Part shown: in pieces, positions 1-64,000 of the stretch
Numbering within the stretch: position 1 is the stretch's first letter
How the letters are laid out: every line of letters begins with the position of its first letter
Source of the DNA: Arthrobacter crystallopoietes
Lineage (GTDB): Bacteria > Actinomycetota > Actinomycetes > Actinomycetales > Micrococcaceae
Direction: 5' to 3'
Assembly (NCBI RefSeq): GCF_017603825.1
Contig: NZ_CP072014.1
Location: 124,001-188,000, forward strand
DNA: 64,000 nt
Notes under the pieces: model-generated
Told to the model about the DNA's origin: nothing
The model's database searches: none
What the model saw: only the letters and a program-made list of their open reading frames with translations
Position numbers and translations under genes: made by a program

Positions 1-633
1 GGCAAGCTGCATAACCGTTGACTCTCCTGATCAGGGGAACCACGCGGCGTATCCGCGTCTCCACTTCAGGGAAACATAAGCATGCTTACATTTCAACGGT
101 TCCGCTGGAAAGAGTTGCCGGAAAATCTTCTCCTACCCGGGGAGAAGAAGGTATAAGCCGAAGAAGCAGTTCATGCGCTGCACAGGTGCAGTTGCCCCGG
201 GGCGTCAGCGCCAGTGACCGCTGTCCCCTCATCCGCCCGACAAACCGGGAAAAGCTTCAGCAACAGCAGTACAACGACGCCGACACCGCCCAGGACACAG
301 CACACCTCGGAATAGATCGCCGTCGCGCTGGTGCTGGAGGGCCCGGGCAGGTAGCCAAGCAGTTCGAGGGCCCGGGTTTCAATGTGGCTCGCCTCACGCA
401 AATCCAGGGTGAGGGAGACGTCAGCAGCCAGGGAGCGCGCCGGATTCAGGACGCACAGCAACGCCTGGCAGCCAGCGGTAGTCAGGCAGCCCGGACATCT
501 ATGCGCGCGGATTCGAGCCCGGCGTCAAGGCCGACAACGAGCTGCAGTTTATGATCCATTAATCAATCCCGGGGAGTATACGCCTTAAGGGCTACTGCTT
601 ACCCCGCCCTCCAAGTAATCCAGACTGGGGAGA
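1..633. other. No recognisable gene; possible decayed sequence
   Basis: No frame on either strand gives a protein I can assign. Two fragments look protein-like. A minus-strand open stretch at 171-461 has a single hydrophobic segment rich in V and L, but only a TTG start. A plus-strand stretch at 482-562 encodes a plausible C-terminus ending NELQFMIH and a TAA, directly after a TAG in the same frame. The mixture of broken frames suggests remnants of older genes rather than a functional one. Confidence 0.4.
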
Positions 634-1008
634 TCACAAAGGCGGCCGGCCGGCCTCCGGGACGTTGTGCTGCCGTTCACGCGTCGGCTGCTTGGAATCC
701 ACAACCTTCAGCCCTATCACGCAACCAATGATCCCGACGAGGAAAAGAACCTTCAGCAGCCCCGCGGCCTCACCGGTAAAGGCCACCGCGTAGGCGACGG
801 TCAGCACCGCCCCCACACCTGTCCAGACGGCATAGGCCGTGCCGATCGGGATTCCCCGCATGGCATACCCCAGGCCCACCATGCTCAGGGACAGGGCAAT
901 AAAGAACAGCACTGTCGGTCCGGGGCGCGAGAGCCCCTCCGACGCCCCGAGTGCGGTTGCCCAGACGGCTTCCAGTACGGCGCTGATAAGCAAGACGGTC
1001 CAATGCAT
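634..1008 (-). CDS. Small multidrug resistance (SMR) family exporter, Gdx/SugE-like subunit
   Basis: This is a four-helix inner-membrane proton-coupled exporter of the SMR family. The essential glutamate is E13 in the VLEAVWATALG motif of helix 1, and GTAYAVWTGVGAV in helix 3 is typical of the SugE/Gdx branch, whose known members export guanidinium or small quaternary cations. At 124 residues it is about 20 longer than usual because of a charged C-terminal tail. Its start lies 3 bases after the stop of the next SMR gene, so the two are co-translated. They probably form a paired heterodimer like YkkCD. The substrate is inferred, not seen. Confidence 0.9.
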   Translation of the reverse strand: MHWTVLLISAVLEAVWATALGASEGLSRPGPTVLFFIALSLSMVGLGYAMRGIPIGTAYAVWTGVGAVLTVAYAVAFTGEAAGLLKVLFLVGIIGCVIGLKVVDSKQPTRERQHNVPEAGRPPL

Positions 1009-1011
1009 GGC

Positions 1012-1326
1012 TCAACCCACCGCCTTCAGGCCTACCACACAGCCGATAATGCCCAGCAGCAGCAGCACCTTCGCCCACGAAACCGTCTCGCCGCCGAAGG
1101 CCATCGAGTAGGCCGCCGTGAGCACAGCACCCACGCCGACCCAGACCGCGTAAGCGGTGCCGACAGGGATCGCCGTCATAACGTAGGCCAGGCCGGCCAT
1201 GCTGGCGGTCATCGACACGAAGAACGTGATTGTCGGCCACAGCCGCCGGAAGTTCTTGGACGCGCCCAGCGCCGTCGCCCACACCGCTTCGAGCACACCG
1301 GACAGGATCAGTATTATCCATTCCAT
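1012..1326 (-). CDS. Small multidrug resistance (SMR) family exporter, partner subunit
   Basis: This is the first gene of the SMR pair. The 104-residue protein is standard length, with E13 in VLEAVWATALG, four hydrophobic helices and GTAYAVWVGVGAVL in helix 3. It is closely related to the downstream copy but lacks its C-terminal tail. Paired SMR genes usually encode antiparallel heterodimers with fixed opposite topologies. I looked for a guanidine (ykkC-type) riboswitch in the 113 bases upstream and found no convincing one. Confidence 0.9.
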   Translation of the reverse strand: MEWIILILSGVLEAVWATALGASKNFRRLWPTITFFVSMTASMAGLAYVMTAIPVGTAYAVWVGVGAVLTAAYSMAFGGETVSWAKVLLLLGIIGCVVGLKAVG

Positions 1327-1511
1327 CGGAAGTCCTTTGGCCAGTCTTGTCGCTCACCGGGTACTGATCCGTCGTCCGGAGACCTGCGGCTTCGAGGTCT
1401 TGCTACGAAGATATCAACGTACGACGGCGGGGGCGGGGTTTGGTTGCCAATGTCACCACCAGAAGCGGCCAACCGTGCCCGAAGGAGCGGCTCGCGTGGC
1501 ACGATGGACAA

Positions 1512-2063
1512 ATGGAGAACCCGGAACCGCCGGACAGTTACCGGCTCAACGCCGGCGCGCCGACGGAAGCCGAAATCGATCAATACCGCCTGCTCAGCGC
1601 CAACGCTGCAGCCGGCGTCGGCGTTGTTTCCACCAACTGGCGCGGGCGGGACTATGCTGCAACGGTCACCGGCCATCTGTCGGTCTCCTACGATCCGCCC
1701 ACCATGCTGGTCAGTCTTTACGGTGAATCCCGCATCGCCGAGGCAGTAGCCGAAAGCGGGAGGTGGGCGTTGAGCCTGCTCACCGGCAGGCAGCAGGGCA
1801 TCGCGAATTGGCTGGCGAGTCCGGGGACGCCGTTGGAGGGGCTGCTGACCCAGGTCCCGTACCGGCGCGGGGCCGCCTCCGGCGCCGTCGTTGTCGATAA
1901 CGCCCTGGCCCATTTCGAACTGCGGACCACGCAAATCCACCCAGCCGCCACGCACCTGCTGGTCGTCGGTGAAGTGCTCGCGATGGGCTCCGCCGCCTCG
2001 GGTGCGGACGAACTCGACCCGCTTGTCCATTTCGGTTCCGCCTACTACCGGCTGGACCGCTGA
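1512..2063 (+). CDS. Flavin reductase family protein (FMN-binding split barrel)
   Basis: The 183-residue product has the flavin reductase fold. After a variable N-terminus it reads AAGVGVVSTNWRGRDYAATVTGHLSVSYDPPTM in overlapping blocks (roughly residues 33-66), followed by the usual conserved flavin-binding strands and HFGSAYYRLDR at the end. Such proteins reduce FMN/FAD with NAD(P)H for partner monooxygenases, or bind flavin as oxidoreductases. I use the ATG at 1512, because the 24 codons upstream are Arg/Cys-rich and unlike the family. No monooxygenase partner is adjacent, and the gene stands alone between the SMR pair and the YihY gene. Confidence 0.8.
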   Translation: MENPEPPDSYRLNAGAPTEAEIDQYRLLSANAAAGVGVVSTNWRGRDYAATVTGHLSVSYDPPTMLVSLYGESRIAEAVAESGRWALSLLTGRQQGIANWLASPGTPLEGLLTQVPYRRGAASGAVVVDNALAHFELRTTQIHPAATHLLVVGEVLAMGSAASGADELDPLVHFGSAYYRLDR

Positions 2064-2083
2064 TAACAGAGGATCAGGTGATC

Positions 2084-3163
2084 ATGACCGCCGCGAGCAG
2101 CACAGGAAGTCCCCGGGACGGCCGCGAGTTTCCGCCGCCGGACAGCGACCGCAAGCCCGATTCCCCTACCGACCTCACCAAGCCCGCCTGGGGTTACATC
2201 CTCAAGCGCACAATCCGTGAGTTCAGCTCGGATCGATGTACCGATCTTGCCGCGGCCATGACCTACTTTGCCGTCTTGTCGGTCTTCCCCGGCCTGCTCG
2301 CCGTCGTCTCCCTTCTCGGCGTCGTCGGTCAAGGGGAAGCTACAACCCGGACCATCATTGAGATGCTGGAAAGACTGGGTGCACCTGGGAATGCCGTCAG
2401 CCTCATTGAAGGGCCCATTAATCAGCTCACCACGTCCACTGCAGCCGGGCTAACGTTGGCCGTTGGTATCATCGGTGCTGTCTGGACGGCGTCCGGCTAT
2501 GTGCGCTCCTTCGGCCGGGCCATGAACAATATTTACGAAGTGCCCGAGGGCCGGCCGATCTGGAAGCTCTACCCGATCATGCTGGGCATAACACTCTCGC
2601 TGATCATCACCGTAGTCCTCATGATGCTGCTCTTACTGCTCTCCGGCCAGGTGGCCGAAACCCTCGGCAGCATGATTGGACTCGGCGATACGGCACTTCA
2701 GACCTGGAACATCGCCAAATGGCCGGTCATGGTGCTGCTGCTGGTGTTCATGATCGCCCTGTTGTACTACGCCACACCGAATGTGCGGCAACCCAAATTC
2801 CGTTGGATCAGCATCGGCGCCTTCGTCGCCATCCTGGTTATGGCCGCGGCGACCGCCGGATTTGGTTTCTACGTCTCGAACTTCGGCAACTACAACGCCA
2901 CCTACGGCACCATCGGCGGCGTGATCGTACTGCTGCTGTGGATCTGGATCATGAATGTGGTTCTGCTCTTCGGGGCCGAACTCGACGCGGAAATAGAACG
3001 CGGCCGCCAGTTGCAGGCGGGTATCGAAGCGGAGGAGACACTGCGCCTGCCCCCGCGGGATACACGCCAGACGCTGAAGCTCCGCGACAAGGAGCTTGAG
3101 CTGGTCAACGACGGCCGCGAACTACGGCATATCCATTCACATACTAATTACAGGGAGGGCTGA
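2084..3163 (+). CDS. YihY/virulence factor BrkB family membrane protein
   Basis: The protein is about 359 residues with six predicted membrane segments. The conserved YihY/BrkB landmarks are DRCTDLAAAMTYFAVLSVFPGLLA near residues 47-70 and the late YNATYGTIGGVIVLLLWIW block near 268-286, followed by a charged cytoplasmic tail. The family is widespread, and its biochemical role is not settled (the RNase BN name is historical and wrong for it). An AGAGGA at 2068-2073 sits about 10 bases before this ATG; an in-frame GTG at 2078 is too close to it. The 3' end overlaps a convergent small gene by 16 bases. Confidence 0.9.
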   Translation: MTAASSTGSPRDGREFPPPDSDRKPDSPTDLTKPAWGYILKRTIREFSSDRCTDLAAAMTYFAVLSVFPGLLAVVSLLGVVGQGEATTRTIIEMLERLGAPGNAVSLIEGPINQLTTSTAAGLTLAVGIIGAVWTASGYVRSFGRAMNNIYEVPEGRPIWKLYPIMLGITLSLIITVVLMMLLLLLSGQVAETLGSMIGLGDTALQTWNIAKWPVMVLLLVFMIALLYYATPNVRQPKFRWISIGAFVAILVMAAATAGFGFYVSNFGNYNATYGTIGGVIVLLLWIWIMNVVLLFGAELDAEIERGRQLQAGIEAEETLRLPPRDTRQTLKLRDKELELVNDGRELRHIHSHTNYREG

Positions 3164-3384
3164 ACTTCTCCCGCTACCGAGTCTTTTGCGTCTCGGGCAT
3201 CGAGCTCGACCCGGAGTTCTTCGCTGCGGAATTCGGTTTCCGGATCAGGTGATCCCAACTGCAGGTATTCCCGTTCAACTTGGCGCAGAATGCGGCTGTT
3301 GAGAATTTCCAACTCCGTATCCGGTACCTTGCTGAGATCCTGGGGAAAGCCTTCCTCTGGGGGAAGGAGGCGTTTCGGGGCCAT
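3148..3384 (-). CDS. Small conserved-type hypothetical protein, 78 aa
   Basis: This is a soluble, acidic, Glu/Arg-rich protein without cysteines or membrane segments. The middle (LEILNSRILRQVEREYLQL) looks helical and amphipathic. Codon use and composition are gene-like and the frame is open from an ATG. I do not recognise the family. It overlaps the end of the convergent YihY gene by 16 bases, which is tolerable for convergent genes. Confidence 0.6.
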   Translation of the reverse strand: MAPKRLLPPEEGFPQDLSKVPDTELEILNSRILRQVEREYLQLGSPDPETEFRSEELRVELDARDAKDSVAGEVQPSL

Positions 3385-3890
3385 GGTTCACTCCAATAAT
3401 TTTCAAGAGAGCCACAGGCTGTTGCTTAACCTGAAATCTGAAAGTAGCAGAAGCAGAAGAACTCCACAATGATTCCGGGTGCGGGTTGACCTACCCGACA
3501 GGAACATTTATCCTAATCCCCCTGCACAGCCCTCTTCAGGCATGCCACCCGCTGCCGCCGGGAATACCAATGAAAGCATGCATCCCCACTAGGGATCGGG
3601 TTGCGGCCTGCCCTCACCCGCCGATAACGGCGGAATAACAATATGGCTCCCGGCGGCGGTCTTCGCCGGCCTGATTTGGACCGAACAGGACAACGGCCCG
3701 CTTGCCATCGCAAGGGCGGCGGATGCGCTTCCTCATGGGACAGCAGAGGACTTGTATTCCCGGTCTGGCTCCTTGGTGGTCCGACGGCGCGGATAGCTTG
3801 CGTGGCTTTGGAATCAGCGGTACAGATCATGATGCAATTTGCGAAGACAAGCGCAATTGAGCAGTCACGACAGGCCACCGGAATCCGGCG
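3385..3890. other. Intergenic region, possible gene remnant
   Basis: About 500 bases lie here without an intact gene. On the plus strand a stop-free stretch at 3596-3796 reads like protein (IWLPAAVFAGLIWTEQDNGP, then LAIARAADALPHGTAEDLY) and ends in TAG, but has no ATG/GTG/TTG in a credible position. It may be the tail of a lost gene. No terminator or promoter stands out. Confidence 0.35.
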
Positions 3891-4691
3891 TCAGCCTTTC
3901 CGCCATTCTCCGCTGATGATATGGGAGCCGGCCTGCGGCCCCATTTGCAGCATGCCGCCGTCGACCGACCAGGAAGCGCCGGTCACGTAGCTGGCTTCCT
4001 GCGAAGCGAGGAACGCGATCACGGCCGCTACTTCCCGAGCGTCCCCCGGCCTGCCCAAGGGGATGCCCGGCCGGTCCTTCGCCCGGGGATCTTCGTCGGT
4101 CTGCCCCGTCATGGGCGTAGCGATCTCCCCGGGTGCAACGGCATTCGCGGTGATGCGGTGCTCGCCCAGCTCCAGGGCCATGGTTTTTATCAGCCCGCCC
4201 AGTCCGTGTTTGGCGGCGTCGTACGCAGAAGACCCTACGCGCGGCTGATGTTCATGCACACTCGTTACGGCGATGAGGCGCCCGCCATCGCCAGCCGCCA
4301 CCATCCGCCGCGCCGCCCGCTGCATGCAGACGAATGCGCCGTCGAGATCGGTGGCCACTACCTGGCGCCACGTTTCATAGCTGGTGTCCAGGAACGGTTC
4401 GCTGGCTCCGGTGCCTGCGTTGTTGACGAAGACGTCGAGCCCGCCCAACTCCTCCGCAAGACCATCGACGACGTCGCCGCAATCCGGCAATTCGGTGGTA
4501 TCCAGCCGGGCAACGGTGGCACGCCGTCCACAGGCACGGACCTCCGCAGCGGTGTCCTCTGCGCCAGCTTCGTCCAGGTGCCAGGTGACGCCGATGTCCA
4601 TGCCGGCTTCGGCGAGTGCGACGGCGGTTGCGCGCCCAATGCCTGAATCCGAGCCGGTCACAATTGCTGTTCTGGGTTTGAACTCGCTCAT
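3891..4691 (-). CDS. SDR family NAD(P)-dependent oxidoreductase
   Basis: This is a classical short-chain dehydrogenase of 266 residues. It shows the TGSDSGIG cofactor motif at residues 12-19, NNAG at 90-93, the catalytic Ser144, Tyr157 and Lys161 in SSAYDAAKHG, and the PGEIATPM loop after strand 6. It ends with VTGASWSVDGGMLQMGP, common in this group, which includes glucose dehydrogenase and 3-oxoacyl reductase-like enzymes. The substrate cannot be read from the sequence. It is a single gene, divergent from the aminotransferase gene downstream. Confidence 0.92.
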   Translation of the reverse strand: MSEFKPRTAIVTGSDSGIGRATAVALAEAGMDIGVTWHLDEAGAEDTAAEVRACGRRATVARLDTTELPDCGDVVDGLAEELGGLDVFVNNAGTGASEPFLDTSYETWRQVVATDLDGAFVCMQRAARRMVAAGDGGRLIAVTSVHEHQPRVGSSAYDAAKHGLGGLIKTMALELGEHRITANAVAPGEIATPMTGQTDEDPRAKDRPGIPLGRPGDAREVAAVIAFLASQEASYVTGASWSVDGGMLQMGPQAGSHIISGEWRKG

Positions 4692-4795
4692 ACGCCCATT
4701 GTTCCCATGCCCTCAGGAAGGCACTACCCCTTGCCGGGAAATGGCCGGGTGGCGCAGATCATAGGACGTTTGCGCGCAGTATGAAAACATGGACT

Positions 4796-6136
4796 ATGCG
4801 TCCAATGCAACACTCCAGCAAGCTCCAGAACGTCCGGTATGAATTGCGCGGGCCCATCCTGCATGCGGCCAAGAAGATGGAAGCCGAAGGGCAGCGTATT
4901 CTGCGCATGAACCTTGGCGACCCTGCGCCGTTCGGGCTGGAAGCGCCGGAGTCGATTGTCGTGGACATGATCCACCATTTGCGCGAGGCCCAGGGCTACA
5001 GCGATTCCAAGGGCATCTTTTCCGCCCGCACGGCCATTTCGCAGTACTACCAGACCAAGGGCCTGATGCAGATCGGCGTCGAGGATATCTTCATCGGCAA
5101 CGGCGTCAGCGAACTGATCTCCATGACGTTGCAGGCTTTCCTGGAAAACGGGGACGAGATCCTCATTCCCGCCCCGGACTACCCGCTCTGGACTGCATCC
5201 GTCACTCTCAGCGGCGGTGAGGCCGTCCATTACCTCTGCGATGAGGACAACAATTGGTGGCCGGATATGGCGGACCTCGAAGCGAAGATTACGGAGCGCA
5301 CCCGCGGCATCGTCATCATCAATCCGAACAACCCCACGGGTGCCGTATACCCGCAGCACATCATGGAGCAGTTCGTCGAGCTGGCGCGAAAGTACGACCT
5401 GGTGCTTTTCTCGGACGAGATCTACGAAAAGATCACCTACGAAGACGCGGTCCACATCCACACCGCTTCGGTGGCCGACGATGTTGCCGTCCTGACCTTC
5501 AGCGGACTGTCCAAGGCGTACCGGATGCCCGGTTACCGTGCCGGCTGGGTGGCCATCACCGGTCCGCGCGCCGCCACTGCCGCGTACCGCGAATCGCTGG
5601 AACTGCTGGCTTCGCTGCGGCTATGCTCCAACGTTCCCGCCCAGCACGCCATCCAGACTTCACTCGGCGGTTACCAAAGCATTAACGATCTGGTGCGGAC
5701 CGGCGGACGGCTGCGGGAGCAGCGGGACCGGGCCTGCGAGCTGCTCAACGCGATACCGGGCGTGAGCTGCGTTCCCGCCGCCGGTGCGATGTATCTGTTC
5801 CCGAAGCTGGATCCGGAGATCTACCCCTTCGGCAGCGATGAGCAGTTCGTCCTGGACCTGCTGGAGGAGCAGAAGATTCTGGTCTCGCACGGCACCGCCT
5901 TCCACTGGCCGACGCCGGACCATTTCCGGTTCGTCATCCTGCCCTCGGTGAATGAAATCGAAGAAGCGGTGCGCCGCATTTCCTCGTTCCTGACCCTCTA
6001 CCGCAAGAAGGCGGCAGCCGCTGCGCAGACCGCTACGGCACAGCTGTCGCTGACAGCCCTGGCCCAGGCCCAGGCGGAGGCGGAGGCGCAGTCGCAGGCC
6101 CAGGCGGAGGCGCCCGCCGCAAAACGCCCGGCGTAG
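4796..6136 (+). CDS. alaA: PLP-dependent alanine aminotransferase, AlaA type
   Basis: The product transfers an amino group between glutamate and pyruvate, giving L-alanine. The class I aminotransferase core aligns almost end to end with E. coli AlaA: SSKL start, RMNLGDPAPFG, APDYPLWTA, INPNNPTGAVY, SDEIY with the PLP-contacting Asp207, and SGLSKAYR with the Schiff-base Lys240. The ATG at 4796 matches the E. coli start; an in-frame ATG at 4781 is also possible, and neither has a clear Shine-Dalgarno. The last 40 or so residues, after LTLYRKK, are an extra Ala/Gln/Glu low-complexity tail absent from E. coli AlaA. Confidence 0.93.
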   Translation: MRPMQHSSKLQNVRYELRGPILHAAKKMEAEGQRILRMNLGDPAPFGLEAPESIVVDMIHHLREAQGYSDSKGIFSARTAISQYYQTKGLMQIGVEDIFIGNGVSELISMTLQAFLENGDEILIPAPDYPLWTASVTLSGGEAVHYLCDEDNNWWPDMADLEAKITERTRGIVIINPNNPTGAVYPQHIMEQFVELARKYDLVLFSDEIYEKITYEDAVHIHTASVADDVAVLTFSGLSKAYRMPGYRAGWVAITGPRAATAAYRESLELLASLRLCSNVPAQHAIQTSLGGYQSINDLVRTGGRLREQRDRACELLNAIPGVSCVPAAGAMYLFPKLDPEIYPFGSDEQFVLDLLEEQKILVSHGTAFHWPTPDHFRFVILPSVNEIEEAVRRISSFLTLYRKKAAAAAQTATAQLSLTALAQAQAEAEAQSQAQAEAPAAKRPA

Positions 6137-6290
6137 CAGCTGGACGCGGCGGACTTCCCAGGATGCAACCGGGCGCCCGGACTTTCCCCAAGATGCAACT
6201 GGTAGGCTTCGGCTCACAACCAATTGTGCCTTGGGGGAAATGTGCGCAGAAGTTTGTGCAGGCCCCCAACCTCTACTCATGGAGGCAATG

Positions 6291-6617
6291 ATGCCCGTTG
6301 TCCGTCATAATCCCGCCGCGTCCCAGTTCGACATCTACGACAACGGCGTGGTGGCCGGCTACCTCAGGTACCGCATGGAGGGCAGCGAGATCTGGTTCCT
6401 GGCGACAACGATCATGCCGCGGTACCAGGGCAAAGATTTCGAGACCGAACTTATCCGCAGTGTGCTGGATGATGCGCACCATCGACGCTTGGGCGTCCTC
6501 CCGTACTGCCCCGAAGTGCGCAAGTTCATTGCCGGCAATCCCCAGTACCTCCCACTGGTGCCGCCGGCGCAGCTAGGCAGCTTCAAAATCGGTCCCGCAG
6601 ACGCGGCGACGGCGTAG
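6291..6617 (+). CDS. GNAT-like N-acetyltransferase, YidJ/YjdJ type
   Basis: This small protein of 108 residues resembles the short GNAT families of the CG/YjdJ group. It has a first strand FDIYDNGVVAGYLRYRM, a middle strand EIWFLATTIMP, an acetyl-CoA-loop-like RYQGKDFETELIRSVLDDA and a late YCPEVRKFIAGNPQY, which is the usual C-terminal motif (CPFVxxYIxxHPEY). GGAGG at 6281-6285 fixes the start at the second of two tandem ATGs. The biological acceptor is unknown. Confidence 0.8.
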   Translation: MPVVRHNPAASQFDIYDNGVVAGYLRYRMEGSEIWFLATTIMPRYQGKDFETELIRSVLDDAHHRRLGVLPYCPEVRKFIAGNPQYLPLVPPAQLGSFKIGPADAATA

Positions 6618-6628
6618 CCTATCCGGCC

Positions 6629-7645
6629 TCAGAGCCACTTCAAACGCTTGAACACAACATAAAGCCCGACGCCGATGCCCACCATGAGCGCCAGCGCGAA
6701 CGGATAGCCGAAGACCCACTCCAGTTCGGGCATGTAGTCAAAGTTCATTCCGTAGACGGCACCCACCAGGGTCGGGGCGAACAGGATGGCGGCCCAGGAA
6801 GAGATCCGCTTGACCTCCTCGTTCTGCGCGAGGCTGGTTTCCGTCAGGCGGGTCATCTCCTCGTTCTGCCGCTGCGCCACGAGCGTGGAATGAACGCTCA
6901 GGGCATTCTGGAGCAGGGCACGGAAGGCGTTGACACGGTCCACCACGCGGATGACATGGTCATGGACGTCACGCAGCCGCTGCTGCAGTTCAAGTTCCAC
7001 GTCGTACTTGTCGGATCCGCGCTCCAGCGACCCGAGCATCTGGTCCAGCGGCTGGGTGGCCCGCTGGAATTCGATGACTTCGCGGTGCAGTTCATAGATC
7101 CGGCGTGAAACGTCCGGGTTACCGCCGAAGAGGTCGTCTTCGATTTCGTCGATGTCGTTTTCCAAGCCGGCCACCACCGGCGCGTATTCATCCACAACCT
7201 GGTCCAGGATCGCGTACAAAACTGCCTGGGTCCCCTTGGCGAGAAGTTCCGGGCTGGCTTCCATCCGCCGTCGTACTTTGGCCAGTCCCGGTGATTCGGC
7301 ATGGCGCACGGTGACGACAAAGTCCGGGCCCACGAAAATGTGCAGCTCGCCGAACTCCACCTTCTCCACGTCGTCCAGGTAGCGGGCCGGGCGGAGCACC
7401 ATAAAGAGGGTGGTCCCGTAGCGTTCCAGCTTGGCGCGCTGATGCCCGGACAGCGCGTCCTCCACGGACAGCTCGTGCAGGTCGAACTCGCGGGCAACGG
7501 TGCGGACGTCCTCTGCGTTGGGCCGGTACAGGCCGATCCAGGCCATGCCCTGGTGCTCCCGCAGCAGCTCGAATGTCTCGTCCAGGCTTTCCGGGCTCGC
7601 CGTGCGGTGGCCGTCCACATATACTGCGTTGTCCACCAGTGACAT
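6629..7645 (-). CDS. corA: Magnesium/cobalt transporter CorA
   Basis: This is a 338-residue CorA-family divalent cation channel. The large N-terminal cytoplasmic domain contains the FMVLRPARYL and long helical ELHREVIEFQRATQPL segments. The C-terminus has two membrane helices, with the signature YGMNFDYMPEL between them and a basic KRLKWL end. I use the ATG at 7645, preceded by GAGAAGGGA. The longer open frame up to 7840 gives residues unlike the family. It probably acts as a homopentamer for Mg2+ uptake. Confidence 0.95.
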   Translation of the reverse strand: MSLVDNAVYVDGHRTASPESLDETFELLREHQGMAWIGLYRPNAEDVRTVAREFDLHELSVEDALSGHQRAKLERYGTTLFMVLRPARYLDDVEKVEFGELHIFVGPDFVVTVRHAESPGLAKVRRRMEASPELLAKGTQAVLYAILDQVVDEYAPVVAGLENDIDEIEDDLFGGNPDVSRRIYELHREVIEFQRATQPLDQMLGSLERGSDKYDVELELQQRLRDVHDHVIRVVDRVNAFRALLQNALSVHSTLVAQRQNEEMTRLTETSLAQNEEVKRISSWAAILFAPTLVGAVYGMNFDYMPELEWVFGYPFALALMVGIGVGLYVVFKRLKWL

Positions 7646-7839
7646 CCGCTGTCCCTTCTCCAGGTGCCTTATCGCCGCATCGCGGCTGGAACCATGCCAA
7701 TGTACCGCGTGGGCGCCCGGGCCAAGACATTGGGCAATGGGTAAACTCCGGATGAATTCCTGCCCCTGCCCATAGCGCCGTGCCGGTCCACTCAGCGAAG
7801 GTGGGAACAGCAACACGTCCAACCTGCACGGAGGCAACA

Positions 7840-8085
7840 ATGGATTCGACCCGCATTGACGATTGGGACCTGCTCCCGGGAACCCTCGTGGAAGTCCGTC
7901 TGCGCGGCTCTGCAGTGCGTACAGGCAGGGTGGACGCGGTCTCGCTCAAGGCCGAAGTCCTCTGGCTGGCAAACGACGGGGCACATCCCAGGCAGCTCTT
8001 CGAGAAGGCCGAAGGGTACGAAGTTTGGCTTTGCGGCGCGGATGAAGACAGCCCTGGTCTTCCAGAGAGCGAGCTGGCGGTCTAG
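7840..8085 (+). CDS. Small SH3-like hypothetical protein, 81 aa (paralogue of 9232-9462)
   Basis: A strong CGGAGG sits 6 bases before the ATG and settles the start. The protein is acidic and all-beta-looking, with alternating hydrophobics (TLVEVRLRGSAVRTGRVDAV, then AEVLWLANDGA, then YEVWLCG). The pattern LxxGxxVExR, xGxVxxxxxxxxxVW(I/L) and a final Yx(V/I)W is shared with the product of 9232-9462, so I regard the two as paralogues. The function is unknown. The divergent neighbour is corA; the VOC gene follows 9 bases after the stop and may be co-transcribed. Confidence 0.7.
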   Translation: MDSTRIDDWDLLPGTLVEVRLRGSAVRTGRVDAVSLKAEVLWLANDGAHPRQLFEKAEGYEVWLCGADEDSPGLPESELAV

Positions 8086-8094
8086 CGTTGTCCC

Positions 8095-8472
8095 ATGGAC
8101 TGGAAACTTGAGCTAGTTGCCGTACCCGTCAGCGACGTTGACCGGGCGAAGAAGTTCTACGTTGACCAGGTCGGTTTCAACGCCGACCACGACCACCGGG
8201 TCAGTGAAGATCTGCGTTTCGTCCAGCTCACGCCTCAGGGCTCGGCCTGCTCCATCGTGATGGGAACCGGCATCACGGACATGGCCCCGGGCTCCCAGAA
8301 GGGGCTCCAGATCGTTGTCGACGACGCCGCAGCTGCCCGGGATGAACTGCGCGGACGCGGGGTCGAGACGAGCGAGATAGACGTGCAGCCGTGGGGCCAC
8401 TTCGTCTACTTCAGCGATCCGGACGGCAATACCTGGGCGCTGCAGCAGATGCCGCCGCGGGACCGGGCGTAA
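8095..8472 (+). CDS. VOC family protein (glyoxalase/bleomycin-resistance fold)
   Basis: The 125-residue protein fits one pair of beta-alpha-beta-beta-beta modules. The first starts VAVPVSDVDRAKKFYVDQVGF and the second ends WGHFVYFSDPDGNTWALQQ, the standard ends of the vicinal-oxygen-chelate fold. Metal-ligand positions are only partly of the glyoxalase I type, so the activity is open. It lies directly behind the small SH3-like gene and is convergent with the DUF1801 gene. Confidence 0.9.
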   Translation: MDWKLELVAVPVSDVDRAKKFYVDQVGFNADHDHRVSEDLRFVQLTPQGSACSIVMGTGITDMAPGSQKGLQIVVDDAAAARDELRGRGVETSEIDVQPWGHFVYFSDPDGNTWALQQMPPRDRA

Positions 8473-8494
8473 AAGTACGACGGCGGGACTCAGG

Positions 8495-8845
8495 CTAGGA
8501 TTCTTGTTCCAGCTCCCGCGCCTGCCGCAGCCAGTCCGCGAACAGCTGCTCGTCCACATATTGTTCGGAGGCGAGTTTCACGGACGCCATCTGCCGGGAT
8601 CCGGCCTCAAGCTTGCCTGACGGGTCCCTGATCTGCTGGCCCTTCCAGAGCCCGAAGGTCACGTACTTCGAATAAGCCTTAAGCAGCGCGACCGGTTCAC
8701 CCTCCATGAACCACACCGGGTGTCCGTGCCACATCCGGGACTCCGCCTCCGGCAGGCACGCATCGATGACCTTCCGGGCCTTGGCCGCAGCTTCTTTCAG
8801 GCCCTCGTCCAAGGCGCCGATGTACTCGTCGATGGTGTCCGCCAC
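8495..8845 (-). CDS. DUF1801 domain-containing protein
   Basis: The 116-residue product starts with TIDEYIGALDEGLKEAAAKARKVI and contains ESRMWHGHPVWFMEGEPVALLKAYSKYVTFGLWKG in overlapping blocks. This is the typical DUF1801 (YdhG-like) layout: an N-terminal helix pair, then an aromatic beta sheet. Bacillus relatives have been linked to intracellular iron handling, but no catalytic or metal-binding residues can be asserted here. It is convergent with the VOC gene. Confidence 0.88.
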   Translation of the reverse strand: MADTIDEYIGALDEGLKEAAAKARKVIDACLPEAESRMWHGHPVWFMEGEPVALLKAYSKYVTFGLWKGQQIRDPSGKLEAGSRQMASVKLASEQYVDEQLFADWLRQARELEQES

Positions 8846-9231
8846 TTTGGGGTCCCTGCTGTTCTATTCCCGGAGCGATCCGGTCCGTGCCGGCTGTTCG
8901 GATACAGACTCTTACCCATGCCGGCAGCTGTCAAGGACAAGGACATCCAGCCCCAACGAAGAAAAAGGAAAAGAAAAAGCGCACGGTGGGAATAACACCC
9001 GCCCGGTCCTCGTTGTCAAATATTGAGAGTGCAAATCGGTCCCGTGAGTACAGCCCGTACTGGCAGAGTTTCTGCGATGAATGTCATTCCCGCACTTTGC
9101 CGCGGCTTTCCTTGAGACCAGCCGGTTTGCCTGCTTGTTGCGCTCCCCCCACTTAGCCGGGGCCCGGTGTCCTTTGTGACGCCGCTGCTCTGGTGCCGCT
9201 GCCCTATTCACCGATCGATACAGGAGGTCCT
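8846..9231. other. Intergenic region, no gene seen
   Basis: About 390 bases lie without a convincing coding region. The A-rich stretch around 8960-8985 encodes only a Lys/Arg-rich 25-codon frame starting at the ATG near 8918, which I do not trust. The 3' end holds the ribosome binding site of the next gene. Confidence 0.4.
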
Positions 9232-9462
9232 ATGACACTACCGACAATCACTGCCACCCCGACCCGGATCCGGAATCTCGGAGCGCTGCGCCGCGGCGAC
9301 GCCGTTGAAGCAAGGATCGAGAACGACGTTCAGTACCGCGGCAGAGTTGTCCGCACCGCACCCGGCGTCGGCTTGGTGTGGATCCGTGAGGACGGCGGCG
9401 GCGACCGCCGCACGGTCAGCCAGTCCGATTATTCAATTTGGCGGGTTCCCGAGGTCGCATAG
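9232..9462 (+). CDS. Small SH3-like hypothetical protein, 76 aa (paralogue of 7840-8085)
   Basis: An ACAGGAGGTCCT block places a near-perfect Shine-Dalgarno before the ATG at 9232. The protein reads LRRGDAVEARIENDVQYRGR, then GVGLVWIREDGGGDRRTV and a final YSIWRVPEVA. This mirrors the hydrophobic pattern of the 81-residue protein encoded 1.2 kb upstream. No domain name can be given. The strong ribosome binding site and the terminator just behind suggest a separately expressed small protein. Confidence 0.72.
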   Translation: MTLPTITATPTRIRNLGALRRGDAVEARIENDVQYRGRVVRTAPGVGLVWIREDGGGDRRTVSQSDYSIWRVPEVA

Positions 9463-9486
9463 GCGCGGCTTCGACCCGTAGAAGAA

Positions 9487-9531
9487 GGTCCCGGTGGCCG
9501 GCTGTTGAATCAGCCAGCCCCCGGGACCTTT
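9487..9531 (+). terminator. Rho-independent terminator
   Basis: An 8-bp stem GGTCCCGG/CCGGGACC encloses an inner GGCTG/CAGCC stem with a TTGAAT loop and is followed by a T-rich TTTGTTGTTGT. It ends the 76-residue gene. Confidence 0.85.
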
Positions 9532-9591
9532 GTTGTTGTATGGGCGCCAGCGGGCAGACAGCCGGCTTGGCGACGGCCTGCCCGAAACCTG

Positions 9592-10938
9592 CTAGCGCGC
9601 CGGAACCGCTACAGGCTCCTCGCGTAGGTCCTTGCCCTTGGTCTCCGGGATGGTGAAGATGAACGCGACGCTGACCAGCAGCAGGGTCACCGTGTAGAAC
9701 GCGAAGGCGTTGGGGCCGGCGTTGGCAGTCAGCCAGCTGTTCAGGTACGGGGCGGTACCGCCGAACAGTGCCACGCAGATGGAGTACGGAACACCGACGC
9801 CGATGGTGCGGATACTGGTGGGGAACAGTTCAGCGTAGACGGCCGGGACTATGGCGGCGCTGGCTGCGATGAAGATCAGCATGACGGACATGGAGACCAC
9901 GAGCTGCCAAGGTGAGTCCTGCAGCAGCCAGGTCATCGGGAAATGCATGGTGGCCGCGCCGATGGAGCTAATCCACAGCACCGGCTTCCGGCCGATCTTG
10001 TCCGAGACCTTGCCCCAGATGGGCAGCGCGATCAGGAACACAATGTTGGCGATGACACCGGACCACAAGGCTGCGCCGCGGTCCATGCCCAGGCTGGTCG
10101 AGGCGTAGGTCGGCGCCACAATGCCCCAGGTGTAGTAGACAACGGTGAGCCCCACGGTCAGGCCGATGACCTGCAGTGCCTGCTTGCGGTAACGGATGAT
10201 CTGCGGCCACATCGGCTCACGCTTTTCCTGCGTGGTCTCCTGCTCGAAGAGGTCGGTTTCCTTCATCCGGGTCCGCATGACCAGGCCATAGAGACCGAGT
10301 GCTGCGCCCAGCAGGAACGGGATGCGCCAGCCCCAGGCGAGCATCTGCTCGCTGCTGAGGACAAGGGTCAGCACGGCACCGAGCAGGATGCCAAAAAGGG
10401 TGCCCACCGTGCCGGAGGTGTAGATCAGGGTGGCCCAGAAGCCGCGCTTTTCCTTGGGCGCCATCTCCGAGAGATAGGTCTGCGAGGACGGAAGCTCGCC
10501 ACCATGCGCCAGGCCCTGAATCAGCCTCGCGACCAGCAGGGTCACTGACGCGAGGGCGCCCATCGCCGCGTATGTCGGAGCGATGCCGATCAGCAGGCTG
10601 CCCACCGATGCCAAGGCCACCGCCAGGGTCATCGAGTACTTGCGGCCGATGCGGTCTCCCAACCAGCCGAAGACGAACCCGCCCAGCGGCCGGGCCAGGA
10701 AGCCCACGGCGAAGATCGCCAGGGTCGCCAGCACTGCGGAAGCCGGATCCTCATTGTTGAAGAGCTGGCCGGCGAAGAACGGGGCGAAGGTAGCGTAGAT
10801 GGCCCAGTCGTACCATTCGATGGCGTTGCCGACGCCGGTGCCGAGGATGGTCCGGCGTGCGCTGACCACCGGCTGCGGCGGCAGGTGCTTGGCCGGGTGC
10901 CCGGGATGGGCCGGGTTGGTTTCAGCGTTCGTTGTCAT
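9592..10938 (-). CDS. MFS transporter, metabolite:H+ symporter (MHS) family
   Basis: This is a 12-helix major facilitator of 448 residues. It starts with the MHS-type GTGVGNAIEWYDWAIYATFA segment and has the loop 2-3 motif GWLGDRIGRKYSM. The later GKVSDKIGRKPVLW and the ending TIPETKGKDL are also typical. MHS members import organic acids, betaine or shikimate-like compounds with protons. AGGAG precedes the ATG. The gene immediately follows a broken amidohydrolase in the same direction; in intact relatives such a pair would import and hydrolyse an amide or N-acyl compound. The transporter itself shows no damage. Confidence 0.92.
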   Translation of the reverse strand: MTTNAETNPAHPGHPAKHLPPQPVVSARRTILGTGVGNAIEWYDWAIYATFAPFFAGQLFNNEDPASAVLATLAIFAVGFLARPLGGFVFGWLGDRIGRKYSMTLAVALASVGSLLIGIAPTYAAMGALASVTLLVARLIQGLAHGGELPSSQTYLSEMAPKEKRGFWATLIYTSGTVGTLFGILLGAVLTLVLSSEQMLAWGWRIPFLLGAALGLYGLVMRTRMKETDLFEQETTQEKREPMWPQIIRYRKQALQVIGLTVGLTVVYYTWGIVAPTYASTSLGMDRGAALWSGVIANIVFLIALPIWGKVSDKIGRKPVLWISSIGAATMHFPMTWLLQDSPWQLVVSMSVMLIFIAASAAIVPAVYAELFPTSIRTIGVGVPYSICVALFGGTAPYLNSWLTANAGPNAFAFYTVTLLLVSVAFIFTIPETKGKDLREEPVAVPAR

Positions 10939-10984
10939 GGGTGGCTCCTGGGGAAGGACGTTCGGGAAGGGATTTGGTTTGTCA

Positions 10985-11501
10985 GCATGTCAGCGGGGTA
11001 GAGCCGTGTCCGCCGGCACCGTGCACCGTCACGAAGAGCCCGTCCGAGGCCGACATCAGGATGTCCGGCTTTGGTGAAGAACCGGGCATTGGGCTCCAGT
11101 CCAGCCATCACATGCATTCCGAAAGCTGCGTCAGGGCGTTTGCCGGCTGCGTCCAGCACACCTTCGCGGATCATGACGCCTGCGCCGTCGCAGCCCTCTT
11201 CCCCCGGCTGGAACATAAGCACGACGTCGCCGGTCAGCTGGTGCCGGCGCTCGGCCAGGAGGGTGGCGGCGCCGGCGAGCATCGCGGTGTGCAGGTCGTG
11301 GCCGCAGGCATGCATGGCGCCGTCGACGCGGGAGCTGTAGTCCACGCCGGTGGCTTCCTGGACGGGCAGGCCATCGAGGGCTTCCAGAACCTTCTCCTGC
11401 GTGCGCGGCAGGTCCAAGCCGATCTCCGGCTCCTGATGCAGCCGGTGACGCAGCCGGACAATGTCATCCTGCAGTCCACGGGCATCCGCTGTGACGGTCA
11501 T
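10985..11501 (-). pseudogene. Broken M20 family amidohydrolase (hippurate hydrolase-like)
   Basis: The N-terminal half of an M20 peptidase/amidohydrolase is readable: RHRLHQEPEIGLDLPRTQ, then DYSS to AMHACGHDLHTAMLAGAA with metal ligands, FQPGEEGCDGA with the catalytic EE pair, and FGMHVMAGLEPN. Three defects are visible. About 40 residues are missing where KVLEAL runs straight into DGLPVQE (near 11375). A frameshift near 11058-11068 moves SASDGLFVTVHGAGGHGS into another frame. The C-terminal half of the roughly 390-residue enzyme is absent, the homology stopping at about 10990. The product cannot be a working enzyme. Confidence 0.88.
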
Positions 11502-11599
11502 GTGTACTGACTCCTGACAAGAAAGTCATTTCAACCATTATTCGTGACCGCACTCACAATTCGCTAGAATCCCAGAAAACAACTTCCGGCGCCCCGGTA

Positions 11600-12226
11600 C
11601 GTGGGCCGCGCATTGGCAGCGGTTGCGGGCCGACGGGCTGGCCTGGTTCACCGCGCACCTGCTACGCAGCGTTCACGCGTATGGTGTTGCCCCAACCGGC
11701 ACAGATACCCGGCCTGGTCCGCTACCAAAGTGGAGTCTGCACCGCCCTGCACACCGGCGCGGATTCCTGGGAGCTGGATGCGCTCAGCCCGCAGCAGCGC
11801 GCCCGCTTCCGCAAAATCCAGCGGCCTCCGATGCGCGCCGCCAGCTCAACCGGGTGCTTGAGTCCGGAACGCCGGCCTTCCGCTGCGAGGTGGCACAGGA
11901 TTATTCCGGCTTCCCGGTCAGCTGCCAATGGTTTGTGGACGTACCGCCGGACCAGTGGCTCTCTGCCGCGGGCGGCGCTGCGGCAAATCGGGCAACTGCG
12001 CCTGTGCGCCTCGACCACCGGAACCAGCAATTTCACGTTCATCACGTGGCTGCGCGCAGCCTCAGATGTCACGGACATCGAAGCGGATTTCCTCGCCGCA
12101 GTGCCGGGCGCGCGCATTGTGGAGAGTTCGCTGACCGTCAAATTCGTCAAGCGTGTGGGGTGGATGCTCAACACGGACACCACGGCGACGGGCGAAGTGG
12201 TGGTGCCGCGCCCACCGACCGGCTAA
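11600..12226 (+). pseudogene. Broken Lrp/AsnC family transcriptional regulator
   Basis: Pieces of one regulator lie in different frames. ELDALSPQQRARF (frame of 11681) looks like the start of the DNA-binding part. RVLESGTPAFRCEVAQDYSG and FPVSCQWFVDVPPDQWLS lie in the frame of 11623. The ligand-binding domain, from LRQIGQLRLCASTTGTSNFT to VKRVGWMLN, lies in the frame of 11681 and ends at TAA 12224-12226. At least two frameshifts break the gene, and the helix-turn-helix is not intact in any frame. It is divergent from the broken amidohydrolase, the usual place for its cognate regulator. Confidence 0.8.
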
Positions 12227-12242
12227 GTTGGGGCCGACTGGC

Positions 12243-13271
12243 TCAGGCCACCCGGCCGAGCCGCCGGGCCACGTCCGCAGCCGGTTCCGCCGTTGCGTCC
12301 GGAAAGCCGACGCCGGCCCACAACGACATGAGTTGCGCATCCTGCGCCTCGGCTGCCGCTACCCGGACGGCACGCGTGAGCTGGTTGACCTGCGGATAGA
12401 CCGCCGGGGCGTACTTGCTGAACCCGCGGATGAAGTCATTCTCCAGCCCGCGGGCAAGCCGGCCGGAGAAGGCCCGGGTGAGTGCGGTTGAGCTGAAACG
12501 GGCGTCGATCAAGGCGTCCTTGTAGAACTTGGCGGCGCCGGATTCCGGCGTGCGCAGGAACGCGGTGCCGGCCTGCGCCGCCACAGCCCCCAGTTCCAGC
12601 GCCCGTCCAGTCTGAGCGGGGGAGCTGATTCCGCCGGCAGCCACCAGGGGAAGGCCGACGGCGGCACGTACCTCGGGCAGCAACGTTTCCAGGGTCTGGT
12701 CATTCGGCTCGGCGCGCACGTCGAAGGTCGACCGGTGTCCGCCCGCTTCCGCTGACTGGACTACCAGTACGTCGCACCCACGGGCCTCGGCCGCGCGGGC
12801 GTCCTCCGCGCCGGTCACCATGGCCCACACCGAAATGTCTGCCCGGTGCAGTTTGGCGACGGCCTCTTCCTCCGGCAGACCGAAGGTGAACGAGACGACC
12901 GCCGGCCGGGCTTCAACCAACAGCTCCAGTTTGCCGGCGTAGTCGTCGGTGTCCTGCCAGTCCGGCTCCGGCACGGCGGTCTCCAGGAACTCGGCGAGCC
13001 GGTGCCGGTAGGCTTCAACGGCCTCGACGTCTTCGGCGGCCGGTTCCGCTGCGGTGTTGGCGGGCACAAAGAGGTTCACGCCGAACGGCCTGTCCGTCAG
13101 CGCGCGCAGGTGCGCGATCTCCTCGTCAACCTTGCCCCGCGCCTTCAGTGCCCCGGCCAGGAAACCCAGCCCGCCGGCGTCGTTCACTGCCGCGGCCAAG
13201 GCAGGGGTGGACGGCCCTCCCGCCATCGGAGCGGCGACGACGGGCAATTCAAGTTCGGCTGGAGTCCACAT
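12243..13271 (-). CDS. Nitronate monooxygenase (2-nitropropane dioxygenase family)
   Basis: This is a 342-residue FMN-dependent TIM barrel. It starts [21 protein letters not shown], as in the family, and has [32 protein letters not shown] and [10 protein letters not shown], followed by [13 protein letters not shown], the phosphate-binding part. The substrate class is alkyl nitronates such as propionate 3-nitronate, oxidised to the carbonyl compound. The histidine in EAGGH is in place. It is separated by 13 bases from the upstream flavoprotein gene and is probably co-transcribed with it. Confidence 0.92.
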
Positions 13272-13284
13272 AACCGAAGACTAC

Positions 13285-14202
13285 CTAACCGCCGGCCGCC
13301 GCCACATCTTCGCGCACCAGTTCGGCGTTGACCGAGACGGCCACCCGGTAGGCATCCCCGGCGGCGGCAATGAGCTGGGCGGACGGATCGTTTGCGTTGC
13401 CCACTGCCCAGACCCCCTCGATGTCCGTCTTGCCGATTCCGTCCGTGGTGATGCAGCCGTCCTCCGCACGGCCGCAGCCCACTGACGATATGATCGCGGA
13501 ATCGACCGCGGCCTCAGGTTCAACGAACAGGGTCTGGCAGTCGACGCGCTGCCCGTCCGCCAATTCAAGCGCGGCCAGGGCATCGTCTTCAACGACCAGC
13601 CCCTTCACCTCCCCCGGCACAATCGCCACGTGCCGGGCAGCGAGCCGCCGTCGCTGGACGTCATCAGGCTCCCCTGAGATGTGCGTGAACAGCGTGACCT
13701 GCGGCGACCATTGGCGGACCAGCAGGGCCTGTTCGAAGGAAGTATCGCCGGTGGCGAGCACCCCGAGCTTGCGGTCGCGGACCTCCCACCCATGGCAGTA
13801 GGGACACTGCAGCAGGTCCCTGCCCCACCGCTCGTCGGCACCGGCCAACTCCGGGAGTACGTCGCGCAGCCCGGTGGCCAGAATGAGATGCCGCCCGCTC
13901 ACCCGGCTGCCGTCGCGGAGCACCGCGACACGAGCTTCGGTGACGTCCACCACAGTTGCTTCGATCAGGTCAACGCCGTAACCGCGGACCTCCTCGCGCG
14001 CCAGCCGGAGCAGCTCCGCCGGGGCGGTCCCGTCCCGGGTGAGAAAACCGTGGGCATGCGAGGCCAACTGGTTGCGCGGAGTGCCGGAATCCACCACGGC
14101 TACCTTGCGTCGCGCGCGGCCGAGCACCAGCGCTGCGCTCAGGCCGGCGACACCACCGCCGATGATGACGACGTCGTACTCCTGTTTTTGCACTGGGGTC
14201 AT
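13285..14202 (-). CDS. NAD(P)/FAD-dependent oxidoreductase, thioredoxin reductase-like
   Basis: The 305-residue protein has the FAD dinucleotide fold GGGVAG at residues 15-20, the NAD(P) region with LGVLATGD and the C-terminal GVWAVGNANDPSAQLIAAAGD flavin motif. A CPYC disulfide pair (Cys133, Cys136) lies in LQCPYCHGWE, the usual place in thioredoxin-reductase-like proteins. Many relatives with CPYCHG(W/Y)E are annotated only as FAD-dependent oxidoreductases, and no thioredoxin gene is adjacent, so the partner is unknown. Confidence 0.9.
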   Translation of the reverse strand: MTPVQKQEYDVVIIGGGVAGLSAALVLGRARRKVAVVDSGTPRNQLASHAHGFLTRDGTAPAELLRLAREEVRGYGVDLIEATVVDVTEARVAVLRDGSRVSGRHLILATGLRDVLPELAGADERWGRDLLQCPYCHGWEVRDRKLGVLATGDTSFEQALLVRQWSPQVTLFTHISGEPDDVQRRRLAARHVAIVPGEVKGLVVEDDALAALELADGQRVDCQTLFVEPEAAVDSAIISSVGCGRAEDGCITTDGIGKTDIEGVWAVGNANDPSAQLIAAAGDAYRVAVSVNAELVREDVAAAGG

Positions 14203-14338
14203 GGACCAGTTTTACCGTTCCGGCCGCGGGCTTGACAGTGGTTCGAGCGAATTGGACAGGATTCTGTGCCGGCCGCCGGTGCCGGCCTTCTTCCGTCCAG
14301 CCCTCGACCAACCGGCCGGGGCTGGCTACGTTGGAAGC

Positions 14339-14638
14339 ATGGCTATTGATGACGAGGTACAACGGAACCGGACCCGGCTTCTGGCCATTGTGAGCGGGCA
14401 GGTCCAGGGGGTGGGCTTCCGCTATTGGGCGCGGGAACAAGCCGAGCAGCTTGACCTGCATGGTGCAGCCATGAACCAGCCCGACGGCTCCGTCAAAATC
14501 GTCGCCGAGGGCACGAAGGAAGCGGTCGAGGATTTTCTGGCGCGGCTGGACTCGGGCGACAGCCCCGGGCTGATCCGGAATGTCGATGCCACCTATGCAC
14601 GCGCCACCGGAGAGTTCACGCGCTTCGGGGTCGGTTAA
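14339..14638 (+). CDS. acyP: Acylphosphatase
   Basis: The 99-residue protein carries the acylphosphatase signature SGQVQGVGFRYWA with the phosphate-binding Arg28, followed by MNQPDGSVKIVAEG with the catalytic Asn46. It hydrolyses carboxyl-phosphate bonds such as acetyl phosphate. The ATG at 14339 has only a weak GGAAG upstream. Length and spacing match the family. It is a single gene divergent from the flavoprotein gene. Confidence 0.93.
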   Translation: MAIDDEVQRNRTRLLAIVSGQVQGVGFRYWAREQAEQLDLHGAAMNQPDGSVKIVAEGTKEAVEDFLARLDSGDSPGLIRNVDATYARATGEFTRFGVG

Positions 14639-14692
14639 CCGGATGCTCTAGTACTTCAGTTTGGGCTTGTGACGCGCTGAAAGCGCTGACGT

Positions 14693-15826
14693 TTACGGCA
14701 GGCTCACGCAGGCCAACAGGTCGCCGTCGGCGTCCAACCCGCCGATGTCCCCCATCGTGGGGTGATAGTACTCGAACCAAGTCTGGGCTGCAACATGAGT
14801 GTCGAAGTCAGAACAGTTCACGCTCCGTGCAGGCGCCGGGGAAGGGGCGGCACCCGGTGCGGCCTTATCCGCTGCAGGCACGGGCATTCGTGCGGGCTCC
14901 TCGGCCGCCGGGGCCTTATCCGCCCGCGGCTCCGCTGGCGCGAGAGGTTCCTCCACGAGGGTTGAATCGGCGGCAGCCTCATCCGGGCAGTCGGCGAGGA
15001 TCCGTTCCATCGCGTCGTGTTCTGCCATCGTCACCCACAGCGAGTAGGCGGCCTTGACCGAGATCTGACGGGAGACGTACGCGCACCGGAAGGACTTGTT
15101 CTGCGGCAGCCAGGTGGCCGCGTCGCCGTCGGACTTCTGGCTGTTCATCCGCTGCGTCGTCGCCAACAGGTTCAGCGGGTCGTTCGCCAGCAAGGTGCGC
15201 TGCTCAAGCGTCAGCTGCTGCGCACCCTTCTGCCAGGCATCGCTGAGGGCCACCACGTGGTCCACGGGGACCAGCGCACTGGTTTCCTGGCCCCGGGTGA
15301 ATTCCACCGTCCGGCCCGAGTACGGGTCCTGCAGCACGCCGCTGATGACGCGGCAGGATTCGTTACTGCGGAAGCTAAGCGCGCTGAGGTCACGCGCCAG
15401 GATGTCGTTCCGGGTGTCGCAGCCGTTGCGGTCCACGTCCGCCCAGGCCTGCCCGAATTCGTCGCGGTCATACCCGGTCTTCGGCGCGCGGCCCTTGATC
15501 GGCAGGGTTTCCAGCAGCGCAAGTGCCGCGACGTCTGGCTTCTGCCGGTCCTCTGGCTTGGCCGGTTCCGGTTCGGAGCTTTCCAGCGCAGGAGCGTTGT
15601 CCGTTGCCGGCGCGGGGTCCGGTGCTGCCGGTGACTCAGAAAACGACGACGGCGACGGCACCGCCACTGCCGGCGTTTGGCTAGGCACCGGGCTGCTTTG
15701 GCCCCTGCTTTCCTCCGCGTCCGCAGACGTTCCAGCGATCAGCCAGACAACCAGCAGCACAATGATCAGACAGCCGGCAGCAATGAACCGCCGGTGTGGC
15801 CTCACGGCCGCTTGCTTCTCCCCCAA
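14693..15826 (-). CDS. Secreted/anchored HNH-type nuclease (DUF1524) with C-terminal excalibur domain
   Basis: The 377-residue protein begins with a basic stretch and one membrane helix (residues about 14-30), then a Pro/Ser/Ala-rich spacer to about residue 95. The DUF1524 HNH nuclease region follows, with VDHVVALSDAWQKGAQ, LANDPLNLLATTQRMNSQKS and TWLPQNKSFRCAYVSRQI. A second Ala/Pro spacer leads to the excalibur calcium-binding motif at the end (NCSDFDTH to DADGDLLACVSLP). It is probably an extracellular nuclease for nutrient DNA or uptake. It is convergent with the acylphosphatase gene. Confidence 0.88.
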   Translation of the reverse strand: MGEKQAAVRPHRRFIAAGCLIIVLLVVWLIAGTSADAEESRGQSSPVPSQTPAVAVPSPSSFSESPAAPDPAPATDNAPALESSEPEPAKPEDRQKPDVAALALLETLPIKGRAPKTGYDRDEFGQAWADVDRNGCDTRNDILARDLSALSFRSNESCRVISGVLQDPYSGRTVEFTRGQETSALVPVDHVVALSDAWQKGAQQLTLEQRTLLANDPLNLLATTQRMNSQKSDGDAATWLPQNKSFRCAYVSRQISVKAAYSLWVTMAEHDAMERILADCPDEAAADSTLVEEPLAPAEPRADKAPAAEEPARMPVPAADKAAPGAAPSPAPARSVNCSDFDTHVAAQTWFEYYHPTMGDIGGLDADGDLLACVSLP

Positions 15827-16004
15827 AGGAACACTTCCCCCAACTCAAACCGATCTTCCCCTACACAGTACAGCGCAGTCCCGACAGTCTTCGTGACCCC
15901 AGCCTGACTCCTTCGGGTGCAATCAGCCGCCGCCCGCTCCCGCGCGGCAGGCGCGCGGTTAGACTCGGATCAAGCACTATCAGCACAAAACCCTGAGGAC
16001 GCAT
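15827..16004. promoter_or_regulatory. Divergent promoter region of nuclease and lipid kinase genes
   Basis: The 178 bases between two divergent genes must hold both promoters. I cannot identify clear -35/-10 pairs, repeats or hairpins here. Confidence 0.35.
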
Positions 16005-16964
16005 ATGACCGAGCCATCGAACACGTCCCGGCGCGCCGCCGTCGTGCTTAATCCCATCAAGCCGACAACCGTGGACATCCGGGACCTGGTATCAAAAATC
16101 AGTGCGGACGAGGGGTGGGACGAGCCGCTCTGGCTGGAAACCACCAAGGAAGACCCGGGCCATGGCATGGCCCAGCAAGCCCTGGACGGCGGCGTGGACC
16201 TGGTGATCGCCGCCGGTGGCGACGGAACGGTTCGCTGCGTGGCCGAAGAACTCGCCGGCACGGATACGCCGCTGGGGCTGCTGCCCTTGGGAACCGGCAA
16301 CCTGCTTGCCCGCAATCTGGATCTCGACGTCGATGATCCCGAAGGCTCCATCCGGGTCGCCCTGACCGGCACGGAACGCCGTCTTGACGTCGTCCACGTG
16401 ACCGTCGACCGGGCCATGGAGGCACACGTCTTCCTGGTCATGGCCGGCCTGGGCTTCGACGCGGCGATGATGGGCGACACCCGCGACGACCTCAAGGACA
16501 AGGTCGGCTGGCTGGCCTATGTCGACGCCGGAATCCGCAATCTGCCTGGCAAGCCGCAGCGGACCAAGATCACCATCGACGGCGGAAAACCAATCGGCCG
16601 CCGGCTCCGCAGTGTCATGGGAGGCAATTGCGGCAAGATCATGGGCGGGCTGGAAATCTTCCCCGGGGCCAAGATCGACGACGGGCTGCTGGAAATCATG
16701 ACCGTGGCACCGCACGGAACGTTCGGCTGGCTTGGGGTGGTCGCCGGGTTGCTCCGCCGCGGCAAGGGCAAGGACCCTTCGATCGAGTATTTCCAGTGCA
16801 AGTCCGCAGTGATTGAAACGCAGGAGCCGCAGGACATCGAGATCGACGGCGACTATCTGGGCAAGGGCACGCACATCGCCATGCGCGTTGAACCCAACTC
16901 TTTGCGTGTGCGGATGCCGTACGGCAAGAAGGATCCTGCCATCCTGACCAGCCCGGAGCCCTAA
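16005..16964 (+). CDS. Diacylglycerol kinase family lipid kinase
   Basis: The 319-residue protein has the DAGK catalytic domain with AAGGDGTVRCVAEEL (nucleotide binding) and LGLLPLGTGNLLARNL around residues 64-106. The C-terminal lipid-kinase half has IFPGAKIDDGLLEI and EIDGDYLG near residues 220-300. It phosphorylates a lipid alcohol such as diacylglycerol at the membrane. The stop codon overlaps that of the convergent TetR gene by 4 bases. Confidence 0.92.
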   Translation: MTEPSNTSRRAAVVLNPIKPTTVDIRDLVSKISADEGWDEPLWLETTKEDPGHGMAQQALDGGVDLVIAAGGDGTVRCVAEELAGTDTPLGLLPLGTGNLLARNLDLDVDDPEGSIRVALTGTERRLDVVHVTVDRAMEAHVFLVMAGLGFDAAMMGDTRDDLKDKVGWLAYVDAGIRNLPGKPQRTKITIDGGKPIGRRLRSVMGGNCGKIMGGLEIFPGAKIDDGLLEIMTVAPHGTFGWLGVVAGLLRRGKGKDPSIEYFQCKSAVIETQEPQDIEIDGDYLGKGTHIAMRVEPNSLRVRMPYGKKDPAILTSPEP

Positions 16965-17599
16965 GCGTCCCCGACGGGCTCCAGACGCGGACGGTACTCT
17001 TCGAGCAGTCGGAGGCCCATCTTCCGCGCCCGGCTGGCCGCCTGCCGGTCCCCTTCGGCGGCCAGGATGATGGAGCCCTTCATCAACAGATGCCATGAGT
17101 TGGAAAACGCTTCGGTCTCGACCAGCCCCGCCTCATCGGCCCAACGCCGCAACTGGCCGCGGATCTTGCCCAGATACTCAACGCAGGCCTGGCCCAGCGG
17201 ATGGCCGGCGCCCATTTCCAGCAGCACGTTCACGAAGGAACAGGCTTCAAAATCCTCGCGCTGGAACCACTCGTCGAAGACGTCGAAAACGGCCAGCAGG
17301 CGCTGCTCCGCGGTGTCCCCTCTGTGCATCGCTTCGGCCACCACGTAGCCCGTGGTCCACACCTGGTCCCTGCGTTCCAGGAACGCCAGCGCCAGGTCGT
17401 CCTTGGAGGGGAAATGGCGGTAGAAGGTCGCTTTGGCGACGCCGGATTCGCGAATCAGCTCATCAACCCCGACGTCCCGGATGCCGCGCCGCGAAAACAG
17501 TTCGTAGGCGGCAGCGAGAATCCGTTCCTTTGGATCAAGGCGAACCACGACGGGTGCCCCGGTTTCGGCACGACCATCAGCTTCGATCCGTAGTGTCAT
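16961..17599 (-). CDS. TetR/AcrR family transcriptional regulator
   Basis: The 212-residue regulator has an N-terminal helix-turn-helix at about residues 22-68 (ERILAAAYELFSRRG, then ESGVAKATFYRHFPSKDDL) and a C-terminal ligand domain with YLGKIRGQLRRWADEAG, as in the TetR C-terminal-6 and related types. I use the ATG at 17599; an in-frame ATG at 17608 is possible. A near-perfect palindrome starts 20 bases upstream and is its likely operator. The ligand is unknown. The only other obvious target is the small RNA on the opposite strand. Confidence 0.92.
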   Translation of the reverse strand: MTLRIEADGRAETGAPVVVRLDPKERILAAAYELFSRRGIRDVGVDELIRESGVAKATFYRHFPSKDDLALAFLERRDQVWTTGYVVAEAMHRGDTAEQRLLAVFDVFDEWFQREDFEACSFVNVLLEMGAGHPLGQACVEYLGKIRGQLRRWADEAGLVETEAFSNSWHLLMKGSIILAAEGDRQAASRARKMGLRLLEEYRPRLEPVGDA

Positions 17600-17618
17600 G
17601 GAACACATTGTAGCCGGT

Positions 17619-17632
17619 AGACAGACTTGTCT
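17619..17632. promoter_or_regulatory. Putative TetR operator
   Basis: AGACAGACTTGTCT is an inverted repeat (AGACA-N4-TGTCT) of the kind bound by TetR-family dimers. It lies 20 bases upstream of the tetR start and contains the -35 box (TTGTCT, 17627-17632) of a plus-strand promoter. Binding could therefore repress both tetR and the RNA downstream. Confidence 0.6.
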
Positions 17633-17655
17633 TTCTTTCCAGCACGCAATATGAA
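17627..17655 (+). promoter_or_regulatory. Putative sigma-70-type promoter of the C-loop RNA
   Basis: TTGTCT at 17627-17632 and TATGAA at 17650-17655 are separated by exactly 17 bases. Transcription would start near 17662 and read into the two-hairpin element. Confidence 0.5.
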
Positions 17656-17661
17656 AGACTG

Positions 17662-17770
17662 ACCTTGCAGCGCGCGGCTTGCCGCCTGAACCCCCAACCG
17701 GGCGCCCCGCGCGTAAGCCCTCGGCGGAGACCCCCAACTTCTGCCGAGGGCTCTCTGCTTTAACCGGCGA
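17662..17770 (+). ncRNA. Two-hairpin RNA with C-rich loops, resembling 6C RNA
   Basis: No protein is encoded here. The first hairpin has an outer CGCGCGG/CCGCGCG stem and an inner CGCCTG/CGGGCG stem closing the loop AACCCCCAAC. The second has a perfect 10-bp stem AGCCCTCGGC/GCCGAGGGCT with CCCCCAAC in its loop, and is followed by CTCTGCTTT, so it can act as terminator. Two adjacent hairpins with runs of C in both loops define the actinobacterial 6C RNA motif. The membership is by appearance; a covariance search would settle it. Confidence 0.65.
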
Positions 17771-17933
17771 GTAATTGCGGTTGCAGGAACCAGCGTTGCC
17801 AGCCGGCACGGGCGGATGCTTGTCATGCCACCGGCGGGAAGAGGACCATGTAAGTAGGGCTTCCGGAGGGAGGCCTTGCCGAATCCAATCCATTTCCGTA
17901 GACGCTGATGAATGAACAGAAAAGGAAAGTGTC

Positions 17934-18182
17934 ATGCCCGAGTTCATGGATGTGCATCACAACATGGTCGGCATCACCGCCGAGGCCCTCAAGGAGGCCC
18001 ATAACGCGGACCTTGCCATTCAGGATGAAGAAAAGGTGGAATTTAAGAAGGCATGGGCCGATCCGGAGAGCGGGGTTGTCTACTGCCTCTCCGAAGCACC
18101 GTCAGCCGAGGCCGTCCAGCGTATCCACGAGCGCGCCGGCCATCCCGCCGACGAAGTGCATGCAGTACCGCTCGTCGTCTGA
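17934..18182 (+). CDS. DUF4242 (SCO4226-type nickel-binding) protein
   Basis: The 82-residue ferredoxin-like-fold protein starts MPEFMDVHHNMVGITAEALKE in two overlapping blocks and contains GVVYCLSEAPSAEAVQRIHE and GHPADEVHAV. This is the DUF4242 layout seen in Streptomyces SCO4226, which binds nickel through histidines. AAAGGAAAG upstream supports the ATG. It is a single gene with its own terminator. Confidence 0.88.
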   Translation: MPEFMDVHHNMVGITAEALKEAHNADLAIQDEEKVEFKKAWADPESGVVYCLSEAPSAEAVQRIHERAGHPADEVHAVPLVV

Positions 18183-18205
18183 AGCCCTCGCGGGACGAAT
18201 TCAGC

Positions 18206-18248
18206 AGAGGAACCGCTCCCACCGTGGGAACGGTTCCTCTACGTTTAT
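18206..18248. terminator. Bidirectional terminator
   Basis: AGAGGAACCGCTCCCA pairs with TGGGAACGGTTCCTCT around a CCG loop with one mismatch, between the convergent DUF4242 and stress protein genes. TCTACGTTTA follows on the plus strand. Confidence 0.8.
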
Positions 18249-18271
18249 CACTTTTCCAATGGCCCCGCGGC

Positions 18272-18661
18272 CTACGCCTTGACGGCCAGCACCGGGCACT
18301 CTGCCTGAAGCAGGATCCGTTGCGCGGTGCTGCCCATGATCAGCTTGCCCACCGGAGTCCGCTTGCGCAGCCCGATCACGATCAAGTCCGCCCGGTGCGT
18401 CTCCGCCGCATCGAGCACCTCGTCCGCGGCATCGTGGCCGCCCACCGGCTGGAGCAGAGTGTGCTCCACGCCGGAGGCTGCGAGGCGGCCCTCCAGTTCC
18501 TTGGCGGCATCGGACTGGACAAACCGCTGGTCAACGAAGACATCGCCACGCGTTGAGTTCACCACTACCAGCGGCGCCTCGGCCGTGGATGCCTCGCGGA
18601 TGGCCCGTTCCAGGGCGGCTTCGCCTTCCGGCGTGGGGATGTACCCGACTACGATGCTCAC
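18272..18661 (-). CDS. Universal stress protein (UspA family)
   Basis: This is a single-domain Usp of 129 residues. The ATP-binding signature is present as [23 protein letters not shown] in overlapping parts (G-2x-G-9x-G-S/T type), with the CPVLAVKA final strand. Its start overlaps the tctA stop by 4 bases (ATGA), so it is translated as the last gene of the tctCBA operon. This suggests a role tied to carboxylate uptake or starvation. A second, related Usp at 56252 also sits by a transport cluster. Confidence 0.92.
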
Positions 18662-20379
18662 GATTTCTCCCGTTCATGTTTGATTTCTTCGGCACGGTGC
18701 CGGGCCTCGGTTCCGTCGGAAATGCCACTGGCTTCGTCGGGTCCTTGTCCGGTGGGGTCGCCGTCCCTGTTGCTATCCGGTCGTACTCGGTCGCCGTCGC
18801 GCTGAGAGACGGTTGCCGTACCGGCCACGACGCCGTCGTTGTCGGCAGCAGTTTCGCCCACGCCCAGCGGAACATTTCCGGCGAGGACCGACTGCGGCCG
18901 GCGCTTGCGAATAACCTTCAGGACCAGCGGCGCAAGCAGGACCAGCGCCACGATGATGTAAACAACGACGGCGACGGGCTCGCTCCACAGGCCGGAGATG
19001 TTTCCGGCGCTCAGCTGCAGCGTGGTGCGCAGCGATTCCTCGGCGCGCGGGCCGAGGATGAGCCCGATGACAAGAGGCAGCACCGGCAGTCCGTAGCGGC
19101 GCATCGCAAAGCCGAGCAGGCCGAGCAGCAGCAGGATCACCAGGTCGAATGCCTGCAGGTTGACTGCGTAGGCGCCCAACGTGGCGAAGAACAGGATGCC
19201 GGCATAGAGGTAGGGACGCGGCAGCTGCAGCAGCTTGGCCCAAACCGGTGCCAGCGGCAGGTTGATCAGCAGCAGCAGAGTGTTGCCGATGAACAGGCTG
19301 GCGATCAGCGCCCACACCAGCTGCGGCTCGCTGTCGAACAACAGCGGTCCGGGCTGGATACCGAACTGGATGAAGGCGGCCAGCATGACGGCGGCGGTCG
19401 CGTTCGTCGGCAGGCCCAGCGCCAGCATCGGGGTCAGTGTACCGGCCGCCGAGGCATTGTTGGCAGCCTCGGGACCGGCAACGCCCTCGATGGCGCCGTG
19501 GCCGAACTCCTCCGGATGCTTGGAGAGCTTCTTCTCTGTCACATAGGACAGGAACGTGGGGATTTCGGCACCGCCGGCCGGCAGGGCGCCGAACGGGAAG
19601 CCGTAAGCAGTGCCGCGCAGCCACGGCTTCCAAGACCGCTTCCAGTCCTTTTTACCCATCCAGGGCCGGCCCACGGGTATGGTCTGCATCGGCTTGCGGC
19701 GCAGGTGCGCGGCGATCCAGAGGGCTTCACCGACCGCGAAGATGGCGACGGCGACAACCACGATGTCCAGCCCGTCCACCAGCAGCGGCTGGCCAAAGAC
19801 GAGGCGCTGCTGCCCGGTAACCGGGTCTGCACCGACCAGCCCGATGGCCAGGCCGATGCCGAGGGCGGAGAAACCGCGCAGCTTGGAACCGCCGAGCACG
19901 GCGGTCACAGCGATGAGCGCCAGGACGATAATGGCCAGGTAGCTGGGGTCGCCGAGGCTGACGGCGAAGTCCACCACGAACGGGGCGAACGCCACCAGCA
20001 GCGCGGTGCCGATGGTGCCGGCTACGAAGGAGCCGATGGCGGCGGTGGCCAGGGCCTGCGCCGCCCGCCCGGACTTGGCCATCTTGTGGCCTTCAATGGC
20101 GGTGATCACCGTGGACGACTCGCCCGGGGTGTTCAACAGAATGGAGGTGGTGGAGCCGCCGTACATGCCGCCGTAGTAGATGCCGGCGAACATGATGAAC
20201 GCACTGGTCGGTTCCAGCGAGTAGGTCACCGGGAGCAGCAGGGCCACGGCCATGGCCGGCCCGATGCCCGGCAGCACGCCGACCGCGGTACCCAGCAGCA
20301 CACCGATAAAGGCGTACAGCAGGTTCATGGGCGTGGCCGCCGTCGAGAATCCCTGCATCAGCAGGTCGAATGTCTCCAT
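18658..20379 (-). CDS. tctA: Tripartite tricarboxylate transporter, large permease TctA
   Basis: The membrane subunit has about 12 helices. Family motifs near the N-terminus are [21 protein letters not shown] and [20 protein letters not shown] in overlapping blocks, and [25 protein letters not shown] lies in the middle. The 573 residues exceed the usual 500 because of a hydrophilic C-terminal tail of about 75 residues, rich in Asp, Arg and Gly. It takes citrate or another carboxylate from the TctC receptor using an ion gradient. It starts directly after tctB. Confidence 0.95.
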
Positions 20380-20883
20380 TTAGAGCACTCCTTCCAACAG
20401 TCCGGCCGGCAGTGCGATGCCCAGGCCGAGGTAGAACCCGTAGAAGGTACCCAGAGCCATGACCAGCGAGATAATGCCGTCGCGGATATAACGGCGGCTG
20501 CCCAGGGCCCAGACGCTGCCCCAGAAGAGCAGGGTTCCGGAGATGACCCAGCCGACGGTGTCGATGATGGCAATGTTGAGCACGAAGGCGCCCAGCAGCG
20601 GCACTACGGTACGCCAGTCGGTGGGATGGGTCAGATCCACGTCTTCGCCGCCCTCGGCCTCGCCCTGGCCGCCACGCAGAATGTTGATGGCCAGCAGTAC
20701 GGCACAAACCAGCAGGAGCGCCCCGACGATGTAGGGCAGGGTCTTCGGGCCGACCGGGTCGGCTTGGGAATACGGGACGTTCAGGGACAGCGCGTCCAGG
20801 ATGACGATCAGGCCGACCGCCCCGAGCAGGGCAGCGATGCCCAGCTCGGAGCGGCCTTTCAGCCGGGAAGCCAGCTGTTTCAC
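20380..20883 (-). CDS. tctB: Tripartite tricarboxylate transporter, small permease TctB
   Basis: This four-helix protein of 167 residues begins with KGRSELGIAALLGAVGLIVI and has the VPYSQADPVGPKTLPYIVG segment typical of TctB (G-P-x-x-(F/L)P). It lies between tctC and tctA, with a 4-base overlap to tctC and no gap to tctA. Confidence 0.93.
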   Translation of the reverse strand: MKQLASRLKGRSELGIAALLGAVGLIVILDALSLNVPYSQADPVGPKTLPYIVGALLLVCAVLLAINILRGGQGEAEGGEDVDLTHPTDWRTVVPLLGAFVLNIAIIDTVGWVISGTLLFWGSVWALGSRRYIRDGIISLVMALGTFYGFYLGLGIALPAGLLEGVL

Positions 20884-21896
20884 GCAAGCCCCAGTTCAGT
20901 CAGGACATTGGCCACGCGCTCGTCCTGTTCCTTGAGGAAGGAGGCGAACTCCTCGCCGGTGGCGAAGGCGTCGGTCCACCCGTTGGTCTCGAGGGCCTGC
21001 TGCCACTCGGGGGTGCCGTGCATCTTCTCCAGGGCGTCAATCCACTTCTGCTTGTCTTCCTCGCTGGCCTCCGGCGGGGCGACGATGCCGCGCCAGTTGC
21101 TGAAGACCAGATCGATGTTGGATTCCTGCAGGGTGGGGGCATCGACGCCTTCGAGGCGCTCTTCGCCGCTGGTGGCCAGGACGCGGATCTCGCCGCTCTT
21201 GATCTGATCGATGTATTCACCTGCACCGGAAGCGGCGAAGCCGAGCTTGTTGCCGAGGATGGCCGGGAGCAGGTCGCCGCCGCCGTCGTAGGACACGAAG
21301 TTCACGTCCTTCGGGTCGATGCCGACAGTCTGCGCGAGCTGCATCGGCAGCAGGTGGTCCGGACCGCCCGGCGAGGAGCCGCCGCCCACGCTGACCTTGG
21401 ACGGATCTTCCTTCCACGCCTTCACCAGATCATCGATGGTCTTGTAGGGGGAATCCTTGGAGACCATGATGGCGCCCGGCTCCTGGATCAGGCGGGCCAG
21501 CGGCGTGGTTTCGGTCAGCTTCGCCTCGGACTCGTTGGTGTAGCTCGCGCCCACCACGCCCAGGCCCATGAGCATGGCCAGGTCGCCGTTGCCCTTTTCA
21601 TTGACCACGCGGGCCAGGCCCACGGTACCGCCGGCACCGGCCAGGTTGAATACCTCGATGTTGGAGGCGATGTCCGTCTCCTCCATGACCTTGGCGGCCA
21701 CGCGGGCGGTGGTGTCGTAACCGCCGCCCGGTGTGTTCGGGACCATGATCCGCAGGTCGCTGATCGGGCCCTCGGCAGCGGCCGAGGTGCCGGCCGCGTC
21801 GCTGCCGCTGCTGGACCCGGTGACACCGCAGCCCGAGGCTGCAAGTGCAATGCCTGCCGCCACGGCGGCCAGGCGGAATGCGTTGAATCGACGCAT
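20880..21896 (-). CDS. tctC: Tripartite tricarboxylate transporter, substrate-binding lipoprotein TctC
   Basis: The 338-residue extracytoplasmic receptor starts with a lipoprotein signal peptide ending ALAASGCG (lipid-modified Cys near residue 23). The Bug/TctC fold follows with MVPNTPGGGYDTTARV, SVGGGSSPGGPDHLL and SYDGGGDLLPAILGNKLGF. It is the first gene of the operon, divergent from a CitA-type sensor kinase, which points to a di- or tricarboxylate ligand. Confidence 0.94.
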   Translation of the reverse strand: MRRFNAFRLAAVAAGIALAASGCGVTGSSSGSDAAGTSAAAEGPISDLRIMVPNTPGGGYDTTARVAAKVMEETDIASNIEVFNLAGAGGTVGLARVVNEKGNGDLAMLMGLGVVGASYTNESEAKLTETTPLARLIQEPGAIMVSKDSPYKTIDDLVKAWKEDPSKVSVGGGSSPGGPDHLLPMQLAQTVGIDPKDVNFVSYDGGGDLLPAILGNKLGFAASGAGEYIDQIKSGEIRVLATSGEERLEGVDAPTLQESNIDLVFSNWRGIVAPPEASEEDKQKWIDALEKMHGTPEWQQALETNGWTDAFATGEEFASFLKEQDERVANVLTELGLA

Positions 21897-22090
21897 GGGA
21901 ATCCTCTTCTCATCAGGAGTACGAATAAGTCCACGGTATGGCCGGCCGTGATGCCCGTCACTCTTGTGTTCTCAAAGAAAGTTGTGTTCATTGTGGTCAC
22001 GCTCACATGCCGGAAATCGGCTGGATAATGGGTATAGTTCACCCGATCAAGCCGGGGACATGGACCGGTTCCGAGGTGGAAAGGACCCAA
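21897..22090. promoter_or_regulatory. Divergent promoter region tctC / sensor kinase
   Basis: These 194 bases hold the promoters of both the transporter operon and the two-component system. A CitB-type response regulator would be expected to bind here. I see no clean inverted repeat. Confidence 0.45.
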
Positions 22091-23710
22091 GTGCTCAAGC
22101 ACGCCGGCCGGCAAGCAAAACGGCGCCGACGCATCACCCTGGCCGGACAGTATCTGGTCCTGCAGCTGCTGATTGTGCTGGCAGTGCTGGTCGGTGTCAT
22201 TGCCATCTCCCTGGCCCAGTCTGCTCAGGCTTTTGAACGCGTTGAGGGACGCCGTGCGCTCTCCGCCGCCGAAACCCTCGCGGCCATGCCTGCCGTCCGC
22301 TCGCTCCTGCCCGATGCCGAACCGCGGCTGGGGGCCGCACTGCCGGCGGTGGCCGAATCCGTGCGGACCGTCTCCGGTTCCACATTCGCCATCCTGGCCA
22401 GGCCGGACCGCACTATCATCACCTCCCCCGACCCGTCCCAGTTGGGCCAACCGCTGCCGCTGGGCGAGAGCAGCGTCCTGTCCGGCCGGGCTTGGACCGG
22501 CGAGGTCAACATGGACGGCACCACATCACTGGTGGCACATGTTCCGGTGATCGACGACAGAGGCCAAACGGTGGGAATTGCCGCGGTCGGACGTAAATAC
22601 CCCTCCACCTGGGAGCGCCTGGGCGAGGCCGTTCCCAACCTGCTCACCTACCTGGGCGTCTCGCTCGCCCTCGGCACCGCCGGCTCCCTGCTGCTGGCGC
22701 GCCGTGTCAAACGCCAGACCCTCAACCTGGAACCGGAGGAGATAGCCGGACTGGTGGAGCACCGCGAGGCCATGCTGCACGGCGTGAAAGAGGGCGTCAT
22801 CGCACTGGACCCGCAGCAGCGGATCACCCTGACCAATGACAGTGCGCGCCGGCTCCTTGGCCTCCCGCTGGACTGCGTTGGCCGCAGCCTCGACGAACTG
22901 GACCTGATGCCCCAGCTTCGCGAGGTGCTGACCCGTGACCAGGCGGACGCTGACCGGCTGGTCCTGGTCGGCGAGCGCGTGGTGGTCTTCAACCGCATGC
23001 CGATGCGCTCCCGCGGCAGGGTGATCGGTTCCGTCACCACCCTGCGCGACCGCACCGAACTCTCCTCGCTGGAGAAGGAACTCGGCGCCACCCGTACCAC
23101 CACGGACACCCTGCGCGCGCAGACCCACGAGTTCGCCAACCAGCTGCACACCATCTCCGGCCTGATCCAGCTCGGCGAGTATGACGAAGTGGTCAACTTT
23201 GTCGACGGCGTCAGCCTCAGCCGCACCCGGCTTTACGATGACGTCACCAGCCGCGTCCAGGATCCGGCGGTGGCAGCCCTCCTGATCGCCAAGGCCAGCC
23301 TTGCTGCCGAGCGCAACGTTGCGCTCGACCTGGTCCAAGGTTCCAGCCTGGGACGGGCTGACGATGAGCTGTCCCGGGATCTGACTACCGTCGTCGGCAA
23401 TTTGGTGGATAACGCCCTCGACGCTGTCGCCGGCACGCCCGCCGCTAGCGTCCGGATCCTCCTCGAGGACAAGGCCGATCAGGTTCTGGTCATGGTGAAG
23501 GACTCCGGCCCGGGCGTGGCGGTGCAGTCCTTGGAGAACATCTTCACGCAGGGCTTCACCACCAAAACATCACAGAACGACGGCGGACGCGGCTTCGGCC
23601 TCGCGCTCACCCGGCTAGTATGTCTGAGGCGGAACGGCGAAGTGAGCGTCCACAATGACGACGGCGCCGTGTTCACCGCCCGCCTCGGAAAGCGGAGCTC
23701 ACAGTCATGA
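22091..23710 (+). CDS. Sensor histidine kinase, CitA/DcuS type
   Basis: The kinase has an N-terminal helix (GQYLVLQLLIVLAVLVGVIA), a periplasmic-type sensor domain and a second helix (LLTYLGVSLALGTAGSLLLA). A cytoplasmic PAS domain and a SpoOB-like dimerisation helix (QTHEFANQLHTISGLIQLG) with the phospho-accepting His follow. The ATPase domain has VVGNLVDNALDA, DSGPGV and GRGFGLALTRL. I choose the GTG at 22091 because AAGGA precedes it by 5 bases; upstream in-frame ATGs give Cys/His-rich residues unlike the family. It overlaps the response regulator by 4 bases and senses the tctCBA substrate or a related acid. Confidence 0.92.
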   Translation: MLKHAGRQAKRRRRITLAGQYLVLQLLIVLAVLVGVIAISLAQSAQAFERVEGRRALSAAETLAAMPAVRSLLPDAEPRLGAALPAVAESVRTVSGSTFAILARPDRTIITSPDPSQLGQPLPLGESSVLSGRAWTGEVNMDGTTSLVAHVPVIDDRGQTVGIAAVGRKYPSTWERLGEAVPNLLTYLGVSLALGTAGSLLLARRVKRQTLNLEPEEIAGLVEHREAMLHGVKEGVIALDPQQRITLTNDSARRLLGLPLDCVGRSLDELDLMPQLREVLTRDQADADRLVLVGERVVVFNRMPMRSRGRVIGSVTTLRDRTELSSLEKELGATRTTTDTLRAQTHEFANQLHTISGLIQLGEYDEVVNFVDGVSLSRTRLYDDVTSRVQDPAVAALLIAKASLAAERNVALDLVQGSSLGRADDELSRDLTTVVGNLVDNALDAVAGTPAASVRILLEDKADQVLVMVKDSGPGVAVQSLENIFTQGFTTKTSQNDGGRGFGLALTRLVCLRRNGEVSVHNDDGAVFTARLGKRSSQS

Positions 23711-24375
23711 TCAAGGTACTCATTGTCGACGACGACTTCATGGTCGCGAAGGTCCACGCCGGCTTCGTCCGGCAAACGCCCGGTTTCGCCGTCGTCGGCG
23801 TCGCCCACACCGGCGCCGAGGCGCTGGTCGAGGCCGAACGGCTCCAGCCCGATCTGGTCCTGCTGGACATCCACCTGCCCGACATCAGCGGGCTGGACCT
23901 GCTGCAGCAACTTCGTGAAGCGGTCCCCGAGCTTGACGTGCTGGTGATCAGCGCCGCCCGCGAGGTAGACACCGTGCGCCGGGCGCTGCGCGGCGGCATT
24001 GTCCATTACCTGATGAAGCCGTTCTCCAACGAGGACCTGCGCGAGCGGCTCGAACACTACCAGCAGGCTTACCGCCCGCTCGCCTCATCCAGGAGCACCG
24101 CCGAGCAGGCGGACGTGAACCGGGTCTTCGGCGTGAGCCGGACCGAGCGGCCGCTGCCCAAGGGGTGCAGCGTCGAGACCCTGCGTCTGGTCGAACAGCT
24201 CCTGCGGGACACCGGAACCGACCTTTCGGCCAGCGAAGCCGCGGACCGGCTGGGCACGTCCCGGGTCAGCGCCCGGCGTTACCTGGAGTACCTCAGCGAC
24301 GACGGGCGCGTGGAAGTCCAGCTCCGCTACGGCGGGGTTGGCCGGCCCGAACGCCGCTACGTCTGGCGGTCCTGA
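23707..24375 (+). CDS. Response regulator, CitB/DcuR family
   Basis: The 222-residue protein has a receiver domain with VDDDF, phosphorylatable Asp54 in VLLDIHLPDISG and the late MKPF lysine. A CitB-type C-terminal winged helix follows, with SASEAADRLGTSRVSARRYLEYL near residues 178-200. It pairs with the overlapping kinase and probably activates tctCBA. Confidence 0.93.
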   Translation: MIKVLIVDDDFMVAKVHAGFVRQTPGFAVVGVAHTGAEALVEAERLQPDLVLLDIHLPDISGLDLLQQLREAVPELDVLVISAAREVDTVRRALRGGIVHYLMKPFSNEDLRERLEHYQQAYRPLASSRSTAEQADVNRVFGVSRTERPLPKGCSVETLRLVEQLLRDTGTDLSASEAADRLGTSRVSARRYLEYLSDDGRVEVQLRYGGVGRPERRYVWRS

Positions 24376-24392
24376 GTAGTACACTTTCGGCC

Positions 24393-24686
24393 ATGACGAG
24401 TACGAACACGGTCTTCGGCTGGGCTTTCGGCGACGGCGCCCGAGCCGACGACAAGGATTACCTGGCCAGGCTCCGACAGGATTCCCTGGAGAACGCGCGG
24501 CAGGAAGCCGCCCGGAAGGGAGTGGATGTGGTTCCGGATTCGGCCGACTTCACGCTGGTCTCGGACGAGGATTCACTGATCGATCTGGGTGAAGCCGGGC
24601 AAAACCGGATTGTCATGCGCTGCACGGTCGACGTGACGGGCCCGGGTGCCGGACAGCTGCGGGCCGAGGGGCCGATGAACGGCTGA
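24393..24686 (+). CDS. Hypothetical protein, 97 aa
   Basis: This is a soluble acidic protein with FGWAFGDGARADDKDYLARL near the start and a C-terminal strand RIVMRCTVDVTG. No family is recognised. The ATG at 24393 follows the response regulator by 17 bases. The last 114 bases overlap the end of the convergent membrane gene, so one of the two 3' ends may be wrong. Confidence 0.5.
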   Translation: MTSTNTVFGWAFGDGARADDKDYLARLRQDSLENARQEAARKGVDVVPDSADFTLVSDEDSLIDLGEAGQNRIVMRCTVDVTGPGAGQLRAEGPMNG

Positions 24687-25502
24687 GACGCCTGCGTCCG
24701 GAGGATCCGGCCGCGGATGTCCGAGATAACGGCAGAAAAAGACAGCCGTTCCCCACGCAACCGCCAGGATGGACAGCCCAACGCTGTCCACGGAACCCGC
24801 GCTGGCGGGATAGAGAAGCCAGGTGGCTCCCAGCACCACCGCACAGATCCAGCAGCTGGTGCCGAGCAGGGTGCGGCCCGGGGCCCAGAAGGTCATGACC
24901 AGAACGGCCAGCGACAGATACAGGCCCAGCGCGGCCTGCACAGGCCAGTGTGTCAGCCCCCAGGTGATATCGTCCTCGATGCCCGGCGTTTGCGAGAGTT
25001 CCACCGCCGTTGCCGCGTAGGCCCACCAGAACGGAACCCCCACCAGGGCAAGCAGGAGCAGTGGCCCGCTGGGATCCAGCGCCGACGTCGTGCGCCGGCG
25101 CTGAGGTTGGCGGTAGGTGTTGTCGTGGCTGCTGGCGGAGGTACTTCTTCTGGCGCGCCGCCCGGCGATGGAACTGATGACGGCCATGGGGATGAGAATC
25201 GCTGCCACTACCAGCGGCGATGTGTCATGTGTGAAGATCCAGGCCAGCAGCAATGCCGCCACGGTGGTCCAGAGCTGGACCAGGGCAGGTGCCGGTTCCT
25301 GCGGACGGACCGCAATGACCAGGAATGCGCCGCTGATGACAAACGTGAAGAGCACGCCCCAACTGGCTTCCAGCCCCATTACGGCGGCGAAGCCTTCGTT
25401 GGCACTGAAGACCGTCAGCAGATCGACGATCCCGAAGAACGCCACCGCCCAGAACAGAACTGCCAACCCCGCCCAGATACGGGCACCGGCGACCATAGAC
25501 AA
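24573..25502 (-). CDS. Hypothetical multi-pass membrane protein
   Basis: The frame encodes about seven hydrophobic helices, among them IWAGLAVLFWAVAFFGIVDL and GLYLSLAVLVMTFW. A basic, Ser-rich cytoplasmic loop (RRARRSTSASSHDN) separates a three-helix and a four-helix half. The family is unknown. The last 60 residues, after AWGTAVFFCRY, are hydrophilic and Pro/His/Arg-rich and overlap the opposite gene. This tail may come from a frameshift near 24750 and not be original. Confidence 0.6.
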   Translation of the reverse strand: MSMVAGARIWAGLAVLFWAVAFFGIVDLLTVFSANEGFAAVMGLEASWGVLFTFVISGAFLVIAVRPQEPAPALVQLWTTVAALLLAWIFTHDTSPLVVAAILIPMAVISSIAGRRARRSTSASSHDNTYRQPQRRRTTSALDPSGPLLLLALVGVPFWWAYAATAVELSQTPGIEDDITWGLTHWPVQAALGLYLSLAVLVMTFWAPGRTLLGTSCWICAVVLGATWLLYPASAGSVDSVGLSILAVAWGTAVFFCRYLGHPRPDPPDAGVSAVHRPLGPQLSGTRARHVDRAAHDNPVLPGFTQIDQ

Positions 25503-25535
25503 AAGTCTACCGCCGCCGGTGCGTCCGGTGGAGAG

Positions 25536-26258
25536 CTACTTGACGTTGGCCTTCAGGCAGGAAACCGCGCGCTCCCAGGCCAGCTTCGCTTCCTCGGGCC
25601 GGTAGTTGCCCTGCGGGTTTTCGTCGTTGTGGAAGGCATGCGGGGCGTCGTAGTAGAAGAACTCGACCTTGGCCCCGGACTCGCGGCGGATCTGCTCTTC
25701 CTGCGCCCGCGCCTTCTCAGCCGGGTAGGACGAGTCCTGCTCCCCGTAGTGCCCCTGCACAACGGCACGGACTCCGGTATAAGAGTCCGGCACAGCCTGT
25801 CCCACGCCGTAAAACGGAACGGCGGCACCGATCCGCTCGCCCTGCTGCGCGGCGAGCGCCAGGACAAATCCCCCGCCCATGCAAAAGCCGATGGCGCCCA
25901 CCGTTGAGCTGGTCACAGCCTCGCTGGCTAGCAGGTAATCCACGGCACCGGCGAGCAGGCGGGCGCCCTCTTCCTCCGGCAGCTTGGACATCATCTTGCC
26001 GGCTTCCTTGCCATCGTGCGTGATCCAGCCGCCGTAGAGGTCGGGAGCCAGCGCGACGAAGCCTTCGGCGGCGAGCCGGTCCGCCACGTCGCGGATGTGG
26101 TCCGTCAGGCCCCACCACTCCTGGATAACGATGACTCCCGGCCCCTGGCCGGACTCGGGCAGGGCCAGATAGCCATGGGCTTCTCCGCCTGCCGATGCAA
26201 AGCTGACGTTCTGGTGCGGGGTCTTCTCAGCCAAACTTCCTCCTGGTGTCGCATTCAT
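25536..26258 (-). CDS. Dienelactone hydrolase family protein
   Basis: This alpha/beta hydrolase has the catalytic Cys126 in GAIGFCMGGGF, an Asp in the following half and a His in YYDAPHAFHND near the end, the Cys-Asp-His triad of dienelactone hydrolase. VIVIQEWWGLTDHI near the N-terminus is also characteristic. I use the ATG at 26258 rather than the one at 26282 on family length. The family opens lactone rings in chlorocatechol breakdown, but many members are general carboxylesterases; no catechol genes are near. Confidence 0.9.
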   Translation of the reverse strand: MNATPGGSLAEKTPHQNVSFASAGGEAHGYLALPESGQGPGVIVIQEWWGLTDHIRDVADRLAAEGFVALAPDLYGGWITHDGKEAGKMMSKLPEEEGARLLAGAVDYLLASEAVTSSTVGAIGFCMGGGFVLALAAQQGERIGAAVPFYGVGQAVPDSYTGVRAVVQGHYGEQDSSYPAEKARAQEEQIRRESGAKVEFFYYDAPHAFHNDENPQGNYRPEEAKLAWERAVSCLKANVK

Positions 26259-26320
26259 CGAAATTTCGGATAGTGGATCCACGGTCCAGTGTAGATGTCA
26301 CCGCATGGGGTTCCGCGGGT

Positions 26321-28252
26321 TCAGTTTCGGCCAGCAGCCTTAAGGAAGTCCTCAACCATGGGCGCTCCTGTGACGGCACCCAGGTCTCCGTCCTCCACAA
26401 ACACCGCCACTGCCAGGTCGCCCTGCCCCGCGATCACCCACGAGTGGGTCTGCAGCGGGTCCTCGCTGCCGTATTCGGCCGTGCCGGTCTTGCCGATCAC
26501 CGGCTCCCCCGGCAGATCGGCAAGGTTGGTCAGATAACCATCAACGACGGCGGAGCGCATCATGCCGGTCAACTGGTCCGCTTCCTCCTTGGTGAGTTTC
26601 GGGACGTCAGGCAGCTCCGCCTCGGCGTCGTGCCCCTTGACCAGCTGCGGGACAACAACCTCCCCCTTGACCACGGAGGCCATCACGGTGGTCAAGGCTA
26701 GCGGTGAGGTCTGGACGCGGCTCTGGCCGATCATGGATGCGGCATGGGCCGTTCCCTCGGTGTCCTCGCGGGGAACGTTGCCCATGAACGCTTCCAAGCC
26801 AAGGTTGGCGTTCATTCCAATGCCGAGCGCCCCGGCGGCGTCGGCCAGCTCATCCTGGGGCAGGTTCTCATACTGGGAGACGAACGCGGTATTGCAGGAA
26901 TGGGCAATGGCTTCCGTCAGCGTGATCTCACCCAGGAACGCTGCCGGGTAGCCGTCGGCATTTTCGAAGGTGCGCCCATCGGCGACGAATTCCGCCTCGC
27001 ACGTGACGGAGGATTCCGGCGTCATGCCTTGGCGAAGCAGCCCCAGGGCGGTGGCGATCTTGAACGTGGATCCGGGCGCGTACTGGCCCAGGAAGGCTGT
27101 GTTGTAACCCTTGCTGTCCGGACCGTTGGCAGCGGCGAGGATCTCTCCGGTGGACGGGCGCATGGCCACGATGGAACTGGGCGATTCGATGTCCGCCAGC
27201 ACTTCCTCCGCCGCCCGCTGCATGTCCGGCTCCAGGCTGATCTGGACGTCCTGCCCGTTCTGGGGCTCAATGCTGAACAGCTCCCGCGGCGCCTCAGGTT
27301 CCGCTTCGGGGGCGCCTTCGCCGTCGTTCTTCTCAGCGGCCGCGACGGCGGAAATGGTCAGGCCCGGCGTGCCGGACAGGCCATCGTTGTAGGCGGCCTG
27401 CAGCCCGGAAGTGCCTACCATCTCGCCCTGGACGATCTTGCCCTCGGATTTTTCAATGTCCTCCGCCGTGGCCACACGCACAGTGCCCAGCATCGCCGCC
27501 GCGAAGTCGCGCGAGGGCGCCAGCGGCAGCTCATCTTCGACGGCGGCCGAACCCTCAATGGAGTCCAGCCGGTTTTGGTCCAGATCCTCGAAGGCGGCCT
27601 CGCGGAGGGTGATGGCATCCACGAAGGCCTCCGGCCCATAGGCCTCGACCTTCGACTGGTAGTCGCCGGCGTCGATGTCCACCAGCTCGGCCAGCTGCTC
27701 CGCGGAGGCCTTGGCCTCGGCCGCACTCAGCCCGGACTTGTCGATGCCGACCACCCGGACCGGCCGCTCCGTCACCAAGGGCTCGCCGCCTGCGTCAAGA
27801 ATGTCGCCACGCTCAGGTTCTGCTGTGGTCTTCGCCAGCCGCTCGCCTTCCGCCAGGGACGGTTCCACGATGGTTGGTGACCACACGATCTGCCAACTGT
27901 CGTCCGCGTGGGCGAGCTCCGCCGTCGTTGTGTAGGTCCACTTCTGCTCGGAGTCCGGGATGGCCCATTCATAGGACAGCGTAGCGGTAGTGCGGTTGTC
28001 CTGGACCTCGCCCACCTCGGCCACGGAGACCTTCGGCACCAGCGGATCCATGCCTTCCAGAACGCCAGCCAGTTCCGTTTGGACATCCGCCCCGGTGGTG
28101 CCGGAGAAGGCGATGCTCTCCACGTTCTTTGCGCTCAGGCCCTCCGCGAGTGCGGCGGCGGTACTCTGCGCCTCGTCTTTGCTCGGGGCGCAGGCGACCG
28201 CCGTGCCGACCAGCAGTAGTGCCATAACTGTTCCGAGTGCGCGCCGCAGCAT
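26321..28252 (-). CDS. Penicillin-binding transpeptidase (class B PBP, NTF2-like N-domain), lipoprotein
   Basis: This 643-residue cell-wall transpeptidase carries a lipoprotein signal (TAVACAP, Cys21). An NTF2-like MecA-N domain follows to about residue 135, then a dimerisation domain. The transpeptidase has Ser395 and Lys398 in GSTFKIA, SCN at 452-454 and KTG at 588-590, so all three catalytic motifs are intact. It cross-links peptidoglycan outside the membrane. The MecA-like domain layout alone does not prove beta-lactam resistance. It is a single gene. Confidence 0.94.
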   Translation of the reverse strand: MLRRALGTVMALLLVGTAVACAPSKDEAQSTAAALAEGLSAKNVESIAFSGTTGADVQTELAGVLEGMDPLVPKVSVAEVGEVQDNRTTATLSYEWAIPDSEQKWTYTTTAELAHADDSWQIVWSPTIVEPSLAEGERLAKTTAEPERGDILDAGGEPLVTERPVRVVGIDKSGLSAAEAKASAEQLAELVDIDAGDYQSKVEAYGPEAFVDAITLREAAFEDLDQNRLDSIEGSAAVEDELPLAPSRDFAAAMLGTVRVATAEDIEKSEGKIVQGEMVGTSGLQAAYNDGLSGTPGLTISAVAAAEKNDGEGAPEAEPEAPRELFSIEPQNGQDVQISLEPDMQRAAEEVLADIESPSSIVAMRPSTGEILAAANGPDSKGYNTAFLGQYAPGSTFKIATALGLLRQGMTPESSVTCEAEFVADGRTFENADGYPAAFLGEITLTEAIAHSCNTAFVSQYENLPQDELADAAGALGIGMNANLGLEAFMGNVPREDTEGTAHAASMIGQSRVQTSPLALTTVMASVVKGEVVVPQLVKGHDAEAELPDVPKLTKEEADQLTGMMRSAVVDGYLTNLADLPGEPVIGKTGTAEYGSEDPLQTHSWVIAGQGDLAVAVFVEDGDLGAVTGAPMVEDFLKAAGRN

Positions 28253-28445
28253 GTTCCCCCTGTTATCTGATGACCTTTAGCGAACTTATAAGCGCGCGGC
28301 GGATATGTCGAGTGCCCCGGGAAGTTATGGGGATCCTGCGGATTACGGGCGGGGTTGGCGGTTGGTGCTGAACTTTGCGCGTTGAGTTACTAAGCTGGCT
28401 GAGTAATGTCACCGGGTGTGGCCATCCGACCGAAGGGAACCAGCC

Positions 28446-28679
28446 ATGACTGAACAGAATCTCCCCGACCCTGACCTCAATATCCAGGGGGAAGACCCTG
28501 TCATCCCCGACGAGGGCGTGGATGCCGTCCCGCCGGAACTGGTGGAAGGCGGTATCGACACCGAGGAAGAGGGCACGGTGGATGAAACCGTGTCGGACGA
28601 AATGGACAGCTATGACCGGACCGGAGGCGACAAGGGCGCGCCCTTGAGCGAATTCGATCCCGGAAATTCCGAGCAGTAG
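28446..28679 (+). CDS. Small acidic hypothetical protein, 77 aa
   Basis: A strongly acidic protein (Asp/Glu about one third) with no hydrophobic core (DEGVDAVPPELVEGGIDTEE), probably disordered. AAGGGA lies 8 bases before the ATG. Twenty-two bases separate it from the cyclodeaminase-like gene, so they may be co-transcribed. The function is unknown. Confidence 0.6.
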   Translation: MTEQNLPDPDLNIQGEDPVIPDEGVDAVPPELVEGGIDTEEEGTVDETVSDEMDSYDRTGGDKGAPLSEFDPGNSEQ

Positions 28680-28701
28680 CCGGCACAGGAAGGCCCAGCC
28701 A

Positions 28702-29337
28702 ATGATTCGTGACGAAAAGATCGGCGGATTCCTCGACCGTCTTGCCTCCGGCGAACCCACGCCGGGAGGCGGTGCGGCCGGGGCGCTGCAGGCTGCTCAA
28801 GGGGCGGCATTGCTGTCCATGGCGGCGAACTTCACCACCGGCCCCGAGTACACCGAGCATGCTGAGCCCACCGCGCGGATCCTTGCTGCTGCCCGGGATC
28901 TGATTCCGGCTGCATTGGAACTGGCGGACGCGGACGAAGAGTCCTTCCACACGGTGGCGGATGCCTACGGACTCCCGGACGGGACGGATGAGGAATCAGA
29001 GACCCGGACCCGCACTGTGCAGGAATCGCTGGCACAGGCCGCCGAGCCACCACGCAAACTGGTCGAACTCGCCGGAGAGATCCTTCGGCTGGGGCAGGAA
29101 CTGGCCGCCTTTTCCAATCCCAACGTGCTCAGCGACATCGGAGCCGCCGCTGAGGCTGCCCGCGCCGCCGCTTCCTCCGGCCGCGTGACGCTGGAGATCA
29201 ACATCGCCGACATTAAAGACCAGCAAACCCTGGCGGCGTTGCAGCCCGCCGTGGCCGAAGCGGGGCGGATAATCAACGGCTGCGAGGAGCTCTCAGCCCG
29301 CATCCGGCATATGATCAACGGTCGCGGCGACCACTGA
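28702..29337 (+). CDS. Cyclodeaminase/cyclohydrolase family protein (FTCD C-terminal type)
   Basis: The 211-residue all-helical protein starts IGGFLDRLASGEPTPGGGAA, the defining motif of the formiminotransferase-cyclodeaminase C-terminal family, and then AGALQAAQGAALLSMAANFT. Stand-alone members are assigned to formimino-folate cyclodeaminase or methenyl-folate cyclohydrolase activity, neither of which can be shown here. It is convergent with the next gene. Confidence 0.88.
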   Translation: MIRDEKIGGFLDRLASGEPTPGGGAAGALQAAQGAALLSMAANFTTGPEYTEHAEPTARILAAARDLIPAALELADADEESFHTVADAYGLPDGTDEESETRTRTVQESLAQAAEPPRKLVELAGEILRLGQELAAFSNPNVLSDIGAAAEAARAAASSGRVTLEINIADIKDQQTLAALQPAVAEAGRIINGCEELSARIRHMINGRGDH

Positions 29338-29348
29338 TCGCTGCCGGT

Positions 29349-30485
29349 CTAACCGTGCGGGTACTCCGCTGACCGGCCCTGGAAGGCAAGAATGGCAGGA
29401 TTGCGGATCACGCCGTCGCGAATCTCAATGGCGCGATTGATGACCGCGTCCTCATCCCAGTTCGAGGGACCAGCCATGACGGTGCCGAGGAACGGCAGGA
29501 CCGCCTGGCTGATCTCCCACGTGGCCGAGTTCCACAGATAGGACGGGCTATGGTCGACACCGTAGTAGTTGATGTGGTCCCCGACTTCGAACATCGGCGA
29601 GGTGAACGTCGTCGGACGCGCCCAGCTGAATCCCATGCCCTCGTCGCAGGAGACGTCCACAATCAGGCTCCCCGGCCGGAAGGCGTCCAGGTCCTCGGTC
29701 CGCAGATACGTCACCGGCGCGTTGGGATCCTGCAGAGTGCAGTTGACGACGATGTCGTTCTCGGCCAGGAACGGTGCCAGCGGCATCCGGCCCCGCGGCG
29801 TGATCGCGTGGCTCAGGAACGGCGCACTCTGATCCTGATCGAACTGGACGATATCAACCGAGTGGATCGGCGAGCCGACAGCGGCGACACTGCGGCTGGT
29901 GAGCACCTGCACGCCGTGCACGCCGTGGGCATTGAGGGCGGTGACAGCGCCGCGGGCCGTGGCGCCGAATCCAATTACGACGGCGCGCAGCCGGCGTCCG
30001 TAGTCGCCGGTAGCCCCGGTCAGCTGAAGCGCATGAAGGACCGAGCTGTAACCGGCCAGTTCGTTGTTCTTATGGAAAACGTGCAGGCCGAACCCACCAT
30101 CGCTGGTCCAGTGGTTCATCGCTTCATAGGCGATGAGCGTCAGGCGTTTGTCGATGGCGAGCTGGGTGACGGCGCGGTCCTGAACGCAGTGCGGCCAGCC
30201 CCACAAGATCTGGCCATCACGCAGTTCGGCGAGATCCTCGGGTTGGGGTTTCGGCAACATGACCACGTCGGATGACTCTATGAGCTCAGAGCGCGAGGTG
30301 ATTCGGCCTACCAGCAGCTTCAGCTGCGCATCGGCGATGCCGAACTGCTCGCCGTAGCCGTGCTCCAAGGTAATTCTGCTTCTGAGGGCAGGGTCAATCT
30401 GCTCAAAGTGAAGCGGATGGATCGGCAGTCGACGCTCATCGGGCTTGCGGGTGGTGGACGGGATTCCCAGGCTTAGCTGGCTCAC
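29349..30485 (-). CDS. N5-(carboxyethyl)ornithine synthase-like / alanine dehydrogenase superfamily
   Basis: The 378-residue protein has an AlaDH/PNT N-terminal domain (GIPSTTRKPDERRLPIHP) and a Rossmann part (AVVIGFGATARGAVTAL near residues 165-182). YYGVDHSPSYLWNSATWEIS is typical of N5-(1-carboxyethyl)ornithine synthase, which reductively condenses pyruvate with ornithine or lysine using NADPH. The enzyme is best known from Lactococcus. An alternative is a lysine-ketoglutarate reductase-like enzyme. It is a single gene ahead of a tiny basic protein gene. Confidence 0.78.
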   Translation of the reverse strand: MSQLSLGIPSTTRKPDERRLPIHPLHFEQIDPALRSRITLEHGYGEQFGIADAQLKLLVGRITSRSELIESSDVVMLPKPQPEDLAELRDGQILWGWPHCVQDRAVTQLAIDKRLTLIAYEAMNHWTSDGGFGLHVFHKNNELAGYSSVLHALQLTGATGDYGRRLRAVVIGFGATARGAVTALNAHGVHGVQVLTSRSVAAVGSPIHSVDIVQFDQDQSAPFLSHAITPRGRMPLAPFLAENDIVVNCTLQDPNAPVTYLRTEDLDAFRPGSLIVDVSCDEGMGFSWARPTTFTSPMFEVGDHINYYGVDHSPSYLWNSATWEISQAVLPFLGTVMAGPSNWDEDAVINRAIEIRDGVIRNPAILAFQGRSAEYPHG

Positions 30486-30490
30486 AGCGC

Positions 30491-30625
30491 TCAGTTTTTC
30501 TTGGCCTTGGTGAGCTTTTCCAGTTCGGATGCAGCGGCGGCGCCGGCTTTCTTGTCAGTGCGCTTCTGCTTGATCGATGTGGCGGGCTTTTTGGACATGG
30601 ACTGTCGCGGGGACTTGTCTGCCAT
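30491..30625 (-). CDS. Very small basic protein, 44 aa
   Basis: The reading frame starts with MADKSPRQSMSKKP and ends ELEKLTKAKKN, with 13 Lys/Arg in 44 residues. AAGGAAA lies 7 bases upstream. Similar short Lys-rich proteins beginning MADKSPR(Q/K)SM occur in many Actinobacteria. The function is unknown. It is 5 bases upstream of the ornithine-synthase-like gene and probably co-transcribed. A hairpin (GGAGCC/GGCTCC) lies just before its ribosome binding site. Confidence 0.75.
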   Translation of the reverse strand: MADKSPRQSMSKKPATSIKQKRTDKKAGAAAASELEKLTKAKKN

Positions 30626-30641
30626 TGGGGTTTCCTTAATT

Positions 30642-30658
30642 GGAGCCGCAATGGCTCC
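30642..30658 (-). other. Hairpin in the leader of the 44-aa gene
   Basis: A 6-bp perfect inverted repeat GGAGCC-GCAAT-GGCTCC ends 11 bases before the Shine-Dalgarno AAGGAAA. It could be an mRNA structure. There is no T-run on the minus strand, so it is not a clear terminator. Confidence 0.4.
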
Positions 30659-30980
30659 GAGGCTCTGAGACTACACCACGCTTTTCAGCCTTAAACATTG
30701 ATCGATTCACTCGGGGAGCGGAGGTTCCCGAAGGGCCGATGGCGGTCCCGGGAACCGGGGTGGCGCTTGAACTGCCCCGTAATCCGCCGTGACCGGCCAT
30801 TGCGAATCGGCTACGGCAAGGCCCTCAGGGGAGGCTGAAACCGGACTTCCAGCCCCGATTTGAAGTACTTCTGAAATATGCAATGACGGTTCGGAATCAG
30901 TCTGCACAGACCGGGATCAAAAGGGTGGATCCGGTCATATTCTGAGAGCATCATTCGTGCAATTTGAAAGGCTCTCAGCC
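30659..30980. other. Intergenic region between divergent genes
   Basis: About 320 bases hold no convincing gene. The region must contain the promoters for the 44-aa gene and the AMIN-like gene; none can be called with confidence. Confidence 0.4.
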
Positions 30981-31517
30981 ATGAAAAAACTGCATGCGTG
31001 GCTCGCGGTCATTATGTTGATCGTTGGACTGGGACTTGTCGCACCCAGCGCGGCCACTGCAGCACCTTACTGCGGCATCTCTTGGGGATCACTCGCTAAA
31101 ACGTCTTCGGCCACGACCTATGGGCACCTGACCAACGTCCGGGCAGGCAAGCACGCCTGCTTCGACCGCCTGGTGTTCGACATCAAGGGCAAGCGCGCCG
31201 GATACGACGTCCGCTACGCCTCGGTCTACACCGAAGGCAAGGGGGACCGGGTTCCGCTGCGCGGCACCGATCTGCGCATCATTGTCAAAGCCCCTGCATA
31301 TAGCAACGGCAAGGCAACCTACAATCCGCGCAACAAGGCCAACATCGTCAATGTCCAGGACTTCCGGACCTTCCGCCAGGTAGCGTGGGCCGGCAGTTTC
31401 GAGGGCCAGACGACCATCGGGCTGGGCGTCCGGTCACGGTTGCCGTTCCGGGCCTTCACGCTCAATGGCCCGGGCTCTCAGACAAGGCTGGTGATCGACG
31501 TCGCCCACCGTTGGTAG
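30981..31517 (+). CDS. Secreted AMIN-like domain protein
   Basis: The 178-residue protein has a cleavable signal peptide (LHAWLAVIMLIVGLGLVAPS, cleavage near ATAAPYC). One AMIN-like beta domain follows, with CFDRLVFDIKGKRAGYDVRY, LRIIVKAPAY and a terminal RLVIDVAHRW. The family is common in Actinobacteria and probably binds cell-wall material, but no enzyme activity is known. The first two Cys (near residues 38 and 64) may form a disulfide. I use the ATG at 30981 because the signal peptide begins there. Confidence 0.88.
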   Translation: MKKLHAWLAVIMLIVGLGLVAPSAATAAPYCGISWGSLAKTSSATTYGHLTNVRAGKHACFDRLVFDIKGKRAGYDVRYASVYTEGKGDRVPLRGTDLRIIVKAPAYSNGKATYNPRNKANIVNVQDFRTFRQVAWAGSFEGQTTIGLGVRSRLPFRAFTLNGPGSQTRLVIDVAHRW

Positions 31518-31554
31518 GCACTAGAGAAACTGTTCAATCCCGGCAACACGGCGG

Positions 31555-31609
31555 CGGTGTCCCCGCAGGTGGCTATGCAAGGCGCATGGTTCACCTGACG
31601 GGGACACCG
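31555..31609 (+). terminator. Long hairpin, probable terminator
   Basis: CGGTGTCCCCG at 31555-31565 pairs perfectly with CGGGGACACCG at 31599-31609, with an inner AGGT/ACCT pairing. A weak T-containing tail follows. It ends the AMIN-like gene. Confidence 0.7.
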
Positions 31610-31743
31610 TCGTTCCTGCTGCCAGGCAGCCGTGACACATTTCGGAATATTGGCTCTGCCCGCCGGCGTTGTACGTGCTACCGTTCAGCGTTCCCGGCCA
31701 TTCGCCGGCAGCGCAACCGACATCTTCTCAAAGGGGTCCCACC

Positions 31744-32565
31744 ATGATTCGTCGCCGACTCTCCTTGCTTGGCGCCTCCGCCGCGATCGCCCTCGCCGTT
31801 GTCGGTTGCGGTTCTTCCACGCCGGCCGAACCCGGTGCAACGTCTGCGGACGCCGGGCCCACCACACTGCAGGAAATCCAGGATGCCGGCGTCATCACGG
31901 TCGGCACCGAGGGAACCTACAAGCCCTTCTCCTTCCACGAGAACGGCGCCGGGGAGCTCACCGGTTTCGACGTCGAAATCATCACCGCCGTGGCCGGCAA
32001 GCTCGGCGTGGAAGCCCAGTTCGAAGAGACCCAGTGGGACGCGATTTTCGCGGGCCTGGAAGCCGGCCGGTTCGACGTGATCGCCAACCAGGTGTCCATC
32101 AACGAGGAACGCCAGGCCAAGTACGACTTTTCCGACCCCTACACGGTGAGCACGGGCGTGCTCGTGACGACGGCGGACAACTCCGAGATCACCTCCTTCG
32201 AAGACCTCAAGGGCAAGACGACGGCGCAGTCCCTCACCAGCAACTGGTACACGCTGGCACAGGAATCCGGCGCGAATGTGGAAGCGGTTGAAGGCTGGGC
32301 CCAGTCCGTGACGCTGCTCGAGCAGGGCCGGGTGGATGGGACCATTAATGACAAGCTGACCTACCTGGACTACCAGAAGACCAGCAACAACGAGAACATC
32401 AAGATCGCTGCCGAAACCGAGGAAGAGTCCCTGAGCGCGTTGGCGTTCAAGAAGGGCAGCACCGAGCTGGTCGACGCGGTGAACACCGCCCTCGAGGAAC
32501 TGCGAGCCGAGGGCAAGCTGGCGGAAATCTCCGAGAAGTACTTCGGCGAGGACGTTACGCAATAA
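31744..32565 (+). CDS. Amino acid ABC transporter, substrate-binding lipoprotein
   Basis: The 273-residue receptor has a lipoprotein signal (AIALAVVGCGSS) and the type 3 solute-binding fold: ITVGTEGTYKPFSFHENGAG, FDVEIITAVAGKLGVE, then VISA-type hinge segments and IAEISEKYFGEDV at the end. The fold and gene order match cystine/polar amino acid receptors (TcyA/FliY type). AAGGGG lies 8 bases upstream. It heads a three-gene operon. Confidence 0.93.
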   Translation: MIRRRLSLLGASAAIALAVVGCGSSTPAEPGATSADAGPTTLQEIQDAGVITVGTEGTYKPFSFHENGAGELTGFDVEIITAVAGKLGVEAQFEETQWDAIFAGLEAGRFDVIANQVSINEERQAKYDFSDPYTVSTGVLVTTADNSEITSFEDLKGKTTAQSLTSNWYTLAQESGANVEAVEGWAQSVTLLEQGRVDGTINDKLTYLDYQKTSNNENIKIAAETEEESLSALAFKKGSTELVDAVNTALEELRAEGKLAEISEKYFGEDVTQ

Positions 32566-32601
32566 CGACGGCGGCGCCGGTCCAGGCGTTAGCCTAACCG
32601 T

Positions 32602-33267
32602 ATGGACATTGATTGGGACCTCGTTGCCAGTTCGTTCTGGCCGATGGTTCAAGGCGGCATCCGGGGAACCATTCCGCTCTCCTTGGCTTCCTTCTTCCTG
32701 GGCCTGGTCCTCGCGCTGATCGTCGCCCTGATGCGGCTTAGCGGCAACAAGATCATTTCAGCGATCGCCCGCGGGTACGTGTCCCTTATCCGCGGCACGC
32801 CCTTGCTGGTGCAGCTGTTCGTGATCTTCTACGGTCTGCCCTCCATCGGTGTGGTCATTGATCCGTGGCCCAGCGCCATCATCGCGTTCTCGCTCAACGT
32901 CGGAGGCTACGCAGCGGAGATCATCCGGGCCGCCATTCTGTCCGTGCCGAAAGGCCAGTGGGAGGCCGGGCACACCATCGGCATGTCGCCGGTGACCACA
33001 TTGCACCGGATCATCCTTCCGCAGGCCGCGCGCGTGTCCGTCCCGCCGCTGTCCAACACGTTCATCTCGCTCGTGAAGGACACCTCTCTGGCCTCGCTGA
33101 TCCTGGTGACCGAGCTGTTCCGCCAGGCGCAGGAGATCGCAGCCTTCAGCCAGGAATTCATGGTGCTCTATGTCGAAGCCGCCGTGATCTATTGGGTTTT
33201 CTGCCTGATCCTCTCCAGCGGGCAGTCACAACTGGAAAAGAGGCTGGACCGCTATGTCGCCCACTGA
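32602..33267 (+). CDS. Amino acid ABC transporter, permease
   Basis: The 221-residue inner-membrane permease has five helices. The polar amino acid HisM motif occurs as SLIRGTPLLVQLFVIFYGLP, followed by GYAAEIIRAAILSVPKGQWEAGHTIGM with the EAA loop. It probably works as a homodimer, as no second permease gene is present. The stop overlaps the start of the ATPase gene by 14 bases. Confidence 0.94.
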   Translation: MDIDWDLVASSFWPMVQGGIRGTIPLSLASFFLGLVLALIVALMRLSGNKIISAIARGYVSLIRGTPLLVQLFVIFYGLPSIGVVIDPWPSAIIAFSLNVGGYAAEIIRAAILSVPKGQWEAGHTIGMSPVTTLHRIILPQAARVSVPPLSNTFISLVKDTSLASLILVTELFRQAQEIAAFSQEFMVLYVEAAVIYWVFCLILSSGQSQLEKRLDRYVAH

Positions 33268-34054
33268 CCCCCTGGCCCCGGGCGGGACAGTACCTACGCA
33301 CGAGCCGGTACTGACCGTATCCGGCCTGCGCAAGTCCTTCGGCGCAAACCACGTGCTCAAGTCCATCGATCTGTCTGTCCGGCAGGGCGAGGTGCTGGCG
33401 CTCATCGGACCGTCCGGTTCCGGCAAGACCACGGTCCTGCGCTGCCTGAACGGCCTGGAAGCGCCCGACGGCGGAGTGGTCGCCTTCCGCGGTATCCGCC
33501 CGGTGGATTTCGCCTCGCCGGTGTCCAAGAAACAGCTCGCCTCCCTGCGGGACCAAAGCGCGATGGTCTTCCAGCATTACAACCTCTTTCCGCATAAAAC
33601 GGTGCTGGAAAATGTGATCGAAGGTCCCGTCCAGGTGCAGAAGCGGCGCAAGTCCGAGGCCGCCAGCGAGGCGTCAAGCCTGCTGGAAAGGGTGGGGCTG
33701 GCGGACAAGAAGGACCAGTACCCGCACGAGCTTTCCGGCGGCCAGCAGCAGCGGGTCGGCATTGTCCGCGCGCTGGCGCTGAAACCCTCGCTCCTGCTCT
33801 TCGACGAGCCAACCTCGGCGCTGGATCCAGAACTGGTCGGCGATGTACTCCACGTGATCAAGGAACTGGCCGAGGAAGGCTGGACCATGGCTCTGGTCAC
33901 TCACGAACTCGCTTTTGCGCGCGAGGTAGCCAGTGAAGTGGTCTTCATGGACGGGGGTGTGGTGGTGGAACGCGGCCACCCGGACCAGGTGCTGCGGAAC
34001 CCGCAGGAAGAGCGCACCCAACAGTTCGTGCACCGGCTGCTCAACCCGTTCTAA
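33254..34054 (+). CDS. Amino acid ABC transporter, ATP-binding protein
   Basis: The 266-residue ATPase has Walker A GPSGSGKTT at residues 52-60, the signature LSGGQQQR at 160-167, Walker B LLFDEP at 181-186 and a His switch in VTHELAFA. The length and the HisP-like VFQHYNLFPHKTVLEN segment fit the polar amino acid importers. The ATG lies inside the permease gene, so translation is coupled. Confidence 0.95.
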   Translation: MSPTDPLAPGGTVPTHEPVLTVSGLRKSFGANHVLKSIDLSVRQGEVLALIGPSGSGKTTVLRCLNGLEAPDGGVVAFRGIRPVDFASPVSKKQLASLRDQSAMVFQHYNLFPHKTVLENVIEGPVQVQKRRKSEAASEASSLLERVGLADKKDQYPHELSGGQQQRVGIVRALALKPSLLLFDEPTSALDPELVGDVLHVIKELAEEGWTMALVTHELAFAREVASEVVFMDGGVVVERGHPDQVLRNPQEERTQQFVHRLLNPF

Positions 34055-34057
34055 GTC

Positions 34058-34080
34058 GCCTGCTGCTCCTCAGGGCAGGC
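34058..34080 (+). other. Short inverted repeat after the ABC operon
   Basis: GCCTGC pairs with GCAGGC across 11 bases just after the ATPase stop. It is a weak terminator candidate between convergent genes and lacks a T-run. Confidence 0.35.
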
Positions 34081-34102
34081 TGCTTGAGGCCGGACGGCAG
34101 GG

Positions 34103-34795
34103 TTATTTGCCGAGGCCCTCTTTGTCCACCTTGCGGTGGAAACGCATGCCGGCGAGGCCGCCCAGAATAGCCCCTGCCAGCGTCACGACCGCGACCGCCA
34201 GCAACGTGATGAGTGCGCTGATAGTCATCTGGTCCGATTCCATCGGGATGCGCGGAAAGGCGTTCATGTTCCCCATGACGTTAAACTGACTGCCCGCCAC
34301 AGCCCCCGCCACAGCGATGATAATTGCGATGACCAAGGCCCAGATCCAGACTGCGATGCCCTGCTTCATGCCGTTGAACCGTGCCATCCGTCCGGCGACG
34401 TAACCTCCGCAGTAGTAGGCAATGAAAAGAATCACAGCCAAGACTATGGCTCCCACGATTCCTGCTGTCGCCGCATCCTGCGCCGCTGCATCCCCTGCCT
34501 CATCCGGGCTCAGACCAATATTCGCCCCGATCGCGGCACCGACAGCGCTGACCAAGGCGATCAACAGTACCGCTGCCCCGGTGGCCGTCAACCACCCGAA
34601 GAATGCCGAGCCGATCTTGACACCGCCGTACTTCTCCCTTTCACGGCCGACGACCGTGCTCCTGTCCACGGGCCTGTCGGTGAAGTCGGGTTCCCGCCCA
34701 TTGGCACGGCGTCCGCTGTCCGCCGCTTCGCGGGACGGAGCACCGCTGTCCGCCCGGTCATAGCCGGGACCCGTCGCTTCGTGTCTTGCATTCAT
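34103..34795 (-). CDS. Four-helix membrane protein with hydrophilic N-terminus
   Basis: The 230-residue protein has about 60 charged N-terminal residues (HEATGPGYDRADSGAPSREA), then four membrane helices, including FGWLTATGAAVLLIALVSAV and AIILAVILF-like segments, and a short basic tail. Helices 2 and 3 carry YYCGGYVAGRMARFNG, a motif common in a small family of actinobacterial YrzE-like membrane proteins. GGAAGGA is 9 bases from the ATG at 34795. The function is unknown. Confidence 0.75.
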   Translation of the reverse strand: MNARHEATGPGYDRADSGAPSREAADSGRRANGREPDFTDRPVDRSTVVGREREKYGGVKIGSAFFGWLTATGAAVLLIALVSAVGAAIGANIGLSPDEAGDAAAQDAATAGIVGAIVLAVILFIAYYCGGYVAGRMARFNGMKQGIAVWIWALVIAIIIAVAGAVAGSQFNVMGNMNAFPRIPMESDQMTISALITLLAVAVVTLAGAILGGLAGMRFHRKVDKEGLGK

Positions 34796-34902
34796 GATGA
34801 CGATTCCTTCCACCCGCTGCTACACCGGGGTGCCCGAAAATGCACCGCATGACGACTCGGATAGTAAGTAGTCTTATTGGTTAAGTGAATCACCGCCTAT
34901 AC

Positions 34903-35165
34903 CACCGCGCAAGAGCGGTGAAAACCCCTAGACCGTGCGGCTGGCTAGCTATCGTGGAAAAAACAGCTAGAATCGTTGTCGATTCCAACTAAGTAATATC
35001 TGAGCCACATTCTGTCATGCTTCGTCTCACTGGCAGAGTGGGCACACCTGGCTTCGGCAGTTCCCCGCAGCCCGGAACCAGGTTCCCGGAGAGTTCCGGC
35101 ACCCTCGGCCCCCAACCGAGGAACCGGGACTCAAAAACGCCCCGCAGCAGCGGGGGGACGAAAGA
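34903..35165 (+). other. Highly structured leader or RNA region
   Basis: Six perfect or near-perfect hairpins follow each other in 260 bases. They are CACCGC/GCGGTG (34903-34920), CTAGCT/AGCTAG (34945-34970), GAATCG/CGATTC (34970-34985), CCGGAAC/GTTCCGG (about 35072-35099), CCTCGG/CCGAGG with a CCCCCAA loop (about 35101-35120), and CCCCGC/GCGGGG (about 35140-35157). They precede the 68-aa gene at 35179. This may be a regulatory leader or an independent RNA. It does not match riboswitch classes I know. Confidence 0.5.
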
Positions 35166-35178
35166 TTGACTCAGCACT

Positions 35179-35385
35179 ATGACCTCATTGACACATAAGA
35201 AGATCACCGCCACCTCTGTGGACGAAGCAGACAACCTGCTCGACGCGGTTGTGGACGAACTCCAGCAACTGGCCGGCCAAGATGGCGTTCACGGCATTCT
35301 GGTTACCAAAACCGGTCCCGGCCAGTTCACGGTTGAGTTGAGCGAAGAGGTGCCGTTCGGCGTGACCGAGGAAGCGATCGCCTAG
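35179..35385 (+). CDS. Small hypothetical protein, 68 aa
   Basis: The protein reads as a small alpha-beta domain: helix DEADNLLDAVVDELQQLA, then strand GVHGILVTKTGPGQFTVEL and FGVTEEAIA. No family is recognised. It lies behind a long structured leader and its 3' end overlaps the convergent BenE gene by 59 bases. The ATG at 35179 has no strong Shine-Dalgarno. Confidence 0.6.
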   Translation: MTSLTHKKITATSVDEADNLLDAVVDELQQLAGQDGVHGILVTKTGPGQFTVELSEEVPFGVTEEAIA

Positions 35386-36580
35386 TCCGCTCCAACAGGA
35401 GATGGACCGCCAGCCCTACCAGCAGCGCCCAGAACGCGGCACCGATACCGGCGAAGCCAACGCCCGAGGCTGCAATCACGAAAGTGACCAGCGCTGCCTC
35501 CCGTCCACCAGCGTCGGAAATCATCGCGGAAACCGAGGAGCCGAGCACGCCAAGTAAAGCCAGGGCGGCTATCGTTTCCATGATCCCGTCCGGACCGAGC
35601 ACCACCAGCGCCGCCACCCCCGTACTCAGCAGGCCGAACACCAGATAGGTGACGCCTGCCATCCGGGCTGCCCGCCAGCGCCGGGACGGGTCGGAATGCA
35701 CTTCGTCATTCGCGGCCAGGGCGCCGGAGATCGCGGCCAGATTTACGGAGTGCCCGCCGAATGGTGCCGCGAGCAAGGTCAGCGCACCGGTCAGCACCAT
35801 CGAGAACCGCCACGGGACCCGGTAGCCGAAACTACGCATAACCACCACACCGGGCACGTTCTGCGATGCCATTGTGACAATGAACAGCGGTACGGCGAGT
35901 GCGGCGGCGGGCAGCAGTTCCAGCGACGGAGCCGCCAGGCTGACCTGGGGCAGCAGGTCCTCCCAGCGCAGATTTCGCATGCCGGGGCTGGCCGCGATTA
36001 CCGCGAAACCCACCAGCACGACGGCGGGGGTGGCCCACTTGCTCCACCAGCGCATGCCTAGCACCCAGACCAGCACGAGAGGCAGGAGCAGCCCCGGGTT
36101 CGCACCGGCGAGCCCTACCGCATCGAGGCAGATGGACAGGATGATGCCCGCCAGCATGCCCGAGGCCACGCCCGGTGGAATCAGTTCGATCAACTTTCCC
36201 AGGGGACGGATGACTCCGGCGAGGACCACCAGGACGCCCACCATTGCAAAGGCCGCGACCGCCGTCGGCCATCCGCCGGGAAGGACCCCGGTCGAAGCCA
36301 GCAGCGCAGCTCCCGGTGTTGACCAGGCCAGGGTCAGCGGTATCCGGTAACGCTGGGCCAGGATCAGCATCCCGATCCCTTGTAAGACGCATAGCGCCAA
36401 CAGGCCGGAAGCAGCTTGGGCCGGTGTAGCCCCGACCCCGCGCAGCCCGGTCAGCACCACGGCAAAGGAACTGGTAAAACCGACGACGGCGGTAACGATG
36501 CCGGCGGACAGTGTTCCATTATGCGCGAGCACCGGCGCTGGTTGTCCTGCAACCTCAGGTTCATCTTGTTTGCTGGCCAC
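35327..36580 (-). CDS. BenE family transporter (benzoate/H+ symporter type)
   Basis: The membrane protein has 417 residues and about 12 helices. Family features are GIVTAVVGFTSSFAVVLTGL at the start, LAWSTPGAALLASTGVLPGG, PPGVASGMLAGIIL and PFGGHSVNLAAISGALAANDEVH, the BenE core. Known members import benzoate with protons, but no benzoate catabolic genes are in this window, so the substrate is open. The last residues overlap the opposite small gene. Confidence 0.93.
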   Translation of the reverse strand: MASKQDEPEVAGQPAPVLAHNGTLSAGIVTAVVGFTSSFAVVLTGLRGVGATPAQAASGLLALCVLQGIGMLILAQRYRIPLTLAWSTPGAALLASTGVLPGGWPTAVAAFAMVGVLVVLAGVIRPLGKLIELIPPGVASGMLAGIILSICLDAVGLAGANPGLLLPLVLVWVLGMRWWSKWATPAVVLVGFAVIAASPGMRNLRWEDLLPQVSLAAPSLELLPAAALAVPLFIVTMASQNVPGVVVMRSFGYRVPWRFSMVLTGALTLLAAPFGGHSVNLAAISGALAANDEVHSDPSRRWRAARMAGVTYLVFGLLSTGVAALVVLGPDGIMETIAALALLGVLGSSVSAMISDAGGREAALVTFVIAASGVGFAGIGAAFWALLVGLAVHLLLERTRRSLPRSRRTAPLRSTQP

Positions 36581-36733
36581 AGCCAGAGGCTAACACTTAT
36601 GCCGGGAACGAAATCACTCAGCAACCGTTCCTTCCCATTGTGGCGCACAACGTGCTTGTGTAGCGTGAAGATTGGTGGCACTGGCTAGTCCGCGACGGCG
36701 GACTTACTGTACTCAAGCCAAAGGAGCACAATC

Positions 36734-37255
36734 ATGGAAACGGTAGAAGCGACCATTGATGTAGGCGTCCCAGTGAGCACGGCGTACAACCAATGGACAC
36801 AGTTCGAGTCCTTTCCGAACTTCATGTCCGGGGTTGAGTCCGTGACCCAGCTGACCGACACGACGAACCACTGGATCACCAAAATCGGCGGCGTGGAACG
36901 CGAGTTCGACACAGAAATTGTGGAGCAGCACCCCGACCAGCGCATTGCCTGGCGCAGCCTGGACGGCAAGTCCCATGCCGGTGCCGTGACCTTCGAGCGG
37001 CTCGGTCCTGACAGCACCAAGGTCGCGGTCCGCTTCGAATGGGACCCGGAGACCTTCACTGAAAAGGCCGGTGCCAAGCTGGGGATCGACACTCTCCAGG
37101 TGAAGTCGGACCTGAAGAAGTACAAGGAGTTCGTCGAAAACAGAGGAGCCGAAACCGGCGCCTGGCGCGGCACCGTTGATGACATCGCCGCGGGCAGTGC
37201 CGGCCAGGCTGCCGCAAACATGGACGAGGACCTGCCGCCGGGACGCCCGGTCTAG
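36734..37255 (+). CDS. SRPBCC family protein (polyketide cyclase/dehydrase type)
   Basis: The 173-residue protein carries the START-like fold: ETVEATIDVGVPVSTAYNQW, FPNFMSGVESVTQL, WRSLDGKSHAGAVTFERL and the long C-terminal helix LGIDTLQVKSDLKKYKEFVE. The C-terminus has an extra Gly/Ala/Asp-rich tail. Such proteins bind hydrophobic ligands or lipids. An AAAGGAG lies 6-7 bases before the ATG. A small hairpin GTCCGC/GCGGAC lies about 40 bases upstream, near 36687. Confidence 0.88.
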   Translation: METVEATIDVGVPVSTAYNQWTQFESFPNFMSGVESVTQLTDTTNHWITKIGGVEREFDTEIVEQHPDQRIAWRSLDGKSHAGAVTFERLGPDSTKVAVRFEWDPETFTEKAGAKLGIDTLQVKSDLKKYKEFVENRGAETGAWRGTVDDIAAGSAGQAAANMDEDLPPGRPV

Positions 37256-37334
37256 CCTCGTGAAATGCGCTCAATAAGTGAGCGCACTCAGGCAGTTGCC
37301 AGCTTCTTCAAGGCTAATTTACAAAATGGGGTCG

Positions 37335-37340
37335 TAGCGT
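37335..37340 (+). promoter_or_regulatory. Putative -10 box of C-loop RNA copy 1
   Basis: TAGCGT lies just upstream of the RNA element. TAGTGT stands in the same place in copies 2 and 3. Confidence 0.4.
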
Positions 37341-37343
37341 TTT

Positions 37344-37432
37344 AAGCACCTCATCAAAGGTGCGAGTGAACAAGACACCGGCTGGTCCTAGAGCCTCCCC
37401 CAACCTCCTGGACCAGCCGGTGTCGTTCGTTA
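37344..37432 (+). ncRNA. C-loop small RNA element, copy 1
   Basis: A 5' hairpin GCACCT-N6-AGGTGC is followed by GAGTGA. A perfect 14-bp hairpin then runs from ACACCGGCTGGTCC (37375-37388) to GGACCAGCCGGTGT (37410-37423), with the loop CCTCCCCCAACCTCC, and the tail is CGTTCGTTAA. Copies 2 and 3 keep the same first hairpin, linker and loop while the long stem changes with compensating bases, which supports a selected RNA structure. No protein is encoded. The loop CCTCC is complementary to the Shine-Dalgarno GGAGG. Confidence 0.8.
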
Positions 37433-37476
37433 AGGCCACCGCGGACGTGCCCTAGGAGCAGAGCGCCTCAGCTTCT

Positions 37477-38091
37477 TCAGCTCGCGGGGTACGGCATTTT
37501 CTTCAGGCTGGATGCCAAATGTACGGCGTTGCGGGCGGACGTCGCCGTCGTCGTTGCTGTTACCTGCGGCGTTTCCGGCAGGTCCTGGAAGTCGGTGCTG
37601 TGCATGGCCTCCCCGACCCAGTATGTGGATCCCTGTGCCGGAATGCTGAAGCCGACGTCGTCCAACCCCTGGTAGAGCTCGGCGGTGACATGGTGGGCGC
37701 CATCTTCATTCCCGACGACGGCAACCATGGCCACCTTGCCATACATGCTGGGCCGGCCTTGGCCATCCGTCTCGGACAGCTCCGCATCCAGCCGCTCCAG
37801 AACCTTTTGCGCAAGACTTGCCGGATGCCCCAGCCAGATCGGCGTGGCGAGCACCAGAATGTCCGAGGCGAGAATCTGCTCCCGGATCCGGGGCCACTCG
37901 TCGCCGTCGCTCATGTCTGTCTGGACGCCTGGCTTGATGTCGTGGTCCACCACCCGGATCAGATCGCACTCGACACCTTGGGAACTTAGTTGCTGGATGA
38001 CTTGACTGGCGAGCAACTCGCTGCTCGAGGGCTTGGGCGACGGCGTCAAGGTGCAGACCAGGGCAAGGGCTTTGAGCTTCACATCATCCAT
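37477..38091 (-). CDS. Flavodoxin-fold NAD(P)H-dependent oxidoreductase
   Basis: The 204-residue protein has the flavodoxin-like fold with ALALVCTLTPSPKPSSSELL (FMN phosphate site), ILVLATPIWLGHPASLAQKVLERLD and AMVAVVGNEDGAHHVTAEL near the middle. It belongs to the NADPH-dependent FMN reductase/iron-sulfur flavoprotein group. I use the ATG at 38091; the longer frame to 38184 would run up to RNA copy 2 and adds a Pro/Asn-rich stretch. It lies between two copies of the small RNA element. Confidence 0.88.
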   Translation of the reverse strand: MDDVKLKALALVCTLTPSPKPSSSELLASQVIQQLSSQGVECDLIRVVDHDIKPGVQTDMSDGDEWPRIREQILASDILVLATPIWLGHPASLAQKVLERLDAELSETDGQGRPSMYGKVAMVAVVGNEDGAHHVTAELYQGLDDVGFSIPAQGSTYWVGEAMHSTDFQDLPETPQVTATTTATSARNAVHLASSLKKMPYPAS

Positions 38092-38202
38092 GGGGCCATT
38101 CTGCCGACGATGCCAGTGGGCTGCTACCCTGAACGCCATTTTCGCTTTCAGGTTATTCACAGGCGGTTCCGGGTTTGCATTCATGTAAAGGCTTTAGTGT
38201 TG

Positions 38203-38288
38203 AAAACACCTCATAGGTGCGAGTGATTACGGCACCGGCGGTCGGAGTTTCCCCCAACCTCCCGATCCGCCGGTGCCTTCTCTTTTGT
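38203..38288 (+). ncRNA. C-loop small RNA element, copy 2
   Basis: It has the same layout as copy 1. The -10-like TAGTGT is at 38195-38200 and the hairpin CACCT-CAT-AGGTG at 38207-38219, followed by GAGTGA. The main stem GGCACCGGCGG/CCGCCGGTGCC (38231-38241 and 38267-38277) has an inner TCGG/CCGA. The loop is TTTCCCCCAACCTC and the tail TTCTCTTTTGTC is terminator-like. It lies between two divergent genes. Confidence 0.82.
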
Positions 38289-38354
38289 CACGTGTGTTAA
38301 GCGCCGGCGCAATCGGGAACCATCCACCGTTGGCGGCGATGCGATAATTCAGCC

Positions 38355-39203
38355 ATGACTGATGCAATCGCCTACCAGGGTGAACCCGGCTCCAACTCCC
38401 ATATAGCGTGCACCGAAGTGCGCCCGGACTGGGAGGCTGTGCCGTGCGCCAGCTTCGAGGATGCCTTTGCTCAAGTCACCAGCGGCCAGGCAAAGCTGGC
38501 CATGATTCCCATCGACAACTCAATCGCCGGGCGCGTCGCCGACATCCATGCAATGCTTCCCAACACCACGCTGCAGATTATTGAAGAGCATTTCCTGCGC
38601 ATCAGGTTCAGCCTGTTGGGAATCCCCGGCACCAGCATTGACCAGGCCAAGGAAGTCCACAGCCACATTCATGCATTGGGGCAATGCCGAAAGCTGATCC
38701 GCGAGCTCGGTCTCAAACCCGTCATCGCCGGCGACACCGCCGGGTCCGCCCGGGAAGTCAGCGAATGGAAGGATCCGTCCAAGGTTTCCCTGGCGCCGCC
38801 GATGGCAGCCGAGCTCTACGGACTCGATGTGCTCGCCCATGATGCCGAGGACGATCCCACGAACACCACCCGCTTCGTGGTGCTGGCGGACAAACAGCCC
38901 ATCCCCAGCCGCGAAGAACTCGCGGGACCGGCAGTGACCAGCTTCGTCTTCCGCGTCCGGAACGTTCCGTCAGCCCTTTACAAGGCGCTGGGCGGCTTCG
39001 CCACCAACGGAATCAACATGACCAGGCTGGAAAGCTACATGGTCGGCGGCGAGTTCGCGGCCACAATGTTCATGGTGGACGTGGAAGGCCATCCCGAAGA
39101 CACGGCGATGATCCACGCGTTTGAGGAACTGGATTTCTTCACCACCGAAATCCGGATCCTCGGCGTCTATCCGGCGCATCCCTTCCGGCTCAAGACCGCT
39201 TAG
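38355..39203 (+). CDS. pheA: Prephenate dehydratase
   Basis: The 282-residue enzyme converts prephenate to phenylpyruvate for phenylalanine synthesis. It starts with IAYQGEPGSNSHIAC and has the substrate motif DNSIAGRVADIHAML. DPTNTTRFVVLA contains the TRF triplet. The C-terminal ACT domain (SFVFRVRNVPSALYKALGG, then MTRLESYMVGGEFA) senses phenylalanine. The gene lies alone behind RNA copy 2. Confidence 0.95.
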   Translation: MTDAIAYQGEPGSNSHIACTEVRPDWEAVPCASFEDAFAQVTSGQAKLAMIPIDNSIAGRVADIHAMLPNTTLQIIEEHFLRIRFSLLGIPGTSIDQAKEVHSHIHALGQCRKLIRELGLKPVIAGDTAGSAREVSEWKDPSKVSLAPPMAAELYGLDVLAHDAEDDPTNTTRFVVLADKQPIPSREELAGPAVTSFVFRVRNVPSALYKALGGFATNGINMTRLESYMVGGEFAATMFMVDVEGHPEDTAMIHAFEELDFFTTEIRILGVYPAHPFRLKTA

Positions 39204-39242
39204 GAAAACCGTTCCGACCGGGAGCGGCGGCCGCGAAACAGG

Positions 39243-40319
39243 TCACCCGCTGCCGGGATTCAGCACTTCGTCCAGGTTGAACTTCACTGGTTCTTCCAAC
39301 TGTTCGTACGTGCAGGACCGCGGCTCCCGGTCCGGCCGCCAGCGGGCAAACTGCGTGGTGTGTCGGAACCGTTCGCCCTCCATATGGTCATACTTCACTT
39401 CGAGCACGCGCTCGGGACGCAGCGGTGTGAAGGACAGGTCCTTGCCCCCGCTCCACCGGCTGCCCTCGGAATTGCGCGGGGTCCGGGTGCCCTCTTCCTG
39501 CTTCGCCCACGCCCACGGGTGGTCATCGAAGGTTGTGACCAGCGGCTGCAGTTCGTCGAACAGCTCTTGGCGCCGCTGCATCGAAAACGAACCGGCCACA
39601 CCCACGTTGGCCAGCTCGCCGTCGTCGTTATAGAGGCCGAGCAGCAGGGAGCCGATCCGGTCCGGACCGCTTTTGTGTACCCGGTATCCGGCGAGCACGC
39701 AGTCCACGGTGCGCTCGTGTTTGATCTTGAACATTGCCCGCTTGTTCGGCTGGTAGAGCCCGTCCAGCGGTTTGGCGATCACGCCGTCGAGTCCGGCGCC
39801 TTCAAACTCATGGAACCAGCGCGCCGCCACGCCGCGGTCCGCCGTGGCATTCGTCAGATGGATCGGCGGCTTCGCGTTAGCGAGCGCCTTTTCCAAGCGG
39901 GCACGGCGCTCGGCAAAGGGCTCGCCGGTCAGGTCGTCGTCGCCCAGGGCCAGCAGGTCAAAGGCAACGAACTTGGCAGGCGTCTGTTCGGCGAGAAGCT
40001 TCACCCGGCTTGCCGCGGGATGGATCCGCTGCTGCAGGGCCTCGAAGTCCAGCCGGTCCCCCGAAGCTCCCACCAGGACGATTTCGCCGTCGACCACGCA
40101 CCGTTCTGGCAGGAGCTCCTTGACCGCTTCGATGATTTCGGGAAAGTAGCGGTTCATCGGTTTTTCGTTGCGGCTGCCGATTTCGACGTCGTCCCCGTCG
40201 CGGAAGATGATCGATCTGAACCCGTCCCACTTGGGTTCGAAGCTCATGTCGCCGTCGGGAATCTCGCTGAGGGGCTTCGCCAACATCGGGGCGACCGGGG
40301 GCATTACCGGAAGTTTCAT
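39243..40319 (-). CDS. ATP-dependent DNA ligase, LigC-like
   Basis: The 358-residue ligase has the adenylated Lys30 in EPKWDGFRSI, then EIGSRNEKPMNRYFPEI, VVDGEIVLVG, GLDGVIAKPLDGLYQPNKR and MFKIKHERTVDCVLAGYRVH, followed by an OB-fold to the end (VLEVKYDHMEGERFRHTTQFARW). It matches the short LigC-type ligases of Actinobacteria involved in repair, and no Ku or polymerase gene lies next to it. It is a single gene 9 bases after the DHFR-like gene. Confidence 0.93.
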   Translation of the reverse strand: MKLPVMPPVAPMLAKPLSEIPDGDMSFEPKWDGFRSIIFRDGDDVEIGSRNEKPMNRYFPEIIEAVKELLPERCVVDGEIVLVGASGDRLDFEALQQRIHPAASRVKLLAEQTPAKFVAFDLLALGDDDLTGEPFAERRARLEKALANAKPPIHLTNATADRGVAARWFHEFEGAGLDGVIAKPLDGLYQPNKRAMFKIKHERTVDCVLAGYRVHKSGPDRIGSLLLGLYNDDGELANVGVAGSFSMQRRQELFDELQPLVTTFDDHPWAWAKQEEGTRTPRNSEGSRWSGGKDLSFTPLRPERVLEVKYDHMEGERFRHTTQFARWRPDREPRSCTYEQLEEPVKFNLDEVLNPGSG

Positions 40320-40328
40320 GCGTCTCTC

Positions 40329-40892
40329 CTACCGGACTGTATAGCGGACAGCGACACCGCCGGGTTCCAGGACCTCGGCGCTGTGCGGGACAAACTTTTC
40401 CCCTGCGGCCGACGGCGGATACGCCGACAGCCCTTCGCCGAGCACGGTGGGCAGCATGTGCAGGTACAGCTCGTCCACCAGTTCTTTACGGAACAGCAGC
40501 CGTGTCAGCGTCAGCGAGCCCCAGACAATAACGTCGCCGCTCTCGGTCTCCTTGAGTTCGTGGATCCGGGCGGGAATGTTGTCGCCGATGACCTGTGCCT
40601 CGCCATCGCCCCAGGGAGCCCGGTCCAAAGTTCTGGACACCACGTGCTTGGGCAGCCGGTTGATTAGCTCCGCGATGGGTTCCTCCCGCGGATCAGCTCG
40701 CGGCCAGTAAGCGGCGAACATCGAGTAGGTCACCCGGCCGAGCAGGATGGCAGAGCAACCGTCGAGCAAGCGGGTGTTGGCATCCATAATGGACGTCCAG
40801 CCGCGGATCTGATCCATGAACCGCAGGCCGCCGTCGGGTTCGGCCGCGTAGCCATCCATCGTGGTGAACTGCTGGATGATGAGCCTGCCCAT
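40329..40892 (-). CDS. Dihydrofolate reductase family protein (RibD C-terminal type)
   Basis: The 187-residue protein has the DHFR/RibD fold: TMDGYAAEPDGG at residues 11-22, ILLGRVTYSMFAAYWP, KHVVSRTLD and the late GSLTLTRLLFRKELVDELYLHMLPTVLGEG. It is probably an NADPH-dependent reductase of unknown substrate, as in the YyaP/YwjB group. The gene is 9 bases before the DNA ligase gene and may be in one transcript with it. Confidence 0.9.
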   Translation of the reverse strand: MGRLIIQQFTTMDGYAAEPDGGLRFMDQIRGWTSIMDANTRLLDGCSAILLGRVTYSMFAAYWPRADPREEPIAELINRLPKHVVSRTLDRAPWGDGEAQVIGDNIPARIHELKETESGDVIVWGSLTLTRLLFRKELVDELYLHMLPTVLGEGLSAYPPSAAGEKFVPHSAEVLEPGGVAVRYTVR

Positions 40893-40984
40893 GATGGTCC
40901 TTCCTGCGCAGCCAGGCCACCGGCGTCCGCTGGCCGAATTGAGCGTCCCTCCATCACGTTAGTGTCCGCGGTCCGATTTGGACA

Positions 40985-41060
40985 GGGCCATGCCGCAAGG
41001 CCCTTTTCCCGCCCGGAACTTGGCGCCGACGGGAAAGCACGCGCTGCCGGCGGCGCGTGC
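40985..41060 (+). other. Two hairpins upstream of the aldo-keto reductase gene
   Basis: GGGCC/GGCCC (40985-41003, followed by TTTT) and the perfect 8-bp repeat GCACGCGC/GCGCGTGC (41037-41060, 8-base loop) lie in the divergent region of 220 bases. The second could be an operator or a leader hairpin; no gene is seen. Confidence 0.5.
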
Positions 41061-41113
41061 TAAGAAAGTAAGGACAGTTCCGGACGGGACAGCCCCCAAG
41101 GACAGGACTAACA

Positions 41114-42100
41114 TTGCAATCTCGCCGCATCGGCACCCAGGAGGTCGGCAGCATCGGCCTGGGCTGCATGAATCTCAGCCACGCCTACGGGACTCCGCCG
41201 TCGCGGGAAGCTGCCGCAGAATTGCTCCGGCATGCCTTGGACAGCGGAGTGGTCCACTTTGATACGGCGGCGCTGTACGGGGCCACGGCCAATGAGACCC
41301 TGGTCGGCGAGGTACTCGGTTCCCGGCGCGATGAATTCTTCCTGGCCAGCAAATGCGGTATGACCAGCGTGGATGGCAAACGCGTGATCGGCGGCCGTCC
41401 GGAAACACTCAAAGCCACCTGCGAGGACGCGTTGCGCCGCCTCCGCACGGACCACATCGACCTCTACTACCTGCACCGCTGGGACCAGGACATTCCGATC
41501 GAAGACAGCGTGGGTGCCCTGGCCGAACTTGTTGAGGAAGGCAAGATCGGCGGGATCGGTCTGTCCGAGGTTTCGGCGGCAACGCTGCGGCGGGCCCATA
41601 CCGTCCATCCCATTGCCGCGCTCCAGACGGAATACTCGCTCTGGAGCCGCAATCCCGAGCTCGGTACGCTGGCCGCCTGCGCGGAGCTCGGGACGGCCTT
41701 CGTCGCGTTCAGCCCGCTGGGCCGCGGCTTCCTCACGGGGAAGATCCGCGACGTCGATGCGCTGCCGGAAGCGGACATCCGCCGCGCGATGCCGCGCTTC
41801 TCCGCCGTGAACTACCCGCGGAACCTGGAACTCCTGGATCAGTTCTCGGGCCTGGCCGGGGAAGCCGGCTGCACTCCCGCGCAGCTGGCCATCGCGTGGC
41901 TGCTGCATCAGGGCCAACATGTCATCGCGCTCCCGGGAACCACCAGGGTTCCCCACCTGGACGAGGATCTGGCGGCCGACGCCGTCGTCGTTAATGCGGA
42001 AGTGCTTAAGCGGGCGGACGCGCTGATCAACGAGCAGACGGTCCACGGCGCGCGTTACAGTCCCGCGATGCAGGCGGACGTCGACACCGAAGAGTTCTAG
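41114..42100 (+). CDS. Aldo-keto reductase, AKR13-like (YakC type)
   Basis: The 328-residue TIM barrel has the tetrad Asp50, Tyr55, Lys80 and His121 (FDTAALYG, FLASKCG, LYYLHRWD). It starts RRIGTQEVGSIGLGCMNLSH and ends with ALPGTTRVPHLDEDLAAD, typical of NADPH-dependent reductases. A TTG at 41114 is the start, supported by AAGGACAGGA upstream and the lack of a suitable ATG. The substrate is not known. Confidence 0.9.
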   Translation: MQSRRIGTQEVGSIGLGCMNLSHAYGTPPSREAAAELLRHALDSGVVHFDTAALYGATANETLVGEVLGSRRDEFFLASKCGMTSVDGKRVIGGRPETLKATCEDALRRLRTDHIDLYYLHRWDQDIPIEDSVGALAELVEEGKIGGIGLSEVSAATLRRAHTVHPIAALQTEYSLWSRNPELGTLAACAELGTAFVAFSPLGRGFLTGKIRDVDALPEADIRRAMPRFSAVNYPRNLELLDQFSGLAGEAGCTPAQLAIAWLLHQGQHVIALPGTTRVPHLDEDLAADAVVVNAEVLKRADALINEQTVHGARYSPAMQADVDTEEF

Positions 42101-42115
42101 GCCGCGCAGGCCGGG

Positions 42116-42835
42116 CTAGAACCGGTACAGCTCGAACCCGACCCGACGGCTTGCAGTGTCCGGGCCCCCGGTGGTCAGCTCGATCTGGCGCCGGGCCTGG
42201 GCTTCAACGGGCTCCGGGCTCAGTGCTTCCAGATAGCGCCGGTGTTCGCTCAGGGACCGGACGGCCCGTTCAATGCTGTCCTCGTCGACGTCCAGCCAGT
42301 GCGTGGGGTGCATGGTGCACACGCCTACCCAGCGCACGCCGGCGTGCGGCGGCAGATTTTCGGCGGCGAGCTCGGGGAAGATCCACTCGTTGGCCGCGTC
42401 CGCCACCGCGTCCATGACGGCAGTTCCCAAGTTCCGGTGGTCCGGCGAGTTCCAGCTGCCCGGGCCCCAGGTCTGGCCGAAGTTCAGGGTGATGATGCCG
42501 TCCGGCCGGTGCCGGCGGATCGACCGGGCGATATCCAGCCGCAGATCGGGGATGTTCTCGATCCGGCCGTCCGCGTAGTCCAGGAACTCCAGGTCCCCGA
42601 CCCCGACGTGACCGCATGCCCGGCGCTGTTCCTCCGCCCGGATCACCGCGGCTTCCTGGGGATCCAGCCCGGCAATGCCCGCTTCACCCCGCGTCGCCAA
42701 CACGTAGCCGATGCTCTTGCCCGCCGTGGTCCACTGGGCCACAGCCGCCGCGGCCCCGTACTCGGGATCATCCGGGTGGGCCATAACCACCAGCGCCCGC
42801 TGCCAATCGGCCGGCATTTCCGACGACGTTTCCAT
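42116..42835 (-). CDS. PIG-L family deacetylase
   Basis: The 239-residue metallohydrolase has the zinc motif AHPDDPEYGAAAAVA with His-Pro-Asp-Asp near residues 18-22, RAEEQRRACGHVGV and ITLNFGQTWGPGSWNSPDHRN in overlapping blocks with the later zinc ligand. Relatives deacetylate N-acetylglucosamine conjugates (mycothiol, lincomycin pathways). The C-terminal EVAR-like segment is absent, so a mycothiol-pathway role is not asserted. It is a single gene. Confidence 0.9.
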   Translation of the reverse strand: METSSEMPADWQRALVVMAHPDDPEYGAAAAVAQWTTAGKSIGYVLATRGEAGIAGLDPQEAAVIRAEEQRRACGHVGVGDLEFLDYADGRIENIPDLRLDIARSIRRHRPDGIITLNFGQTWGPGSWNSPDHRNLGTAVMDAVADAANEWIFPELAAENLPPHAGVRWVGVCTMHPTHWLDVDEDSIERAVRSLSEHRRYLEALSPEPVEAQARRQIELTTGGPDTASRRVGFELYRF

Positions 42836-43095
42836 AGCTGCCTCCCCCGTTCACAGGCCTCTGCATCGGCCCGATGACTGTTGTTCCACCCAGCGTAGCC
42901 GCCACGGTATGGCCGGCCACTTGATAACGGCGCCATCTCGCGTCAACGTCCGGAATCTCTTTCCCATTACGGTCATTGTCGTCGGGGAGCCGCATCCCTA
43001 CCATGGAAGAACCTCAATACCCGTCCCTGCGGGACACAGCCCCGAACCACAGCTTTCCCTTCATCCGCGCACTTCTCACGCCCCAAGGATCTGCC

Positions 43096-43344
43096 GTGAA
43101 AAACCTGCCCCGCCGACTGGCCATGCGTACCCTGGCCGCCCTTGACCTGCACTGCGCCCGCTGCGATTCGGTGGGAGAACACCGCCTGGACAAGCATCTG
43201 GGCAGACCCGGAACCCAGGTCGCCCCGATCGTCCGGGCGCGGCAGTACGTGCTGGTCTGCGCCGCCTGCGGCGTAGTCCAGGAACTGTCGGAGCAGCAGA
43301 AAAGATCAGTCCTGCACTACACCGCCCGCCCCGCAACGGCCTGA
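43096..43344 (+). CDS. Small zinc-ribbon-like protein, 82 aa
   Basis: The protein has two Cys pairs, LHCARCDS and LVCAACGVVQEL, about 35 residues apart, in the layout of a zinc ribbon. The start is basic (KNLPRRLAMRTLAAL). I choose the GTG at 43096 because AAGGA lies 6 bases upstream. An ATG at 43003 would add 31 residues. The function is unknown. A short hairpin lies behind it. Confidence 0.65.
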   Translation: MKNLPRRLAMRTLAALDLHCARCDSVGEHRLDKHLGRPGTQVAPIVRARQYVLVCAACGVVQELSEQQKRSVLHYTARPATA

Positions 43345-43370
43345 CCGCGCATTACGTCCTGTTGCCTGGG

Positions 43371-43391
43371 CTTGACCGGCGGCCGGTCAAG
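43371..43391 (+). terminator. Inverted repeat behind the zinc-ribbon gene
   Basis: CTTGACCGG-CGG-CCGGTCAAG is a perfect 9-bp stem followed by CTCTT, so it can terminate the upstream transcript. It also contains a TTGACC that could be a -35 box for the riboswitch transcript. Confidence 0.6.
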
Positions 43392-43404
43392 CTCTTAGCG
43401 TGAT

Positions 43405-43535
43405 AGCTGAATCATGAGCGCCAACATCAAGCCCTGGCTTGTTGGCCGGCAACCCTCTCGTGCGTAGCGGGGTGCTCCAGGTGATGATTCGGCCGTACCG
43501 AAGAACAGCGGTTCGGCAAGTACCGCGTATCCGCC
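43405..43535 (+). ncRNA. SAM-IV type S-adenosylmethionine riboswitch
   Basis: The core reads ATCATGAGCGCCAACATCAA, then GCCCTGGCTTGTTGGCCGGC and AACCCTC, followed by GGGGTGCTCCAGGTGATGAT. This is the SAM-I/IV core with the outer stem GAATCAT (43409-43415)/ATGATTC (43484-43490). A 3' hairpin (GTACCGAA/TTCGG-AAGTAC, about 43495-43523), the extension of SAM-IV, follows. It precedes the flavin reductase gene and should repress it when SAM is abundant. Read from sequence and known consensus; not folded by program. Confidence 0.88.
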
Positions 43536-43588
43536 CCACGTCTTGAATCGGGCCAGCGGATCCGCCTGATGGCAAAGGACAGCCCGCG

Positions 43589-44095
43589 ATGCCCCTGAGT
43601 GACGACCTGCAGCCCGACACCCTCCGCAGCGCCTTCGGCCGCTTCCCCTCCGGTGTCGCTGCTCTGTGCGCCCTGATCGACGGCGCGCCGCAGGGAATCG
43701 TGGCGTCGTCCTTCACCGTCGGCGTCTCCATGGACCCGCCGCTGGTGATGTTCGCGGTGCAGAACACCTCCCGCACTTGGCCGGTAGTCCGGCAGGCCGG
43801 ACGGATCGGCGTCTCAATCCTCGGCGCCGGGCACGACGGCGTCTGCCGCCAGATCGCGTCGAAGACCGGGGACCGCTTCGCCGGCCTGCCCCTGCACTCC
43901 ACGGACGAAGGCGCCCTCTTCCTTGAGGAAGCCGCGCTATGGCTGGACTGCTCGGTGGAGCAGGAAGTCCCCGCCGGAGACCACCACGTGGTGCTGCTCC
44001 GCGTGCATGGCCTGTCCACTCACGACGGCGCCCACGAGCCTCTGGTCTTCCACGGCTCCGCGTTCCGCCGGCTCGAACAGCCCGCCTACATCTGA
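43589..44095 (+). CDS. Flavin reductase family protein under SAM control
   Basis: The 168-residue flavin reductase has FGRFPSGVAALCALIDG, GIVASSFTVGVSMDPPLVMFAV and GVSILGAGHDGVCRQIASKTGDRFAG, the usual FMN-binding split barrel, with FHGSAFRRLEQ at the end. AAAGGA lies 9 bases from the ATG. Placement behind a SAM-IV riboswitch suggests it supplies FMNH2 to a monooxygenase in sulfur (sulfonate or methionine-related) use, though no such monooxygenase is adjacent. Confidence 0.9.
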   Translation: MPLSDDLQPDTLRSAFGRFPSGVAALCALIDGAPQGIVASSFTVGVSMDPPLVMFAVQNTSRTWPVVRQAGRIGVSILGAGHDGVCRQIASKTGDRFAGLPLHSTDEGALFLEEAALWLDCSVEQEVPAGDHHVVLLRVHGLSTHDGAHEPLVFHGSAFRRLEQPAYI

Positions 44096-44183
44096 GGAAA
44101 CCCCGGCAAATCACGACGGCGGCTGCCTCGGTTTCGGGGACCGGCGATGGACCGTACCAAACCGCAACGTTGCCACGTTGAGC

Positions 44184-45110
44184 CTAAGCGGAGTCGTTGG
44201 AGGACGGGTCGTCCAGGTTCCCGTCCAGCAGGCTCAGAAGCTTCAGAACCGCCGGATTGGTATTGTTCTCGTTCCACGCCACTTCAAGGTCCACGCGGTT
44301 CAGCGCTTGAGTACCGCGGGAGCCCTCGATCTCGCGGAACCGCACCCCCGGCGGTGAGAACGCCCGCGTTGACGCCGGAACCAGTGTCACGCCCAAGCCC
44401 GCTTCCACGAAGGCCAACAGTGCCGGGACCTGGCTGGCGTACTGGGTGATCCGGGGCTCCGCGCCGGCGCTGGCAAACAGCCGCAGCACCAGGTCGTGGA
44501 AGTAACGGGCCTCGCTGGTCGAGTACATCATCAGAGGCTCACCGCTCAGGGCCTGCAGCGGCAAGGACTCCCCCTCCTCCAGCAACGGGCTCTCCGCGGG
44601 CAAGGCAATGACCAGACGGTCCTGCATCACCGGCCGGTACTTGATGCCCGGCCGTGCAACGATGGGCCGCAGCAACCCGATATCTACCGTGCCTTTGACC
44701 AGTCCGTCCATCTGGTCCGTGGATACCAATTCGCGCAACAGCAGGGAGACGCCTGGCTGTTCATTGGCGGAGCGTCTCAGGAGCCTGGGCAGCGCGCTCT
44801 GGCCTGCGATGGCGGTGTAGCCAATAGTGACGGCGCCGGCGTCTCCTGTTGCCACGCGCTGAACGTCCAGCTGGGTTTTGATGGACAGGTCAAGGATCTG
44901 GCGGGCGCTGGGCAGCAGCGTCCGCCCCGCAGCTGTCAGCTCGACTCTACGGCTCGTGCGGTCGAAGAGCTGGGCGTGCAGTTCCTTTTCCAATAGCTGG
45001 ATCTGCCGGCTCAGCGGCGGCTGCGTCATGTTGAGCCGCTCGGCTGCTGCACCAAAGTGAAGCTCCTCAGCTACCGCGATAAAAGACTCCAGCTGGATCA
45101 GCGTAAACAT
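44184..45110 (-). CDS. LysR family transcriptional regulator of the glucarate island
   Basis: The 308-residue regulator has an N-terminal winged helix (LIQLESFIAVAEELHFGAAA, then RLNMTQPPLSRQIQLLEKEL) and a two-lobe effector domain with TIGYTAIAGQSALPRLLRR and GEPLMMYS. The CatM/BenM/CynR subgroup is likely. I use the ATG at 45110, preceded by AAGGAG, over the TTG at 45113. Its start region lies inside the inverted repeat 45109-45131, so it probably represses itself while activating the divergent kdgD operon. Confidence 0.93.
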   Translation of the reverse strand: MFTLIQLESFIAVAEELHFGAAAERLNMTQPPLSRQIQLLEKELHAQLFDRTSRRVELTAAGRTLLPSARQILDLSIKTQLDVQRVATGDAGAVTIGYTAIAGQSALPRLLRRSANEQPGVSLLLRELVSTDQMDGLVKGTVDIGLLRPIVARPGIKYRPVMQDRLVIALPAESPLLEEGESLPLQALSGEPLMMYSTSEARYFHDLVLRLFASAGAEPRITQYASQVPALLAFVEAGLGVTLVPASTRAFSPPGVRFREIEGSRGTQALNRVDLEVAWNENNTNPAVLKLLSLLDGNLDDPSSNDSA

Positions 45111-45131
45111 CAATGCGCTCCTTGTATTGTT
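45109..45131. promoter_or_regulatory. LysR-type operator, site 1
   Basis: ATCAATGC-N7-GTATTGTT is an inverted repeat close to the ATAC-N7-GTAT consensus of BenM/CatM-type regulators. It covers the ribosome binding site and start codon of the LysR gene. Its centre lies about 63 bases before the predicted kdgD start site, the usual position of a LysR recognition site. Confidence 0.72.
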
Positions 45132-45147
45132 CCGTACCTATTTTAGC

Positions 45148-45178
45148 TTGGACGCGCATCGACGGCGGCACCTATCGT
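45148..45178 (+). promoter_or_regulatory. kdgD promoter
   Basis: A TTGGAC box (45148-45153) opens the block TTGGACGCGCATCGA, and TATCGT (45173-45178) stands 19 bases on. The same block and spacing recur in front of the hydroxyacid dehydrogenase at 55231. Confidence 0.6.
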
Positions 45179-45236
45179 CAGAGTAGTGCAGGCGACAACG
45201 AAGCGCCGGTCCTTTAGCTACCAAGGAGACTAAATA

Positions 45237-46145
45237 ATGCTTGACGGTGTGCTGTTCTTCCCCATTACGCCCTTCGCCCGCGATGATTCCGTGGATCACG
45301 GCGCACTCAAAGAACATCTGGAGCATGGGCTGAAATTCAGGCCAGGCGGTATTTTCGTCGCTTGCGGGACGGGCGAATTCCATGCCCTTTCCCTGGTCGA
45401 ACTCTCCGATGTGGTCACCACCGCCGTCGCTACAACCGCGGGGCGCGTGCCGGTCTATGCGGGAGCCGGCGGTGCGCTGGCGCTCGCCAAGGAACAGGTC
45501 CGTCTGGCGGAATCGGCTGGAGCCGACGGCATCCTGCTCTTCCCGCCTTACCTTGTGAGCAGCCCGCAAGAGGGTCTGGTGGCATACGTCAGGGCAGTCG
45601 CCGGGGTGACTTCCCTGCCCGTCATCGTCTATCACCGTGCCAACGCCCGCTTCACGGAAGCCTCCGCCGCGGAGATTGCCCGCATCGATAATGTGGCCGG
45701 GCTGAAGGACGGCGCCGGAGATCTGGACTTGATGGCGCGCATTGTCCGCGCCGTCAAGGATGAGCTGGCGGGAACAGGCAAGGACTTCCAGTTCTTCAAC
45801 GGCCTGCCCACAGCCGAGGCATCCCAGCAGGCTTACCGTGCCATCGGCGTGACCCTGTATTCATCCGCCACCTTCGCGTTTGCACCGGAGCTGGCGGTCG
45901 CCTTCTACCAAGCCCTCGAAGCCGGCGACGAGGAGCGTCTCGGCCAACTGAGCCGCGAATTCTTCCATCCCCTGGTGCGGCTGCGCGATTCGGTGCCGGG
46001 TTACGCCGTCGCCCTGGTCAAGGCAGGCGCCGAACTCGGCGGAATCCAGAGCGGGCATGTCCGGGCGCCTCTGACGGACGCCTCGGAACAGGACCGCGAA
46101 GAGCTCAAACGTCTGCTGGCCGCTGGCCGCGCCCTGCTGGGCTGA
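45237..46145 (+). CDS. kdgD: 5-dehydro-4-deoxyglucarate dehydratase
   Basis: The 302-residue DapA-superfamily lyase removes water and CO2 from 5-keto-4-deoxyglucarate to give 2-oxoglutarate semialdehyde. The Schiff-base Lys157 stands in NVAGLKDGAGDL, the conserved Tyr132 in VIVYHRANARFT and GTGEFHALSLVE lines the pocket. The N-terminus GVLFFPITPFARDD fits the subgroup. AAGGAG lies before the ATG. It heads the operon with glucarate dehydratase 11 bases on. Confidence 0.93.
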   Translation: MLDGVLFFPITPFARDDSVDHGALKEHLEHGLKFRPGGIFVACGTGEFHALSLVELSDVVTTAVATTAGRVPVYAGAGGALALAKEQVRLAESAGADGILLFPPYLVSSPQEGLVAYVRAVAGVTSLPVIVYHRANARFTEASAAEIARIDNVAGLKDGAGDLDLMARIVRAVKDELAGTGKDFQFFNGLPTAEASQQAYRAIGVTLYSSATFAFAPELAVAFYQALEAGDEERLGQLSREFFHPLVRLRDSVPGYAVALVKAGAELGGIQSGHVRAPLTDASEQDREELKRLLAAGRALLG

Positions 46146-46155
46146 GGGGCGAGCC

Positions 46156-47469
46156 GTGAGCGAATCGATAATGGAACAGGCTCCTGTGCTGGCCAACCTC
46201 GGCCAAGCCGCTATAACCGGCGTAACCATCACTCCCGTCGCCTTCAAGGACCCACCCCTGCTCAACACCGTGGGCGTCCATGAGCCGTTTGCCTTGCGGG
46301 CGATCGTCGAGGTCCACACGGATGCCGGCGTCAGCGGCCTCGGCGAAACCTACGGCGACGAGGCGCACCTGGCACGGCTCCAAGCGGCCGCCCGCTCCCT
46401 TCCCGGCACGGACATCTTCAACATCAACCAACTGCGGGCCAAAGTTGCCGCAGTGCTGGCCGCAGACACCAGCGAAGGCGGCCATGGGATGAGCGGGATG
46501 GTCACCGGCTCCAGCACCACGGATCGTGTCCTGTCCCCCTTCGACGTCGCGGCCTTGGACATCCAAGGCAAGCTGCTGGGCCGCCCCGTCAGCGACCTGC
46601 TCGGCGGCGCCGTCCGGGAGTCCGTTGACTTCAGCGGATACCTCTTCTATAAGTGGGCCGGGCACCCGGACGCTGAGGAGGATTCCTGGAGTGAAGCACT
46701 GGACCCGCAGGGCATCGTCGAGCAGGCCCGCCGGATGGTGCGGGACTACGGTTTCACCGCCCTCAAGCTCAAAGGCGGCGTGTTCGAGCCCGATCAGGAA
46801 ATCGCCGCCATCAAAGCACTGCGCGCGGAATTCCCCGGCTTGCCGCTGCGGCTGGATCCGAATGCGGCTTGGACAGTCGAGACGTCTATTCGAGTGGGCC
46901 GGGAGCTCGACGGCGTGCTGGAGTACCTCGAAGATCCCACTCCCGGCATCGACGGCATGGCCCAGGTCCGCGGCGGGGTGCCAATGCCATTGGCCACCAA
47001 CATGTGTGTGGTGAGCTTCGCCGACGTCGCGCCTGCGGTAGCCGCCGGGGCAGTGGATGTCATCCTCTCGGACCATCATTTCTGGGGCGGTCTGCGCCGT
47101 TCGCAGACGCTGGCGGGAATCACGGACACATTCGGCCTAGGGCTGTCCATGCATTCGAACTCCCACCTTGGGGTCAGTCTGGCGGCCATGGTCCATCTGG
47201 CAGCCGCTACCCCGAATCTGGACTACGCCTGCGATACGCACTGGCCTTGGAAGGATCCGGAAGAAGATGTCATTCTTCCCGGTTCGCTGGAGTTCAAGGA
47301 CGGCGCCGTCGAGGTTCCCACGCTGCCGGGACTGGGCGTGGAACTGGACCGGGGCCGGCTGGAGAAACTGCACCGCCAGTACCTTGACTCCGGGCTCCGA
47401 AGCCGCGACGACACGGGGTACATGCAGCGGATCCATCCGGCCTACGAACTCAAGTGCCCGCGATGGTGA
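46156..47469 (+). CDS. gudD: Glucarate dehydratase
   Basis: The 437-residue enolase-superfamily enzyme dehydrates D-glucarate to 5-keto-4-deoxyglucarate. It shows the KxK bases Lys204/Lys206 in ALKLKGG, metal ligands in LDPNAAW (Asp234), EYLEDP (Glu259) and ATNMCV (Asn282), and the Asp306-His333 pair (SDHHFWGG, MHSNSHLGVS). The C-terminal DTHWPWKDPEEDV and VPTLPGLGVELD match E. coli GudD. The GTG at 46156 is used. Confidence 0.94.
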   Translation: MSESIMEQAPVLANLGQAAITGVTITPVAFKDPPLLNTVGVHEPFALRAIVEVHTDAGVSGLGETYGDEAHLARLQAAARSLPGTDIFNINQLRAKVAAVLAADTSEGGHGMSGMVTGSSTTDRVLSPFDVAALDIQGKLLGRPVSDLLGGAVRESVDFSGYLFYKWAGHPDAEEDSWSEALDPQGIVEQARRMVRDYGFTALKLKGGVFEPDQEIAAIKALRAEFPGLPLRLDPNAAWTVETSIRVGRELDGVLEYLEDPTPGIDGMAQVRGGVPMPLATNMCVVSFADVAPAVAAGAVDVILSDHHFWGGLRRSQTLAGITDTFGLGLSMHSNSHLGVSLAAMVHLAAATPNLDYACDTHWPWKDPEEDVILPGSLEFKDGAVEVPTLPGLGVELDRGRLEKLHRQYLDSGLRSRDDTGYMQRIHPAYELKCPRW

Positions 47470-48482
47470 CGATCCAGGAAGGCACGGCAGTGGAGCGGCC
47501 GCTGAACATAGTGGTCACCGACCCGATCATCAGCCGATTCGAGACGCAGCTAAAGCACGACGGCGGGCCGCACCGCTGGCAGATGGCCGCGGCTTGGGAT
47601 GCAGACCGGCAATGCAAAGCAATTGCCGACGCGGACGTGGTGGTCTGTTCGGCCCTTCCCGCCGAGCAGGCCGCCGCAGCCTCCCGGCTGCAACTGGTCC
47701 ACGTCACCGGGGCGGGCTTCGACAAAATTGCGATGGGGTCACTGGCCCCGACCGTGGTTGTGGCGAACACGTTCCACCACGCCCGCCCCATTGCCGAACA
47801 CGTCCTGATGGTCACCCTGATGCTCTCGCGCCGGGTTCTGACGGCGGACCGCGAGATCCGCGCCGGGAACTGGCAGACCATCGCCACCAGCCCGGACGTA
47901 CCGTTCCACCCGACATTGGATTCCATGGTGCTGGGGTTGGTGGGTCTGGGCTCGATCGGCACCGAAGTCGCCCTGCTCGCCCAAGCCATGGGTATGACGG
48001 TGAAGGCCGTCCGCAACAACCCGGCCGCCGTACTTCCGGAGGACCTGCATCCGGCGTGGGTGGGCGGTCAGGACGAACTGCCCAAGCTGCTGGAAACTTC
48101 CGACGTAGTGGTAGTGACCGTCCCGCTGGACGCGGCCACGCATGGACTGATCGGGGCTGGCGAAATAGCCCGGATGAAGAGCTCAGCCGTCCTGATCAAT
48201 GTGGCCCGCGGACCGGTAGTGGATCAGGCGGCGCTGTACGAGGCGCTGGCGGACGACCGCATCGCGGGAGCCGGGCTCGACGTCTGGTGGGGGCCACCTG
48301 CGAAGGGCAGCATCCCGCCGGCGAACTTTCCCTTCGAGACGCTGCCCAACGTCGTCGTAACGCCCCATAACTCCGGCCATGCGCGCGTGACCTTCGAACG
48401 CCGTGCCGCGGACATTGCGGCCAACATCGCCAATCTGGCCGCGGGACGGCCGCTGTTCAACATCGTGCGCGCCGCTCACTAG
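47463..48482 (+). CDS. D-2-hydroxyacid dehydrogenase family protein
   Basis: The 339-residue NAD-binding protein has the Rossmann GLVGLGSIGTEVAL at about residues 157-170, the NVARG arginine and the TPHNSGHAR histidine. The catalytic Glu normally found in DVFxxEP is replaced: here it reads DVWWGPP. It may have lost normal dehydrogenase activity or act on an unusual substrate. The ATG at 47463 overlaps the gudD stop by 7 bases, so it is translationally coupled to the glucarate genes. Confidence 0.85.
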   Translation: MVTIQEGTAVERPLNIVVTDPIISRFETQLKHDGGPHRWQMAAAWDADRQCKAIADADVVVCSALPAEQAAAASRLQLVHVTGAGFDKIAMGSLAPTVVVANTFHHARPIAEHVLMVTLMLSRRVLTADREIRAGNWQTIATSPDVPFHPTLDSMVLGLVGLGSIGTEVALLAQAMGMTVKAVRNNPAAVLPEDLHPAWVGGQDELPKLLETSDVVVVTVPLDAATHGLIGAGEIARMKSSAVLINVARGPVVDQAALYEALADDRIAGAGLDVWWGPPAKGSIPPANFPFETLPNVVVTPHNSGHARVTFERRAADIAANIANLAAGRPLFNIVRAAH

Positions 48483-48494
48483 AACGACGACGGC

Positions 48495-48546
48495 GAAGGA
48501 GAGGCCTGGTTCCGGCAGTTGCTTGCTGGGACCAGGCCTCTCCTTC
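48495..48546. terminator. Strong bidirectional terminator
   Basis: GAAGGAGAGGCCTGGT (48495-48510) and ACCAGGCCTCTCCTTC (48531-48546) form a perfect 16-bp stem with a 20-base loop between the convergent dehydrogenase and TauE genes. GTTATC follows on plus. Confidence 0.88.
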
Positions 48547-48550
48547 GTTA

Positions 48551-49270
48551 TCAGGCCAGCAGCAACCGGCCCGCCAAAAGGACGGCGCCGAATCCGGATG
48601 CTGCGAGTGCTGTGAGACGCAGCCGGCGGCGGTCCAGGAAACGGTTGGTGTAGCGGGAGACGACGTAACCGGCCAATGCGGCAGGCACCATCCAGGCCGT
48701 CAGGACGAGAACTTCGGTCGTCACCTGACCAGCCGCCGCAAGTGCCGCCAGTGAAACCGCTGAGCCGACCATAAAGAAGGCGCTCATGGTGCCGCGCAGC
48801 CGTGCGCCCTGCTGCCCTTGCCACACCAGCGCCATGGGAGCACCGCCGATGGACGTCGAGGTCCCCATGACGCCGGAGGCAGCCCCCGCAGCAATCAAAT
48901 TCGCCCGGCCCGGGAAGGGTGACCAGCCGAAGAAGGCCAGCACTACCCCCAGCAGAACAGCTGCGGCGACCAGCCAGGCCAGCCCCTCGCCGGGGAGGAC
49001 CACTACCAGCCAGGCACCGAACAGGCTGCCGGGAATTCTGCCTACCAGCGCCCAGCCGGCCCCCTTGAGATCAAGATGAGCCCGCTCCCGGGCAGTGACC
49101 ATGGTGGTCAGCAGCAGGGCCAGGATGATGATGCTGGCGGGTAGCAGAGCAGGGTCTACGAGTGCGATGACTGGAGCGGCGAGCATGCCCATGCCGAAGC
49201 CGATCGAGGACTGCAGGCCGGCTGCAGCGAAGACGGCTACGGCAATGAGGGCATACTCGGCCGCGCTCAC
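48551..49270 (-). CDS. Sulfite exporter TauE/SafE family membrane protein
   Basis: The 239-residue protein has about eight helices and the TauE/SafE repeat: VFAAAGLQSSIGFGMGMLAA at the start and ASGVMGTSTSIGGAPMALVW in the second half. The start is GTG at 49270, which overlaps the stop of the ATPase gene by 4 bases, so the gene belongs to the peptide-type ABC operon. Known members export sulfoacetate, sulfite or organic anions. Here export of a product or by-product of the island is a guess. Confidence 0.88.
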   Translation of the reverse strand: MSAAEYALIAVAVFAAAGLQSSIGFGMGMLAAPVIALVDPALLPASIIILALLLTTMVTARERAHLDLKGAGWALVGRIPGSLFGAWLVVVLPGEGLAWLVAAAVLLGVVLAFFGWSPFPGRANLIAAGAASGVMGTSTSIGGAPMALVWQGQQGARLRGTMSAFFMVGSAVSLAALAAAGQVTTEVLVLTAWMVPAALAGYVVSRYTNRFLDRRRLRLTALAASGFGAVLLAGRLLLA

Positions 49271-50313
49271 TGGGCCGGCGCCGGGTCCGGGTTCCGGACC
49301 TCGATCGGCTCGAGCGGGAAGTGGCATTCGGCAGCATGCGAGGCGTCTCCGGGGGCGGGGACGGCCGGGGGCAGCTGCTCGGCGCAGATGTCCTGGGCCT
49401 TCCAACAGCGGGTCCGGAAGCGGCAGCCCGAGGGCGGGTCCAGCGGCGAGGGTATTTCGCCCTGCAGAATGATCCGGTTGCGCTCCGCGCCGGTGACATC
49501 CAGCTTGGGGGAAGCAGACATCAACGCGGCCGTGTACGGGTGGCGGGGACGGTCGAAGACTTCCTCCGTTGCGCCGGTCTCGATGATCCGGCCCAAATAC
49601 ATCACTGCAACCCGGTCCGCGACGTGGCGGACCACGGACAGGTCGTGCGAGATGAACACGTAGGCCACGCCGAGCCGCTGCTGCAGGTCGTTAAGCAGGT
49701 TCAGCACTTGGGCCTGGACGGAGAGGTCCAGGGCCGAGACCGGTTCGTCCAGGATGATCACGTCGGGATTCAAGGCAAGCGCTCGGGCGATGCCGATGCG
49801 CTGGCGCTGGCCGCCGGAAAATTCCTGCGGAGACTTCTTCGCGTCCGAGGGCCGCAGCCCCACCATGTGCAGCAGTTCACGGACCCGCGCATCACGTTCT
49901 CGCGACGTGCGGTAGAGGTCCTTGTGTGCCCGCCACGGCTCGGAGATGATTTCTCCGGCGTTCATGCGGGCATTCAAGGACGCGAACGGATCCTGGAAGA
50001 CCATCTGCACCCGCCGGCGCCAGGCCAGCAGTTCCTTGCCGCGCATGTCGAAGGGGTCCTGTCCGTCGAAGCGCACGGTTCCGGAGTCCGGCCGCTCCAG
50101 CATCATCAGGGTCCGGGCCAACGTGGATTTACCGCAGCCGGATTCGCCCACCAGGCCGAGCGTTTCGCCGCGCTCTACCGACAGGCTGATGCCGTCCAGG
50201 GCACGCAGCTGGCTGTTGCCCGAGGGCCCTTTGGGGACGTGGAAGGTCTTGGTGACGCCCTCGACTTCGAGCAGCGTCCCGCTCCCCTGCGGCCGGGTCA
50301 GTGTTTCAGTCAT
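49267..50313 (-). CDS. Oligopeptide/dipeptide-type ABC transporter ATP-binding protein, OppF/DppF type
   Basis: The 348-residue ATPase has Walker A GESGCGKST, the signature FSGGQRQRIGIARAL and Walker B VIILDEPVSALD. The C-terminal extension (EIPSPLDPPSGCRFRTRCWKA to CAEQ) carries the [4Fe-4S]-type Cys cluster of Opp/Dpp ATPases. It starts 8 bases inside the preceding ATPase gene. Such systems import peptides and also oligosaccharides or glycosides in Actinobacteria. Confidence 0.93.
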   Translation of the reverse strand: MTETLTRPQGSGTLLEVEGVTKTFHVPKGPSGNSQLRALDGISLSVERGETLGLVGESGCGKSTLARTLMMLERPDSGTVRFDGQDPFDMRGKELLAWRRRVQMVFQDPFASLNARMNAGEIISEPWRAHKDLYRTSRERDARVRELLHMVGLRPSDAKKSPQEFSGGQRQRIGIARALALNPDVIILDEPVSALDLSVQAQVLNLLNDLQQRLGVAYVFISHDLSVVRHVADRVAVMYLGRIIETGATEEVFDRPRHPYTAALMSASPKLDVTGAERNRIILQGEIPSPLDPPSGCRFRTRCWKAQDICAEQLPPAVPAPGDASHAAECHFPLEPIEVRNPDPAPAQ

Positions 50314-51391
50314 TGTCCAGCTCCTCGCTGAAGTGGCAGGCCGCAGCCCGCACGGTGACAGGCAGCGCCGTGGCTGTGGCAGGCCGGACGGAATGGCGGC
50401 CCGGACTCCCGCCGTCGTCGTTGATTGGCAGCAGTTCCGGGCGCTGGGCCCGGCAGATCTCCTGCGCCATCGGGCAGCGCGACTGGTATACGCAGCCGGG
50501 CGGGATGTTGTGCAGTTCGGGCGGGCTGCCGGGAATGGAGTTCAGCTCCCCGCCGCGTTCGGCGTTGACCGGCACCGACTCCAGCAGGCCCTTGGTGTAG
50601 GGGTGGCGGGGGTTGGAGAAGACATCTGCCACGCGCCCGGTTTCCACCACATTTCCCGCATACATGATCGCCACGGTGTCCGCTTCTTCGGCGACAACGG
50701 CCAGGTCGTGGGTAATGAGCACTACGGCCATGTCGCTTTCCTCGCGGAGACTGCGCAACAGGGCCATGATCTGTGCCTGAACCGTGACGTCCAGGGCAGT
50801 GGTCGGCTCATCGGCGATCAGCAGCCGCGGGTTCAACGCCACCGCCATAGCGATCAGGATCCGTTGGCGCATGCCGCCGGAGAACTGGTGCGGGTACGCG
50901 TTGACCCGGGACTCCGGCTCCGGAATGCCGACGCGTTTCATGAGTCCGATGGCCTTTTCCTTGGCCTGCTTCGCGGAGAGTCTATGGTGGATCCGGAAGG
51001 CCTCGCCCAGCTGCGTGCCCACCGGATAGACCGGGTTGAGAGCGGTCAACGCGTCCTGGAACACTATGCCCAGCTCCGGTCCGGCGAACTTGCGCCGCTG
51101 CCGCGGACTGAGCGCGGCCAGGTCCGTCCCGTTCAGGATGATCTCGCCGCCGATCACGTCCGCGATCGGATCCAGCAGCCCGGCAACGGCCTTGGCCGTC
51201 ATGGACTTGCCGCAGCCGGATTCGCCCAGCAACGCCAAGGTCTCCCCTGCACGCGCTTCGAAACCCACATTGTCCACGGCCCGCACCGTGCCGCGGCCCG
51301 TGCGCAGGTCCACGGTGAGTCCTTCGACTTTCAGCACCGTGGTGCCGGTCTGCCCGGCCGTAACCGGCGAGGCCTGGGTCTGAGCGCTCAT
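50306..51391 (-). CDS. Oligopeptide/dipeptide-type ABC transporter ATP-binding protein, OppD/DppD type
   Basis: This is the 361-residue partner ATPase with Walker A GESGCGKSM, signature FSGGMRQRILIAMA and Walker B LLIADEPTTALD. The C-terminal cluster (NIPPGCVYQSRCPMAQEIC) is complete. The ATG at 51391 is the last base of the preceding stop codon (TAATG). A longer upstream frame lacks similarity and is not used. Confidence 0.94.
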   Translation of the reverse strand: MSAQTQASPVTAGQTGTTVLKVEGLTVDLRTGRGTVRAVDNVGFEARAGETLALLGESGCGKSMTAKAVAGLLDPIADVIGGEIILNGTDLAALSPRQRRKFAGPELGIVFQDALTALNPVYPVGTQLGEAFRIHHRLSAKQAKEKAIGLMKRVGIPEPESRVNAYPHQFSGGMRQRILIAMAVALNPRLLIADEPTTALDVTVQAQIMALLRSLREESDMAVVLITHDLAVVAEEADTVAIMYAGNVVETGRVADVFSNPRHPYTKGLLESVPVNAERGGELNSIPGSPPELHNIPPGCVYQSRCPMAQEICRAQRPELLPINDDGGSPGRHSVRPATATALPVTVRAAACHFSEELDND

Positions 51392-52431
51392 TACTTCGAC
51401 TCCTCGGTCTTGACAGGAATGCGGGCGATCAGGCGTTTGCGCGGCAGCGCCAGACGCCAGCGCTGCGCCGGATCGGTGGCGATCCGCAGCCAGGCCGCCA
51501 GCACGTTCGCGGCGATGGTGGTGATCACGATGGCCAGACCTGGGAAGATGGAGAGCCACCACGCGGTCTGCAAGTATTGCCGGCCTTGAGCCACCATCAG
51601 CCCCCAGCTCACGTCCGGCGGTTGGATGCCAATACCCAGGAAGCTCAGGGATGACTCGGCCAGCATGACGTAGCAGAACTCCAGCGTGGCAAGCGTCAGC
51701 AAGGTCGGCAGCACCACCGGGATGACATGGCGGCCAATGATCGCGTTAGGCCTGGCGCCGAAGGTACGCGCCGCGTCCACGAACGTCCGGCTTTGCAGCT
51801 CCGCCGACTCGGCGCGGGCGGTACGCAGATAGATCGGGATGCGGGTGATCGCCAGGATCAGCACAATGTTGGCAATGCTGGGGTTGAAAACGTAGAGCAC
51901 GACGACGGCGAGCAGCAGCGAGGGGAAGCTCATGATCACATCGGCGATGCGCATGGAGACGGTTTCGCGCCAGCCGCGGTGGTAGCCGGCCCACACTCCC
52001 CAAAGAGAGCCGATAACCAGCGCAATGCCGACGGCGGGCAGGGCCACGGAGATCGTGGTCCGGGTGGCCACCACCAGGCGGCCGAGCACACTGCGGCCGA
52101 GGGAGTCGCTGCCCAGGAAGTACTCCCAGCCGTTGGCCAGGGTGAACGGCGCCTTGTTCGCGAACATGAGGTTCTGCCTCGTGGCCAGGTCCCCCATCAG
52201 CATCGGGCCGAAGAGGGCCACCAGCCCGACGAGGACCAGCACGGCGGCGGCTACGGTGGCGAACTTGTCCCGCAGCAGCAGGCGGAAGAGGCTGAGTTTC
52301 TTGTCCGAGTTGTCGGCGTTCGCGCCCTGGGGATCGCTGCCGGGCGGCGGAGAATCCGGGAGGGCGCTGTCAGGTTGTGAAGTGTTAGTGTGCGGCGGCT
52401 CGTGGCCGGAGGCGGTGACGGGCGTGGTCAT
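51391..52431 (-). CDS. Oligopeptide/dipeptide-type ABC transporter permease, OppC/DppC type
   Basis: The 346-residue permease has a Pro/Ser-rich cytoplasmic N-terminus of about 45 residues and six helices with the EAA-type loop ARTFGARPNAIIGRHVIPVV. GSDSLGRSVLGRLVVATRTT marks the OppC N-terminal part. It is 9 bases behind the OppB-type gene. Confidence 0.94.
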   Translation of the reverse strand: MTTPVTASGHEPPHTNTSQPDSALPDSPPPGSDPQGANADNSDKKLSLFRLLLRDKFATVAAAVLVLVGLVALFGPMLMGDLATRQNLMFANKAPFTLANGWEYFLGSDSLGRSVLGRLVVATRTTISVALPAVGIALVIGSLWGVWAGYHRGWRETVSMRIADVIMSFPSLLLAVVVLYVFNPSIANIVLILAITRIPIYLRTARAESAELQSRTFVDAARTFGARPNAIIGRHVIPVVLPTLLTLATLEFCYVMLAESSLSFLGIGIQPPDVSWGLMVAQGRQYLQTAWWLSIFPGLAIVITTIAANVLAAWLRIATDPAQRWRLALPRKRLIARIPVKTEESK

Positions 52432-52440
52432 GGGTTCCTC

Positions 52441-53370
52441 CTACGCCTTCACAGTGGCCGGACGGACGCGTGCATCCAGCAGCGCGTAGCCCAGGTCAAT
52501 GAGGATGTTCAGGACAAAGATTGCAATCGCGGTCAACAGGACCGCTGCCTGCAGGACCGCGAAGTCGCGCTGCAGGATGGAGTCGATCATGAGCTTACCG
52601 ATGCCCGGCCAGCCAAAGATGGTTTCCACCACCACCGCGCCGTTGACCAGGCCTACGGTCAGATCGCCCGCCACGGTCAGCGCCGGTGCCGCAGCGTTGC
52701 GCAAAGCATGGTGGGTGACCACCCGCACGTCGCCGGCACCCTTGCTGCGGGCCAGTTTGATATACGGCTCGGACAACGCGGAAACCATGGCACCCCGGAC
52801 AATCTGGACCAACACCCCGAACGGCCGCAACAGCAAAGTCGCAATCGGCAGTACCCAGGCCGAAGCGCCGCCGACACCGGACGTAGGCAGCCAGCCCAGC
52901 GTGATGGCAAAGATCCAAATTCCGACAATGGCCAGCCAGAAGTCCGGAATGGAGGCGGCAGCCATCGAGACGAAGCTGGAAATACGGTCAGCAATGCCGT
53001 TCGGCTTCAACGCCGCCCAACAACCGACGATCACCGCCAGGATGATGGCCAGCACCATGGTGGTAGCTGCCAGCTGCAGGGTGGCCGGGAAAGCCCGCAG
53101 CGCCATGGCTGCCGCGGACTCCCCCGTCCTGAGGGACTCACCGAAGTCCAGCCTGAGGACCCCGCCGAAGTAATCGGCCATCTGCGTCAGCAGCGGTTGG
53201 TCCAGACCATGGCGGGCGGTGAAGTCCGCCCGCATCTGGTCCGTCGCGTTCAGCGGCAAATACAGGTTCGCCGGATTACCGGTCAATCGGGCAAGCGCGA
53301 ACACCCCCACGATCACAGCCACCAACGGCAACGCGCTGGAAAGGATTCGCTTTCTCAGATAGGCCAGCAT
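52441..53370 (-). CDS. Oligopeptide/dipeptide-type ABC transporter permease, OppB/DppB type
   Basis: The 309-residue permease has six helices: YLRKRILSSALPLVAVIVGV at the start, the gating region YFGGVLRLDFGESLRTGE and the EAA loop LARSKGAGDVRVVTHHALRN. It lies 31 bases behind the substrate-binding protein gene. Confidence 0.94.
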   Translation of the reverse strand: MLAYLRKRILSSALPLVAVIVGVFALARLTGNPANLYLPLNATDQMRADFTARHGLDQPLLTQMADYFGGVLRLDFGESLRTGESAAAMALRAFPATLQLAATTMVLAIILAVIVGCWAALKPNGIADRISSFVSMAAASIPDFWLAIVGIWIFAITLGWLPTSGVGGASAWVLPIATLLLRPFGVLVQIVRGAMVSALSEPYIKLARSKGAGDVRVVTHHALRNAAAPALTVAGDLTVGLVNGAVVVETIFGWPGIGKLMIDSILQRDFAVLQAAVLLTAIAIFVLNILIDLGYALLDARVRPATVKA

Positions 53371-53401
53371 GGTTTCGTTCCTCGTTTCCCTGCTGTCGTT
53401 T

Positions 53402-54976
53402 TCAGCTGGCCGGAGTCATCTCGGTCAGGCGCAATTCGTCGCCCGAGGATGAGTTAGGCGTGTAGTTGATAGCTGCAGACTTGCCCAAGATGCCCGTCTG
53501 GTGTGCGATGGTCGCGAACTGCACGACGTTCTCATTCTGATAGGTGAAGATTTCTTCGTAGGCCTGCTGCCGGTCGGCGCCGGAAGTCTTGCCCGCTTCA
53601 AGCAGCCGCTTGTCGAATTCTTCCGTTCCGAATGAGCTTTGGGCACCGTCGCTAAGCATGTACTGCTCAACGGTGAAGGCGGCGTCGCCAGCCTGGTTGC
53701 CATGCTGGATCAGGAGCGCGATCGGACCCTGGTCCTCAACGAACGGCCGGATCTGGTACTGCAAGTGTTGCGAGGTTTCGGTCATCTTGAGTTCAACGTT
53801 GAGACCTGCCTGGGCCAGCTGTTCCTGCAATACTTGCGACAGCTCCGTGACCTTGGGGAACTGTGCATTGCGGGCTACCAAAGTGATCTTGGTGTCAACC
53901 GGCACCCCATCCGCCTTCGCCTCTGCGACAAGGGCCTTAGCCTTCTCAAGATCGAAGGGCCAGGCTTCCAGCGAGGCGTTGTGTCCCACGACCCCTTCGG
54001 GGATCAGCTGTCCTGCCACCTTGTCCTTGTTCTGGTACAGGCTGGCGACAATGCCTTCCTTGTCGATGGCGTAGTTGATCGCCTGGCGGACGCGGATATC
54101 GTCCAGCGGTGCAGTATCGCCGCTCAGCCGCAGGCCGATCGTCTCGTTGTTCGGGTAATTCACGCCTAGATCTCCGGCACCGTCATCCGGCCCTAGACCC
54201 ATGGCGATATCGGCTTCGCCGCTCGTCACCATGGCTGCTCGAACCGTGCCCTCGCCACGCCACTGGTACTCAGCCTTGGGGAAGGCGGGAGCATCGCCCC
54301 AGTACCCGTCCCAGGTGGCCAGCGTAATCTTCTGGCCGGCATCCCACTGCTCGATCTTGTAGGGTCCGGTGCCGACCGGTTCCCGGACTTTCTCCGTGTC
54401 GCTGGTGGAGGTCGGTACCACTTCGAGGAAGGACAACCGCAACGGAAGAATGGGATCCGGTTCCGGCGTCGTAACCTTCAGCGTTGTTGCGTCCACCGCC
54501 TCCACCTCCAGATCGGTGTCGCCGAAGACATACCCTTCGACGTTGCAGCCGAGATCGGAGTTAACAGCGCGATCGATAGTGTAGGCGGCCGCTTCCGCGT
54601 TGAAGTCGGTCCCGTCCTGGAACTTCACATCATCGCGAAGCTTCAGGGTCCACTCGGTATCGGAGGTTGCCTCCCACTCGGTCGCCAGCAGCGGCTCGAG
54701 TTCGCCGGTAGTCGGATTGCGCTCGATAAGGGGCTGGGTGACGTTTGACCGGACAACCACGCCGGTCGAGGTCAGGTTTGCTTCGCAAGCCTCCAAAGTA
54801 GGGGGCTCCTGCTGGAGGACCACTCGGAGGGTGTCGGATGCGGCACCGGCGGTAGCACCGGCGGCATTTTCTGAGTTGGCTACGGAGCAACCGCTTAGGA
54901 GCAAAGCGGACCCGGCAACGACGACGGGTATTTGCAGCCTGAGCTGTCGTTTGGCGGACGGTGAAGAAGACATCAT
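53402..54976 (-). CDS. Oligopeptide/dipeptide-type ABC transporter substrate-binding lipoprotein
   Basis: The 524-residue solute-binding protein (SBP_bac_5 family) has a lipoprotein signal ending SALLLSGCS and the core TLEACEANLTSTGVVVRSNV, VKFQDGTDFNAEAAAYTIDR and DDIRVRQAINYAIDKEGIV. It heads the six-gene operon that ends with the TauE-like gene. Two tandem ATGs at 54976 and 54973 are possible starts. Context suggests a sugar-acid-linked ligand rather than peptides, but this is inference. Confidence 0.92.
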   Translation of the reverse strand: MMSSSPSAKRQLRLQIPVVVAGSALLLSGCSVANSENAAGATAGAASDTLRVVLQQEPPTLEACEANLTSTGVVVRSNVTQPLIERNPTTGELEPLLATEWEATSDTEWTLKLRDDVKFQDGTDFNAEAAAYTIDRAVNSDLGCNVEGYVFGDTDLEVEAVDATTLKVTTPEPDPILPLRLSFLEVVPTSTSDTEKVREPVGTGPYKIEQWDAGQKITLATWDGYWGDAPAFPKAEYQWRGEGTVRAAMVTSGEADIAMGLGPDDGAGDLGVNYPNNETIGLRLSGDTAPLDDIRVRQAINYAIDKEGIVASLYQNKDKVAGQLIPEGVVGHNASLEAWPFDLEKAKALVAEAKADGVPVDTKITLVARNAQFPKVTELSQVLQEQLAQAGLNVELKMTETSQHLQYQIRPFVEDQGPIALLIQHGNQAGDAAFTVEQYMLSDGAQSSFGTEEFDKRLLEAGKTSGADRQQAYEEIFTYQNENVVQFATIAHQTGILGKSAAINYTPNSSSGDELRLTEMTPAS

Positions 54977-55191
54977 TGGATTCCTTCGGGTCTGAAGCAC
55001 TGCATTGGGTTCGTTGTCTACGTATGAAGCTCACGTCTGTGCTGGTGCTCCCCAGCTTGTGGCTCGAAGCGCCAACCGTCAATAAGCAGTTTTTGTGTGA
55101 ACGGCCGCTAAAACGCCGCCAGACCGGGGCTAATTATGTGACCTCGCCCACCCTTCCGCATGATTCCGCGGATTTTTGCGGCCTTCCGGGC

Positions 55192-55214
55192 ATCAATACA
55201 CCAAGCGTATTGAT
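55192..55214. promoter_or_regulatory. LysR-type operator, site 2
   Basis: ATCAATAC-N7-GTATTGAT is a perfect 8-bp inverted repeat that contains ATAC-N7-GTAT, the BenM/CatM-type consensus. It matches site 1 at 45109 in sequence and arm spacing, and ends 16 bases before the shared TTGGAC block, as site 1 does. Confidence 0.78.
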
Positions 55215-55230
55215 CTATCCAATTTCAGAG

Positions 55231-55261
55231 TTGGACGCGCATCGATCGATATCACTAATGT
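55231..55261 (+). promoter_or_regulatory. Promoter of the second hydroxyacid dehydrogenase gene
   Basis: TTGGACGCGCATCGA (55231-55245) is identical to the block at 45148. A TAATGT stands at 55256-55261, 19 bases after TTGGAC as in site 1. The ATG at 55269 lies about where transcription should start, so the mRNA may be leaderless. Confidence 0.62.
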
Positions 55262-55268
55262 CCAGACC

Positions 55269-56219
55269 ATGACGACAACCCAAGCAGTGCTGCAGGTAGG
55301 TCCCTTGATGCCCGCCGTTCAGGATCCGATCACTACCGAGTACGGTGCCGTGCGTTTGCCGGACGATGCAGATGAACGCGCAGCTTTCCTTGCAGCACGA
55401 GGCGCTGAGTTCGGCGTCGCCGTGACGTCCGGGCGTTTCGGTGTCGGCACCGAACTGATGAACCAGCTCCCGCACCTGCGTGCCGTGATTAACTTCGGCG
55501 TCGGTTATGACACCACTGATGTAGCGCAAGCAGCCGAGCGGGGCATCGCTGTCAGCAACACTCCCGACGTTCTCAATGACTGTGTCGCCGATACCGCCCT
55601 CGCCCTTTATCTGGACGTCCTCCGCCGGATCAGCACCGCGGACCGCTACGTCCGGCGAGGCGACTGGCTAAGCAAGGGCAACTTTCCGCTGGCGACGAAA
55701 GCCAGCGGGAAGCGTGTCGGCATTGTCGGACTCGGCCGCATCGGCAAAGTCATCGCACGCCGCTTGGAAGGATTCGATTGCCTCATCTCGTACCACAATC
55801 GCCGTCCCGTTGACGGCGTTTCATACGAATACCAGGACTCGCTAATTGATCTCGCCCGGGACTCCGACGTCCTCATCGTGGCCGCCGCAGGCGGGCCCGA
55901 TTCTGCCGGATTGATCAGCGCGGAAGTTATCGAGGCGCTGGGCCGTGACGGATACCTCATCAATATCGCCCGCGGCAGCGTCGTCGACGAGTCCGCTCTT
56001 GCAGCCGCACTCGTCAAGGGAAAACTGGCTGGCGCCGGATTGGATGTCTTCGCCGACGAGCCGAAGGTCCCCGTGGAACTCCTGGGGCTGGACAACGTCG
56101 TTGTCCTCCCGCATTTAGGTAGCGGCACCCATGAAACCCGCGCAGACATGGCACAGCTGGCTTTGGCCAACCTCAAGCGCTTCATGGACGACGGCACTTT
56201 GGAAACTCCCGTCCTTTAG
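55269..56219 (+). CDS. 2-hydroxyacid dehydrogenase (D-isomer specific)
   Basis: The 316-residue enzyme has GVGYDTTDVAQAAERGIAVS, the Rossmann GIVGLGRIGKVIARRLEGF at about residues 150-168, NIARGSVVDE with the catalytic Arg, LDVFADEP with Glu and LPHLGSGTHETR with His. The catalytic triad is intact, unlike the copy at 47463. Relatives reduce hydroxypyruvate, glyoxylate or 2-ketogluconate. There is no Shine-Dalgarno before the ATG. Confidence 0.92.
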   Translation: MTTTQAVLQVGPLMPAVQDPITTEYGAVRLPDDADERAAFLAARGAEFGVAVTSGRFGVGTELMNQLPHLRAVINFGVGYDTTDVAQAAERGIAVSNTPDVLNDCVADTALALYLDVLRRISTADRYVRRGDWLSKGNFPLATKASGKRVGIVGLGRIGKVIARRLEGFDCLISYHNRRPVDGVSYEYQDSLIDLARDSDVLIVAAAGGPDSAGLISAEVIEALGRDGYLINIARGSVVDESALAAALVKGKLAGAGLDVFADEPKVPVELLGLDNVVVLPHLGSGTHETRADMAQLALANLKRFMDDGTLETPVL

Positions 56220-56251
56220 TCTCCCGCATACACCAGCAAACAGGAGTAAAG

Positions 56252-56647
56252 ATGAGTGTTGCCGTTGGTTTCGTCCCCACGGATGAAGGACGCATTGCCC
56301 TGCAAAGTGCCATTAATGAGGCGGCCCTGCGCCGCACCAATCTAAGGATCCTCGGTCCCGCTCTGGCGGAAAACACTCCCGCCGCACAAGCAGAACTGGC
56401 GGAAGCTCTCAAGCGTGCCGCGGATCTTGGGGTTCAGGCTGCGGTCCGGGACATGGAGGGCGACGACGACCCTGGCGACCTGATCGTTGATGTCTCCTTC
56501 GAGGACGACGTCGAGCTGGTTGTCATTGGTGTCCGCCGCCGTTCCCGGGTGGGCAAACTGATTCTTGGCAGCACCGCCCAACGCGTGATTCTCGAAGCAG
56601 GTTGCCCAGTCCATGCGGTCAAACCACCAGTGGGTCCGCGCGGCTGA
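56252..56647 (+). CDS. Universal stress protein (UspA family)
   Basis: The 131-residue single-domain Usp has VVIGVRRRSRVGKLILGSTA followed by QRVILEAGCPVHAVK, the ATP-binding end of the family. It is related to the Usp at 18272. AGGAG lies 7 bases before the ATG and the gene is 32 bases after the dehydrogenase, so both are probably in one transcript. Confidence 0.92.
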   Translation: MSVAVGFVPTDEGRIALQSAINEAALRRTNLRILGPALAENTPAAQAELAEALKRAADLGVQAAVRDMEGDDDPGDLIVDVSFEDDVELVVIGVRRRSRVGKLILGSTAQRVILEAGCPVHAVKPPVGPRG

Positions 56648-56779
56648 CAGCAGCTCTGCCGACCCCGCCAGCCGCGCTTCGTCTCTCCGGTAGTGTCTGC
56701 ATATGAAGACGGCTGAGCGACGACCATACGTTTCCGCTACAGTGTCGTCAACGGTTTGTCTTCTCTGGAAGGAGGCCCC

Positions 56780-57598
56780 ATGAGCGCACCTTCTGCGGTG
56801 CCCTCCCGGGCGGGCACCGCCGCCCTCAGCGGTATTCGTGAAGTAAAGTCGGCGGCCCGGACCGTGGAAGTTCTTGAGTTTCTCGCTGCACGGCGCAACC
56901 GGCCAGTGACGATCCGGGAACTGTGTTCGGAATTGTCCGCCCCGCGCAGCAGCATCTATGCACTGCTGCGCACTCTCACTGACTTGGGGTGGGTCCGCAC
57001 GGATCCTACCCGCTCCATGTACAGCATCGGAATCAGGGCCCTCCTCGCCGGCACCACGTATCTGGACACGGATCCGCTGTTGCGAATCGTCCAGCCACAT
57101 CTCGAAGAGCTGGGCAAACGCCTCGGCGAGACCGTGCACTACGGGAGACTGGATGGCTCCGACATTGTCTATCTGGCAACACAGGAATCTCCCGCCTACG
57201 AACGGAAATCCAACCGCGTCGGTCGTCGACTCCCCGCTTACGCAACATCACTCGGTAAGGCGGTTCTGGCAAATTTGGGCACCGATTTGGAAGCGCACTT
57301 GCCGGAGAAACTGCTGCCCTTGACCCAGCACACGATCACCTCGCGCCGAAGACTCAAGGCTGATCTGGAGGCCAGCAGGAAGAGAGGTTACGCTCTCGAT
57401 AACGAAGAGAACACCCTGGGTTTGCGTTGCTTTGGAGTAGGCCTCGACTTGGATGACAGTGGCGGCGACGCCTTGAGTTGTTCGGTACCCCTGGATCGTT
57501 TGAGCCCGCCCAGGGAGCAGGAGATCGTGAATGAACTCCTCGCGACTGCAACACTAATGCGAAAAATCGTTCGCAGTCTCGACGGCCTGCTGGGCTAA
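56780..57598 (+). CDS. IclR family transcriptional regulator
   Basis: The 272-residue regulator has an N-terminal winged helix (RTVEVLEFLAARRNRPVTIR, then LSAPRSSIYALLRTLTDLGW) and an IclR effector domain with HYGRLDGSDIVYLA, LPAYATSLGKAVLA and GYALDNEENTLGLRCFGV, where the Cys and neighbours bind small acids in relatives. GGAGG precedes the ATG. It probably controls the adjacent dehydrogenase gene or the hydroxyacid operon. Confidence 0.93.
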   Translation: MSAPSAVPSRAGTAALSGIREVKSAARTVEVLEFLAARRNRPVTIRELCSELSAPRSSIYALLRTLTDLGWVRTDPTRSMYSIGIRALLAGTTYLDTDPLLRIVQPHLEELGKRLGETVHYGRLDGSDIVYLATQESPAYERKSNRVGRRLPAYATSLGKAVLANLGTDLEAHLPEKLLPLTQHTITSRRRLKADLEASRKRGYALDNEENTLGLRCFGVGLDLDDSGGDALSCSVPLDRLSPPREQEIVNELLATATLMRKIVRSLDGLLG

Positions 57599-57627
57599 CC
57601 CGCCGAGAGCCATTCCGCACGCACCGT

Positions 57628-57654
57628 GACCGGTTTCACAAAACCGGTCTTTCG
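57628..57654 (+). terminator. Hairpin after the IclR gene
   Basis: GACCGGTTT-CACA-AAACCGGTC is a perfect 9-bp repeat followed by TTTCG. It is a terminator by position, or an operator. Confidence 0.65.
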
Positions 57655-57672
57655 CGACATGATTGCAGCATA

Positions 57673-57696
57673 GCCGGAAATAATGTGGTTTCCGGC
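57673..57696. promoter_or_regulatory. Putative IclR-type operator before the semialdehyde dehydrogenase gene
   Basis: GCCGGAAA-N8-TTTCCGGC is a perfect 8-bp inverted repeat. Its GGAAA/TTTCC core resembles the E. coli IclR box (TGGAAATNATTTCCA). It lies 30 bases before the GTG start and just after the iclR-type gene. Confidence 0.55.
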
Positions 57697-57725
57697 GTGC
57701 CGTTGATCAGATAGGAGCACTGGCC

Positions 57726-59132
57726 GTGACCGCTACGACCAATACCGCCTCATCCACGAAGACCGCTTACCGGGTACTGAATCCCGCTACCGGCGAGGTG
57801 GTTGAAGAATTTCCCACTGCCACAGACGCGGATATCCAGGACGCCCTCGCGGCTGCCCAGGAAGCCTTCCAGTCCTGGAAGGACGTGCCGATCGCCGAGC
57901 GCGCCAAGGTGGTTTCCCGTATCGCGGAGCTGTTCACCGAGCGGGCCGATGACCTCGCTGCCATCATTACCGAAGAAATGGGCAAGCCCATCTCCGAGTC
58001 CAAGGACGAGGCAGAGTTCTGCACGGACATATTCAACTACTTCGCCACCGAGGGCCCGAGCCTCGCGGCGGACCAGGAGATCAAGGCCATCGGCGGCGGC
58101 CGCGCCATGATCCAGAAGCTGCCGGTCGGCCCGCTGCTGGGCATCATGCCGTGGAACTACCCGTACTACCAGGTGGCCCGCTTTGCCGCGCCGAACCTGA
58201 TGCTCGGCAACACCATCGTCCTCAAGCACGCGGAGAACTGCCCGAAGTCCGCGCTGGCCATCCAGAAGATCATGGACGACGCCGGCTTGCCCAAGGGCGC
58301 CTACGTCAACGTCTTCGCCACGCATGACCAGATCGCGGAAATCATTGCCGACCCGCGTATCCAGGGCGTCTCCCTCACAGGTTCGGAGCGGGCCGGTGCT
58401 GCCATCGGCGAGATCGCCGGGCGCAACCTCAAGAAGGCCGTCCTCGAACTTGGCGGCTCCGACCCGTATGTGGTCCTGGACGCGGCCGATATCAAGGCGG
58501 CCGCGGATCAGGCCTGGGAAACCCGGATGGAAAACACCGGCCAGGCCTGCAACTCGAACAAGCGCATGATCGTCATGGAGGACATCTATGACGACTTCGT
58601 CGCCGAACTGACCGAGCGTGCCAAGAACATGCGGCCCGGCAACCCGGCCGAGGGCAACGAAAACACGTTCGGACCACTTTCCTCCCGAGCCGCGGCGGAA
58701 GGCTTGGCCGAGCAACTGAAGGACGCGGTGAACAAGGGCGCCACAGTCCACGCCGGCGGCAAGCTGGTCGACGGTCCGGGCTCCTACCTGGAGCCCACGG
58801 TCCTGACCGGCGTGACCAAGGAAATGCGCGCCTACAAGGAAGAACTCTTCGGCCCGGTCGCCGTGGTGTACAAGGTCTCCAGCGACGAGGAGGCCATTGC
58901 CCTGGCCAACGACACGGACTACGGCCTCGGCGGTGCGGTCTTCTCCACCGACGAGGAACGCGCCCGCAAGATCGCCCAGCGTCTGGAGGTCGGCATGGCC
59001 AACGTCAACGGCGTCGGCGAGGGCGCGGACATTCCGTTCGGCGGCGTCAAGCGCTCCGGCTTCGGCCGCGAACTCGGCCCGCTCGGCATGGACGAATTCG
59101 TCAACAAGCGGCTCTTCTACATCGCCGGCTGA
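57726..59132 (+). CDS. gabD: NAD(P)-dependent semialdehyde dehydrogenase (succinate-semialdehyde type)
   Basis: The 468-residue aldehyde dehydrogenase has the active-site Cys275 in NTGQACNSNKR, Glu241 in LELGGSDPYVV and Asn144 in IMPWNYPYYQV. The short version and the PWNYP segment fit the SSADH/GabD1 group common in Actinobacteria. In this island it could oxidise 2-oxoglutarate semialdehyde, the KdgD product, giving 2-oxoglutarate; that is inference. AGGAG stands before the GTG at 57726. Confidence 0.9.
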   Translation: MTATTNTASSTKTAYRVLNPATGEVVEEFPTATDADIQDALAAAQEAFQSWKDVPIAERAKVVSRIAELFTERADDLAAIITEEMGKPISESKDEAEFCTDIFNYFATEGPSLAADQEIKAIGGGRAMIQKLPVGPLLGIMPWNYPYYQVARFAAPNLMLGNTIVLKHAENCPKSALAIQKIMDDAGLPKGAYVNVFATHDQIAEIIADPRIQGVSLTGSERAGAAIGEIAGRNLKKAVLELGGSDPYVVLDAADIKAAADQAWETRMENTGQACNSNKRMIVMEDIYDDFVAELTERAKNMRPGNPAEGNENTFGPLSSRAAAEGLAEQLKDAVNKGATVHAGGKLVDGPGSYLEPTVLTGVTKEMRAYKEELFGPVAVVYKVSSDEEAIALANDTDYGLGGAVFSTDEERARKIAQRLEVGMANVNGVGEGADIPFGGVKRSGFGRELGPLGMDEFVNKRLFYIAG

Positions 59133-59153
59133 CGCCGTCAGCAGGCAAATAGA

Positions 59154-59209
59154 GTACGACGTCGGCACATGGGTGAGCCGAAAAACCCGCCCAAGTGCCG
59201 GCGTCGTAC
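59154..59209. terminator. Long inverted repeat between dehydrogenase and S4 genes
   Basis: GTACGACGTCGGCAC (59154-59168) and GTGCCGGCGTCGTAC (59195-59209) pair over 15 bp with one wobble. The inner loop holds a GGGT/ACCC stem. There is no T-run, so the role as terminator is a guess. Confidence 0.5.
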
Positions 59210-59256
59210 GTTGCTGCTTCCGGCCTTTTCGGCGTCCGATAAACTGAGTGACCATC

Positions 59257-59643
59257 ATGAGCATCCCGACAAGCAGTCCGAAGTCAGTACGCATCGACGC
59301 CTGGCTGTGGGCCATCCGCGCTTACAAAACCCGCTCCGCCGCTACGGCGGCTTGCCGGGCCGGGCGTGTGCGGCTGAACGGGAATCCGGCCAAGGCGTCG
59401 CAGGCCGTGGTGCCCGGCGATACCCTGCGGGTGCGCCAGCCGGGCTACGAACGCATTCTCGAAGTCCGGCAACTGATCGCCAAGCGGGTTGGCGCCGAGG
59501 CCGCCTCGCACTGCTATACCGACCACACGCCGGAACGGCCGCCCACGCCCTCGCTTGGCATCCCGCAGCGGGACCGCGGCACCGGGCGACCTACCAAGAA
59601 GGACCGCCGCGAGCTGGAGCGGCTGCGCGGCCTGCGCGGCTGA
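59257..59643 (+). CDS. RNA-binding S4 domain protein (HslR/Hsp15-like)
   Basis: The 128-residue protein starts with an S4 domain (VRIDAWLWAIRAYKTRSAAT, then CRAGRVRLNGNPAKASQAV) and ends with the basic RPTKKDRRELERLRGLRG tail seen in HslR-like proteins, which bind dissociated 50S subunits. The start is the ATG at 59257 rather than the GTG at 59248, from family alignment. Confidence 0.92.
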   Translation: MSIPTSSPKSVRIDAWLWAIRAYKTRSAATAACRAGRVRLNGNPAKASQAVVPGDTLRVRQPGYERILEVRQLIAKRVGAEAASHCYTDHTPERPPTPSLGIPQRDRGTGRPTKKDRRELERLRGLRG

Positions 59644-59658
59644 GCGCCGCAGGACACC

Positions 59659-60711
59659 TCAGAGCGTCTTGCGCCGCAGGAAGTCCACACTCCTGGACAG
59701 GACGAGCTGCGCGGCCCTGCTATCCAGCTTGAACTGGTATTCGTGGCCGAGTGCGGGCTCGTACCCGGCCGGGAAAAACAAGGTCTCGACGTCGGCCCCT
59801 TGGTCGCTGAGCGCTTCGGCAAGTGCGAGGGAATGCGGCAGCAGCGGATCCGCGTTGCCGGCAGTCACGAACGCGGGCGGGAAGTCCGCTCCCACGCGGC
59901 CGGTGATGGATGCAAGGTCCACCTGCGGCATGGCCAGGTAGTTCCGGGAACCGGTGTAGGCCCACATCACTGTCCGCAGAAAGCCGTTGCCCATGCCGCC
60001 CTTGGCGCTCTTGATGGACAGATCGTATCCGCCGCAATGCAGCAGCACCGCACGAAGTTCCGCCAACCGGATGGGAGCGGGGATGCCCAGCTTGGCAGCG
60101 TAGTCGGCATCGGTAATCAGCAGCGCAAGTTGCGCGGCAATCTGGGCTCCGGCGGAATCGCCAGCCAGCACCAGCCGTTCCTCGTCCACCCGCAGCCGTT
60201 CTGCATGCTGCTGCAGATAGGTCAGGGCGGCAGCGGCTTGGCGGACGGGTTCGGGGTATTTCTGCGCCTGCGCCAGGGAATAACCGACACCGACCGTGGT
60301 AAAGCCGTAGGAAGCGAGAATCCGCAGGTAGTTGGCCACGTCCTCCTTGCTCCCGGAAACCCATGCCCCGCCATGAAGCCAGACGATGGTCGGCAGACCC
60401 CGGGCTGTGCCGGCACGATCCGGATAGTAAACGTCCAGGTAGGCATGGTCGCTGCTGTCCAAATACTGCTCATGCAGAACCTCCGAAATGCCCTCCGGCA
60501 CGTGCTTGGCCATTTCCCGCGAGACCCGGCGCCAGTTCCGGTCGAACACGGTCCGGATCAGCAGCACAGCGGGTTTGGGGCTGACCAGGCTCCAGGAAAA
60601 CAGCGACACCACCAGTGCACCCAGAACACCGGCGACGACGGCGAGAACCCTTAACCCGGGCGGCATTCGTCGGACCAAGGTCGCCTCGAGGGAGAGTTCG
60701 TCGGCGCTCAT
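59659..60711 (-). CDS. Alpha/beta hydrolase (esterase/lipase, HGG type)
   Basis: The 350-residue esterase has an N-terminal membrane helix (GLRVLAVVAGVLGALVVSLF), the oxyanion-hole motif WLHGGAWVSG, the nucleophile in LAGDSAGAQIA and a C-terminal His region in ALGHEYQFKL. The hormone-sensitive-lipase type is likely, acting on acyl esters at the membrane or outside. It is a single gene. Confidence 0.9.
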   Translation of the reverse strand: MSADELSLEATLVRRMPPGLRVLAVVAGVLGALVVSLFSWSLVSPKPAVLLIRTVFDRNWRRVSREMAKHVPEGISEVLHEQYLDSSDHAYLDVYYPDRAGTARGLPTIVWLHGGAWVSGSKEDVANYLRILASYGFTTVGVGYSLAQAQKYPEPVRQAAAALTYLQQHAERLRVDEERLVLAGDSAGAQIAAQLALLITDADYAAKLGIPAPIRLAELRAVLLHCGGYDLSIKSAKGGMGNGFLRTVMWAYTGSRNYLAMPQVDLASITGRVGADFPPAFVTAGNADPLLPHSLALAEALSDQGADVETLFFPAGYEPALGHEYQFKLDSRAAQLVLSRSVDFLRRKTL

Positions 60712-60774
60712 GCTTCATTATGAACGAGGCCCGGGCCGCCGGATAGCACTTGTAACGAGCGGATAATGCCCCGG

Positions 60775-61242
60775 CTACTCCACCACAAAAAGATGCAGGC
60801 GGACGGCTTCCGGATGACGCTCCCCCGTGCCGATGATGATCTTGGATCCAAGCCACGCCCATTGTTCCCCGGCCGAGCTCAGCTGCGGGCTGCAGCGGAA
60901 ATAGATCCGCTCCGGCGGCACCGACTCGCCCCGGACCAGCGCGGCAATATCTTCGGCCGAGCCCGAGCGCAAGCCGAAGTTCGAGACATAGATGCGGTCG
61001 CCGTCGTCGGTCTCGATGGCGTACTGCGCTTGCAGCTCGGTGAGCGTCTCGGACCTAAGGACCTGGAAGTCCGCGCCGGCCGGAAGCACCTTGCCGTTCA
61101 GCGCCGGGCCCTGCACAGTGCCGCCGATGATGGGAATGATCCGCCGGTGCCCCTCCGCAGTTTCGCCGACCTCGATCGGTTGGCCGACGGCGACGTCGAT
61201 AGTGGCAAGGAAGGTCAGGCCAGGGTTCTGGGGAGTGGTCAT
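60775..61242 (-). CDS. DUF3237 domain protein
   Basis: The 155-residue protein has LTFLATIDVAVGQPIEVGET, HRRIIPIIGGTVQGPALNGK and ADFQVLRSETLTELQAQYAI, the typical DUF3237 beta-barrel. The function is unknown. The gene is 64 bases behind the hydrolase start, reading the same way, with a separate promoter likely upstream near 61250-61300, where the RNA promoter also lies. Confidence 0.88.
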   Translation of the reverse strand: MTTPQNPGLTFLATIDVAVGQPIEVGETAEGHRRIIPIIGGTVQGPALNGKVLPAGADFQVLRSETLTELQAQYAIETDDGDRIYVSNFGLRSGSAEDIAALVRGESVPPERIYFRCSPQLSSAGEQWAWLGSKIIIGTGERHPEAVRLHLFVVE

Positions 61243-61322
61243 GGAAGAGACGATACCAAGGCCGCAAAGAGATACTCAGCCAACGCACAGGTTACTCACG
61301 GTCAATGAACAACTTGGGCCCT

Positions 61323-61328
61323 TAGTGT
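61323..61328 (+). promoter_or_regulatory. Putative -10 box of C-loop RNA copy 3
   Basis: TAGTGT precedes the first hairpin, as in copy 2. Confidence 0.4.
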
Positions 61329-61418
61329 GAAAGCACCTCATAAAGGTGCGAGTGATGCGGCGTCGGCCGGTCGGAGTTTTCCCCCAACCTCCAGACCGGC
61401 CGGCGCCTTTCTCTTTCC
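61329..61418 (+). ncRNA. C-loop small RNA element, copy 3
   Basis: The first hairpin GCACCT-CATAA-AGGTGC (61333-61349) and GAGTGA are as in copies 1 and 2. The main stem GGCGTCGGCCGGTC/GACCGGCCGGCGCC (61359-61372 and 61394-61407) has 14 pairs with one G-U. The loop is GAGTTTTCCCCCAACCTCC and the tail TTTCTCTTTCCCC fits a terminator. It lies between a divergent and a convergent minus-strand gene. Confidence 0.82.
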
Positions 61419-61479
61419 CCCTGCAGCGGCGACGCCTCAACAAGGTGAGGCGACGCCGTCATTGTTGGCAGCCGGGGGC

Positions 61480-61854
61480 TCAGGCCTCCTTCGCGTACTC
61501 GGCCGCGCTCAGGAATTCGTAGCCGACGAACGGCTCGTTGCCCTCAACCCAGGCATCGTGGCCCGGAGGTATGGCATAGGAGTCACCGGCCTTCACCGTG
61601 GCACGAGTTCCATCGCTCAGCTCAACAGTCAGCGACCCGCCGGTACACAAGCCCACGTGGCTGACCTGGCAGGAATCGGTTTTCACCACGGGTTTGATGC
61701 ACTCGGACCAGCGCCATCCCGATTCGAACCGGAACCTCGCCATGGTGTAGTCACTGACCGTGACCACGTCGACCTGTGTCTTATCGGGACGGCGTTTCTC
61801 ATCCGGATCGTCAAAGGACCGTGAGGCAAGTTGGGATACAACATTGGTAGCCAT
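61480..61854 (-). CDS. Cupin domain protein
   Basis: The 124-residue single-domain cupin has CQVSHVGLCTGGSLTVELSD and GDSYAIPPGHDAWVEGNEPF, with only part of the metal-binding His set. GCAGGAG is close to the ATG at 61854. The function is unknown; its opposite 5' neighbour is an aldo-keto reductase gene. Confidence 0.85.
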   Translation of the reverse strand: MATNVVSQLASRSFDDPDEKRRPDKTQVDVVTVSDYTMARFRFESGWRWSECIKPVVKTDSCQVSHVGLCTGGSLTVELSDGTRATVKAGDSYAIPPGHDAWVEGNEPFVGYEFLSAAEYAKEA

Positions 61855-62043
61855 TTTCTGCTCCTGCGGAATAGGCGAGCCGTAGACGTTCCCTCCGGGC
61901 AACCCGGCTCAAGCCACTCCGGAAGCGGTCTGCCCCTTACGCCACTGATGGATGTCTCGGCGAAAGGGGATCTTGGCACAAATTTGCACCTCCCACCTTC
62001 CTCCGATCGGCTCAGCTTGTCGAGAGCCCGCGCATCCCACCAT

Positions 62044-62997
62044 TTATGGAAGTGCGCGTCCCCGGGCAGCCACCCACAGGGAATACCACTCGTCCCGCGT
62101 CATGGCTGCAGCGACCGGTTCGGCTTGAGCGCAGGCCCTGATCCGCTTCGGGTTGCTGGTACCGACCACCGGTCTGATGCGGGCAGGATGCCGCATCAGC
62201 CAGCCCAGCACCACGGCCTCGGGTGAACAGTCCTTGTCCTCCGCGAGTTCGGTGACCAAGGCTGCGGTTGCCGCGTCCGGGCCGGTTTCCGCCGTCCCGG
62301 CCGCCCCGCTGTAGCGGCCTTGCGCCAGCGCGCCCCAGGCTTGCAGTTCCACGTCGTTCGCTTGGCAATACTCAAGGGTGCCGTGCGGGAATCCGATCTC
62401 GGTGGCTTCGGAGTGATTGACAAGTACGCCGGACTCGAGCCACCCGCTGCGGTGAAGGCTCATCTCCAACTGGTTGGCCGCAAGTGGGTGCGGCAGGGCC
62501 GACTGGAGCCAGCGCATCTGGCCTGCGGACATATTGGAAACGCCCAACCGCAGCACCTTGCCATCGTCCTTGAGCTGCTGGAAGGCGGAGGCGATTTCCT
62601 CCGGATGCGCGAGCGGGTCAGGACGATGGATCAGCAGTACATCGATCCGGTCCGTGCCCAGCCGCTCCAGGCTCTCCTCCACCCGGGCGATGACCGTTTC
62701 CCGGGAGGAGTCATACTGCCCGATGCGGCCGGTGGCCGGGAGTCGTATACCGCATTTGGTCTGCAGTTGGATCCCCTCGCGCAGCTCCGGTCTGTCGGTG
62801 AGGACACGGCCGAAGGCTTCTTCAGCCTTGCCATGGGCGTAGATGTCGGCATGGTCAAAGACCGTGATGCCAGCTTCCAATGCCGCATCAACGGCCGTGT
62901 TGGCCGCCGCTATATCGCCGGCTTCCAACGGTCCGGAACCCCAGCCGCCGCCCAAACCCATGCAGCCGAAAATCAGGCGGGAACCGGCGTCGTTCAT
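62044..62997 (-). CDS. Aldo-keto reductase, YdhF type
   Basis: The 317-residue enzyme has Asp48 and Tyr53 in FDHADIYAHG, Lys81 in LQTKCGI and His in VLLIHRPDPL. The start LIFGCMGLGGGWGSG and GTSNPKRIRACAQAE near the end match the E. coli YdhF oxidoreductase group. GAGGGAAGG stands before the ATG at 62997. The natural substrate is unknown. Confidence 0.92.
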   Translation of the reverse strand: MNDAGSRLIFGCMGLGGGWGSGPLEAGDIAAANTAVDAALEAGITVFDHADIYAHGKAEEAFGRVLTDRPELREGIQLQTKCGIRLPATGRIGQYDSSRETVIARVEESLERLGTDRIDVLLIHRPDPLAHPEEIASAFQQLKDDGKVLRLGVSNMSAGQMRWLQSALPHPLAANQLEMSLHRSGWLESGVLVNHSEATEIGFPHGTLEYCQANDVELQAWGALAQGRYSGAAGTAETGPDAATAALVTELAEDKDCSPEAVVLGWLMRHPARIRPVVGTSNPKRIRACAQAEPVAAAMTRDEWYSLWVAARGRALP

Positions 62998-63152
62998 TGG
63001 AATTCCTTCCCTCGGCGAGGCAATACGGCGTGCGACGGCGGGCTGCCGCGACACTCCTGTGCCGGAACGCCCCTAGCGGGGTGTGCGGTAAACCGGCAAT
63101 AGTAGAAGCGGGAGCGCTGCTGCGAAGTCTTCCACGAACAGAGGAGCGAACG

Positions 63153-63380
63153 ATGGAAATTGCCAAAGACGACGCCGGCGATATGGTTATCGGCGATGTG
63201 AGCAGACTCGGCGGCCGGGCGCTGACTGTCGGGATCACCGGCATCTCCGGCGACGAAGTGCTGAGCATCGGCTGGGTTGAGACCGGTGACAGTCTCAAGC
63301 TCAATCTGGAAGACGCTGTCACCCTACGCGATGAGATCGACCGGATCATCAAGGACCGGCACACCGGCGAAGAGATCTAG
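63153..63380 (+). CDS. Small hypothetical protein, 75 aa
   Basis: The protein has a beta-rich N-terminus (DMVIGDVSRLGGRALTVGIT) and a C-terminal helix (LEDAVTLRDEIDRIIKDRH). GAGGAG lies before the ATG. No family is known. The stop overlaps that of the opposite gene by 4 bases. Confidence 0.7.
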   Translation: MEIAKDDAGDMVIGDVSRLGGRALTVGITGISGDEVLSIGWVETGDSLKLNLEDAVTLRDEIDRIIKDRHTGEEI

Positions 63381-63607
63381 CCCTGGACTGCGGGCGGCGC
63401 CACGATCACCCTGTGCTGCCCTTCACACAGGTAGACGCCCAGAGTCCCCTCGGGGACCGGGCCTTCCGCCGGCCACTGGCTCTCGTCGAGCCCGCGCAGT
63501 TCCGCGCCGCAGAAAGGACAGCTCCGCGGCCCGTTCTCTGAAACACTTTCCCGCTGTTCGTCTGCCACAGTCACGTCCCTCCGAGTGCCGCCGAACCGTT
63601 TCTTCAA
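63377..63607 (-). CDS. Small Cys-containing hypothetical protein, 76 aa
   Basis: The protein has a CPFCGAEL knuckle at about residues 30-37 and a third Cys in GVYLCEGQHRVIV, so a zinc site may be present. The C-terminal YLCEGQHRV strand looks conserved in kind. The function is unknown. Confidence 0.65.
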   Translation of the reverse strand: MKKRFGGTRRDVTVADEQRESVSENGPRSCPFCGAELRGLDESQWPAEGPVPEGTLGVYLCEGQHRVIVAPPAVQG

Positions 63608-63655
63608 CCTACGTCGTTTTCCCTCCCAGCGGAACCTCTCGCACCGGCCCTGAGC

Positions 63656-63970
63656 TCAGACCTGTGTTTCGGGAAGGCGGACGGTGATGTCCTCCGAAAC
63701 ATGCAGCTGGCAGGAAAGCCGGCTGTTGGCGCAGCGCTCGGAGGCGGTGCAGTCCAGCATCTCGTCCTCCACGTCGCTGACGGCGGGCAGCCCTTCCGCA
63801 GCCTCTGTTTCGACGTAGACATGGCAGGTGGCGCACATGGCGTTGCCGCCGCATTCGGCGACGATGCCCGGCACTCCGTGGGAAACCGCGGTGCGCATCA
63901 CGCTGGTGCCCGGCTCCGCATCCAGTACTGTCTCCAGTCCATCGGGCAAAATGTAGGTAATCTTCGGCAC
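63656..63970 (-). CDS. [2Fe-2S] ferredoxin, adrenodoxin/putidaredoxin type
   Basis: The 104-residue ferredoxin has cluster ligands Cys40, Cys46, Cys49 and Cys87 (AECGGNAMCATCHVYV and RLSCQLHV). The ending SEDITVRLPETQV fits the type that serves P450 or oxygenase systems. Its partner may lie beyond the window at the right, since the gene is transcribed from there. Confidence 0.93.
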   Translation of the reverse strand: MPKITYILPDGLETVLDAEPGTSVMRTAVSHGVPGIVAECGGNAMCATCHVYVETEAAEGLPAVSDVEDEMLDCTASERCANSRLSCQLHVSEDITVRLPETQV

Positions 63971-64000
63971 GGTGTCGCTCCTTGTCCTAGGTTTTCAGGC

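Follow-up and report, generated by a model that had tools for sequence, protein, structure and literature searches.

The 64,000-nt stretch of Arthrobacter crystallopoietes DNA analyzed here (the window) contains three plus-strand loci that we propose are sibling genes of one small-RNA family. Each locus has its own promoter-like region, in which an OmpR/PhoB-type box lies directly upstream of a TAGnGT -10 element, and each would encode an RNA of ~75-85 nt with a 5′ hairpin, a GAGUGA(U) linker and a GC-rich hairpin exposing a CCCCC loop. In the explanation that we favor, at a probability of roughly 0.6, a response regulator would activate all copies together, the 5′ hairpin would protect the 5′ end of the RNA, the last hairpin would end transcription, and the RNAs would act in trans. 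The C loop would pair with G-rich ribosome-binding sites and so block translation of several mRNAs, as the loops of mycobacterial 6C/B11 do, with the hairpin-GAGUGA as a second functional element, either a seed or a protein site, and the main one in lineages that lack a C loop. An initial annotation of this DNA had read the loci as an intergenic RNA family with selected structure and no described family known to match it, whose C-rich loop could pair with ribosome-binding sites. That much stands; its choice of CCUCC as the exposed motif, its count of three copies and its listing of TAGnGT among the shared motifs of the RNA do not, and the response-regulator box and the family-wide distribution are additions to it. 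To our knowledge, few actinobacterial sRNAs have known roles, and most Actinobacteria are not known to have Hfq-like chaperones; an sRNA-like gene that nearly all sampled Micrococcaceae carry, and whose promoter code is ready to hand, would provide a tractable model for two-component-to-sRNA regulation.

Three copies of one putative transcription unit

The copies occupy positions 37346-37431, 38206-38288 and 61333-61416, where the initial annotation had placed them on the plus strand, and the motifs it listed are common to all three. The order of elements is box, -10, 5′ hairpin, linker GAGUGA(U) and one or more GC hairpins, usually with an exposed C run. In copy 1 the response-regulator box, delimited by the logo and alignment over 179 and 144 copies, spans 37286-37324 (+), with CAG half-sites at 37289 and 37300, a degenerate third and CAA at 37322. 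The -10 element TAGCGT (37335-37340, +; sequence and logo) precedes the 5′ hairpin GCACCUCAUCAAAGGUGC (37346-37363, +; fold and alignment), with a predicted RNA start at ~37346-37348; the conserved linker GAGTGA (37364-37369, +; sequence and alignment) and a long GC hairpin with the loop CCTCCCCCAAC and a short T-containing tail (37374-37431, +; fold and covariation) follow. Copy 2 has its box, TTCAGGTTATTCACAGG plus downstream half-sites, at 38146-38184 (+; logo and alignment), the -10 element TAGTGT at 38195-38200 (+; sequence and logo), the 5′ hairpin ACACCTCATAGGTGC at 38206-38220 (+; assigned by sequence and alignment, the single-sequence fold giving an alternative instead), the linker GAGTGA at 38221-38226 (+; sequence), and a GC hairpin with TTTCCCCCAACC around the loop and a T-rich tail TTCTCTTTTGT at 38231-38288 (+; fold and covariation). 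The box of copy 3, ACTCAG..GCACAGG plus downstream half-sites (61274-61312, +; logo and alignment), is also recovered by a box-only model, R3, at E 2.9e-6, copy 3 being among the copies on which R3 was trained. It is followed by the -10 element TAGTGT (61323-61328, +; sequence and logo), the 5′ hairpin GCACCTCATAAAGGTGC (61333-61349, +; fold and alignment), the linker GAGTGA (61350-61355, +; sequence) and a GC hairpin (61359-61416, +; fold and covariation) with the centroid loop TTTTCCCCCAAC, in which CUCC is paired to GGAG, and the tail TTTCTCTTT.

The initial annotation had spoken of a three-copy family, which holds for the window; the whole genome (4.38 Mb) has five. It was searched with the exact core, AGGTGCGAGTGA, and with a covariance model built from the three window copies only (R1). 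Besides the window copies, at 161358, 162215 and 185344 of G000:C1, there are copies at 2119753 (minus strand; copy 4) and 4328549 (plus strand; copy 5), and three of the five thus sit within ~24 kb. The exact core matches these five places and nothing else. R1 found four copies strongly and the fifth at E 1.4, so that counts made with R1 are low.

Folding of copies 1-3 gave z scores of -6.5, -5.3 and -6.1 against dinucleotide shuffles, with none of 200 shuffles as good for any copy. Because folding is strong on the reverse strands too (z -7.2, -4.1 and -4.0), folding alone does not give the strand, which follows from the -10, the box and the C run. Taken with the covariation described below, the folding supports the view that these hairpins are copies of a small intergenic RNA family with selected structure.

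A response-regulator-type promoter layout upstream of each copy

The TAG(C/T)GT motif, originally listed among the shared motifs of the RNA, is by a 179-copy logo a -10 element upstream of it. The copies for this logo were picked by the exact core pattern, so the invariance of the core among them is partly built in; from 186 copies, six without an acceptable -10 and one more with its -10 at distance 32 were dropped. Two loci where the core of a single copy carries a 15-nt tandem duplication (AAGGTGCGAGTGATG two times), L154 (positions 5733-5760; a Micrococcus MAG) and L171 (Citricoccus zhacaiensis), are counted twice in both the 186- and the 179-copy set. In the consensus, four TTCnCAG half-sites recur every 11 bp and are followed by TAGnGT and, 20-23 nt further on, by AGGTGCGAG; the distance from -10 to core is 20-23 in 179 of 180 copies. 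When the copies are aligned on the -10, CAG triplets appear at -46, -35, -24 and -13 from it, with C/A/G frequencies of.84/.84/.80,.74/.84/.85,.57/.53/.84 and.76/.96/.50, respectively; the third half-site, degenerate in copy 1, is the weakest in the logo. Conservation of the -10 is inflated, since the rule that located it requires T, A and T and prefers G at the third position; the box lies outside the search pattern and is free of selection by it. The logo has no TTGACA-like -35, and the repeats end close to the -10.

By its sequence, this layout is that of an OmpR/PhoB-type promoter, in which a single half-site, directly repeated every 11 bp, precedes a -10 element. The published PhoB box, CTGTCAT(A/T)4CTGTCAT, and the PhoP box of Streptomyces coelicolor, GTTCACC-N4-GTTCACC, are laid out in the same way. 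The pho-box promoters thus share the 11-bp direct repeats near the -10 but differ in the half-site, which here is TTCnCAG. Among the published half-sites compared, the closest is that described for PhoP of Mycobacterium tuberculosis, with TCACAGC direct repeats and a 4-bp spacer (PMC4832192); the operator described for Corynebacterium glutamicum PhoR is CCTGTGAAaatCCTGTGAA (reverse complement TTCACAGG; PMC3353115).

One of the two pstS-like genes of the same genome has GTTCACTTTCCGTTCAT upstream (GTTCAC-N5-GTTCAT), and no TTCnCAG repeat within two mismatches was found upstream of either. Membership of a phosphate regulon with a pstS-type PHO box was rejected, the half-site being different from that of the genome's own pstS promoter. 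For MtrA, the published motif has GTnAC-type half-sites, for example upstream of a peptidoglycan hydrolase gene; an MtrA-like site, GTCACATTCAGGTAAC, unlike TTCnCAG, lies upstream of one of the four NlpC/P60 loci of this genome, a single observation without an estimate of chance and with the upstream DNA of one locus (L262) too short, which speaks slightly against MtrA as the regulator. Because the sites at pstS and at the NlpC/P60 locus both differ from the new box, the candidate regulator is probably a third OmpR-family protein.

Searched with R3 at E <= 10, the genome yields eight matches. Five are the sRNA copies (E 2.9e-6 to 0.058), a preference partly built into a model trained on sRNA promoters. 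The other three (E 0.023, 0.33 and 0.76) precede genes whose products, judged from their sequence, are small exported proteins and a protein-kinase-like protein, and each has a look-alike in another genome of the genus (G002). An IUPAC pattern of two half-sites, with up to one mismatch allowed, matches the genome at 26 places, compared with one when the pattern is reversed. Of the 26, two are sRNA copies, six represent a single repeated sequence that we take to be 16S rRNA, and most of the others overlap open reading frames.

Distribution of the family among the Micrococcaceae

The covariance search that the initial annotation had proposed was run with R1 on genomes of the order, and the relatives it found are confined to the bacterium's own family. 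At E <= 0.001, 28 of 79 genomes match (the source genome included), all of them among the 49 own-family genomes, with no match in the 30 genomes of other families of the order. A promoter-plus-core model (R2), built from 144 copies selected by the exact core, matched 183 of 197 Micrococcaceae genomes at E <= 0.01, in 32 of 32 genera and with up to nine matches per genome. The 14 genomes missed are three of genus g3 and 11 of the 12 of genus g6, the twelfth having one weak match at E 0.007. In a sample of the class, R2 matched 4 of 296 genomes, three from the own family (the source genome included) and one weak. In a sample of the order it matched 44 of 396, comprising 32 own-family genomes and 12 others at E 1.8e-4 to 0.009. 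All 12 were read, and they have the same box and -10 before something else, with the full core in none. The single partial exception is G795, of another family (f3), where an unlike hairpin (GCGGGG...CCCCGC) is followed by GAGTGATTCA.

The pattern ACCTCATN{1,3}AGGTGCGAGTGA matched at least 120 stretches in named genomes, and 115 of those listed have Micrococcaceae titles. The titles bear the family name itself or name Arthrobacter, Paenarthrobacter, Nesterenkonia, Glutamicibacter, Paeniglutamicibacter, Kocuria, Rothia, Micrococcus, Citricoccus, Zhihengliuella, Auritidibacter, Tersicoccus, Psychromicrobium or Specibacter, all of which we take to be members of the family. Five of the 120 listed have other titles: Shewanella (L120), Anabaena (L140) and Trichormus (L166), which by eye have neither box nor hairpin and look like chance matches; an 'Acidobacteria' MAG contig (L074); and 'Curtobacterium sp. 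S6' (L094), which has both box and -10. The exact core pattern had no match in a collection of viral contigs, and a search for phage matches with copy 3, the sole copy tried, gave none. In several genomes copies stand in tandem ~150-170 nt apart (for example L150, and G031 with four copies).

RNA structure and the C-rich loop

As the initial annotation had stated, the long stem differs in sequence between copies yet still pairs, and the compensatory change is real, with 5 of 12 pairs changing on both sides. Across 27 single-hairpin copies the lower 12 pairs are 98.4% paired. Over both helices, 29 cells of the alignment carry a double change, against 8.3 +/- 2.5 in shuffles (0 of 500 had as many); the number of pairs with any double change, five, is not above shuffles (84 of 500 reach five). 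When the partner strand is slid by 1-3 columns, pairing falls from 95% to at most 43%. Double changes are absent from the 5′ hairpin, where C-G/U-G exchange alone keeps the pairing, in an alignment whose rows had the exact 3′ arm of this hairpin by selection; its outermost pair (13-30) is unformed in 18 of the 27 copies. Termination at the last hairpin is not certain, because the tails are only weakly T-rich, with a mean of 3.8 T in 12 positions (146 copies).

An exposed CCUCC had been annotated in the loop. A C-rich element is indeed exposed in the predicted folds of all three copies, but it is CCCCC, and CCUCC is not exposed in all of them: the loop of copy 1 is CCUCCCCCAAC; in copy 2 CUC pairs with GAG in the centroid structure and not in the minimum-free-energy structure; and in copy 3 CUCC of the last CCUCC pairs with GGAG and is mostly in the stem. 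Runs of five or more C occur between +10 and +75 in 112 of 179 copies, whereas 20 mononucleotide shuffles averaged 33.6 and never exceeded 46; runs of five or more G occur in 18 copies. At least three positions are unpaired in 116 of 120 C runs. Thus the C loop looks to have been selected in many lineages, and the enrichment of C runs makes it probable, by analogy, that the loop works like that of 6C, pairing with G-rich ribosome-binding sites.

The C loop is, however, not the hallmark of the family that it had been taken for. With genus labels assigned by hand from sequence titles (31 of the 179 copies carry none), C runs are present in all 34 Arthrobacter copies counted, in 2 of 16 copies of the 'Arthrobacter' strains MYb, S41 and NIO-1057, which were set apart as Glutamicibacter-like, and in none of the copies counted from Glutamicibacter (0/9), Rothia (0/3), Micrococcus (0/8) and Citricoccus (0/4). 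Copies of Glutamicibacter, Rothia and Micrococcus keep the hairpin plus GAGUGA despite having no C run. The common denominator is therefore the hairpin plus GAGUGA and not the C loop. This pattern is an argument for a different division of labor within the same sRNA family, in which the working part would be the 5′ hairpin plus GAGUGA(U), as a protein-binding element or seed, and the C loop would be secondary or would tune stability. In keeping with that idea, GTGCGAGTG is kept in 27 of the 28 R1 loci (L019-L046; the best matches of 27 relatives and one second match), and G795 carries a wholly different hairpin before GAGTGATTCA, as if stem shape and linker were what mattered. Against it, C runs are three times as frequent as in shuffles and mostly unpaired, so that they too appear to be under selection in many genera, and we consider it a rather doubtful account of how the RNA works. 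A genome-wide search for antisense targets of the core found none beyond control, with 10 one-mismatch matches against 14 for the control.

Genomic context

An FMN-reductase gene lies between copies 1 and 2. A plus-strand gene ends ~90 nt ahead of the predicted RNA start of copy 1, pheA (prephenate dehydratase) begins 67 nt after copy 2, and copy 3 is situated between a DUF3237 gene and a cupin-like gene whose cupin match is below the Pfam cut-off. The commonest site elsewhere has proC (divergent, 22 loci) on one side and ppx/gppA (convergent, 15 loci) on the other, near a TrkA gene (15 loci), these gene clusters being named from a Pfam test of one representative each. Copies 1 and 3, like those between proC and ppx, are followed by a convergent gene, which favors action in trans.

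The proximity of copy 2 to pheA could indicate instead a cis-regulatory leader or attenuator, and a survey by Weinberg et al. (2010) has an ambiguous actinobacterial 'pheA' motif, without an Rfam number, in a single table row of its main text (PMC2864571). Yet downstream genes vary from copy to copy and are often convergent, and the gene cluster of this pheA adjoins the RNA at four loci, all within the own genus, making a leader quite improbable. Since pheA-side neighbors occur in the own genus only, identity with the 2010 motif is also unlikely. A still poorer account treats the elements as intrinsic terminators or GC hairpins of neighboring genes, similar by chance or as a repeat. The second hairpin is terminator-like, and the start of copy 1 does follow a gene end by ~90 nt; but promoter region, 5′ hairpin and linker are all conserved and present across the bacterial family, and copies 1 and 3 have a minus-strand gene on their other side. 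The initial annotation had itself named chance hairpins and plain terminators among the results that would refute its reading; the spread of R1 and R2 matches and the conserved promoter disfavor both, leaving this reading very improbable. Least credible is a short coding gene starting at a GTG or ATG in the linker: although AAGGUG precedes GUG and, in many copies, AUG, and one frame is open in 124 of 179 copies and another in 110 of 179 (core plus 75 nt), the first C run, taken relative to the core, is divided evenly among the three frames (42, 36 and 34 of 112), in agreement with the original remark that no coding frame is conserved, the long stem covaries as RNA, and ATG is missing in two of the three window copies.

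Returning to the sRNA genes, units are also carried by two conjugative Paenarthrobacter plasmids, at ~115,610-115,720 of CP000475.1 (L286) and ~78,390-78,480 of NZ_CP136442.1 (L287). Both copies have box, -10, core and C-loop hairpin and stand beside parA partition genes, which suggests that plasmids plug into the circuit. One of the two belongs to Paenarthrobacter aurescens TC1, an atrazine degrader. A mobile repeat was set aside as an explanation of the copies, since what the aligned copies have in common is promoter plus RNA, and no transposon-like border was noticed in passing.

Comparison with known RNAs

With Rfam 15 at gathering thresholds, none of the copies in the window or in 12 relative loci was matched; copy 3 was searched at gathering only. 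A permissive scan of the region of copies 1 and 2 and of copy 5 gave matches far below gathering, the best being the miRNA model MIR5387 on the other strand (E 0.092). Two ordinary riboswitches elsewhere in the window score above gathering, SAM-IV at 43410-43528 (+) and guanidine-III at 1336-1404 (-).

One of the closest known RNAs is 6C/B11 (RF01066), likewise a small actinobacterial RNA with C runs in hairpin loops, whose C-rich loops are described as pairing with ribosome-binding sites (PMC10470900). Some copies of the new RNA, such as that of Arthrobacter castelli (L039), even have two C-rich hairpins. In contrast to 6C, the new RNA has at its start a non-C hairpin followed by a conserved GAGUGA linker, and it is multicopy in many genomes. 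No 6C was found in the own genome; RF01066 had no match in the window or the 12 relative loci at gathering, nor in the region of copies 1 and 2 or copy 5 at E <= 10. Membership in 6C was rejected, as the window copies stay below the RF01066 gathering cut-off and have one C-rich hairpin where 6C needs two. At E <= 0.001, 6C matches 4 of 49 Micrococcaceae genomes, two each in genera g6 and g10 only, and one of the four is above the Rfam cut-off; g6 is the genus mostly without the new RNA.

The rhizobial 'cuckoo' RNAs (CcsR/alpha-r14) are multicopy sRNAs of Alphaproteobacteria with anti-Shine-Dalgarno loops and a CCUCC motif, and are likened to the new family here by description alone. A parallel for the promoter, also by description and not by sequence, is Mcr7, an sRNA under PhoP described in the M. 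tuberculosis complex (PMC4038636): it too is driven by an OmpR-family regulator, with TCACAGC sites spaced by 11 bp. Literature searches returned no description of the family among the titles and abstract openings of the best-ranked matches, and matches to searches by sequence were judged unrelated on the same basis. To that extent, and within Rfam 15, the original statement that no described family is known to fit holds.

The same promoter layout before other apparent genes

In family f3, seven loci (L275, L276, L278, L280, L277, L283 and L272) have a different conserved RNA-like element of ~130 nt behind the same box and -10. It carries ACTGTGTTGATGGGAT (ATTGTGTTGATGGGAT in L272) and then a strong terminator-like hairpin. 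An Rfam scan of five of these loci and five others gave nothing near gathering, the best being BSnc120 with 27 of 114 bits (L277). Loci from other families in the order have this box and -10 immediately before apparent protein genes, as judged by eye (L215 in G052, L273, L274, L279 and L281), hinting at a wider regulon. As a tentative extension, we suggest that a Micrococcales OmpR-type regulator may have most of its strongest sites before sRNAs: in the Micrococcaceae the present multicopy, tandem-duplicating and plasmid-borne family, and in f3 the ACTGTGTTGATGGGAT RNA behind the same promoter. Different RNAs would then occupy one and the same position in a stress circuit, and the hairpin-GAGUGA would bind a partner.

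The own genome also has three tandem minus-strand hairpins, ACTGGCCGGA(A/G)CT(T/G)CCCCCAACGG(T/C)TCCGGCCAGT, at ~489,308-489,444 of G000:C1 (L014 and L018), which share the CCCCCAAC loop with the sRNA and in which the core is absent.
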